Positions 1-31,519 of a stretch of DNA of 31,519 bases are shown in pieces. Origin of the DNA: a virus; IMG/VR virus record IMGVR_UViG_3300038425_000044, positions 1-31,519 of that record. The stretch is one strand, 5' to 3'. A model generated the notes under the pieces. That model ran no database searches, was not told the DNA's origin, and saw only the letters and a list, made by a program, of their open reading frames with translations. A program made the position numbers and the translations under genes. Within the stretch, counting starts at the first letter, position 1; each line of letters opens with the position of its first letter.

Positions 1-9
1 CAGTGAAAG

Positions 10-606
10 ATGGTAACAAAGAGAAACACATCTAGAAGTGGACTAAATGACCACGACGGGTTTTTGTCCGAAAAAGGAACCGACAATTCTGCCAGATATC
101 GCATACTGCGCCTAGAGAAGGACGTGGAAGATTTAGAGCAGTTTAGCGACGAGTTGCGGTTGGATCGGACAACGTTAGAGGTGAATTTGACGCAACTCAA
201 GATCTCGGTCGAGCGGCACAACCAAGAACTTATCGACGCCCGGAACATACAAGTCACTCTCGCTACCGACCTTACGGCGCGGCTTGACACCATACGAGCC
301 ATATTAAACGACAGGATTACGGCCACAGAAAAAACGATTAATCAGCAGATTGGCTCCACGCAAAAGGAGTTTCACGAACGCATGAACTCATTAAGCTCAG
401 ACGTGGCACAATCGACTCAAAACGTTAAAGACGAACTGAACGTAACCTTACTAAGGGAGATCGGCGCACTAGGAACAAAATTCGACGAGAATAAAACGTA
501 CGTGAACCGCTGGATACTCGGTGCATTGGGTGCAGTGGCGTTTCTCTTCATTGTGATATTCATAACTTTGGCAACTCACACATTCGGGAACCTACCACTA
601 ACATAA
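10..606 (+). CDS. Coiled-coil protein with C-terminal membrane anchor
   Basis: 198 aa, not assigned to a family. Residues about 30-150 are a highly charged helical stretch of coiled-coil type (regular Leu/Ile spacing, many Glu/Asp/Lys/Arg). Residues about 168-190 form one hydrophobic membrane segment followed by a short tail. This is an N-in/C-out topology like tail-anchored or spanin/holin-accessory proteins. An in-frame TGA at 4-6 sits two codons before the ATG, so the start is complete. It heads a cluster of membrane proteins, which suggests a role at the host envelope. Function unknown. Confidence 0.75.
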   Translation: MVTKRNTSRSGLNDHDGFLSEKGTDNSARYRILRLEKDVEDLEQFSDELRLDRTTLEVNLTQLKISVERHNQELIDARNIQVTLATDLTARLDTIRAILNDRITATEKTINQQIGSTQKEFHERMNSLSSDVAQSTQNVKDELNVTLLREIGALGTKFDENKTYVNRWILGALGAVAFLFIVIFITLATHTFGNLPLT

Positions 607-624
607 GTTAAGGGGGGGTATCAA

Positions 625-1113
625 ATGAAACCCTTATACGAACACAAACACGACACACACCAACCTGCAAACGTAAACGAGCTCCACAGGCAAAAGGCAA
701 AGGAGAGAGGCTTCAACGCACGACTCGCGGTTGTAGTAACTGAAAGCGTCGGCACAATGTATTGTGCTTATTTCTTCTCAGTCCTAGCAGTATTCGGACT
801 ATTAGCGATACTCGGGATTCTCCCCACGCTTGTCGCGTTACTCGTGGTATGGATATCCCAGACCTTCCTACAGTTAACCCTCCTAAGCGTGATTATGGTA
901 GGCCAGGGTGTGCAGTCCAATAAAAGCGAGATACAGGCAGACGAGGCGTTTAAGACGACAATGAAAACCTACCACGAAATTGAGCAGGTAATGAACCACT
1001 TGGGCGCTCAGGACTCAGAGCTCTTGAAACAGACGACCATGCTGATTGATCTATTAAAGAAAAACGGCGTTACCCTTGAACAGGTAGAAGCAGAACTCGC
1101 TAAGAAGGTTTAA
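625..1113 (+). CDS. DUF1003-like two-helix membrane protein
   Basis: 162 aa. A hydrophilic His-rich N terminus is followed by two membrane segments (about residues 44-64 and 68-93) and a charged helical C terminus. The second segment runs into a QTFLQLTLLSVIMVGQ-type motif that I recognise from DUF1003-like membrane proteins of bacteria and phages, so the family call is fairly good but the function is unknown. A strong SD (AAGGGGGGG, 610-618) sits before the ATG. It follows the first gene by 18 bp and is followed 2 bp later by an XhlA-like gene, so the three are probably one transcription unit. Confidence 0.75.
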   Translation: MKPLYEHKHDTHQPANVNELHRQKAKERGFNARLAVVVTESVGTMYCAYFFSVLAVFGLLAILGILPTLVALLVVWISQTFLQLTLLSVIMVGQGVQSNKSEIQADEAFKTTMKTYHEIEQVMNHLGAQDSELLKQTTMLIDLLKKNGVTLEQVEAELAKKV

Positions 1114-1115
1114 CC

Positions 1116-1358
1116 ATGGAAAGCGACCATGATATATTAATTCGCCACGACTGTGAGATAGACCAGTTAGGGGACCAAAGTGAAAAAATACTAAAAAGAC
1201 TCGATGAACAAGACGCTAACGACATAGTAATAAAAGATGAACTACTTAAGAAGATTGAAGAGAGCAGATCAAAGTTCAACGATGCTATGTGGGCTATCGC
1301 TATGCTTATTATCGGTGGACTTGTAGCAGGATTTGTTTATGCACTTATTTTACGGTAA
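1116..1358 (+). CDS. XhlA-like small membrane protein (possible holin accessory)
   Basis: 80 aa. Residues 1-50 are a charged helix with coiled-coil spacing and residues about 55-78 are a single glycine-containing membrane segment with a short basic end. This layout matches haemolysin XhlA/holin-accessory proteins of phages, although sequence identity cannot be tested here. ATG 2 bp after the preceding stop. Neighbouring membrane genes on both sides make a lysis-related module plausible, but no endolysin lies next to it. Confidence 0.65.
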   Translation: MESDHDILIRHDCEIDQLGDQSEKILKRLDEQDANDIVIKDELLKKIEESRSKFNDAMWAIAMLIIGGLVAGFVYALILR

Positions 1359-1379
1359 AATTTTATGGAGGTGATAAAC

Positions 1380-1709
1380 ATGACAAACTATTCAGCAGCA
1401 GTAAGTAACCAAGTTAATGTAGACGTTATCGAGCCAACCGTTGTTACGCAATTAACAGCAGTTGCGAGCGTGTCAACAGCCAATGTAAATGAAGTATTCG
1501 CTGTTTCCGGTATGCTCACCGCAGCCGATGGTTCAGTACCAGTGAACCAGACTATTCAGTTGCAGATGCAGCAAACAGACGGAACCTTTGCAGACGTAAG
1601 TGGTGCAACTGGCGCAACCGACGAGACCGGGGCTTACACGATTCCGGTATCTGAAGTAACAGCGGCAACATACGCATTCCAGACAACCTACGCCGGAGGT
1701 TCTGCATGA
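1380..1709 (+). CDS. Single Ig-like domain protein, apparently lacking the last strand
   Basis: 109 aa when started at the ATG 8 nt after GGAGGTG (about 1365-1372). An upstream in-frame ATG at 1365 lies in the SD itself and is unlikely. Residues 20-105 look like a bacterial/archaeal Ig-like beta sandwich (alternating V/T strands, the pattern AYTIPV..VTAATYAFQTTYAG). Such domains normally continue after the YAG turn with a final strand; here the gene stops there and the next small ORF starts in another frame at ATGA. It is therefore either a natural short form or a truncated domain. Probably a virion surface or adhesion protein. No signal peptide seen. Confidence 0.65.
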   Translation: MTNYSAAVSNQVNVDVIEPTVVTQLTAVASVSTANVNEVFAVSGMLTAADGSVPVNQTIQLQMQQTDGTFADVSGATGATDETGAYTIPVSEVTAATYAFQTTYAGGSA

Positions 1710-1822
1710 ACGAAGAAGAGTGGCACCACCATCACCACAAGCATAAAAGATACTACGAGCCTTCAACGAGTAGAATTGTAAGGGTGCTTGTAACTAAGAA
1801 GCACCACCACTGGAGAGAATAA
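1706..1822 (+). CDS. His-rich microprotein
   Basis: 38 aa, reading MNEEEWHHHHHKHKRYY at the start and KKHHHWRE at the end: eight or more histidines in 38 residues. The ATG overlaps the previous stop as ATGA, and GGAGG lies 8 nt upstream inside the Ig-like gene, so translation is well supported. Metal binding is an inference from composition only. It could alternatively be a decayed continuation of the Ig-like gene, but its sequence does not resemble an Ig strand. Confidence 0.55.
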   Translation: MNEEEWHHHHHKHKRYYEPSTSRIVRVLVTKKHHHWRE

Positions 1823-1841
1823 AATAAAAGGAGGTGTTATA

Positions 1842-2117
1842 ATAGACGCAAATACGATAAACTTTATTTCTGTGTTCGTCGGCGTTATTTTGGGAATCGT
1901 CCTTACGCAGTTAATGGTAGACGTAAGCCCTGCAGTCCATAAGATAGTTGTTTCTGTAATGGCGGTACTCGCCGTTATGGGTTCACTAGCAACCGGCGGA
2001 CAGGTCCTCGTGCCTGCATTTTTCTCTTCGCTTATAGTGGGCTATGTAGCGGGAGTAACGTTTGAGACGAATGGAGCCATGCTGAAACTGCGTAGTCAGT
2101 TAGCAAAGAAAGAATAG
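1842..2117 (+). CDS. Three-helix small membrane protein (possible holin), probable ATA start
   Basis: About 91 aa with three hydrophobic segments separated by short loops and a charged C terminus ending LRSQLAKKE, a holin-like size and topology. A near-perfect SD (AAAGGAGGTG, 1827-1836) is followed 5 nt later by ATA (1842) in the open frame; no ATG/GTG/TTG lies at a normal distance. The first standard start, GTG at 1872, is 35 nt from the SD and would cut off part of the first helix. I therefore favour ATA (alternatively 1839), while noting that GTG 1872 is what a gene finder would choose. A terminator follows the stop. Confidence 0.6.
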   Translation: MDANTINFISVFVGVILGIVLTQLMVDVSPAVHKIVVSVMAVLAVMGSLATGGQVLVPAFFSSLIVGYVAGVTFETNGAMLKLRSQLAKKE

Positions 2118-2147
2118 CGATATTCTTTCACTCTTTCTCTTTTTTAA
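2108..2147 (+). terminator. Hairpin terminator after the membrane-protein cluster
   Basis: GAAAGAATA (2108-2116) and TATTCTTTC (2121-2129) pair perfectly over a GCGA loop and are followed by a pyrimidine-rich run ending in TTTTTT. The stem overlaps the stop codon of the membrane protein. Ends the first transcription unit. Confidence 0.75.
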
Positions 2148-2353
2148 CCTATCATTTATACCATAACTATACCCCTTTCAGCGTTGCTTTTCAATTCAAG
2201 CCCAATGCGTAGAGCAAACGCGTTTTTAAACATCGTATATATACTTGAGGTCGCTCTTTAGTGGGTTGCTCGTATCTTTGTCGCGTTGACAATACAATTA
2301 CCTACGATAACTATTAATACTATTAAAGCTATTAGGTTAGTAGGTGGAACAAC
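2148..2353 (+). promoter_or_regulatory. Intergenic region with possible promoter
   Basis: No gene seen in about 200 bp. TATATATA at 2236-2243 is a candidate archaeal TATA box; a start about 25 bp downstream would give a leader of roughly 85 nt before the ATG at 2354. GAGCAA near 2212 and TTGCTC near 2266 form a loose inverted repeat around this box. Support is composition and position only. Confidence 0.35.
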
Positions 2354-2635
2354 ATGGGATTAATGCCATACTCTATGATTCGGAAGTCATCGCGCCGCGA
2401 ACCTGATATTGGTGTAGTTACCGGCGACGAACTACCTGACTATGAAACCTACAAAGCACAGTTCAAGGACGAACCGGAATTTGTAGAGTGTAAACAATGT
2501 GCAGAGCTGAACGATTCCGGTGAGTTTGACAGCACTGGCGCGCGGTGGTGCAGCGACGGTCACATTTGGATACCAATAATAAACCGCAAAGGACGCCCAT
2601 GCGATGTGCGCGGCTGCGACGGTAAAATGGAGTAG
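2354..2635 (+). CDS. Small Cys-containing protein, unknown
   Basis: 93 aa, family not recognised. An acidic N-terminal half leads into ECKQC (about residue 46), then WCSDGH and a C-terminal PCDVRGCDG: five or more cysteines plus a histidine placed as in a zinc-binding fold. SD GGTGGA lies about 6 nt before the ATG. Two nt separate it from the next microprotein gene, so translation is likely coupled. Confidence 0.65.
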   Translation: MGLMPYSMIRKSSRREPDIGVVTGDELPDYETYKAQFKDEPEFVECKQCAELNDSGEFDSTGARWCSDGHIWIPIINRKGRPCDVRGCDGKME

Positions 2636-2637
2636 CG

Positions 2638-2763
2638 ATGAAGACAATAACTGTTAAAGACGAAACGCACGCCCGCCTCCGTCAAGCAGGTATCTCCGGT
2701 GAGTCTATGGATACTATTATTAACCGTGCTCTTGATTGTGACGATAAGAGGAATGAAAAATGA
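2638..2763 (+). CDS. VapB-like antitoxin-type microprotein
   Basis: 41 aa beginning MKTITVKDETHARLRQAG, a beta strand followed by helix as in archaeal VapB/ribbon-helix-helix antitoxin N termini (K.I.V.DETHA.L pattern). A paralogue with the same opening lies at 7632-7760. No VapC-type toxin is next to it, so it is more likely a DNA-binding regulator or an orphan. Its stop overlaps the next start as ATGA. Confidence 0.6.
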   Translation: MKTITVKDETHARLRQAGISGESMDTIINRALDCDDKRNEK

Positions 2764-3314
2764 AACAAATTGTAATCTTCGGAGTTATCGCGCTCATTAT
2801 CTGCGCCATAGGAATAGCTGGCTGCACAACCCAAATCCCGGCACCAAATAACCAATTGAATACGACTAACGTTACTACGACTTCCGCTGTTTCTAGAGCC
2901 GTTGTTACACCCACGCCTACCATTGTAGCCACGCCAACGCCGACAGTAACGCCTATACCTACTCCTATACCTACTCCTATCCCTACACCTTTACCTACCC
3001 CGATAACGCCTACCGTGATGGGAATAAGCATGATGCCCGTTGCAGTTATCCAAGGGGAACCAATCGCTTTTACTGCCTGGGTAAACGCTAACGGCCACGC
3101 AGTTCCGAACCTACCAATCAACTGCTACGTGAATGGTGTGTTTATAGGAACGGTATCTTCCGCTAACGGTTATGCACAGTTCACCACGGGATCATTGAAC
3201 GTGCCGCTCGGTATTGTTACGGTAACGGCGTCGTTCGCGGGAAATAGTCAGTACGGTCCATCAAGTCAAGGTGGGAGCTTTATGTTGGTAGTAGATTTGA
3301 ACGCCACCAGATGA
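2760..3314 (+). CDS. Secreted lipoprotein with Thr-Pro linker and Ig-like domain
   Basis: 184 aa. Residues 1-22 are a lipoprotein signal with lipobox IAGC (Cys22). Residues about 50-85 are a Thr/Pro linker of TPTP/IPTP units encoded by short tandem DNA repeats. Residues about 86-180 are an Ig-like domain (strand pattern IAFTAWV...PINCYVNGVFIG...GIVTVTASFAGNSQYG). This is the layout of surface-exposed archaeal lipoproteins, so the product should sit on the outer face of the host membrane. A virus-encoded surface lipoprotein could act in superinfection exclusion or host-surface change; that is inference. Related Ig modules end the proteins at 19275 and 20795. Confidence 0.75.
   Translation: MKQIVIFGVIALIICAIGIAGCTTQIPAPNNQLNTTNVTTTSAVSRAVVTPTPTIVATPTPTVTPIPTPIPTPIPTPLPTPITPTVMGISMMPVAVIQGEPIAFTAWVNANGHAVPNLPINCYVNGVFIGTVSSANGYAQFTTGSLNVPLGIVTVTASFAGNSQYGPSSQGGSFMLVVDLNATR
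2941..3005 (+). repeat. Tandem repeat coding the Thr-Pro linker
   Basis: Short repeats of the CCTATACCTACT type, in codon phase and coding Ile/Thr-Pro pairs inside the lipoprotein gene. A site where repeat number could change by slippage. Confidence 0.7.
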
Positions 3315-3336
3315 TACAAAAGATAGATTTTGTATC
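3313..3336 (+). terminator. Stem-loop after lipoprotein gene
   Basis: GATACAAAA (3313-3321) pairs with TTTTGTATC (3328-3336) over a 6-nt loop, starting at the lipoprotein stop. There is no long T tract after it, so it may be a weak terminator or a processing/stability element rather than a full stop. Confidence 0.5.
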
Positions 3337-3365
3337 TTAACGGAGAACGTAATGAGGTTTGAAAA

Positions 3366-3644
3366 ATGACTTGCCATCTATGTATTGAAACTATGCAAAA
3401 CGTCCCGGGGGTCCTCTCGCCGTCTTTTCTTGAAGTGTGCCTTGAAACAGGAGAAAAATGTACACTTAAACCACCTTTAAGCGGGGTAGAAATTATTATT
3501 GAGGACATAGGTGATACCCTAATCAAACTCGATGAAGTTATTAACGTGCTGGAAGAAACCGAAGCAGATACGTGGGCCGACCTCAAGGCTATTGATTTTA
3601 TTACTGCACTGAAAGACCATTTCTGTAAGCAGAAAGAAAAATGA
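3366..3644 (+). CDS. Small acidic protein, unknown
   Basis: 92 aa, not recognised. N-terminal CHLC pair and two further Cys, then a mostly helical acidic C terminus. First gene of the run that shares the GAGGTTTGAAAAATG start cassette. No membrane segment or signal peptide. Confidence 0.65.
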   Translation: MTCHLCIETMQNVPGVLSPSFLEVCLETGEKCTLKPPLSGVEIIIEDIGDTLIKLDEVINVLEETEADTWADLKAIDFITALKDHFCKQKEK

Positions 3645-3656
3645 GGGGTTTGAAAA

Positions 3657-3803
3657 ATGAATAATCTGCGTACTTGGCGAGATGTTAAATTAGATAAGTT
3701 GAGTAAATGTAAGGACTGCCCGAAATATAGGGAGTGTTGGGCCGGTGTTGCGTTCATTTGGAACAAGGAGAACGGCGGCGGGTTCATTTTAGATGAGGTT
3801 TGA
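3657..3803 (+). CDS. Cys-rich microprotein
   Basis: 48 aa. A basic N-terminal helix leads to KCKDCPKYRECW, a C-x2-C-x5-C arrangement that could bind a metal. Starts in the second copy of the start cassette, and its stop TGA is the one inside the third copy. Function unknown. Confidence 0.6.
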   Translation: MNNLRTWRDVKLDKLSKCKDCPKYRECWAGVAFIWNKENGGGFILDEV

Positions 3804-3806
3804 AAA

Positions 3807-4010
3807 ATGCACAACATCAAAGCCGCAATAGGTGTAGAGCATCCAGTAGTTGCAGTCATCAAAGACATGCCATGCGTAATACTCGGCTACAATGATGATA
3901 AACAGGCCCTGTATGTCAGGAGCTATTTAGGCCGTGAGAGTTGGGTTCCATATTTGTGGGTAGATGATGCTTGTGAGGCTTTTGTAATAGAAGAAAAAAG
4001 AGGGGTTTGA
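3807..4010 (+). CDS. Small protein, unknown
   Basis: 67 aa with alternating hydrophobic strands (VVAVIKDMPCVILGY, ALYVRSYLG) resembling a small beta barrel. Not assigned. Bounded on both sides by the shared start cassette. Confidence 0.6.
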   Translation: MHNIKAAIGVEHPVVAVIKDMPCVILGYNDDKQALYVRSYLGRESWVPYLWVDDACEAFVIEEKRGV

Positions 4011-4013
4011 AAA

Positions 4014-4199
4014 ATGACTAAGTTAATAGACTGCCCGTTTTGGCGGAATAAACAATGTGTTGTCGATGGGGATGTAATTAAGCGACACCCGAGTTGCCGC
4101 GGAAAATTAGAAGATGTTTGGACTGGTTCGGGGTGGGTTGTACCGTGTTCAAACGGTGGGAATACTTGCTTAGCTGATTTTAGCAGAGAAGAAAAGTGA
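4014..4199 (+). CDS. Cys-rich small protein
   Basis: 61 aa. Cysteines near residues 7, 15, 28, 44 and 51, with conserved-looking Trp residues, suggest a compact metal-bound or small disulphide-type fold. Not recognised. Starts in the fourth copy of the start cassette. Confidence 0.6.
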   Translation: MTKLIDCPFWRNKQCVVDGDVIKRHPSCRGKLEDVWTGSGWVVPCSNGGNTCLADFSREEK

Positions 4200-4211
4200 G
4201 GGGTTTGAAAA

Positions 4212-4355
4212 ATGACTTCACGTAAAATTCGATGGTCGACAATGTGTCTAAAAGCCGGTATGATGCTTATAGAATCTGCTTGCCGATTATGCCAGTATCA
4301 CCGTTATGATGATAGTGGTCATGATATGTGTGATTATGTCTTAGCAGAAAAGTGA
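4212..4355 (+). CDS. Cys-rich microprotein
   Basis: 47 aa with C, C-x2-C and a later H/C group (CRLCQYHRY...HDMCDY), a likely four-ligand zinc site. Starts in the fifth cassette copy and its TGA overlaps the sixth. Function unknown. Confidence 0.6.
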   Translation: MTSRKIRWSTMCLKAGMMLIESACRLCQYHRYDDSGHDMCDYVLAEK

Positions 4356-4365
4356 GGTTTGAAAA

Positions 4366-4527
4366 ATGACTTTTATTTGTTGTGCGTACACCTTGCACCT
4401 ACTCTGGGAAGATGAAGTTGTGATTGTAGACGGAGTTCCTTACTGTAAAGAACACGCCAAAGATGTAACGCTTATTCCACGGATGGTAGAACTAGCAGAA
4501 CGCCAGCGACAAGAGGCCGAACAATGA
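4366..4527 (+). CDS. Small Cys-containing protein coupled to a membrane peptide
   Basis: 53 aa. An N-terminal CC pair, a WEDEVVIVDGVPYCKEH segment that looks like half a zinc-knuckle hairpin, and a charged helical C terminus. It overlaps the following membrane peptide by ATGA, one of several such Cys-rich/membrane pairs in this window. Confidence 0.6.
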   Translation: MTFICCAYTLHLLWEDEVVIVDGVPYCKEHAKDVTLIPRMVELAERQRQEAEQ

Positions 4528-4685
4528 AACCTATCCCTATTTCAGAAGACTGGATTGATCCTAGAACCCTACCAGACAAAAAACTAAGTGGACTTGCGCG
4601 GGGAGTAATCATCGGGTTAATAGTGGTGTTTGTTTTCTGGGCCCTTGTTTTTATTATCGCTGGGACTATGCTGGTCTTACATTAA
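4524..4685 (+). CDS. Single-helix membrane peptide
   Basis: 53 aa with a proline-rich polar N terminus and one long hydrophobic segment (about residues 27-52) reaching the C terminus. ATGA overlap with the previous gene; a strong SD for the next gene follows directly. Function unknown. Confidence 0.6.
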   Translation: MKPIPISEDWIDPRTLPDKKLSGLARGVIIGLIVVFVFWALVFIIAGTMLVLH

Positions 4686-4701
4686 AAAGGAGGTGAAATA
4701 C

Positions 4702-4902
4702 ATGGCTAATATATTTTTCACGCTAGGGGTCGCTATCATAGCTTTCCTAGTACTGCTCGTGATACTAGGATTCATGGCGCTGTTTTTCTTTGCGCTGTTC
4801 GGACCTGTAGGCGTATTGGTGATAGTAGTATTCGTATTACTGCTGCTGTACGCGGTGGTTAAGGCGTCAAGGGGCAGGAAACAGAACGAGGTAGTCGCGT
4901 AG
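4702..4902 (+). CDS. Small two-helix membrane protein
   Basis: 66 aa. The start is the ATG 6 nt after AAGGAGGTG (4687-4695); a longer frame from 4630 would run through the preceding gene and lacks an SD. Two closely spaced hydrophobic segments (about 4-33 and 36-55) and a basic tail. The gene ends inside the UUCG terminator stem. Confidence 0.65.
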   Translation: MANIFFTLGVAIIAFLVLLVILGFMALFFFALFGPVGVLVIVVFVLLLLYAVVKASRGRKQNEVVA

Positions 4903-4930
4903 TATCTTCGGATACTACTTTTCTTTTTTA
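4899..4930 (+). terminator. UUCG-tetraloop terminator
   Basis: GTAGTATC (4899-4906) and GATACTAC (4911-4918) pair perfectly around TTCG, followed by TTTTCTTTTTTA. A very stable hairpin plus T tract. The TAG stop of the membrane protein is within the left arm. Ends the leftward-to-middle + strand operon. Confidence 0.85.
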
Positions 4931-4939
4931 TGCACAGTG

Positions 4940-5004
4940 AACAAAACAACTCTTTTGTTTAGTAGCGGAGGGCGCTACGGCCTTATTCATTTCGTAAAAT
5001 AAGG
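4940..5004 (-). terminator. Hairpin cluster between convergent genes
   Basis: Three stem-loops in a row: AACAAAA/TTTTGTT (4940-4959), GTAGCG/CGCTAC (4962-4978) and CCTTATT/AATAAGG (4981-5004). They lie just past the end of the minus-strand regulator, so they most likely terminate it and guard against read-through from either side. Confidence 0.55.
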
Positions 5005-5017
5005 ATAAAGCGAACTC

Positions 5018-5347
5018 CTACTCGAACAACCATTGCTTCAACCTAGCCCACCACGGCATCATTACTTTTTCTGCAGCGGGGAGCAAGCGAGTGGTAGCTA
5101 ACGCATATTCACCACGCAGCCATTCAAGGTTAGCGCGTAGCTCCTGGTTCTCATGATCCTTTGCTGCGAGTAGTTCATCCTTGTGAGCGTTCTCAGCCCT
5201 TAGCTGTTCGGCCTCTTGAGAAGGGGAAGAATAATACCACTCAATAGCGTGCTGTATAACCTTCGCCCTGGGAACTCCGTTATCAAGAGTATCTCTCTCA
5301 ATCTTCTCAGCGAGTTCGGTTGTGAGGTCCAGCTTTATTGATGGCAT
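5018..5347 (-). CDS. Ribbon-helix-helix regulator with coiled-coil tail
   Basis: 109 aa and the only minus-strand gene found. Residues 1-40 fit a ribbon-helix-helix DNA-binding domain (strand SIKLDLTTEL, then two helices ending AIEWYY). Residues about 45-80 are a charged coiled coil and the C terminus is Trp-rich. Such proteins bind palindromes as dimers. Its own upstream region carries an ATCACAA/TTGTGAT inverted repeat (5357-5386) and one of the 16-bp palindromes (5393-5408), so autoregulation is likely. Read opposite to everything else, as repressors of lysogeny or early control often are. Confidence 0.75.
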   Translation of the reverse strand: MPSIKLDLTTELAEKIERDTLDNGVPRAKVIQHAIEWYYSSPSQEAEQLRAENAHKDELLAAKDHENQELRANLEWLRGEYALATTRLLPAAEKVMMPWWARLKQWLFE

Positions 5348-5356
5348 GGTCTAGGA

Positions 5357-5386
5357 ATCACAAGGTGAGATAATAAAGATTGTGAT
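5357..5386. promoter_or_regulatory. Inverted repeat upstream of the regulator
   Basis: ATCACAA (5357-5363) and TTGTGAT (5380-5386) separated by 16 bp, 10 bp before the start codon of the minus-strand ribbon-helix-helix gene. Operator-like; a TTTATTAT box on the minus strand lies between the arms. Confidence 0.45.
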
Positions 5387-5392
5387 GTGGAC

Positions 5393-5408
5393 GTTAATCT
5401 AGATTAAT
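5393..5408. promoter_or_regulatory. 16-bp palindrome, site 1
   Basis: GTTAATCTAGATTAAT, with a perfect 14-bp core. On the minus strand it partly overlaps an AT-rich TATA-like stretch 45-60 bp before the regulator start. First of the RTTAATCYRGATTAAY series. Confidence 0.6.
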
Positions 5409-5657
5409 AAATAAAGTAACTAAATATTGGAAATCGCGTAACCACTATACCACTATGACTACAAAAACCTAGTCCCACAAAAAAAGAACCTATTATAACC
5501 TAGTCTTCCTGCCTTTATTAGTTGTTCTTTATATATATAATTAACGAAGCACAGCAGAACACGAATGATGAGAGAGGGGTCATCTTCTTTGGATTTGAGG
5601 TATAGTAGTTATGTTATTTTAACTATTTTTAAATACTAGTACGTCGTTCTTGCAAAC
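5409..5657 (+). promoter_or_regulatory. Divergent intergenic region with promoters
   Basis: No convincing gene. Two TATA-like boxes are visible: TTTATATATATAA (5528-5540) and TTTTTAAATA (5626-5635). The second lies about 25 bp before the ATG at 5658, which has no SD, so that gene is probably read from a leaderless transcript. A short direct repeat ACCTAGTC occurs near 5467 and 5500. What the upstream TATA drives is unclear. Confidence 0.5.
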
Positions 5658-6116
5658 ATGGTAGAAATTCTAGATATTCCCATCTTCGCTGACCGAAAGC
5701 GAATCTTGAGAACCATCCGTTCTAAAGCAAAAGGTTGTGGGTATCCTTGTCATTGGGTTCTCGTGGACCCAGTAAAATCAAACGAAAAGATGTGGCTACG
5801 TCCTAAAGATTTGGATAAGCGTCACGGTGCGTGGGTGCAAGTAAGGAGGGTGCTTTACTATATAGAGTATGAAGGGCTCCCATTGAAGCGGATCACCATG
5901 GTTTGCGACGAATTTCAGGAACCAGAGTTGAGAGGAAGGTGTATCAATCCGACCCACATGCGAGTGCGTGGCTGGGAAGATGAGGCAAATGCAAAAATTG
6001 AAGGGCAAATAGAAAAAGGTTGGTTGTACCCTGACGATGCAGAACGTTATTTCGGGTGGGAGAATAAGAACAATGTCAAGCTGCCGAATGAATTTAGCTG
6101 TGAACTTTCTATTTAA
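5658..6116 (+). CDS. HNH-like protein, probably inactive
   Basis: 152 aa. The segment VCDEFQEPELRGRCINPTHM (about residues 81-100) matches the C-x-NP-x-H end of phage HNH endonucleases, but the histidine that normally opens the catalytic hairpin is absent (Met-Val-Cys instead). The following charged helix is also typical. I infer a catalytically dead HNH fold used for nucleic-acid binding, or a diverged nuclease. It opens the ParB block, is expressed from its own probable leaderless promoter, and is followed 15 bp later by a small helical gene. Confidence 0.55.
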   Translation: MVEILDIPIFADRKRILRTIRSKAKGCGYPCHWVLVDPVKSNEKMWLRPKDLDKRHGAWVQVRRVLYYIEYEGLPLKRITMVCDEFQEPELRGRCINPTHMRVRGWEDEANAKIEGQIEKGWLYPDDAERYFGWENKNNVKLPNEFSCELSI

Positions 6117-6131
6117 ATAGGAGGGGCAATC

Positions 6132-6344
6132 ATGGAAGATTACGAGAAGATGAATAAAAACAAGGGTAGTTATTACCAAATGAGAGTTAAAACTGCGCGG
6201 CAACGGATTCAAAAATTAATTGGAGATAACCCGCTACCAAGCCAAACCAAAGCTGATATTTATTTCGTTGCGCAGATAGCAATTTTCATTGATAACTTAG
6301 AGAGGCGAATCAAGGAGCTAGAGAACGAAAATAAACGCCGTTAA
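6132..6344 (+). CDS. Small helical protein, unknown
   Basis: 70 aa, all-helical and basic, with a C-terminal coiled coil (DNLERRIKELENENKRR). SD AGGAGGGG 6 nt before the ATG. Probably co-transcribed with the HNH-like gene. No family recognised. Confidence 0.65.
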   Translation: MEDYEKMNKNKGSYYQMRVKTARQRIQKLIGDNPLPSQTKADIYFVAQIAIFIDNLERRIKELENENKRR

Positions 6345-6393
6345 TTGTCCTCTCTCCGCAATATTGCCCTGTAACAGCAACTTGTCACACAGC

Positions 6394-6402
6394 TTTATTA
6401 TA
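6394..6402 (+). promoter_or_regulatory. TATA-like box before the ParB-ASCH gene
   Basis: TTTATTATA in a 127-bp gene-free gap. It implies a start near 6425 and a leader of about 47 nt that carries the strong SD GGAGGGGTG (6456-6464). Confidence 0.45.
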
Positions 6403-6471
6403 CCACAAACCAATAAGCTTAATACTCAAGGCTGCATTGACCATTTCCCACTTATGGAGGGGTGAAGGAAC

Positions 6472-7530
6472 ATGGCAACCACAAAAGAAGAAAAAGAAAC
6501 CGAAAGAAAATTACCACAAGAAACGAAACGGCTTTTTATCAGCACTAAGCTTATTCGTCCTAATCGGTTCAATCCACGGACCGAGATAGACAAAGAAAGC
6601 GATTCAGAGTTACTACAAAGCATCGCGGTTCGCGGCGTAGAAACTGAAATACGAGTTCGTCCTCTCGAAGAACCCGACGAAGAAGGACACTATTATGAAG
6701 TCTTTGACGGGGACCGCAGGTTGCAGGCCGCGATCAAGGCAAAGCATGCTACCGTTCCAATCATCATTTTATCCAAATCAGACGATGAAGTCCTGGAATA
6801 CGGCCTCGTATCAACAATCCGCCGAGGGCTGCGCGGCGTCGAGATGGGAAGGACTCTTTTAGAACTCCAGAAAAGGTTTAGTTCAAAGTACCCAAATCAA
6901 AGAGCAATGGCACGCAAGCTTGGCATCTCAACCGCCAGGATTAATCAATACATTAAACTCGTCACCGACCTGGACCCGGAAGTACAGGATTTAGTCGCAC
7001 CGGCAGACCAGCGGGGGAATATACCAGAAGGCGCGATAACCGACCGAATAGCGTATGAGATATCCCACATCCCTGACAAGGAACGGCAGCGCGAAGTAGC
7101 TAAAGAAATCGCGACGCACCCGAAGCTCACTAGCGATAGAGCTAGGCTCCTGGTCTACGAGGCACGCGACGAACCTGAAACACCAGTACCGGAATTAACG
7201 CAACGACGATTAGAGCATATCACCCCGTACAGACCTACGCTTGTAATGTCAGCAGAAGATTACGAAGCACTAAAGTCCGGGAAGAAAAGGGTCTTAATAG
7301 AGCGGAAGCGCAAGCCGGGGATGCAAAAGGACGCGGTAGTAGAACCGCTCATCAAAGCCGAATCGCTTGAGCTCGCAGACGTGTTCGACCGCCCGTTAGG
7401 TAGGTTCAAAGACCTCGACGCAAAGAGCGCAGGGTATCCTGACCTTGAGAGCTTTAAAGAAGCGTGGTTAGAACGGTTTGGCGGGGAGTGGAACCCGCAA
7501 GAAGTAGTGTACGTCCTGTTGTTTAAGTGA
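6472..7530 (+). CDS. ParB/KorB-like protein fused to an ASCH domain
   Basis: 352 aa. Residues about 20-110 are a ParB/Srx N-terminal domain with the phosphate-binding box FDGDRRLQA (about 78-86), here GDRR rather than the GERRxRA of canonical CTPase ParB. Residues about 115-200 are the helical DNA-binding part with a helix-turn-helix (MARKLGISTARINQYIK, about 145-161). Residues about 245-352 fit an ASCH domain: an ITPYRPTLVMS strand, a SGKKRVLIER motif, and a final NPQEVVYVLLFK strand. ASCH domains are nucleic-acid-binding, and some act on modified nucleosides. ParB-ASCH is an unusual combination and suggests a KorB-type regulator or partition protein with an RNA- or base-sensing end. Confidence 0.8.
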   Translation: MATTKEEKETERKLPQETKRLFISTKLIRPNRFNPRTEIDKESDSELLQSIAVRGVETEIRVRPLEEPDEEGHYYEVFDGDRRLQAAIKAKHATVPIIILSKSDDEVLEYGLVSTIRRGLRGVEMGRTLLELQKRFSSKYPNQRAMARKLGISTARINQYIKLVTDLDPEVQDLVAPADQRGNIPEGAITDRIAYEISHIPDKERQREVAKEIATHPKLTSDRARLLVYEARDEPETPVPELTQRRLEHITPYRPTLVMSAEDYEALKSGKKRVLIERKRKPGMQKDAVVEPLIKAESLELADVFDRPLGRFKDLDAKSAGYPDLESFKEAWLERFGGEWNPQEVVYVLLFK

Positions 7531-7535
7531 AGCCG

Positions 7536-7551
7536 ATTAATCCAGATTAAC
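7536..7551. promoter_or_regulatory. 16-bp palindrome, site 2
   Basis: ATTAATCCAGATTAAC, 5 bp after the ParB-ASCH stop and 32 bp before a TATA box. It is followed by a T-rich tract (7551-7572), so it may also contribute to terminating the gene before it. Confidence 0.65.
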
Positions 7552-7582
7552 TTTTTTTTCTTTTCTTTTTCCTAGAAATACG

Positions 7583-7590
7583 TTTATATA
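7583..7590 (+). promoter_or_regulatory. TATA box of the second ParB operon
   Basis: TTTATATA, a textbook archaeal TATA box with purine-rich GAAATACG before it. A start near 7612 is expected just ahead of the SD GGAGG (7616-7620). Confidence 0.65.
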
Positions 7591-7631
7591 GAATATACGC
7601 TTTGTATGTAGTACAGGAGGTTTATGTGGGG

Positions 7632-7760
7632 ATGAAAACTATAGTAGTGAACGATGAAACCCACGCGGAGCTCAAATCGTGGGGGGAGTTTGGGGAGAGC
7701 TTTGAGGACGTGATTAAGAAGTTGATGAAGTGTTGTAAGGAGAAGCGAAAAAATGAGTAA
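7632..7760 (+). CDS. VapB-like antitoxin-type microprotein
   Basis: 42 aa beginning MKTIVVNDETHAELKSWG, clearly related to the microprotein at 2638 (same MKTI.V.DETHA.L start, then a helix with ESFEDVIKKL). Ribbon-helix-helix/VapB-like. First gene of the ParB operon, so a transcriptional regulator of that operon is plausible. It overlaps the next gene by 8 bp in another frame. No partner toxin recognised. Confidence 0.65.
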   Translation: MKTIVVNDETHAELKSWGEFGESFEDVIKKLMKCCKEKRKNE

Positions 7761-8094
7761 CGAAAAAGATTTTAAAACTATTAAAGATGAAATCATTGCG
7801 GACCTTACCCAGGGCAGCGTTACCAAAAAAGAACTTATCGAACAAACAGTGACTTACGATAATTTAGATACATTTGTCACCAGCTTACTCGTAGAGGCAA
7901 ATGAAGTAGGATTAGATCATTTGAATAAAGAACTTGAGAAATTAGGACTGCGTTTTCGATGGGATGGTTCGATACATCTAGTAGAAAGCGGGGAGGAGAT
8001 AGACGACATGTTCGCCCGGGGGGAAGAGTCAGCAGACCTAAAGATAACCAAAGGTATCACCGAAGAAATAATTGAGGGGGTAGAAGCGAAATGA
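7753..8094 (+). CDS. Acidic helical protein, unknown
   Basis: 113 aa, acidic. Residues 15-80 resemble a small winged-helix layout (ADLTQGSVTKKELIEQTV, then a beta hairpin FRWDGSIHLV), with an acidic helical tail. No confident family. Overlaps the VapB-like gene upstream and the ParB gene downstream (ATGA), so it is translated with both. Confidence 0.6.
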   Translation: MSNEKDFKTIKDEIIADLTQGSVTKKELIEQTVTYDNLDTFVTSLLVEANEVGLDHLNKELEKLGLRFRWDGSIHLVESGEEIDDMFARGEESADLKITKGITEEIIEGVEAK

Positions 8095-9179
8095 CAAAAT
8101 ATGAAATGTTAGATCTTCCATTGAATCTTATAGTTCCATCGGAAGATAATCCAAGAGAAGAGTTTGACGAAAATGAACTAAAAGCACTTGCAGGAAACAT
8201 AAAAGAACATGGACTTTTAGAAGAGATCTCCGTTCGTAAGGTCGGAGATAAGTTTGAGATTGTTGATGGGGAACGTCGATGGAGAGCAGTCACGATTCTT
8301 GGTTGGGATATAATCCGTGCTAAAGTCTATGGCATAACGGCGTTCGAAGCGCAGAACATAAGATTATCAGTCTTGTTTATGCGTAAGGGCGTCAAGGACG
8401 CTTCTTTGGAGAAAAGAATATACGCGCAATACAAAGCGGGAAGAGCGAACGGAGAATTTAAGGGGGGGTTTGAAAAAGATAAAGGTTATGAGGCTATGAC
8501 CAAAGCGACAGGAATCGCGCCCACGGTTATAAAACAATATGTAACGGCAGCACAAGAGAGAGAAGACCATAGATCTATGGACTTCCCAGAAGAAGCAACA
8601 CACATAGACCTTTTCGAAACAAGAGCATTAGAAAAAGACGCACCGGCTGCCCGAGACGAGCTATTGAAACAGCGCGTAGAAAAAAAGGCAACCGTAAGCG
8701 ACATAAGACAGCGTATTAAAGCAATCAAAGACGTCCCCGAAGAACTTATATTACCAATAGCCAAAGGGGAGATCACCCCCGAAACCGCACGTAAACTTGC
8801 CGACGTAAAAGATCCCCAGATGCGTGAGCAGCTTATAGCAGAGCGTCTAGCAATTAAGGAAGAACTAACGCTTGAGGAGGAAGAACACGATAAAGAAATA
8901 GAAGAGGTAAAAGTAGGCAAACAAAAAACCGCACGACAAATAAAAGCAGACGTGTCAATGCTAGAGCACAACAACGTCATAGAGAGTAATCTTTATGACC
9001 TGCACGTAGATGCATTGGCGGGTATACGGGCAGATCACATAAATTCTGTAACAGATCTGCATCAAAGAGCACGTTGCTGGGAATACGTGCGTAGAATACA
9101 GGTTCTTTGTGATAGGGCCCTTAGTCAGGCCCATCACACAATAGAGGCAGAAATAGTAGGAGAGGGATATGTCCAGTGA
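8091..9179 (+). CDS. parB: ParB-like partition/regulatory protein
   Basis: 362 aa. Residues 5-90 are the ParB N-terminal nuclease-like domain with the CTP-binding box DGERRWRA (about 58-65). Residues about 100-200 are the helical central domain with a helix-turn-helix (AMTKATGIAPTVIKQYV). The C-terminal third is a long charged coiled coil followed by a helical dimerisation region. Canonical ParB proteins slide on DNA as CTP clamps after loading at parS; no ParA was found in the window, so roles in gene control, replication or plasmid-like maintenance are all open. ATGA overlap upstream and an 11-bp overlap with the next gene. Confidence 0.8.
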   Translation: MTKYEMLDLPLNLIVPSEDNPREEFDENELKALAGNIKEHGLLEEISVRKVGDKFEIVDGERRWRAVTILGWDIIRAKVYGITAFEAQNIRLSVLFMRKGVKDASLEKRIYAQYKAGRANGEFKGGFEKDKGYEAMTKATGIAPTVIKQYVTAAQEREDHRSMDFPEEATHIDLFETRALEKDAPAARDELLKQRVEKKATVSDIRQRIKAIKDVPEELILPIAKGEITPETARKLADVKDPQMREQLIAERLAIKEELTLEEEEHDKEIEEVKVGKQKTARQIKADVSMLEHNNVIESNLYDLHVDALAGIRADHINSVTDLHQRARCWEYVRRIQVLCDRALSQAHHTIEAEIVGEGYVQ

Positions 9180-9792
9180 GGGGAAATGGGATGTACATAA
9201 GAAAAACGGGCGTAAACCATCACAAACACCAAGTCCAGATCAAAGGGCGTTTGACAGGTGTCACTATAAAACGGGGTACGCGCCATTTTTGAAATTAGAA
9301 AGAGCTAAGGATCTAAAATGGGTATCTTGGGATGCCACACATCTATCGCTTGAAGTGTCAAGACGATTAGATAATTGCATAGTTAACACACGCAACTTGT
9401 TTAGGACTTTTTTACAATATCAGACACCACAAGACTATCGTATAGGTATGGCTCTGCTTGGTGAAATGACATATGAAAGTAGGGACGAAGAAAAAAAACG
9501 CGTACTCCACAATTTTGAACAAGTGTATCATAAGCAGCCAGTTTGGGCGGATCGAAAAACAAAGTTGTTCCACGTTCCAGGACTTGAATGGAAAGAAATC
9601 AACGATACCAAAATATTAGGAAGAACAGTAAACGCCGCGCTGACGAAACTAAAAGAGGGTGTTGGTTGCTTTGAAGACCTAAAAACATTTGCACCTCAGC
9701 AAGAAGTGCTAGAAGCCACACTTGAATTACGGCGGTTAATATATGGGCCATCTCCACCCAGCGAGGAAGATACCGACCACTCCGAAAACTAG
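9169..9792 (+). CDS. Hypothetical protein linked to ParB
   Basis: 207 aa, no family recognised. Basic N terminus, mixed alpha/beta middle with several conserved-looking Trp and Tyr residues (LKWVSWDATHLSLEVSRRL), an acidic Pro-rich tail. Starts inside the last codons of parB and ends just before a terminator, so it is the last gene of that operon and may act with ParB. Confidence 0.65.
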   Translation: MSSEGKWDVHKKNGRKPSQTPSPDQRAFDRCHYKTGYAPFLKLERAKDLKWVSWDATHLSLEVSRRLDNCIVNTRNLFRTFLQYQTPQDYRIGMALLGEMTYESRDEEKKRVLHNFEQVYHKQPVWADRKTKLFHVPGLEWKEINDTKILGRTVNAALTKLKEGVGCFEDLKTFAPQQEVLEATLELRRLIYGPSPPSEEDTDHSEN

Positions 9793-9857
9793 GACCAAAT
9801 AAGCTACGTTTATACCTAAACTTTCTTGAGAATTAGTTTACGCGTTCTTGTCTAAAT

Positions 9858-9920
9858 GAAGCAATCTTGTTAACTCAGGTTAACATTGCTTCCCTTTCTT
9901 ACCTTTCTTTTTACTTTTAG
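9858..9920 (+). terminator. Bulged hairpin terminator of the ParB operon
   Basis: GAAGCAAT (9858-9865) and GTTAAC (9869-9874) pair with GTTAAC (9879-9884) and ATTGCTTC (9885-9892), a 14-bp stem with a CTT bulge and TCAG loop, followed by a pyrimidine-rich tract. The inner GTTAACTCAGGTTAAC resembles the 16-bp palindrome series but is better explained as this stem. Confidence 0.7.
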
Positions 9921-9980
9921 AGTCAAATAGCAAGGTTTAAGTATTAAGCCTACATTGGGGTATATGCAGACGTTAGAAAA

Positions 9981-9996
9981 GTTAATCTGGATTAAC
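9981..9996. promoter_or_regulatory. 16-bp palindrome, site 3
   Basis: GTTAATCTGGATTAAC, a near-perfect palindrome (mismatch only at the centre, YR). Lies 21 bp (two helical turns) from site 4, which favours side-by-side binding on one DNA face. Confidence 0.7.
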
Positions 9997-10001
9997 AAAA
10001 A

Positions 10002-10017
10002 ATTAATCTGGATTAAT
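10002..10017. promoter_or_regulatory. 16-bp palindrome, site 4
   Basis: ATTAATCTGGATTAAT, 38 bp before the ATG at 10056. Together with site 3 it forms the only tandem pair. The AAAAAATTAATC between and within them is the best TATA candidate here, so binding would block the promoter. Confidence 0.7.
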
Positions 10018-10055
10018 CTCCCGGCTGCAAAAAAAGAAAAAAGGACATGGTATAG

Positions 10056-10487
10056 ATGAACCAAATAGAACTTAAATCTTCCGTTGTTGGTGTCGTAATG
10101 ACCGACAAGGCAGACCAGATACTAAAAGCACTGCGGGCCTCAAGGAACAACATAAAAGTTCTCTCTGATGAGATCGCAGAAAACGAGGTAGTGGCCACAG
10201 CACTGAAGGGAGAATTAGAGCACTTCCAGGCTAAGTGTTTCGTTGATGCTGCCACTACGCTTAACCAGGTGGGCAAGTTAGTGTACCCAAACCTAGACAG
10301 TCAAAAGGCCGCCGTCGAAATGGCGATCCACGAAAGCACAGACTATCAACAGCTATCAGCAACACGTTTTGAACTGCTTAAAGAGATTCAGATCAAGAAG
10401 AACACCATAGTCTGTGAGCACGAAAGAAGGGGCGATCTCAAGACAGAAGTGGAGCTCCTAAAGCTGCTTGCTGCCGAGGCGATTTAA
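10056..10487 (+). CDS. Coiled-coil protein, unknown
   Basis: 143 aa, almost entirely helical with coiled-coil spacing. Start chosen at the first ATG, after AAAAAAGGA; an alternative internal start is the ATG at 10098 (MTDKADQILKALR). Not recognised. First gene behind the tandem palindromes, so probably the first gene of the next operon. Confidence 0.65.
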   Translation: MNQIELKSSVVGVVMTDKADQILKALRASRNNIKVLSDEIAENEVVATALKGELEHFQAKCFVDAATTLNQVGKLVYPNLDSQKAAVEMAIHESTDYQQLSATRFELLKEIQIKKNTIVCEHERRGDLKTEVELLKLLAAEAI

Positions 10488-10488
10488 G

Positions 10489-10680
10489 ATGCAAGTAGGA
10501 TACACCGAAGATTGTCCTGTTCTCGGCGGACAAATCAATCCTACGAACTGTTCTGGGTGCACTGAGAACAAAGTGTGTTTTCCAAAATTCAGCGAACCTA
10601 TGTATGCCACAGTGAACGACATAAGTTATTTACTCAGCCTTATTGACGAGCTGCGGGAAGAGCTAGGAGTTAGACGATGA
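10489..10680 (+). CDS. Cys-rich small protein coupled to a membrane peptide
   Basis: 63 aa from the ATG at 10489 (a 7-residue longer form from 10468 would overlap the upstream gene). Cysteines in CPVLGG and C-x2-C...C (NCSGCTENKVC) look like a zinc or iron-sulphur site; the C-terminal half is a helix. The stop overlaps the next start as ATGA. Confidence 0.6.
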   Translation: MQVGYTEDCPVLGGQINPTNCSGCTENKVCFPKFSEPMYATVNDISYLLSLIDELREELGVRR

Positions 10681-10811
10681 ACAACGGTAAAAAACTAAAA
10701 TTTAAATCACTTCCGTGGCTCTCTATACTAAAGGTTTACTGGGCGTGTGTTTTAAATGGACTGGCGACGGTGCTTGTGGTGTATGGGGTGATTTTGATTA
10801 TCAATCATTAA
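10677..10811 (+). CDS. Single-helix membrane peptide
   Basis: 44 aa with a basic N terminus and one hydrophobic segment (about residues 20-43). ATGA-coupled to the Cys-rich gene before it, a pairing repeated several times in this window. Confidence 0.6.
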   Translation: MNNGKKLKFKSLPWLSILKVYWACVLNGLATVLVVYGVILIINH

Positions 10812-10829
10812 AAAGGGAGGTAGGGTTGA

Positions 10830-10994
10830 ATGGACGAAATGGTAAATAAAAACAACCTAGACGAACACGACGCACTTTGGGAAGCTATAGCACGAATTGA
10901 AGACGCACAGGCGAAACAACGGAAAGAGATAGAACAACTTAGTAAGGGGGACGGCAACCACGCTGAAACGGCAGACATCAAAATACCGCGATAA
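10830..10994 (+). CDS. Small coiled-coil protein
   Basis: 54 aa, highly charged helix. SD AAGGGAGG lies about 10 nt before the ATG. Followed by, and partly overlapping, the probable winged-helix gene. Function unknown. Confidence 0.55.
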   Translation: MDEMVNKNNLDEHDALWEAIARIEDAQAKQRKEIEQLSKGDGNHAETADIKIPR

Positions 10995-11271
10995 GTGGGA
11001 AGCAAAGAACGGGCAGCTTGACCTCCTTGATAAAGGGATTATTCGTTGCCTCTACGACCGGCCTGGGTCCAGCATGGTACGGGTCCAGGCGTGTCTTAAT
11101 TTTGCGGAGCGGTACGGTAGAATCAAATACGGCATAATACTCACCCGGATTCGTACGCTCGAAAAAGCGGGAATACTTAGTACTGAACGAATTAGGAACG
11201 AAAGAAGATGTTTCTTAACGCAGCCGGCACGGGAAGCCTGGCGGAGCGGACGTTATGGGACTCAAGAATAG
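10963..11271 (+). CDS. Winged-helix protein, probable non-ATG start
   Basis: About 102 aa. The first ATG (11074) gives only 65 aa and cuts through the first helix of a winged helix. The same frame is open upstream and reads as good protein (LDLLDKGIIRCLYDRPGSS, then the RTLEKAGILSTE recognition-helix and wing region), back to a stop at 10930. CTG at 10963 lies 12 nt after AAGGGGG and is the best start; ATG 11074 is the conservative alternative. MarR/ArsR-like single winged helix. Likely a DNA-binding regulator. Confidence 0.55.
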   Translation: MKRQTSKYRDKWEAKNGQLDLLDKGIIRCLYDRPGSSMVRVQACLNFAERYGRIKYGIILTRIRTLEKAGILSTERIRNERRCFLTQPAREAWRSGRYGTQE

Positions 11272-11371
11272 GCGCGGACATCAACGGACGAAGACTAGCT
11301 TACCCCTAGCCATGGTTCATCTCCTTTATCCGTTGACCGCAATGCCTAAAAAATAAATCGGTGCAGACATC

Positions 11372-11476
11372 ATGGGCCAAGTTAAAAAAACCTTAGCATC
11401 GAACATTGGCCAAATTTTTCACCTCGGCTTGACTCATGACTGCGTTGCCGATTTGTCACGACAAAAGGATACATGA
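11372..11476 (+). CDS. Microprotein before HNH nuclease
   Basis: 34 aa, starting MGQVKKTLASNIG. It overlaps the HNH gene as ATGA, the strongest argument that it is translated. Not recognised. The remaining 100 bp before it (11272-11371) hold nothing I can name. Confidence 0.45.
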   Translation: MGQVKKTLASNIGQIFHLGLTHDCVADLSRQKDT

Positions 11477-11802
11477 CAATTAAAGCAGACAATCTGTTAC
11501 TCTCTACATACAAGAGAAATGACGATTGGCCTAAACTACGGCGGCGGTTTAAAAAAAGGCATCCTGAGTGTGCGGTATGCGGCGGGAGGTCAAAGGGCAA
11601 CAACGTCGTTCACCACATCAAGCCATATCACTGGTATCCAGAGCTAGAAATGGAAGAGTCAAATCTAATCACGCTTTGTAAATCGCACCACCTTACGTTC
11701 GCTCATCTAATGGACTATAAATCGTATAACCTGAACGTCGTAGAGGATGCGGCAGCATGGAATCATCGTATTAAGGAACGTCCTAAATGGATTAGGAGGT
11801 AG
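11473..11802 (+). CDS. HNH endonuclease
   Basis: 109 aa. Zinc cysteines C33/C36 (CAVCGG), catalytic HH47-48 (VVHHIKPY), N64 (ESNLITLC) and the second zinc half C69...H72-H73 make a complete HNH site. Phage HNH proteins of this size often assist the terminase or act as homing nucleases; this one sits 7 kb from terS, so a general nicking or homing role is as likely. Overlaps an upstream microprotein and is followed by an RHH gene. Confidence 0.8.
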   Translation: MTIKADNLLLSTYKRNDDWPKLRRRFKKRHPECAVCGGRSKGNNVVHHIKPYHWYPELEMEESNLITLCKSHHLTFAHLMDYKSYNLNVVEDAAAWNHRIKERPKWIRR

Positions 11803-11804
11803 AA

Positions 11805-11996
11805 ATGTCTACTGATTCAGAAAACAGACACCATAAAGCGTGGGTAGCCCGGAGAAAAGAGGATGGCTGGAAAAAGCTTAGTATCTGGCTAACTCCCGAA
11901 CTCGCACATCAAGTCGAACGATACGCCTCAAGGGAGATGATGCCCCAGGCTACGGTTATCGAGGTGATTCTAAAGGACGCGCTATTGAAAACGTAA
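11805..11996 (+). CDS. Ribbon-helix-helix protein
   Basis: 63 aa. Residues about 22-62 fit the fold: strand KKLSIWLTPELAHQVE, then two helices (YASREMMPQATVIEVILKDAL). A basic N-terminal arm precedes it. SD AGGAGG is 5 nt before the ATG, overlapping the end of the HNH gene. DNA-binding regulator; target unknown. Confidence 0.65.
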   Translation: MSTDSENRHHKAWVARRKEDGWKKLSIWLTPELAHQVERYASREMMPQATVIEVILKDALLKT

Positions 11997-12062
11997 AAAC
12001 CAGGCCGAAAACGTAGAAACACTAAAGATTGATTACGTTAATTTGAAAGGGGGAAACTTCCG

Positions 12063-12248
12063 GTGAAACCGAGGGAGGAAGTTAAAAACTGTCCGTGCGG
12101 CAGGCAATTCATAAGAACCAACTGGAAGGTCGGGTCGCAGGGCGCACACGTCGAGAACGATGGCCGTCCGAGAGAGTACTGCGACTCGTGCCGTGAAGCC
12201 TACAAACACGGGCGCCGTTACGGGACTGCTTTAAAGGAGGTGAGCTGA
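12063..12248 (+). CDS. Zinc-ribbon small protein
   Basis: 61 aa from GTG, with GGGGG upstream. NCPCGRQF and YCDSCRE give two C-x-C/C-x2-C knuckles about 28 residues apart, a zinc ribbon. Followed with no gap by a membrane peptide. Function unknown. Confidence 0.65.
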   Translation: MKPREEVKNCPCGRQFIRTNWKVGSQGAHVENDGRPREYCDSCREAYKHGRRYGTALKEVS

Positions 12249-12371
12249 ATGTGGCCATTGCTTGACTACATCTATATCAGCTTAGTACTCGGTATTTTTA
12301 TTATCGTCTACCTAGCTGTAAGTCTGCCGTTGTACGCGATAGAACGTCTAAGCAGGAAACATGAAAACTAA
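12249..12371 (+). CDS. Single-helix membrane peptide
   Basis: 40 aa; residues about 6-31 are hydrophobic and the end is basic (ERLSRKHEN). ATG follows the TGA of the zinc-ribbon gene directly, with AAAGGAGG upstream. Its end overlaps the next gene by 11 bp. Confidence 0.6.
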   Translation: MWPLLDYIYISLVLGIFIIVYLAVSLPLYAIERLSRKHEN

Positions 12372-12570
12372 ACCAAATGAGTTTTACCAGTGTGCACTGG
12401 CGGTAATCGGGAAACCGTGCGCTCCTAAAGAACTTGCTGCGTTTACCGAGACCGGGGTAGTACAGACACTAAGGAACCTTAAAGAGCTTAATAAAAAAGG
12501 GTTGGTTGGAATGGTACTGTCACGCGAAGATGGTAGGAAAACGCTGTATTATCTAAAGGGGAAACAATGA
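12361..12570 (+). CDS. Winged-helix regulator
   Basis: 69 aa. Helix-turn-helix with KELAAFTETGVVQTLRNLKELNKKGLV followed by a two-strand wing (GMVLSREDGRKTLYYLK), typical of single winged-helix archaeal regulators. ATGA overlap with the next gene. Confidence 0.7.
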   Translation: MKTKPNEFYQCALAVIGKPCAPKELAAFTETGVVQTLRNLKELNKKGLVGMVLSREDGRKTLYYLKGKQ

Positions 12571-12707
12571 ATCTACCGTGCGATTGCTGCGCTCATGCTA
12601 TTCGGAAAGATGGAAAGTATCACTGCGAAACCAGGGGCTTTGATATTCCTAACGTAGATGAAGCCCCGGCTATCTGTGATTTCTATTCTCGAAAAGCGAG
12701 CGACTAA
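12567..12707 (+). CDS. Cys-rich microprotein
   Basis: 46 aa with PCDCCAHA, then YHCET and CDFY: five Cys plus His, likely metal bound. Overlaps neighbours as ATGA before and TAATG after. Confidence 0.6.
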   Translation: MNLPCDCCAHAIRKDGKYHCETRGFDIPNVDEAPAICDFYSRKASD

Positions 12708-12883
12708 TGGATAGATGCGACACCTGCAAAAATAGTCGTGTAATGAACAACTTACGGGTTCGATGTCTTGAAACAGGCGAAATTCTAAGCGCATTTACCG
12801 AAGCCTGCTCACTTTACGATTGTCACGCCAGTAAACACAATCGCGGCTGGGGGGTTATTAAAAAGTTGATGGGGGGTGTTTAG
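12707..12883 (+). CDS. Cys-rich microprotein
   Basis: 58 aa: C-x2-C near the start (RCDTCKN), then C20, C34, C39 and H40. Related in layout to the gene before it. Its TAG stop is followed directly by the GTG of the next gene in the same frame. Confidence 0.6.
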   Translation: MDRCDTCKNSRVMNNLRVRCLETGEILSAFTEACSLYDCHASKHNRGWGVIKKLMGGV

Positions 12884-13093
12884 GTGGGTAGAATGAACAG
12901 GCAGAAAATAGAACGAAGAATAGAAAAGTATCTTAAAGAAGTTAGGGAAATCAGGCTAAACAGATTGGTTCCGAAGGGGTATAGGACCTACTGTTTCAGA
13001 CACCGTAACGCCACGAAGGACCACGCAACCAACTTCGCGGTCGTAGGAATATGGCTTTTCTTTCTAATACTTGCGTTTGGGGTTTTGAGGTAG
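12884..13093 (+). CDS. Basic protein with C-terminal membrane anchor
   Basis: 69 aa. Very basic N-terminal half (KIERRIEKYLKEVREIRLNR), then one hydrophobic segment (about 48-67). Starts at GTG 12884 or ATG 12893; the upstream GGGGGGTG serves either. Ends in TAG directly abutting the next ATG. Function unknown. Confidence 0.6.
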   Translation: MGRMNRQKIERRIEKYLKEVREIRLNRLVPKGYRTYCFRHRNATKDHATNFAVVGIWLFFLILAFGVLR

Positions 13094-13936
13094 ATGCCGA
13101 AGCGGTCTAAGGTAAATTATCTTCACAGGCATGCTTTACTCATGAGAACCCTCATCGGTCATGAGAACTCTAAGGGAACGTTTAACGCCGGACAGAACTA
13201 CCACATCATCCGGGGCGTCTATAAAAAACAGAAACCGCTTATAATAAAATACGTATTCAACTCACACTCAACTAAAACAGCATTAAAAGGACTTCCTGCT
13301 TTTTTCAAAACGGTTATCAAACCCCTATGGCTGCCCGCTCTTATGAAAGTATGGACTAACGGAGCGGAAGAGGCTGAGATTTTCATCAAGGACTGGCACG
13401 GCGTTAAGAAGATAGCCAAAGCAGATTATCAGGATTATGCCGACCAGTTCCTAGCTGACCACGGTGCCAGCAAAATAGACGGGATTACGGACACCGACCA
13501 AGCCTGGTTAGCCAATACCTTGAGAAGCGGCGTATCAGAAGGATTAAGCACGTCGGATATTGCTTCTAACCTGACTGATGACTTTGATAATATGTCTATA
13601 GGTAGAGCGGGAACAATCGCACGCACGGAGACGGCTTCGGCTTTCAATTACGCGTCAAACGAAACCGCTACCGACATGATGCCAGATGGAGCCACAAAAA
13701 CGTGGAATACAACATCAGAAAACCCCCGTCCAGCTCACGATGAAGCAGACGGTCAAACTGTCGATATTAACGATAGTTTCGATGTCGGCGGGGAGGACTT
13801 ACAATTCCCCGGTGACCCAGACGGCAGCCCTGATAATATTATCAACTGTATGTGTGTTGTTTCTTACGAATACCCCTCCGAATCTGAAGTAACAGGGCTC
13901 CCGGTTGAGGAGTTTCCAGAGGAAGAAAATGAGTGA
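13094..13936 (+). CDS. Mu gpF-like minor head protein
   Basis: 280 aa. The C-terminal half (about residues 150-270) fits the Mu F/SPP1 gp7 head-morphogenesis domain: the SIGRAGTIARTETASAFNYA helix, KTWNTTSENPRPAHDEADGQ, and a closing PDNIINCMCVVSYEYP. Residues 1-140 are a helical region that normally docks on the portal. Such proteins are carried in the procapsid, often ejected with DNA. Normally next to the portal, it lies here 11.5 kb upstream among tiny genes. No toxin domain at its C terminus. Confidence 0.8.
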   Translation: MPKRSKVNYLHRHALLMRTLIGHENSKGTFNAGQNYHIIRGVYKKQKPLIIKYVFNSHSTKTALKGLPAFFKTVIKPLWLPALMKVWTNGAEEAEIFIKDWHGVKKIAKADYQDYADQFLADHGASKIDGITDTDQAWLANTLRSGVSEGLSTSDIASNLTDDFDNMSIGRAGTIARTETASAFNYASNETATDMMPDGATKTWNTTSENPRPAHDEADGQTVDINDSFDVGGEDLQFPGDPDGSPDNIINCMCVVSYEYPSESEVTGLPVEEFPEEENE

Positions 13937-14081
13937 ACTTACTTTTGGACGCTGTACAAAATGTAAAGAAAAAGTAGCAGGTCACGCCGTGTATTACGAT
14001 GGTGTCCTCTATTGTAGCTATTGCGAGCTTGATACATACTTCACACGACTAGAAGACATCTTAAAAGGAATCTCAGGTTGA
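13929..14081 (+). CDS. Zinc-ribbon microprotein
   Basis: 50 aa. RCTKC and YCSYC knuckles 20 residues apart, with the typical AVYYDGVLYCSYC hairpin of LIM/treble-clef-like zinc ribbons, and a helical end. Starts inside the end of the gpF-like gene (8-bp overlap). Confidence 0.65.
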   Translation: MSELTFGRCTKCKEKVAGHAVYYDGVLYCSYCELDTYFTRLEDILKGISG

Positions 14082-14082
14082 G

Positions 14083-14265
14083 GTGAACACCGCAATCAAA
14101 TGCCCCAACTGCAACTGGCCCGTGCTCCCAAAGCAAAACTTAGCCTTTGACGGTGAGCGATGGTATTTACTCTGTACGAAGTGTCAGGAACATATTACAG
14201 TTCCTATATCCAGCGAAGACGGAAATCCGTTGCTAAGAATCTGGAACCGAGGATGTGAAGAATAA
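14083..14265 (+). CDS. Zinc-ribbon small protein
   Basis: 60 aa from GTG one base after the previous stop. KCPNCNWPV and LLCTKCQE give a two-knuckle ribbon with a central DGERWYL hairpin. Not assigned to a named family. Stop abuts the next ATG. Confidence 0.65.
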   Translation: MNTAIKCPNCNWPVLPKQNLAFDGERWYLLCTKCQEHITVPISSEDGNPLLRIWNRGCEE

Positions 14266-14421
14266 ATGAGCGAATCTAAAAAACAAATCCTGCTTCAAAG
14301 GGTAACGGCACTAAAGCGCCTCGCAAAAATGGCCGCTGCCGAAGAAAAATCGCCTAAGCTGTCTGAAATAGATTCGTGGGCTGCTGAACTAGAGAGTTTT
14401 ATTAAAACGTCAGGACACTAG
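14266..14421 (+). CDS. Small helical protein
   Basis: 51 aa, amphipathic helices rich in Ala, Lys and Glu. ATG directly after the preceding TAA. Function unknown. Confidence 0.55.
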   Translation: MSESKKQILLQRVTALKRLAKMAAAEEKSPKLSEIDSWAAELESFIKTSGH

Positions 14422-14423
14422 AA

Positions 14424-14594
14424 ATGACACGAGCATGCGAAAAGTGCGGAAATCCTATAGCTGATGGAGACCTGGCCGAAGTCTTATGGAAATCCCCCCA
14501 AAGGTGGCACCTACACTCGTTTTGTACTAGGTGTCATGCCATAATCTACGCCGATTTCATATATCGCTATAACCTAAAAAGAGCTCCAAAATGA
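14424..14594 (+). CDS. Zinc-ribbon microprotein
   Basis: 56 aa with CEKC and CTRCH, plus WHLHSFC: a treble-clef-like zinc site with histidine. Overlaps the next gene as ATGA. Confidence 0.65.
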   Translation: MTRACEKCGNPIADGDLAEVLWKSPQRWHLHSFCTRCHAIIYADFIYRYNLKRAPK

Positions 14595-14719
14595 GTAAAA
14601 AGGTCGTCGCTTGTCCGCTCACTCGTACGACGGTCGAGGTCAGCTATTGTGAGACGTTCTGTGAACTTTACTGGGTCTGTGTAATCTATAAAAATGAATG
14701 GAAAAGAGCTGTTGGTTGA
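14591..14719 (+). CDS. Cys-containing microprotein
   Basis: 42 aa with C8, C20, C24 and C30 in a beta-rich sequence (TRTTVEVSYCETFCELYW). ATGA overlap upstream; a membrane peptide gene begins inside its last 26 bp. Confidence 0.5.
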   Translation: MSKKVVACPLTRTTVEVSYCETFCELYWVCVIYKNEWKRAVG

Positions 14720-14792
14720 GTTTCTAGTAATCATGTTTTCAGTCATTAGCGCGGAATTGGTCGTTATAGCTTTACAGTGGTGGATACATTGA
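14694..14792 (+). CDS. 32-residue membrane peptide
   Basis: One hydrophobic helix with a single acidic residue in it (FLVIMFSVISAELVVIAL). It overlaps the gene before it by 26 bp and the next by TTGA. Very short, so confidence rests on tight junctions and on the repeated pairing with Cys-rich genes. Confidence 0.45.
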   Translation: MNGKELLVEFLVIMFSVISAELVVIALQWWIH

Positions 14793-14938
14793 AACCTTCA
14801 GTTGAATCGTGTCGTTTGTGTAAGTATTTCGATAAAGAAGAAACAAATTGTAAGTTAGGACGTGAGTGCGACTGGACCGGCTGGTGCCCTTCTTTCCGCA
14901 ATCGCATTATAAATATGACGTTAACAGGTGAAGAATGA
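14789..14938 (+). CDS. Cys-rich microprotein, TTG start
   Basis: 49 aa. C-x2-C (CRLC), then C21, C27 and C33 with Trp residues. The start is TTG, overlapping the previous stop as TTGA; no ATG is available before residue 43. Ends in an ATGA junction. Confidence 0.55.
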   Translation: MKPSVESCRLCKYFDKEETNCKLGRECDWTGWCPSFRNRIINMTLTGEE

Positions 14939-15150
14939 CTGACCTTTCTATAGGAAACATGCAAGCAGAGTATTGTTATGTCTTCGATGGTAGCTGTCCG
15001 TACCTAGGCGCTTTTGTTATTCTCCCAGGATTCAAAGGACTAACCGATGCAGTCTGTGTCGGGTGCATCTATATGATTAGTGCATATAAGATAAACGACG
15101 CATATCAAGCAGAAAAAGAATGCCGTGGCGACGCGGCAAATGAGGGTTAA
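14935..15150 (+). CDS. Cys-containing small protein
   Basis: 71 aa. C-containing pairs YCYVFDGSC and CVGC, then a helical tail with a final Cys. Not recognised. ATGA overlap upstream. Confidence 0.55.
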   Translation: MTDLSIGNMQAEYCYVFDGSCPYLGAFVILPGFKGLTDAVCVGCIYMISAYKINDAYQAEKECRGDAANEG

Positions 15151-15152
15151 AA

Positions 15153-15326
15153 ATGGAAACTACGAAATACAGTCCAGAAACCAAAAAACTCCTTAAAGAG
15201 ATACGTTCCAGGCGGGACTACTTTGCCGAAACCGATGATGAAGAGCTTATCGAGAAGATACTCACCGAGTGGCTGCATTACGAGAACGAAGAGCATGTAA
15301 ATGACTGGCTACAATCCTTTTTTTAG
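15153..15326 (+). CDS. Acidic helical protein ending at a possible internal TAG
   Basis: 57 aa to the TAG at 15324-15326, helical and acidic. In the same frame the sequence after TAG stays open for 36 codons and reads as a good coiled coil (IAQELNALSSRLALQVEKEK) up to a second TAG at 15435. So this may be one gene broken by an amber codon, or read through it. A T7 run lies directly before the TAG. Confidence 0.5.
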   Translation: METTKYSPETKKLLKEIRSRRDYFAETDDEELIEKILTEWLHYENEEHVNDWLQSFF

Positions 15327-15405
15327 ACTTCATCAATCGCGCAGGAACTTAACGCACTTTCGTCCAGGTTGGCTTTACAAGTGGAGAAAGAAAAGGAACT
15401 AAACC

Positions 15406-15714
15406 ATGATTTATCCGAGGCCCAAACCGCTGTCTAGTTATCACACGCACGAAAAGACGTGCCTTGAGCAGTTACCCATAATGACCTACGAGCTTGGGGA
15501 CCTGGCAAAGATGCTATCCTATGAGAATCGATATAAGGAAGACAAACGACGCAGCCGAATCTATAACGCAGAATCGCAGATAGCAATGTCTGACCTGCTG
15601 GCCCAGTGCGTCTTAATGTGTGAACGGGCGGGGTGGGACTTTTGGCAGCTTAAAAAACTCGGTGAGCAGCGGTTCCGCGAGAAGATAGATCGGCACAGGC
15701 AGTTAGGGGAGTAG
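15406..15714 (+). CDS. MazG-like all-alpha NTP pyrophosphatase
   Basis: 102 aa, all-helical. The segment ELGDLAKMLSY, then NAESQIAMSDLLAQCVLM and WDFWQLKKLGEQRFREK match the layout of MazG-like phosphohydrolases, in which acidic E-x-x-E and D residues hold magnesium. Viral MazG proteins hydrolyse NTPs or (p)ppGpp. The E-x-x-E is only partly visible, so a binding-only relative is possible. GGGGAG before the TAG also serves the next gene, which abuts in the same frame. Confidence 0.5.
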   Translation: MIYPRPKPLSSYHTHEKTCLEQLPIMTYELGDLAKMLSYENRYKEDKRRSRIYNAESQIAMSDLLAQCVLMCERAGWDFWQLKKLGEQRFREKIDRHRQLGE

Positions 15715-15996
15715 ATGCAAAAAGCTAGATTTAGTTCCGACGAATTGTACAGGCTCGTATATACGCGAGAGTATGACGAACCGGACTGGGATCATTTAAA
15801 TACCAAATATAAAGGACGAATTGCCTACATGCTATTGGCTCCGCACGCGGTTATGGTACACCCGTATAATGCAGGAAAATATTACATGGTACAAATAATT
15901 GAGAAAATTTTTGTATGTAGGAATGATGAAGTGCGTCTGCCAGACGGCGAAGACCCTTCTTTAGTCTGTTATGACGAGGAGCCGCATTGTGACTAA
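15715..15996 (+). CDS. Hypothetical protein
   Basis: 93 aa, no family recognised. Mixed alpha/beta with an aromatic strand (AYMLLAPHAVMVHPYNAGKYYMVQ) and two C-terminal Cys. ATG directly follows the TAG of the MazG-like gene in the same frame; the end overlaps the phosphoesterase gene. Confidence 0.55.
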   Translation: MQKARFSSDELYRLVYTREYDEPDWDHLNTKYKGRIAYMLLAPHAVMVHPYNAGKYYMVQIIEKIFVCRNDEVRLPDGEDPSLVCYDEEPHCD

Positions 15997-17761
15997 GAAA
16001 TGCTCTCGCTGCGGTAGACTTGTAGAGACAAAAGGTTTCAAGACGTGCGACACGTGCCGGGAAGAAAGTAGAGAATACCGCAATCAGCACCGGGAACATG
16101 AACAGGAACGCCAAATTGAATGGCAGCGGCTCAGCAGGAAAAAGAAACGCGAAGCCCGTTATCTAGAGGGCATTTATGATAAATATACTCATGATGAATT
16201 AAAGGCAATAAGCAAAGGCAAAGGCGTCTATGAGTTTACTGTAACACCTCCGAAGGTAAACATTGACCATACCGGGGAAGAGATACGCTTTGGGTTTTTT
16301 ACTGATTCTCACATGGGAAGTATCTATTATCACGAAGCGTTTTTAGACGATTTCATCAAAACCTGCAAGGAAAAGAAAGCCCAGTTTTGTATATTTGGCG
16401 GTGACCTCACGCACGGCATGGATTCAAGGAAATACAATTTACTCTACGAGCTCAAACACATCGGCTACGCGGCACAAAAAGAATACGCCGAGGAACAACT
16501 AGCAAAAATACCGTTCCCTACCTATGTAATCGACGGCAACCATGACAGGTGGTACGAATCAATCGGGGCTCATATTGTAAAAGATATATGCGACTCAGTC
16601 CCAAATGCTGAATATATCGGACGCGATGAAGGCGATATAGTTATCAAAGGAATAATAATACGCGTATTCCACGGTGAGGACGGAAGTTCATATGCAGTTT
16701 CATATCGAATTCAGAAGCTTATTGAGTGCGTTCCTTTAGACAGCGAGATACTAACGAAAGACGGTTGGAAAAAATATAATGAAATTAATGTTGGGGACTT
16801 GGTACTAGGCTACAACAATGAAACTGAAAGATGTGAGTGGACTAGATTAACAGCAATAAACCGATACAACGATGCAGAAGTAGTAGAGTACAAAAATGAT
16901 TTTTTTAGAGTGAGGGTAACTAGAGACCATAAATGGGCTATGACTATTGAACACAGGGCCGGGAGAAATAAGAATAGTGTAGTCCCCACACGTTATAGTC
17001 GGACGTATAAAGGCTTGGTCTCTATAGACGAAGCATCAGGTAACTGGCGGAGGCCCCGTATAATACAAGCAGCGCCAGGTCCAGATGGCGGGGGATTAGC
17101 GATAAAAGAGCATCTAGATTGGATAAACCGGGAAGATTCAATAAATAAAGTAATGGAGATGACATCCTCGGAAAGGAAAGGATTTATTCTTGGAATGGTT
17201 TACGGGGAAGGTGCACACGTCAAGAATAAAGATAGACCTAACCCAGGTGGAACAATCGTATTCGCTCAAAATCCTGGGACTTTAAATGAGGCGTTTAAAC
17301 TCGCATGTTTTTTGGAAGGGGTAGCAGTAGGAACTACCAAAAGAGTATCTAAAAAAATGAATGGGGATACTAAGATAAATTGTAGAACTACCATGCTCAG
17401 GAAACCGCACAGGATGATCTCTGCTATAAAAGAAATCGGAAAAACAGTAGAAGACGTGTGGTGTCCAACTACTGAACTAGGAACATGGGTGATGCGACAA
17501 GGTGACACCATAACAATCACAGGAAACAGTATCACAGGTGGAGAAAAGCCTAACGTACTACTAATGGGTCACGCGCACAAACAAGGGTACTTCTTTGAAC
17601 GCAATATTCACGCGGTAAGCGGTGGAGCGTTATCGACGCAATCTAAATGGATGCGAAGTAAGCGAATGGCTAATCACGCCGGATATCATTTTATAACTAT
17701 GCGGGTCGATGATGAAGGAGTAGCCGAGTTCACGCTGACTTTTAGGCCATTTTATGTTTGA
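15989..17761 (+). CDS. Zinc-ribbon metallophosphoesterase interrupted by an intein
   Basis: 590 aa precursor from GTG, 8 nt after GAGGAG; ATG 15971 is an alternative without SD. Residues about 5-30 are a zinc ribbon (CSRCGR...CDTCRE). The phosphoesterase motifs are D106-x-H108 (FTDSHMG), GGD139 (GGDLTHG), GNH185D, VFHGE and G-H-A-H (528-530), the full two-metal set of calcineurin-like enzymes acting on nucleic-acid or nucleotide phosphoesters. An intein (residues 247-513) splits the protein just before the last motif; the mature protein is about 323 aa. The zinc ribbon closely resembles that of the HNH gene at 27850. Likely a DNA repair or processing nuclease. Confidence 0.85.
   Translation: MTKKCSRCGRLVETKGFKTCDTCREESREYRNQHREHEQERQIEWQRLSRKKKREARYLEGIYDKYTHDELKAISKGKGVYEFTVTPPKVNIDHTGEEIRFGFFTDSHMGSIYYHEAFLDDFIKTCKEKKAQFCIFGGDLTHGMDSRKYNLLYELKHIGYAAQKEYAEEQLAKIPFPTYVIDGNHDRWYESIGAHIVKDICDSVPNAEYIGRDEGDIVIKGIIIRVFHGEDGSSYAVSYRIQKLIECVPLDSEILTKDGWKKYNEINVGDLVLGYNNETERCEWTRLTAINRYNDAEVVEYKNDFFRVRVTRDHKWAMTIEHRAGRNKNSVVPTRYSRTYKGLVSIDEASGNWRRPRIIQAAPGPDGGGLAIKEHLDWINREDSINKVMEMTSSERKGFILGMVYGEGAHVKNKDRPNPGGTIVFAQNPGTLNEAFKLACFLEGVAVGTTKRVSKKMNGDTKINCRTTMLRKPHRMISAIKEIGKTVEDVWCPTTELGTWVMRQGDTITITGNSITGGEKPNVLLMGHAHKQGYFFERNIHAVSGGALSTQSKWMRSKRMANHAGYHFITMRVDDEGVAEFTLTFRPFYV
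16727..17527 (+). mobile_element. Intein with LAGLIDADG-type homing domain
   Basis: 267 residues. It starts with Cys1 (CVPLDSEILTKDGW, block A), has VTRDHKWA (block B, T-x-x-H), a LAGLIDADG-like helix FILGMVYGEGAHV and a second acidic helix ACFLEGVAVG, then GTWVMRQGDTITITGN (blocks F/G) followed by Ser+1. The penultimate residue is Gly instead of the usual His, a TGN ending seen in other phage inteins. Insertion lies next to the GHAH metal motif, so the enzyme is presumably inactive until splicing. Confidence 0.85.
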
Positions 17762-17769
17762 AGGAAAAT

Positions 17770-17784
17770 GAGGATTGAAAAATG
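17770..17784 (+). repeat. Diverged seventh start cassette
   Basis: GAGGATTGAAAAATG, one base from the six-copy cassette at 3354-4368, again before a small Cys-rich gene. Suggests this gene moved from, or shares origin with, the earlier cluster. Confidence 0.65.
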
Positions 17785-17967
17785 ACCGAATCAGAAAAGA
17801 ATCCATATAAAGATACGGGAACGTGCAAGGAATGCGGGGAGAAAATACAATGGACACGTAGATTAGGCGGAGGGGACTATGGTTATTCTGCATATTTTGT
17901 AACCTGTAAGAATCATTGGGTACGGAACGACAGTCAAGTAAAGTGGGACAAAAAAGAAGAAAAATGA
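17782..17967 (+). CDS. Zinc-ribbon small protein
   Basis: 61 aa with CKECGEKIQW and a later C plus H (VTCKNHW), a zinc-ribbon-like unit. Starts in a copy of the GAGG..TTGAAAAATG cassette and is ATGA-coupled to a membrane peptide. Confidence 0.6.
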   Translation: MTESEKNPYKDTGTCKECGEKIQWTRRLGGGDYGYSAYFVTCKNHWVRNDSQVKWDKKEEK

Positions 17968-18050
17968 CTCCTGTTGACGCCATCATATTGCTAGTCGGCA
18001 TGGCCGTGTTCTATACAATCATAATGTACATCATCTTAACAACAACATAA
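17964..18050 (+). CDS. 28-residue membrane peptide
   Basis: Almost entirely hydrophobic (IILLVGMAVFYTIIMYIIL). ATGA overlap with the zinc-ribbon gene; the stop is next to palindrome site 5. Very short; supported mainly by repeated pairing in the window. Confidence 0.5.
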   Translation: MTPVDAIILLVGMAVFYTIIMYIILTTT

Positions 18051-18051
18051 A

Positions 18052-18067
18052 ATTAATCCAGATTAAT
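18052..18067. promoter_or_regulatory. 16-bp palindrome, site 5
   Basis: ATTAATCCAGATTAAT, directly after a stop codon. Followed after 2 bp by CCAAAAAACAAG; the string CAAAAAACAAG is also found at the same spacing after site 7. It is 27 bp before the TATA box of the next gene. Confidence 0.7.
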
Positions 18068-18094
18068 CCCAAAAAACAAGCAAAACGTAAGTAG

Positions 18095-18102
18095 TATAAA
18101 AA
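18095..18102 (+). promoter_or_regulatory. TATA box before the helical gene at 18125
   Basis: TATAAAAA. A start about 25 bp downstream falls at or next to the GTG at 18125, so a leaderless mRNA is plausible. Confidence 0.55.
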
Positions 18103-18124
18103 CCATTCTCCACGTGAGATAAGA

Positions 18125-18586
18125 GTGTCCACTTGTAGCATGCTACCAGAAGCCGACGGCATTAGAAGTCGTCTCATCTCTGTCCAGAACGATATCGAAG
18201 ACAATAATAAGCGCACGCTGTTTACCAACATCCTATTCAAGCTCAGCAAAATCGAAAGAGAGATAAAAGGAGTCTCAAGAACACAGCTCATTCATATATC
18301 CAGAGAAAAAGAAAAAATAGAAAAAGGCTTCCTTGAGACTCCCGAAGCTGAGGCCCAAGCTAAAGCAATAATCAAACACTGGTCCAGGGTGCATGATGGA
18401 CACTGGGAAAGCAATTTTGTATTCCTAAGCGAAGAGCTGGAACGGGAAAAAACTAGAATATTTGGTCTGAAAGACCGCGTTCTGGAAGATACACTACTTT
18501 TAGAATATGAAATGCTCGTTACCACGCTTATGGTACTGAAGGATGAATACGATGCAGTACAGGCTTTTAAGGTTAAAGTAGATTAA
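18125..18586 (+). CDS. Helical protein before terminase genes, unknown
   Basis: 153 aa from GTG (ATG at 18140 is an alternative). Long charged helices, no cysteine motif beyond the N terminus, no membrane segment. The position directly before terS and the start of the packaging block suggest an accessory or regulatory role. The stop codon lies inside palindrome site 6. Confidence 0.6.
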   Translation: MSTCSMLPEADGIRSRLISVQNDIEDNNKRTLFTNILFKLSKIEREIKGVSRTQLIHISREKEKIEKGFLETPEAEAQAKAIIKHWSRVHDGHWESNFVFLSEELEREKTRIFGLKDRVLEDTLLLEYEMLVTTLMVLKDEYDAVQAFKVKVD

Positions 18587-18597
18587 TCCAGATTAAC
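18582..18597. promoter_or_regulatory. 16-bp palindrome, site 6
   Basis: ATTAATCCAGATTAAC, ending 7 bp before the terS ATG. A TTTTAA box at 18565-18570 would place the transcription start inside it, so a bound protein would directly block a terS promoter. Confidence 0.65.
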
Positions 18598-18604
18598 AAT
18601 TATC

Positions 18605-19153
18605 ATGCCCGAACCATGGCGACGCATAAAAAATAAAGAATCCTCTAAGGCATATGAAGCATTTTGCGTTTATAGAGACTTAGGAGTTACACGTTCGCTC
18701 AATCAAGTGGTACACAAATGTGGCAAAAGTAGGTCGCTTCTAGACAGGTGGAGCTCTAAATACCGCTGGGTAGAGCGCGCCGCAGCCTATGACGAGTATC
18801 TTGAAGAAGAAAGAAGGAAAAGACACAAAGGCCAAATTGAGCAAATAACGGACCAAGTTACTGATATTGCAGTTGCTTCTCTGGAACGACTGGGGAAAAA
18901 GATGCAAACTGATAACCCAGGCCCATACGCAGCTACAGAACGATTAACCGCTGTTGTAAATGCAGTATGGAAAACACACGGTCTTGATAAGAAACAAGTA
19001 GAATTGAGTGGCGAAATCAAAACGAACTCGGATAAAGCACTGCACCTAATAGAAGCCATCAACGCTACAGTAACACCTGAGCAAAGGATGGAACTTTCTA
19101 AGAAACTTATGGATATTGCTGAAGGTTCTAATGATAAAGAATCTGAGCAATAA
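18605..19153 (+). CDS. terS: Terminase small subunit
   Basis: 182 aa. The N-terminal part has the helix-turn-helix of phage TerS proteins: ESSKAYEAFCVYRDLGVTRSL, then KSRSLLDRWSSKYRWVERAAAYDEY. The middle is a helical oligomerisation region and the C terminus is acidic. TerS selects viral DNA and hands it to the large subunit. Here terS and terL are separated by 3 kb carrying two surface-type enzymes, an unusual gap. No SD; probably leaderless or palindrome-controlled. Confidence 0.8.
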   Translation: MPEPWRRIKNKESSKAYEAFCVYRDLGVTRSLNQVVHKCGKSRSLLDRWSSKYRWVERAAAYDEYLEEERRKRHKGQIEQITDQVTDIAVASLERLGKKMQTDNPGPYAATERLTAVVNAVWKTHGLDKKQVELSGEIKTNSDKALHLIEAINATVTPEQRMELSKKLMDIAEGSNDKESEQ

Positions 19154-19230
19154 TGTCCGGCAAAGTAAGGAAACTAAGACCGTATCGGCCTTTGATATAC
19201 CGAAATTGTCAAAACAAGCTTGAATTATGA
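19153..19230 (+). CDS. Possible basic 25-residue peptide
   Basis: Starts in a TAATG overlap with the terS stop and is rich in Arg/Lys (KVRKLRPYRP). No further support, so it may be chance. Confidence 0.3.
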   Translation: MSGKVRKLRPYRPLIYRNCQNKLEL

Positions 19231-19274
19231 AACGGGGTAAATTGTCCGGTATAAGTTGTTAAATGGAGGTTAAA

Positions 19275-20414
19275 ATGGCTACACAAAAAATGGTCTACGG
19301 GGTTGCCGCTTCAAGCGATACAAACCCAACACCGTATAAACTAAAAAGGGTGTCAACGACGCCAGTACCGCAACCGACGTTGATTAAGTCAGTCGCGCCG
19401 TTAAAAGCGCTAGGTATAGTAGATTTCTTGCAGGTCGTTGGTGACGGTGCGTATCCAGATTCATCGTTTATCTCAGACTGCGCTGCGAATCATGCTAGCT
19501 GTGGAATCAATAACTCAAACGATGGAACAAGCTCAAACTGGAGTCTTGCCTACTACCAACAGCTTGCGAGTTCTGGCGTGCAGTGGGCTATTGGAGAAAG
19601 TGAATCAGGGGCTGAGATGTGTACTATCATGCAGGCAGCACCAGGTAAACTAGTAGCCGGAACATACGGCGGTGAAGGAACTGGAGGGCCCACAAATAAT
19701 AACGACATCTGGAGTGGGAATACTCTTACACCGACTTGTACAATAAAGCCAGGCACAATCAACTGCTGGCTTGAAGCATACACAAGTAGCGCAATGCTCA
19801 GCGCAAGTGAAATTGGAACGGAGGCAGGCATCAATAAGGACGCTGGCTGCTTTGAGGTTGGTCTTTTACCGGGAACATGGTGCGAGGCTGACTATGGTGC
19901 TACAGCAGAAACGTATCTTGAGATGGTCGATGCGATGAAATCGCAAGGAGTTACCTGCGCCGGAGTTCAGATGTGGTACTACCAAGGAGGTTTCGCATAT
20001 CCAGATATTTTCACAGATTTGATGGCAGAATATCCGGCGAACATGACGCCCATACTACAAAGAGCGAGTGGAACACCGACACCGACGCCTACACCACCAA
20101 CGCCCGATCCAGCAGTAGCAACACAATGCTTCCTAACTGTAGACAATGCAAACCCGAAGGTAAACGCTCCGGTAACGTTTACTGCTACAGTAATGAGCAA
20201 CGGCAAAGAGATTCCAGTCCCGGTAACAGTGTATCATTACCTCAACGGCATTAAGTACATAGACGCACCGAGCAAAGCAGTACCAAACTCTTTCTCAACG
20301 CTAACGTTTAAAACAACGTTTACGACAGCAGATCCGAGACCATACTATATGTCATTCGCCGGAAACGGCCAGTTCGCACCCTCTAACGCACCATTGGGTG
20401 TGAACGTGCAGTGA
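19275..20414 (+). CDS. TIM-barrel-like protein with Pro-Thr linker and Ig-like domain
   Basis: 379 aa from the ATG 5 nt after GGAGG (the ATG at 19263 overlaps the SD). Residues about 45-260 have alternating strands and helices with acidic residues at strand ends (IVDFLQVVGDGAYPD, VQWAIGESESG, INCWLEAYTS, GVQMWYYQGG), like a glycoside-hydrolase-type barrel; the exact family is not recognised. A TPTPTPPTPDP linker follows, then an Ig-like module (residues about 282-379) shared with the papain-like protein downstream. No signal peptide, so probably a virion tail or fibre enzyme acting on the host envelope. Confidence 0.65.
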   Translation: MATQKMVYGVAASSDTNPTPYKLKRVSTTPVPQPTLIKSVAPLKALGIVDFLQVVGDGAYPDSSFISDCAANHASCGINNSNDGTSSNWSLAYYQQLASSGVQWAIGESESGAEMCTIMQAAPGKLVAGTYGGEGTGGPTNNNDIWSGNTLTPTCTIKPGTINCWLEAYTSSAMLSASEIGTEAGINKDAGCFEVGLLPGTWCEADYGATAETYLEMVDAMKSQGVTCAGVQMWYYQGGFAYPDIFTDLMAEYPANMTPILQRASGTPTPTPTPPTPDPAVATQCFLTVDNANPKVNAPVTFTATVMSNGKEIPVPVTVYHYLNGIKYIDAPSKAVPNSFSTLTFKTTFTTADPRPYYMSFAGNGQFAPSNAPLGVNVQ

Positions 20415-20422
20415 GGTAGAAA

Positions 20423-20725
20423 ATGGATAAAGATGAGCAGAATACTGAGGGGTATATTCTACGTCGCAATGTCGAAGAATTAGATTCAATTATCGAAAAT
20501 CTCTCTACAGTAACCGACAGTAAAGCACGAACGCTGTTTAGATTACGAAGGGTTCACGAAAGCCTGAAGATGATGGAAAATAGATTATCTAGACCAGGTA
20601 GACGGGAAGAACTGAGCAAAGAGCATTGGGAACCTAAGGGATCTGAAGCTGGAGCGGATCTAGCACCAAATGTTTGGACCCGACCTGAAACCGACTACAG
20701 CACCCAACACTCTGACATTTGGTGA
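20423..20725 (+). CDS. Small helical protein, unknown
   Basis: 100 aa. Charged helical N-terminal two thirds and an acidic, Trp-containing disordered end. The last 56 bp overlap another coding frame. Function unknown. Confidence 0.55.
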   Translation: MDKDEQNTEGYILRRNVEELDSIIENLSTVTDSKARTLFRLRRVHESLKMMENRLSRPGRREELSKEHWEPKGSEAGADLAPNVWTRPETDYSTQHSDIW

Positions 20726-20798
20726 AGTATTAAAGAAAAAATTTGCAGAAGAACCTGACGACGAAGTTTATATTGGCTTTATAGGAGATAAGAAATGA
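20670..20798 (+). CDS. 42-residue acidic protein
   Basis: Begins MFGPDLKPTTAPNTLTFGEV and continues with a compact, protein-like sequence (EPDDEVYIGFIGDKK). It overlaps the previous gene by 56 bp and the papain-like gene as ATGA. Composition and junction favour a real gene. Confidence 0.55.
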   Translation: MFGPDLKPTTAPNTLTFGEVLKKKFAEEPDDEVYIGFIGDKK

Positions 20799-21931
20799 CA
20801 CAAGTATATTACGACCACCCGAACGGCCATCGGTATTACATGGGTTGCTTGCGAGACCCAGCACACGCCGATGCCAAGTTGCTTTTAACGCGTGAACAGC
20901 AAGCGGCACTGCCTAGTTCTTATATAATCAAAGACGGGACTCCCGTTGAGGACCAAGGTAACTTAGGAAGCTGCACAGCAAACGCAGGTGATAACGCAAA
21001 CAAGATACGAAGCTATACCGCAATGGGTAGCTACTTCAACGGCTCCCGGATGCAACTCTACCAATGCGCTCTTGCTCACGATGGAAACCCGATGCAGGAT
21101 GTTGGGTCTACTCTATCAACTATGGCGTGGGTTCTTGAAAACATTGGCGTAGCACCTGAAACAGAGTTTCCTTATACGGCACAACTCGGCACGCCTGTTC
21201 CACAAAACGTTTTGAACGATGCTAAAAAAGACCTAACCACAGTAGCCACTAGATTAGACGCAAGCGTTTCAACAACCACAATAGCCAACATAAAGGCAGC
21301 AATCGCGCCAAATGATGTGATAAGGCCAGATTATCCCGTGATGTACGGATATACCGTCTACGAATCATTCTTCGATATGGGTCCGAGTGGTAATATGCCC
21401 GAACCCTCTGGTGGCGTAGCAGGCGGCCATGCCAATGTTTTTATCGGATACGATGACAACCACACTGGGAATTGGGACGGTTCAGTAGGAGCGTTCTATA
21501 GTAAAAACAGTTGGGGCGCAAGCTTCGGTGCTGGGGGCTTTTGGTGGTGCCCGTACTCTAATTTCGTTCCAGGCGGCGTGAGTGATTGCTGGACCAACAT
21601 TACTCAGTCAGACTTTACACCGAATCCGACGCCAACTCCCAATCCAGCGACACCGACTAGCTGCTTTCTTACTTGTGATACTGCTACTCCAAAAGTGGGT
21701 CAGTTGGTTACGTTCGTTGCTAAAGTAATCGCAAACGGAAAAGCGATTCCGGTGCCCGTGACGATCTACCACTATCTAAACGGAGTTAAATATGTGGATA
21801 AGTTCGCGTATTCAACGCTTACTTTCCAGACAACATTTGAATCAGCAGCTCCCAGGCCGTATTACGTGTCATTCGCAGGCAACTCAACGTATGGGGGCTC
21901 AAGCTCAGGACTTGCGGTAAACGTAGCTTAG
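20795..21931 (+). CDS. Papain-like cysteine protease with Ig-like domain
   Basis: 378 aa. Clan CA, C1-type protease: oxyanion Gln54 and catalytic Cys60 in QGNLGSCTANA, His212 in AGGHANVFIGYDD and Asn238 in KNSWGASFGAGGFWW. All catalytic residues are present. After a TPNPTPTPNPATP linker comes an Ig-like domain (about 287-378) highly similar to that of the protein at 19275 (PVPVT.YHYLNG.KY, RPYY.SFAGN). No propeptide or signal sequence is evident, so it likely acts from the virion, for instance cutting S-layer or other surface protein, or in capsid processing. The surface role is inferred from the Ig tail. Confidence 0.85.
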   Translation: MTQVYYDHPNGHRYYMGCLRDPAHADAKLLLTREQQAALPSSYIIKDGTPVEDQGNLGSCTANAGDNANKIRSYTAMGSYFNGSRMQLYQCALAHDGNPMQDVGSTLSTMAWVLENIGVAPETEFPYTAQLGTPVPQNVLNDAKKDLTTVATRLDASVSTTTIANIKAAIAPNDVIRPDYPVMYGYTVYESFFDMGPSGNMPEPSGGVAGGHANVFIGYDDNHTGNWDGSVGAFYSKNSWGASFGAGGFWWCPYSNFVPGGVSDCWTNITQSDFTPNPTPTPNPATPTSCFLTCDTATPKVGQLVTFVAKVIANGKAIPVPVTIYHYLNGVKYVDKFAYSTLTFQTTFESAAPRPYYVSFAGNSTYGGSSSGLAVNVA

Positions 21932-21939
21932 GACGGATT

Positions 21940-22111
21940 TTGATAAGAGAACAGCTATCAAGTGAATCAAAAAAGCTGCCATCTTTGGTGCTCATTAAAG
22001 AACGAGTGGTGTTACAACTGTATGTCGCAGGGTAAGGTAGTAGCCACGCATATCGTACAGGTGGAGAGAAAAGCCAGGTATTCAAGGGCAAGCGCACAGG
22101 TCGAAACGTAA
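21940..22111 (+). other. Gap with two doubtful micro-ORFs
   Basis: 186 bp between the protease and terL. A TTG frame (21940-22035, 31 aa, MIREQLSSESKKLP) has a weak GGACGG SD, and an ATG frame (22022-22111, 29 aa) is basic. Neither is strongly supported. No terminator hairpin was seen. Confidence 0.3.
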
Positions 22112-22117
22112 CACGAC

Positions 22118-23005
22118 ATGGCAACAGACATCGAAAAAGAAGTAAAAGGTCTAAGCGAAGACCAGATCAGAACTGTAGCTTTGGGCATAGATCCGGTTAA
22201 TTTCGCACGGCAGTTCGGCTTTAGTCCCGTTAGTTGGCAGTCGGAGCTACTACACAGTAAGCATCCCAGGGTTATCATGAACTGTCCGCGTGGCGCAGGT
22301 AAGAGTATTCTAACTGCCATACTTACGCTCCATCACGCGCTCTATACGCCAGACGCCTTTATTCTTCTGTTCTCACGGTCAGACCGGCAATCAATGGAGC
22401 TCTTTAGAAAGGTAACAGGATTTTATAAACAACTACGAAGCGATATACAAGTTGAATACTCAAAATCAGAATCAGCACACAGATTAGAACTTGAAAACGG
22501 TTCACGGATTCTTTCGCTACCAAGTTCACCTGAGACGGTGCTGGGGTATCATAACGTAACCCTCCTGGTAATAGACGAAGCAGCGTTAGTTAAAGACGAG
22601 TTGTATATGCGTGTTAGACCAATGCTCGACCATAAAAGAGGTCGGATGTTCTTACTTTCTACGCCGTTCGGAAAACGTGGGTTCTTCTTTGATGAGTGGA
22701 CGGACTGGGAACAACACGCAGATAAAACCTTTTGGCAGGGGATTACCGTATCAACAGAACAATGTCCGTGGATGACTCCTGCGTTTCTAGCTGAAGAAAA
22801 ACAAAAGCTAGGTGAAAGGTGGTATCGGCAGGAGTATATGTGCTCCTTTGAAGAAAACGTTGATAGTTATTTTACGTTCGACGAGATTGAAAACGCGTTT
22901 AGCAGCGACGTCAAGCCGTTATTTACCGCAGACGGTGAGCTTGATATTCCGCTACCTAGCGTACAGCATAAACGCGGCATGGAAGGCTTAGGGTGGAGTA
23001 TTTAA
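22118..23005 (+). CDS. terL: Terminase large subunit, ATPase part
   Basis: 295 aa. Walker A PRGAGKS (Lys62), Walker B LLVIDEA (Asp153, Glu154) and coupling motif LLSTPFGKRG are all present: the DNA-translocating motor that fills the capsid. It stops with TAA at 23003-23005, right at the linker where TerL proteins pass into their nuclease domain; the nuclease follows in the same frame with no gap. So either the two domains are separate subunits or the gene was split by a stop. Confidence 0.88.
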   Translation: MATDIEKEVKGLSEDQIRTVALGIDPVNFARQFGFSPVSWQSELLHSKHPRVIMNCPRGAGKSILTAILTLHHALYTPDAFILLFSRSDRQSMELFRKVTGFYKQLRSDIQVEYSKSESAHRLELENGSRILSLPSSPETVLGYHNVTLLVIDEAALVKDELYMRVRPMLDHKRGRMFLLSTPFGKRGFFFDEWTDWEQHADKTFWQGITVSTEQCPWMTPAFLAEEKQKLGERWYRQEYMCSFEENVDSYFTFDEIENAFSSDVKPLFTADGELDIPLPSVQHKRGMEGLGWSI

Positions 23006-23746
23006 GTGGAGACTGAAACACAGTTTACGTATTTTGTGGCGCTAGACTTGGGTCAGTCACGAGACTATACGGCGTGCGTTGTCTTAGAGCACACAGAGAC
23101 CTATGCGGTTCCGCCACCTAAAACAGGCCGCGATGCTTTTGAAATGGTAGGCATCGGCGATTCTACCGGAAAGCCATCTAAGCCAATTCCGTTTATTCCA
23201 ACAGCAGAAACGTACCATGTCAGGTACTGCAACCGCCTGGCGCTGAACACACCGTATCCTGAGATCGTGCGCTGGACCGCTACGCTGGTTAGAAAACTAA
23301 TGGCGAGCGCGAGAGTTGGGCTCATCATCGACGCGACAGGCGTAGGGCGCGCTATTTTAGATATGTTTCGTGAAGAACGTCTTAAGGTCGTGCCAGTAAA
23401 CGTCACCGGCGGCTTTCATGCTAACTTCGGTAATGGGGTATGGAACGTACCGAAAAAAGACTTAGTGAGTAGCGCCAAGATGCTGCTCGCGAAAGGAATA
23501 TTAAAAATTGACGATTCGACTGAATATAAAGACGTCCTTCGTACTGAGATTGAGAACTTTAGGATTAAGATTAACGAACGGACCCGCCACGAAAGCTATG
23601 AATCTTGGCGTGAAGGCGACCACGACGACCTAGTATTCGCAGTCTGTATGGCCACATGGTGGTGTCTAAAAAGAAAAGAAAAGGCAGGCAAGGCATACAC
23701 CCCAGTTATTGTTGGAGAAGGTGAGGGGACAACACTACCAGGTTAA
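23006..23746 (+). CDS. terL: Terminase large subunit, nuclease part
   Basis: 246 aa from GTG. RNase H-type headful nuclease: DLGQSRD (Asp14), IIDATGVGR (Asp109) and GDHDDLVFA (Asp205/207/208) give the acidic metal site that cuts viral DNA. GGTGGAG lies 7 nt before the GTG, inside the end of the ATPase gene, so independent translation is feasible. In frame with the ATPase ORF, separated only by TAA. Confidence 0.88.
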   Translation: METETQFTYFVALDLGQSRDYTACVVLEHTETYAVPPPKTGRDAFEMVGIGDSTGKPSKPIPFIPTAETYHVRYCNRLALNTPYPEIVRWTATLVRKLMASARVGLIIDATGVGRAILDMFREERLKVVPVNVTGGFHANFGNGVWNVPKKDLVSSAKMLLAKGILKIDDSTEYKDVLRTEIENFRIKINERTRHESYESWREGDHDDLVFAVCMATWWCLKRKEKAGKAYTPVIVGEGEGTTLPG

Positions 23747-23749
23747 GAC

Positions 23750-24547
23750 ATGAACAAAAGAATTTGTTACGCGGATGACTGCGACGTTGTATTCGTACCA
23801 ACTAACCGCAACCAAATCTATTGTTCAGCAAAATGTGGCAACAGGCAGCACTTTCGCAGCAAAGGAAAGTTTGCTTGGTATGTACGCACAAAGAACCGCC
23901 GTCGCGCACCACCTAAAAAATGTGAGGCCATAGATTGTGAGAATGTGTTTAATCCAACCAAACACAATCAAAAATATTGCTCAAAAAAATGCAGCAGTCA
24001 TCAGTATTATCAAGATAACAAAGAACAGATGACGGAACAAAATCGTCAGCGCCAACTCGAAAAGAAAGAGCAGATAGCCAAACGGAAGCGCGAATACCAC
24101 TTAAAACATTACCAGCCAAAAAAATTTGAACCTAAGGTATGTGCTGCAAAAGACTGCGAAAATGTCTTTATTCCTACCAGTTCGCGGCATAAGTATTGTT
24201 CATATGAATGTGGGCGGCCAGCGGCAAGCAGAAAATACCAGAAAGAGCATCCAGAAGAATATAGAGCATATTGGCACAACCGTCGCGCGAATATAGTAGG
24301 CAATGGTGGCTCTCACACTGCCGAAGAACTACATGATCTCTGGCACAAGCAAAACGGTTTCTGTTATTACTGCGGGGGGCTCCTTTATAAGACACTGAAT
24401 AGTGTTTATCACATCGAGCACAAGATTCCTATTTCTAAAGGCGGTTCAAACGATATTTCAAATATAGCATTAAGCTGTGCGGAATGTAATTTTCGTAAGC
24501 ATGATAAAACAGACGAAGAATTTTTAGAAGTGTTAAATAATAGGTAA
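23750..24547 (+). CDS. HNH homing-type endonuclease with three zinc repeats
   Basis: 265 aa. Three repeats of a C-x4-C...F-x-PT...YC-x3-C knuckle (about residues 6-32, 62-87 and 130-155) are followed by an HNH domain: CYYCG, HIEHKIPISKGGSNDISNIALSC, CNFRKHDKT. The zinc repeats probably recognise DNA. A free-standing homing nuclease between terL and portal is a common site for such genes. Its HNH domain is close to that of the gene at 27850. Confidence 0.85.
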   Translation: MNKRICYADDCDVVFVPTNRNQIYCSAKCGNRQHFRSKGKFAWYVRTKNRRRAPPKKCEAIDCENVFNPTKHNQKYCSKKCSSHQYYQDNKEQMTEQNRQRQLEKKEQIAKRKREYHLKHYQPKKFEPKVCAAKDCENVFIPTSSRHKYCSYECGRPAASRKYQKEHPEEYRAYWHNRRANIVGNGGSHTAEELHDLWHKQNGFCYYCGGLLYKTLNSVYHIEHKIPISKGGSNDISNIALSCAECNFRKHDKTDEEFLEVLNNR

Positions 24548-24557
24548 CAAGACATAA

Positions 24558-26342
24558 ATGCCCTCGAAAAAAGAAGAAACTAACGGTATAACGTCATTTA
24601 ACGAGAACTCTCCACTCACTAATTTTACCAAAGCGAATCAAACTCCTGAAGACGTAAAGAAATTAGTTGACCTTCAGGATCAGCCGTTTACACCTCAAGG
24701 CTTGCCTACTCTAGGTTCAGGTGACCTAATGGGAGTCGGCCCATCCAGCCCCGGACATCCTGCTCAAATTAACTACTTCGCAGAGTACGGCACTACCGGC
24801 CTGATGTACATACCCCCGTATGTATATGAAGAATGGTTAACTGAGCTGCAATACACTCGCGGCGTCCGGATGTACAAAGAGATGTACACGATGGACGCTA
24901 TTATCTCGTCCATCTTTTACGCCGTAGAAATGAGCGTTAGGAGCGTAAACTTGTGGTGGGAAACAGCCGGAGCATCAGATGAGGACTTAAAAGCACTTCA
25001 ATTTTACGAAGAGTGTTGGGAAGATATGAGCGTTAATCCACAAGACCTCGTATCAGAAATTCTCAGCATGTTTATTTTCGGGTATCATCTCGCGGAGATA
25101 GTGTATAAAAAGAGAGAGGGCCCGCATCCAGAGGATAGTACGATAGATTCAAATTATGACGATGGCCGTGTCGGGTGGAGAAAGTTCGCTACAAGGGCCC
25201 AAGAGACATTGTTAAACTGGGACTTTGACGTTAACGGTGGAGTACGAGGCTTCAGGCAACTCGCACCACCTCACTTTATAATCACAGAGATACCGATAGA
25301 AAAACTACTGCTTTTCAGAGTCAAACCGCGTAAATCCAATCCCGAAGGCGTCTCGATGCTTCGCGGCGCATACAGAACCTATATGTTCAAAAAACTCGCT
25401 GAGGAAATAATGATGACCGGCCTCGAGCGTGATTTGGCCGGTGTTCCAATTATACGGGCCCCGGGTGAGATAATAACAGGAGTAGATGCTAATTCTCAGT
25501 CTATGATGACCACACTCACGCGCATCGTCAGGAACCTAAAGCGGAACCAGGACGAGGGCATTGTACTACCGTCTAACAACTATTCATCAGCAGATGGCGG
25601 CGGACTGATGTATGACGTTCAGCTCATCGGCCCGCAATCGCAGAGGCAGTTTGATATCGTTGGCATTATCCAGATGTTCTCTAAGTGGATAGCTATGACG
25701 CAGGCCGCTGACTGGTTGATGCTCGGTCAAGACGCCATAGGGTCATATGCTCTAGCACAAACCAAGAACGATATGTTTGCGATGACGATTTCAACGATTC
25801 TCGATTCAATCTGTCAGGTCTTTAACTCATACGCAGTACCTCGCTTGGCACAGCTTAATCCAGACGTGAACCCAGAAACATTACCTAAGCTCGTTCACGG
25901 CGATGTAAATACTGCATTGATAAGCGATGTCGGGATATTCTTAAACAACGTCGCGCGTGGCGGAGTTGAGATTCCAAACGACGTACAATTTAGAAACGCC
26001 CTGTGGGATATGGTAGGACTTCCAAAAGAACCTGAACCGGAAGGCGACGAGGCGACTCCGGTGGATTCGTTATTACCTGGACAAACAGCTCAGAGATCAA
26101 GAGAACGAAACCAGAGGATAAACGAAGAGACGCCGTTCAGAGGAAAGCCACCACGAGCTGTCATTCAAACTCCTGGTCCGGTAAAGCGGTCTGCTAAGTC
26201 TGAAAGAATCAGAAAACAACAACCGACTACTACCGATGTACACGTAAACAGGCCAAGTGAAGACATATCAGTTGCGTATCTACAAGGGACTAAACCAAAA
26301 AAGAAGCGAAAGAAAAATGGCAAAGGAACTGTTGGAAGTTAA
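24558..26342 (+). CDS. Portal protein (DUF935/Mu gp29-like)
   Basis: 594 aa. The core matches the Mu gp29/DUF935 portal layout: MYKEMYTMDAIISSIFYAVEM near residues 100-125, LLLFRVKPRKSNPEGVSMLRG around 250-270, then a helical stem and crown. The C-terminal 90 residues are basic and disordered. The portal forms the dodecameric DNA gate of the head and docks the terminase. No SD of note. The C-terminal end overlaps a small coiled-coil gene. Confidence 0.85.
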   Translation: MPSKKEETNGITSFNENSPLTNFTKANQTPEDVKKLVDLQDQPFTPQGLPTLGSGDLMGVGPSSPGHPAQINYFAEYGTTGLMYIPPYVYEEWLTELQYTRGVRMYKEMYTMDAIISSIFYAVEMSVRSVNLWWETAGASDEDLKALQFYEECWEDMSVNPQDLVSEILSMFIFGYHLAEIVYKKREGPHPEDSTIDSNYDDGRVGWRKFATRAQETLLNWDFDVNGGVRGFRQLAPPHFIITEIPIEKLLLFRVKPRKSNPEGVSMLRGAYRTYMFKKLAEEIMMTGLERDLAGVPIIRAPGEIITGVDANSQSMMTTLTRIVRNLKRNQDEGIVLPSNNYSSADGGGLMYDVQLIGPQSQRQFDIVGIIQMFSKWIAMTQAADWLMLGQDAIGSYALAQTKNDMFAMTISTILDSICQVFNSYAVPRLAQLNPDVNPETLPKLVHGDVNTALISDVGIFLNNVARGGVEIPNDVQFRNALWDMVGLPKEPEPEGDEATPVDSLLPGQTAQRSRERNQRINEETPFRGKPPRAVIQTPGPVKRSAKSERIRKQQPTTTDVHVNRPSEDISVAYLQGTKPKKKRKKNGKGTVGS

Positions 26343-26436
26343 GGTTGAACGACTTGAAAAAGAGATTACGGAACTAAAGCGCCAGCTCAAGATGCACATT
26401 AGTAATTGTCCGTTTCGAGAGATACATGCCAATTAA
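26317..26436 (+). CDS. Small leucine-zipper-like protein
   Basis: 39 aa, heptad pattern LLEVKVERLEKEITELKRQL, then CPFREIH. Overlaps the portal end by 26 bp in another frame. Probably a small assembly or regulatory peptide; unknown. Confidence 0.5.
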   Translation: MAKELLEVKVERLEKEITELKRQLKMHISNCPFREIHAN

Positions 26437-26439
26437 AGG

Positions 26440-26727
26440 ATGGCCGCAACCATGGGAATAAAAAATGAATGGAATGATCCACAAGATTTCGGTCTTGATG
26501 ATCCTAAAGCTATCGTCGTTAAGAAGGAAGATTTACTCAATATGTCGGTAGTTCAGCAAGGCGATGATACGCGACCACTTACGAGAAAAGAAAAACGAGA
26601 ATTAAACGACGTGCTCAATCAGGCGGTAGGTAAGCCGTCACACAGAGAAGGAATTATCAACCTAGTCGTTCTCGTTAGTTGGACAATCTTCTGGATATTA
26701 GTCTCACATTATGTACTTCATTTCTAG
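26440..26727 (+). CDS. Small protein with C-terminal membrane helix
   Basis: 95 aa from ATG 26440 (ATG 26452 possible). Acidic soluble part, then one membrane segment (about residues 70-92: INLVVLVSWTIFWILVSHYV). A membrane protein inside the head-gene block is unusual. Function unknown. Confidence 0.6.
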   Translation: MAATMGIKNEWNDPQDFGLDDPKAIVVKKEDLLNMSVVQQGDDTRPLTRKEKRELNDVLNQAVGKPSHREGIINLVVLVSWTIFWILVSHYVLHF

Positions 26728-26738
26728 GAGGGGTAGAT

Positions 26739-27563
26739 ATGGTAAAATCAAAAGAAAAGAAAGGAAGACCAAAAAAGAAAGCCGTTAAAGAAGATGATGT
26801 TAGTGCAGAACTCATAAAGCACGTTGATAGAACAGAGGTAGCGAAACAAGTTGTACCGGCTATTGAAGAACCCGACGTATACGCCGAAAAGATTGAAGTG
26901 CAGCCGGATAACTATAGCTGGCTCGCAATGTCTCGTGCGAAACCGGAAGAAACTGAAGATGCTGCCGATCCATTCACTGATCTGGGTAGCGATAGCGCAT
27001 TAGACCTCCTTAAACAAGATCAAGAAAAACGAGAGGAAGCTGAGTTAAAGGTCATCGAAGACGCAATGAAAAAAAGCCAAAAGGCCGCAAAGCGTCGTAA
27101 TCTTAAACCAGTCACCATCAAAATAACCGGAGAGAACCTAATCCACTGGTATGCAATGCTCGATGGAATACGGAGTTCATTATTGACACGCAATGGAGTA
27201 TCAGCAGCAGAAAAAGCGGTCTATTCCGAACTCCCGATTTCTAATGAAACTGCCCTCGTTTATCTTCTCATGCTGCACGATGAAGAAATGGAGCGGCATA
27301 CCAGGACTGCTCCACGACAAAGTTCACCAGATGAATTAGAACGAATAGAAAAGCAAATGACTAGACGACCCGCACCTATCACATCATCTAACCCACATAG
27401 CATTCTAGCTGAAAAAGGCCCAGCGATGCCCGCGCCGAATCCATTAGGAGCAATGACTATAGACTCAGGCTTTACTATGGACGGAGCGCAAATGTCTGAA
27501 GCTGATTTTTTCAGGACGGCACAGGCCAAGAAAGTCCCAAGACCTGTTAAAAAGGGAATGTGA
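26739..27563 (+). CDS. Hypothetical protein of the head block
   Basis: 274 aa from the ATG after AGGAGGGGTAG (a longer frame from 26679 lacks SD and overlaps the previous gene). Lys-rich N terminus, acidic linker, a folded helical part around residues 125-190 (LIHWYAMLDGIRSSLL) and a Pro-rich tail. Not recognised; possibly a head-assembly factor by position. Confidence 0.65.
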   Translation: MVKSKEKKGRPKKKAVKEDDVSAELIKHVDRTEVAKQVVPAIEEPDVYAEKIEVQPDNYSWLAMSRAKPEETEDAADPFTDLGSDSALDLLKQDQEKREEAELKVIEDAMKKSQKAAKRRNLKPVTIKITGENLIHWYAMLDGIRSSLLTRNGVSAAEKAVYSELPISNETALVYLLMLHDEEMERHTRTAPRQSSPDELERIEKQMTRRPAPITSSNPHSILAEKGPAMPAPNPLGAMTIDSGFTMDGAQMSEADFFRTAQAKKVPRPVKKGM

Positions 27564-27567
27564 GATA

Positions 27568-27699
27568 ATGGCGAGTCTTAAAGAACTAGGTAAAGAGCTT
27601 CTAGCGATTTATGAAGCAATCCCAGACGATCTCATATTAATAAAAAAATCGTTAGGAACAATCAAGCAGATGGCAAAAGATGAAGGGATTGAGTTATGA
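27568..27699 (+). CDS. Small helical protein coupled to a membrane peptide
   Basis: 43 aa, amphipathic helices (SLKELGKELLAIYEAI). ATGA overlap with the following membrane peptide: the same pairing as elsewhere, but without cysteines. Confidence 0.55.
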   Translation: MASLKELGKELLAIYEAIPDDLILIKKSLGTIKQMAKDEGIEL

Positions 27700-27788
27700 A
27701 AGAAACTAAAGCGTATGTGATATTTTCAATCGCCGCGCTTATAGCGGTCTGTTATATAACGACGCTGGCATATTTTTTAGCACGATAA
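27696..27788 (+). CDS. 30-residue membrane peptide
   Basis: One hydrophobic helix (VIFSIAALIAVCYITTLAYF) with charged ends. ATGA-coupled to the helical gene before it. Supported by junction and hydrophobicity only. Confidence 0.5.
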   Translation: MKETKAYVIFSIAALIAVCYITTLAYFLAR

Positions 27789-27811
27789 GATAAAGAGGAA
27801 ACAACCTACAA

Positions 27812-27853
27812 ATGGAAAACCAAGCTGTTGAATCCTATGAGGATCAGCAATGA
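27812..27853 (+). other. 13-codon micro-ORF before HNH gene
   Basis: MENQAVESYEDQQ, with an AGAGGAA SD and an ATGA overlap to the HNH start. It may be a leader peptide or the stub of a gene interrupted when the HNH gene moved in. Confidence 0.3.
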
Positions 27854-28455
27854 AGTGTTCTAAATGCGGTCGAGAAGCTGAAGACGCGAAGTTTAAACAG
27901 TGTAGTGCATGCCGCGAGAGTTATCGCAATTATCGTAAGCAACCCAAATGGATAGAGTACAACAGAAATTACCAACGCGAATGGATACGCACGCATAGAA
28001 AAGTACCTCCAGAAGGATGCTGTATCAGATGTGGCAAGCCGTTAGAATCTAATCTATTCGCAAAATGTGAGCAATGCCTCCAAAGTTCACGAGATTGGTT
28101 CTCTTTAAATCCCGACAAGGCTCTGAAATATGCGCGTAAGTCACGTGAAGCGAATCATGATAGACATCTGAACTATATACATAACTACCGGGCCCGGAAA
28201 AAAGGTAATGGCGGCACATTCACCTTTAAAGAGCTAAACGAGTTATTTGAACAACAAGAAGGATTCTGTTATTATTGCGGTGAATTACTTTATGCATCAT
28301 TTGACAGAGAGATTCACATAGAGCATAAGATTCCAATATCTCGCGGAGGTTCTAATGATATCACAAATATTGTACTAAGTTGCGCAAAATGCAATCTTAG
28401 TAAAGGCGCAAAGACCGATGTGGAATTTTTAAAATTGGTAACAAAGCAAAAATGA
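27850..28455 (+). CDS. HNH homing-type endonuclease with zinc ribbons
   Basis: 201 aa. Two ribbons (CSKCGREAEDAKFKQCSACR near residue 3; CIRCGKPL...CEQCLQ near 60) followed by an HNH domain with CYYCGELL, HIEHKIPISRGGSND and CAKCNLSK. The HNH part is a close paralogue of that at 23750; the N-terminal ribbon resembles that of the intein-bearing phosphoesterase. ATGA junctions on both sides. Homing or head-block-spreading nuclease. Confidence 0.85.
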   Translation: MKCSKCGREAEDAKFKQCSACRESYRNYRKQPKWIEYNRNYQREWIRTHRKVPPEGCCIRCGKPLESNLFAKCEQCLQSSRDWFSLNPDKALKYARKSREANHDRHLNYIHNYRARKKGNGGTFTFKELNELFEQQEGFCYYCGELLYASFDREIHIEHKIPISRGGSNDITNIVLSCAKCNLSKGAKTDVEFLKLVTKQK

Positions 28456-29822
28456 AAGAAGAAATCGCTGTTGAAAAGGAATCCAAACCTAAGCAATATT
28501 CCCAGGAATACATGGACGCACTTTTAGAAGGCGTCAGGCAGTATGTACCTCCGCACGTAATGGAGAACTTACACAGGCAAGCGTTACCTCGAGCCGGCGG
28601 ACGAGCAAGTGCAAAGGCACGCGCTGCTCAAACTGCTGCTCAAGCACAGACTACAGAAGCACGACAGGCACAAAATACACAGGCCGAAGTAAATGCAGAG
28701 GTAGAGAAACAACCGATACCGGCAGACATAACGCCGATACCGTTACCTACGAATGAGAAACCATTAACGCCCCCTGCACCACCGCAACTACAACCGGAAA
28801 CGTGTGCAGAAGGGGACGAAGCATGTGAAGCCCAAGCATCTGGGTCAGGTCCAGAGCAATCTACACCCGTACAACAAGGTAAAAGTAAAATGGATAAAGA
28901 AGAAATGGAAAAGACGGCTCACGGCAAGCAGGACGCCCCAATCGCTTCAACTGGTAGTTGGGATGCCGGTGCAGCACAGAAAAGACTTTTAGCATGGGCC
29001 GGGGGTCCGGATAAGGACAATGTAAACTGGCAGAAGTTCGGCAAGGGATTCTTGTATCACGACCCAAACAATGCTGATAACATTAAAGGTTATAAATTCC
29101 CGGTAGCTGACATAATCAATGGTAAGTTCCAGATAAGTCGCGCAGCACTCGGCGCCGCAGCAGGAAGAATTAATCAATCAAGCGGAATACCCCCTGACGA
29201 GTTAAACAGCATGAAAGCCACTCTGCGTTCATACTACAAAGACATAGGTGAAGACGCGCCGGATAATATCTCAAAAGCAAGCGATGGGGACTTACATCCT
29301 GATTGTCAGAAGGTAGCGGACAACTGCATGAAACTGAAATCCGGCAAAGGCATATCTAAAGCAGATGTTCCGACCTACATAGGACAAAGACCTATACTTA
29401 CCTTCGTCGCAGCATCGCCAGGCATCATGGAGTCTATCAGAAAAACCGCTTTGGCAGGGGCCACAGGCAAGACATTCAACGACGAATACCTGACTCCATT
29501 AGGGCTTACGAGAAACGACGTTGCTATTACCTATCTTGTCCCGAATCTGCTAAAAGACGAAGGCGGCAAAGTCAGAGAACCAACTGCCGAAGAAATAGAG
29601 AAGTGGCAACCCTGGTTCACAGATGAGATCGAAAAGATTGAAAGCGGTAATAAGCTTCCAATAATCGCACTCGGCCACACGGTGAAAAAAGCGTTAGATA
29701 GAGAAGTTGAATTTACACTGCCTCATCCAAACTCACTATATACCCCGCGAACCAAGGATGAGCTGCAAAGGAAGAGATATCAGGTATCAAAGGCTCTCGA
29801 AGCTAGATACCGAAAAAACTGA
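28452..29822 (+). CDS. Head-associated domain fused to uracil-DNA glycosylase
   Basis: 456 aa. Residues about 45-150 are disordered (Ala/Gln/Pro-rich). Residues about 160-275 match a module common in phage head proteins: TGSWDAGAAQKRLLAWAGG, KFGKGFLYHDPNN, YKFPVADIINGK, ATLRSYYKDIGED. Residues about 305-456 resemble the uracil-DNA glycosylase superfamily: ILTFVAASPG (first loop, without the usual acidic residue), GLTRNDVAITYLVPNLL, IIALGHTVKKAL and LPHPNSLY. Whether it cuts uracil is uncertain, as the first loop is altered. The setting between portal and protease suggests packaging into the head. Confidence 0.7.
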   Translation: MKEEIAVEKESKPKQYSQEYMDALLEGVRQYVPPHVMENLHRQALPRAGGRASAKARAAQTAAQAQTTEARQAQNTQAEVNAEVEKQPIPADITPIPLPTNEKPLTPPAPPQLQPETCAEGDEACEAQASGSGPEQSTPVQQGKSKMDKEEMEKTAHGKQDAPIASTGSWDAGAAQKRLLAWAGGPDKDNVNWQKFGKGFLYHDPNNADNIKGYKFPVADIINGKFQISRAALGAAAGRINQSSGIPPDELNSMKATLRSYYKDIGEDAPDNISKASDGDLHPDCQKVADNCMKLKSGKGISKADVPTYIGQRPILTFVAASPGIMESIRKTALAGATGKTFNDEYLTPLGLTRNDVAITYLVPNLLKDEGGKVREPTAEEIEKWQPWFTDEIEKIESGNKLPIIALGHTVKKALDREVEFTLPHPNSLYTPRTKDELQRKRYQVSKALEARYRKN

Positions 29823-29838
29823 TAAAACGTCCTGAGAA

Positions 29839-29854
29839 ATTAAGCCAGATTAAC
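29839..29854. promoter_or_regulatory. 16-bp palindrome, site 7
   Basis: ATTAAGCCAGATTAAC, one base off consensus, 16 bp after the glycosylase stop. CAAAAAACAAG follows at the same 2-bp spacing as at site 5, and a TTAAATA box (29874-29880) lies 20 bp downstream. Confidence 0.65.
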
Positions 29855-29873
29855 GTCAAAAAACAAGTAACGC

Positions 29874-29880
29874 TTAAATA
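29874..29880 (+). promoter_or_regulatory. TATA-like box of the protease/scaffold unit
   Basis: TTAAATA, placed so that transcription would begin near 29900, in the protease leader. With palindrome site 7 it repeats the arrangement at 18052-18102. Confidence 0.45.
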
Positions 29881-29944
29881 CTCTCAGGAGAATTTTGAAC
29901 CGATACAAAAGCAAGCAGCGGCCTGGCACTACACCGCGCGCCTG

Positions 29945-30304
29945 TTGAAAGGGACAGACCATCTAGTGTGGGGTGTTGTCTATGAACCGTGCAATGGACC
30001 TGTCTGCAAGACCGATACGCAGGGGGACTTTATACGCCCCGATGAACTGCGAAAGGTCGCGCAGAATTATCTCGCCAATGCCGGTAGAATAGGACTCCAC
30101 CATCAGAAAGAACTGAGTCCGTCCGAGGCGACGCCTGTGGAGAGCTTCATCGCGCCCGTTGATATGGTCGTCGATGGCGAACACATCACGAAAGGCTCCT
30201 GGGTGCTGTTCACGAAACTAAACGATGCACTTTGGAAACGCGCACAGAGCGGAGAACTCGGCGCGTATAGCATCGACGGAACAGGTGTGCGCGTAAAAGC
30301 GTAA
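29945..30304 (+). CDS. XkdF-like prohead protease
   Basis: 119 aa from TTG. It carries the XkdF-type pattern: LVWGVVYEPCN, GDFIRPDELRKVAQNYL, GLHHQKEL (candidate catalytic His), IAPVDMVVDG, KGSWVLFTKLNDALWKRAQSGELGAYSIDGTG (candidate Ser). Such proteases mature the scaffold and capsid. The true start may lie upstream: the frame is open to about 29819 and reads well from ENFEPIQK near 29888, right after AGGAG (29886-29890), but no ATG/GTG/TTG is available there. Smaller than usual family members. Confidence 0.7.
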   Translation: MKGTDHLVWGVVYEPCNGPVCKTDTQGDFIRPDELRKVAQNYLANAGRIGLHHQKELSPSEATPVESFIAPVDMVVDGEHITKGSWVLFTKLNDALWKRAQSGELGAYSIDGTGVRVKA

Positions 30305-30332
30305 CCTAACTTTAAAGGGTAACAAGGCGCGA

Positions 30333-31322
30333 GTGAACGATAAAGCTGAAGCGAATGACGCACTTAGCGTAGCTACTCTTGAAAAAGATACTGAACTTGT
30401 CGATACTGAGGTTAATTCCGTTCACCTCGTAACACGCGGGGCGAACCGTAAGAAACTTCATTTGGTCAAGTCAGAATTAAAACGCGCACCAGGATCTAAT
30501 TCTATGGAAGAAACACAAGAACCAGCGTTCGCTATCGACGTCCTTAAAAATTATCACGAGGAAGGACTGGCGGACAAAATAGAAAAAGGGATTCCTGGGC
30601 TACAACCTGAGGCGATGGAAGTAGGAGAGGCCATGGTCACTCTTGCTAAATCTGTTGCTGAAGAACTCCCCGCAAACTTCTTTGATGAGATCTCGTCTAT
30701 CGCAGGTTTTCAGAAAGCCAGCACTAAGAAAGCGAAGCCTACTGATGATGACGACGACGATGATGACGGTTGCGATGGAGACGGCGCTCAGAAATCAAAG
30801 GCAACGAAAATGAAAAAGAGTATAGAAAAAACCCTCGAAAAGATCGAGAAAGAGGAAGACCTTGATCTTCTACCTGAAGATGTGCAAAAGGCCGTCCGTC
30901 CGATATGGAAGGCCCTCGTAGAGAAGGACGAGCGCATCGCCAAGATGGAAGAGCAAAAGCGTGAAGAGGTTTTTCTTGCGAAGGCAGCGCAGTACACCCG
31001 TATTGCGAAAGGTGCTGATTTCGTCAATTTGATGAAAGACGCAGCAGACTACCTTCCAGAAAAGTCCTTCCAAGCATTTATCCACCTTCTTGACGCTCAC
31101 GAGGAAATGCTTAGAAAAGGCGACCTGTTCGCAGAATACGGCAGCTCGCTCGAAGGCGACGCATCGAACCCACTTGTTAGGTGGGATGCAGAAGCCAAAG
31201 CACTACAGAAATCAGCAGGGATAACGTACGAACAGGCGTACACCGACGTTGTGCACGCAGACCCAGAAGGGTACAAGGAAGTCCTTAATCACAACCTAGC
31301 CGCATCACGAGGTGAGTTCTAA
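30333..31322 (+). CDS. Scaffold-like protein with XkdF-type N terminus
   Basis: 329 aa from GTG. Residues about 25-45 (DTEVNSVHLVTRGANRKKLHLVKS) resemble the strand after the catalytic core in XkdF proteins. The centre has an Asp tract (DDDDDDDDG) and long charged helices, and the C terminus (residues about 215-329) is a helical scaffold-like region (ADYLPEKSFQAFIHLL). An internal ATG at 30504 with a possible SD could make a separate scaffold from the same frame. Works with the protease before it in procapsid assembly. Confidence 0.65.
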   Translation: MNDKAEANDALSVATLEKDTELVDTEVNSVHLVTRGANRKKLHLVKSELKRAPGSNSMEETQEPAFAIDVLKNYHEEGLADKIEKGIPGLQPEAMEVGEAMVTLAKSVAEELPANFFDEISSIAGFQKASTKKAKPTDDDDDDDDGCDGDGAQKSKATKMKKSIEKTLEKIEKEEDLDLLPEDVQKAVRPIWKALVEKDERIAKMEEQKREEVFLAKAAQYTRIAKGADFVNLMKDAADYLPEKSFQAFIHLLDAHEEMLRKGDLFAEYGSSLEGDASNPLVRWDAEAKALQKSAGITYEQAYTDVVHADPEGYKEVLNHNLAASRGEF

Positions 31323-31519
31323 TGGTCGGCGATACACCCGTCCTCGATATGTCATATGTCGCGGGCATGGATCTATCAAGCTATCAGTTCAGAGCGGTCA
31401 CAATGGGAACGGACGGCAACATGTACCTTGCGAGTACCTCGGTACAGTCGTTGACCACTTCTACCGTGCCTCCGGCACTTGACTCAGTAACGGTGCCTGC
31501 AAACCAGGTATGGGGCATA
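31322..31519 (+). CDS. DUF2190-like capsid decoration protein (partial)
   Basis: 5' end only: 66 codons, running off the window. Starts as TAATG with the scaffold stop. MDLSSYQFRAVTMGTDGNMYLAS resembles the N-terminal strand region of DUF2190-type decoration/cement proteins (DLS..QY.AV....G). It is expected to be followed by the major capsid protein outside the window. Confidence 0.55.
   Translation, partial: MVGDTPVLDMSYVAGMDLSSYQFRAVTMGTDGNMYLASTSVQSLTTSTVPPALDSVTVPANQVWGI

Follow-up and report, generated by a model that had tools for sequence, protein, structure and literature searches.

How phages and archaeal viruses gain small accessory genes without breaking their operons is a long-standing question, and it is raised by a run of tiny genes in a virus record of 31.5 kb (31,519 nt; referred to as the window, within which positions are counted). 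The initial annotation had claimed that a repeated stop-and-start cassette heads these genes and that the coding parts in between are unrelated. Six exact copies of GAGG(GG)TTTGAAAAATG were located at 3354-4368, heading six consecutive tiny genes with starts from 3366 to 4366, and every exact copy ends on the ATG of its small ORF (+ strand, as are all cassettes, small genes and flanking elements of the window described below). Three copies read GAGGTTTGAAAAATG (cassette 1, 3354-3368; cassette 3, 3795-3809; cassette 6, 4354-4368) and three read GAGGGGTTTGAAAAATG (cassette 2, 3643-3659; cassette 4, 4000-4016; cassette 5, 4198-4214). The seventh copy claimed at 17770 is present (cassette 7, 17770-17784) but carries one mismatch (GAGGATTGAAAAATG) and is not exact. 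When ≤1 mismatch was allowed, the 11-mer TTTGAAAAATG was found at 9 places in the window, compared with 1.4 on average and at most 5 in 100 dinucleotide shuffles; the gapped cassette pattern matched 6 times forward, 0 times in reverse and 0 times with the reversed-pattern control. The conserved string exceeds its first description, being roughly [GA]AGAAAAA-(TGA)GAGG(GG)TTTGAAAAATGACT. A weaker, degenerate copy, GAGGAATGAAAAATG (AGGAATGAAAAATG at 2749-2762), sits ahead of the left flanking gene at 2760, and gene content upstream changes there too. The TGAAAA-ATG context is used by only 8 of the 69 genes called in the window.

The ORFs headed by the exact cassettes encode, in order, proteins of 92 aa (3366-3644), 48 aa (3657-3803, Cys-containing), 67 aa (3807-4010), 61 aa (4014-4199, Cys-rich), 47 aa (4212-4355, Cys-containing) and 53 aa (4366-4527). 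No homologue was found for the first five. The cassette proteins of the window gave no convincing match to Pfam or PHROG; a search of viral contigs with array protein 1 returned no relatives, and a search with array protein 6 returned a single contig, referred to as G002. All-against-all blastp detected no similarity among the cassette proteins, as had been claimed, and a paralogous array arising by divergence was rejected, the gene bodies being without similarity. The array is preceded by a leader inverted repeat (GATACAAAA-GATAGA-TTTTGTATC, 3313-3336) and bounded by a TTCG-loop hairpin with a T-rich tail (4899-4929), which is likely the end of the array transcript.

Relatives were retrieved by the portal protein, yielding 15 contigs, of which several are 97% identical and others 75-79%. 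Longer cassette patterns in viral contigs also pointed to relatives; broad patterns gave mostly single chance matches. A Megablast search of phage records gave no match, and searches with TerL, papain and ParB gave mixed matches, none of them close. The relatives presumably come from peatland, judging from the IMG sample numbers. Among them, G002 (57,956 bp, portal identity 97%) contains the corresponding array locus. The left flanking gene (2760-3314), a conserved gene for a lipoprotein-like product with an Ig-like domain, is 94% identical in G002, and comparison of the two genomes gave 94-95% identity for this gene (2757-3314) and the right block (4346-4929). The 1 kb between these flanks shares only the leader and the cassettes with G002, which has about eight other small genes at this place, almost all of them preceded by the same cassette; leaders related to the 3313-3336 repeat stand before both of its sub-arrays. 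None of the first five array genes occurs in G002. The last cassette gene (96% in G002) is the right border of the swapped block, and cassettes 1 and 6 are gene-content breakpoints between the two genomes, cassette 6 being the right-hand one. The prediction that gene content should vary between constant cassettes was thus met.

The site at 17770 was found in three states. In contig L127 the cassette and the small genes, including a 28-aa gene, are lacking; in four contigs from different samples one cassette is followed by the 28-aa gene with the joint TTTGAAAAATGAGGTTTGAAAAATGACTCC; in the window an extra 61-aa gene (17782-17967) lies between two copies of GAAAAATGAC, of which the four contigs retain one. 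The 61-aa gene, which is missing in G002, G003, L130 and L131, has been gained or lost as a unit, cassette 7 marking its presence or absence against four relatives, and the membrane-type 28-aa gene (17964-18050) follows it in the window and stands directly behind the cassette in relatives.

A second lineage with its own cassette variant comprises G010, G017, G018 and G019. In G010, a 75% relative, about 18 joints have the form GAAAAAGAGGCTGAAAAATGACT, and the same joint variant is also present in the other three; a third lineage is represented by L290, which translated similarity shows to be a distant relative and in which six joints read GAGGGTGAAAAATGACT. Between G010 and G018 six genes were lost between two cassettes, leaving the 5′ half of one cassette fused to the gene of the other, and in the resulting hybrid cassette the difference GAGGCTG versus GAGGGCTG marks the putative crossover. 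The same comparison showed the insertion of two genes and losses of single genes, all with their ends in cassettes. Comparison of G010 with G018 and G017 met the prediction of variable gene content independently, with breaks enriched at cassette joints. As separate observations, an in-frame repeat of 15 nt occurs about 18 times in a 229-aa ORF of G010 (L156 18041-18445), and many repeat copies are also present in the matching region of G018.

Duplications were observed as well. G002 contains a 165-nt cassette-gene-cassette unit twice, 100% identical within unrelated flanks and with both ends inside cassettes, and an older duplication is present in G010. These two cases, one recent and one old, lend some substance to the idea that the whole array goes back to tandem copies of a single gene with a cassette at its head, the coding parts having diverged beyond recognition. 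We nevertheless consider this origin highly improbable, as the gene bodies are dissimilar while the joints of 15-17 nt differ hardly at all, and orthologues are gained and lost as units between 94%-identical genomes, which is impossible by divergence.

Every relative is a metagenomic contig and the joints were not checked against reads. Since repeats can misjoin contigs in general, the changes might be suspected to be artefacts of metagenome assembly at the repeated cassette. The repeats (15-28 nt) are, however, below the usual final word lengths of assembly, and some joints recur across samples: seven of the G010 joints are found again in G017, and the state at 17770 is shared by four contigs from different IMG samples. 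An artefact is for these reasons barely conceivable.

Gain, loss, exchange and duplication of genes with breakpoints at cassettes are thus documented in these viruses. To what extent the breaks favour cassettes was evaluated in two genome pairs. For G010/G018, 10 of 32 breakpoints fell ≤10 nt from a cassette where 0.7 were expected (P=1e-9), and for window/G002 5 of 38 where 0.4 were expected (P=5e-5). As breaks favour gene boundaries anyway, joints were compared with joints: gene content breaks at 14/15 cassette joints and at 9/46 other gene joints (Fisher P=4e-7, both pairs). Counted from the same list of joints, the variable stretch of G010 (3.3-14.6 kb) showed breaks at 10/10 cassette starts versus 3/13 other starts (hypergeometric P about 2.5e-4). 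Only these two close genome pairs cover arrays, the events are few and partly dependent on one another within a pair; the P values should accordingly be taken as guides. The same test was applied to the SAS joints of cluster K phages, using pairs of similar identity (92-95%), and yielded 1/14, 2/15 and 2/14 breaks without enrichment; the joint test is therefore not biased to repeats at starts.

These counts bear on the most serious objection, namely that the cassette is merely the preferred ribosome-binding context of accessory genes with fast turnover, exchanged independently of homology, with selection keeping those events that fall between intact genes. Breaks at some non-cassette starts (the 9/46) mean that gene-boundary exchange is possible without a cassette; some junctions share the ATG or ATGA alone (for example window 10677 versus G002), and homologues of array genes exist without the cassette (G010 13210 versus window 14266). 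Against this, within one and the same variable stretch every cassette start breaks and few of the others do, a crossover within the repeat is indicated by the chimeric cassettes and by the exact duplication from cassette to cassette, and neither the constant spacer letters nor the 3′ extension ATGACT is necessary for a ribosome-binding site. We regard this explanation as unlikely, though not to be dismissed. Nor was the refuting outcome, a fixed gene order with the cassette as common Shine-Dalgarno context, met within these viruses, the context of host genes being outside the data. Recombination through the cassette, as proposed by the initial annotation, is thus supported by the gene-content breaks at cassettes, whereas the crossover itself is only inferred from junction sequences. 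Sequence identity across a cassette at a breakpoint might also stem in part from selection for translation on each of the two alleles, instead of from crossover.

The structure of the cassette suggests how the joint might work. It consists of TGA stops that overlap in different frames, three at most (TGAGG..., ...TGAAAA... and ...ATGA), combined with a GAGG Shine-Dalgarno sequence and an ATG at fixed spacing, the consensus being aaaaaaa.GaGGTTTGAAAAATGAct in group A and aaaaagaGGctGAAAAATGAc in group B. An upstream ORF of 25 aa or more was present at 51 joints, and at 42 of these it terminates on a TGA of the cassette, at position +1 (20), -6 (13), -13 (5) or -15 (4), of which +1, -6 and -13 represent three different frames. 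Within the window array the upstream stop is the TGA at -15 in cassettes 2 and 5, at -6 in cassettes 3 and 4 and at -13 in cassette 6. All three frames are closed at 13/61 cassette joints and two at 39/61, compared with 11/233 and 87/233 at other gene starts, so that closure of two or three frames is much commoner at cassette joints (P=5e-10). Because stops and tails are encoded by the cassette, many array proteins share short Lys/Glu tails. Most upstream genes stop between -15 and +1 nt from the next start, which leaves no space for promoters between array genes. Folding of two internal joints gave 0 and -4.5 kcal/mol, no better than shuffles; no stable stem-loop was thus found at these two joints, the hairpin of the array being confined to the leader.

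With TGAs in two or three frames, an upstream gene meets a stop within about 17 nt in nearly every frame, and the ribosome could then begin the next gene immediately. Coupled translation is inferred here from the stop/start geometry, which is also all that was observed of the uniform coupled rate suggested in the initial annotation. Because nearly the same 14-28 bp are present at every joint of a genome, crossovers between joints are possible, and such crossovers, either within one genome or between coinfecting relatives, may remove, add, double or exchange whole small genes while the operon still works. The spacers are similar within a lineage and different between lineages (TTTGAAAA, CTGAAAA, GTGAAAA), which fits the expectation for copies that exchange with one another. 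RecT was searched for and not found; other recombinase families were outside the systematic search. Taken together, we consider it probable that the cassette is a frame-tolerant translational adaptor doubling as a short joint for homologous recombination, with both the crossover and the coupled translation remaining inferences.

A conservation exceeding the needs of a Shine-Dalgarno sequence, together with the lineage-specific spacers and the HNH endonuclease ORFs common in these viruses, would also be compatible with cassettes serving as recognition sites for a dedicated protein of virus or host, whether a regulator of the array that binds RNA or DNA, or a recombinase, site-specific or homing, that transfers gene units. 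Among the proteins scanned, however, neither a recombinase nor a transposase turned up beside the arrays in the window or in G002, the cassette sequence has no dyad symmetry, and the length of the junctions varies (10-28 bp), which fits homology better than a fixed cut. Recognition by such a protein is therefore distinctly improbable, and the adaptor doubling as a homologous joint remains our preferred explanation.

Several known systems resemble the cassette in part. An integron array is rejected, as the joints that were folded lack attC-like structure and no integrase was found among the proteins scanned, some ORFs being outside the scan. The SAS of cluster K mycobacteriophages is a repeated element of about 13 bp which includes a Shine-Dalgarno sequence, lies a few nt upstream of the ATG in many small non-structural genes and can contain the upstream stop (PMC3203893). 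Unlike cassette joints, SAS joints are not gene-content breakpoints and precede conserved genes, and the sequence is unrelated. Membership in the SAS is unmet on both counts: its consensus is GGGATAGGAGCCC before the ATG, compared with (TGA)GAGG..TGAAAAATGACT here, and an association with conserved gene families is lacking, as 14/15 cassette joints break whereas SAS joints are mostly conserved.

Lambdoid boundaries generally each have their own sequence, common to different phages. They differ in this respect from the array, where one sequence stands at all joints, so that any joint can pair with any other. These boundary sequences are described as short gene-boundary repeats proposed to be homologous recombination sites for module exchange (cited in PMC3029335). 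Coincidence of exchange junctions with short shared gene-boundary sequences, as expected for boundaries of the lambdoid type, is met here, without a recombination experiment. In T4-type phages, PeSL combines an early promoter with a stem-loop as a mobile regulatory cassette (Arbiol et al. 2010; Comeau et al. 2014; via PMC3950731, PMC4503421). Both PeSL and the present cassette are repeated intergenic elements among tiny genes in a hypervariable region, and PeSL has been proposed to shuffle modules; in contrast to the transcriptional PeSL, the cassette is a translational joint of 15-17 nt without room for a promoter. A PeSL-type cassette was accordingly rejected, since an early promoter and, at the two joints folded, a stable stem-loop are lacking and only the repeat at the borders of shuffled small genes is shared. 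In the archaeal tailed virus HGTV-1, a conserved motif of TATA box and inverted repeat precedes many small genes and has been suggested to aid shuffling (Sencilo et al. 2013, as described in PMC3950731). Shuffling by this promoter-type motif was proposed only by analogy, whereas the joint here is of the stop/RBS/start type and swaps are documented between close relatives. The cassette resembles lambdoid boundaries and T4 PeSL in working but is neither; novelty relative to both, on our best reading, lies in the translation-type joint and in the use of one sequence for all joints.

The window further encodes a portal protein of the Mu type, a MuF-like protein, a large terminase and two ParB-like genes. 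The terminase is apparently split into an ATPase ORF (22118-23005) and an ORF directly after its stop (23006-23746), a layout also present in G002 (L128 1223-2110 / 2111-2881). Two HNH-like ORFs (23750-24547 and 27850-28455) adjoin terminase and structural genes, the first of which is missing in several relatives (alignment gap 23724-24533). A metallophosphatase ORF (15971-17761) has an intein-like insert at about 16680-17532, an alignment gap in most relatives, and the papain-like protein of G002 (L153 467-2458) contains a recognised intein with an HNH motif. A 456-aa ORF (28452-29822) carries a C-terminal domain of the uracil-DNA glycosylase superfamily. The near-palindrome ATTAATC(C/T)(A/G)GATTAAT is dispersed at 5390, 7535, 9977, 9994, 18050, 18576 and 29837 and is possibly an operator or ParB binding site.

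Evidence on the host comes from an Orc1/Cdc6 protein of G002 and G003 (in G002 at L153 10476-11618), whose best match is to Methanothermobacter plasmids (34%) and otherwise to haloarchaeal plasmids; the Cdc6 lid family gave no match in the 31.5 kb of the window. A portal search of genome contigs returned two distant bacterial contigs and no host contig. The Orc1/Cdc6 of the relatives suggests that the host is an archaeon, perhaps a methanogen.

For these viruses, we tentatively propose, while not yet calling it probable, an integrase-free and self-maintaining gene-cassette system, in which a joint of three-frame stop, RBS and start is kept uniform within a lineage by its own recombination, so that any short ORF could be inserted into a virus operon irrespective of frame and be expressed immediately, accessory repertoires turning over between near-identical viruses. 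The joint, short and purely translational, recurs at many junctions; its role can be put in numbers (14/15 versus 9/46), and turnover of the genes it carries is seen between viruses that are 94% identical, which makes the boundary hypothesis directly testable. The cassette also provides a sequence handle by which new accessory genes could be found in archaeal viruses; that some of these counter host defences is a guess. In the reading proposed here, the joints would act as ready-made plug-in sites for new genes.
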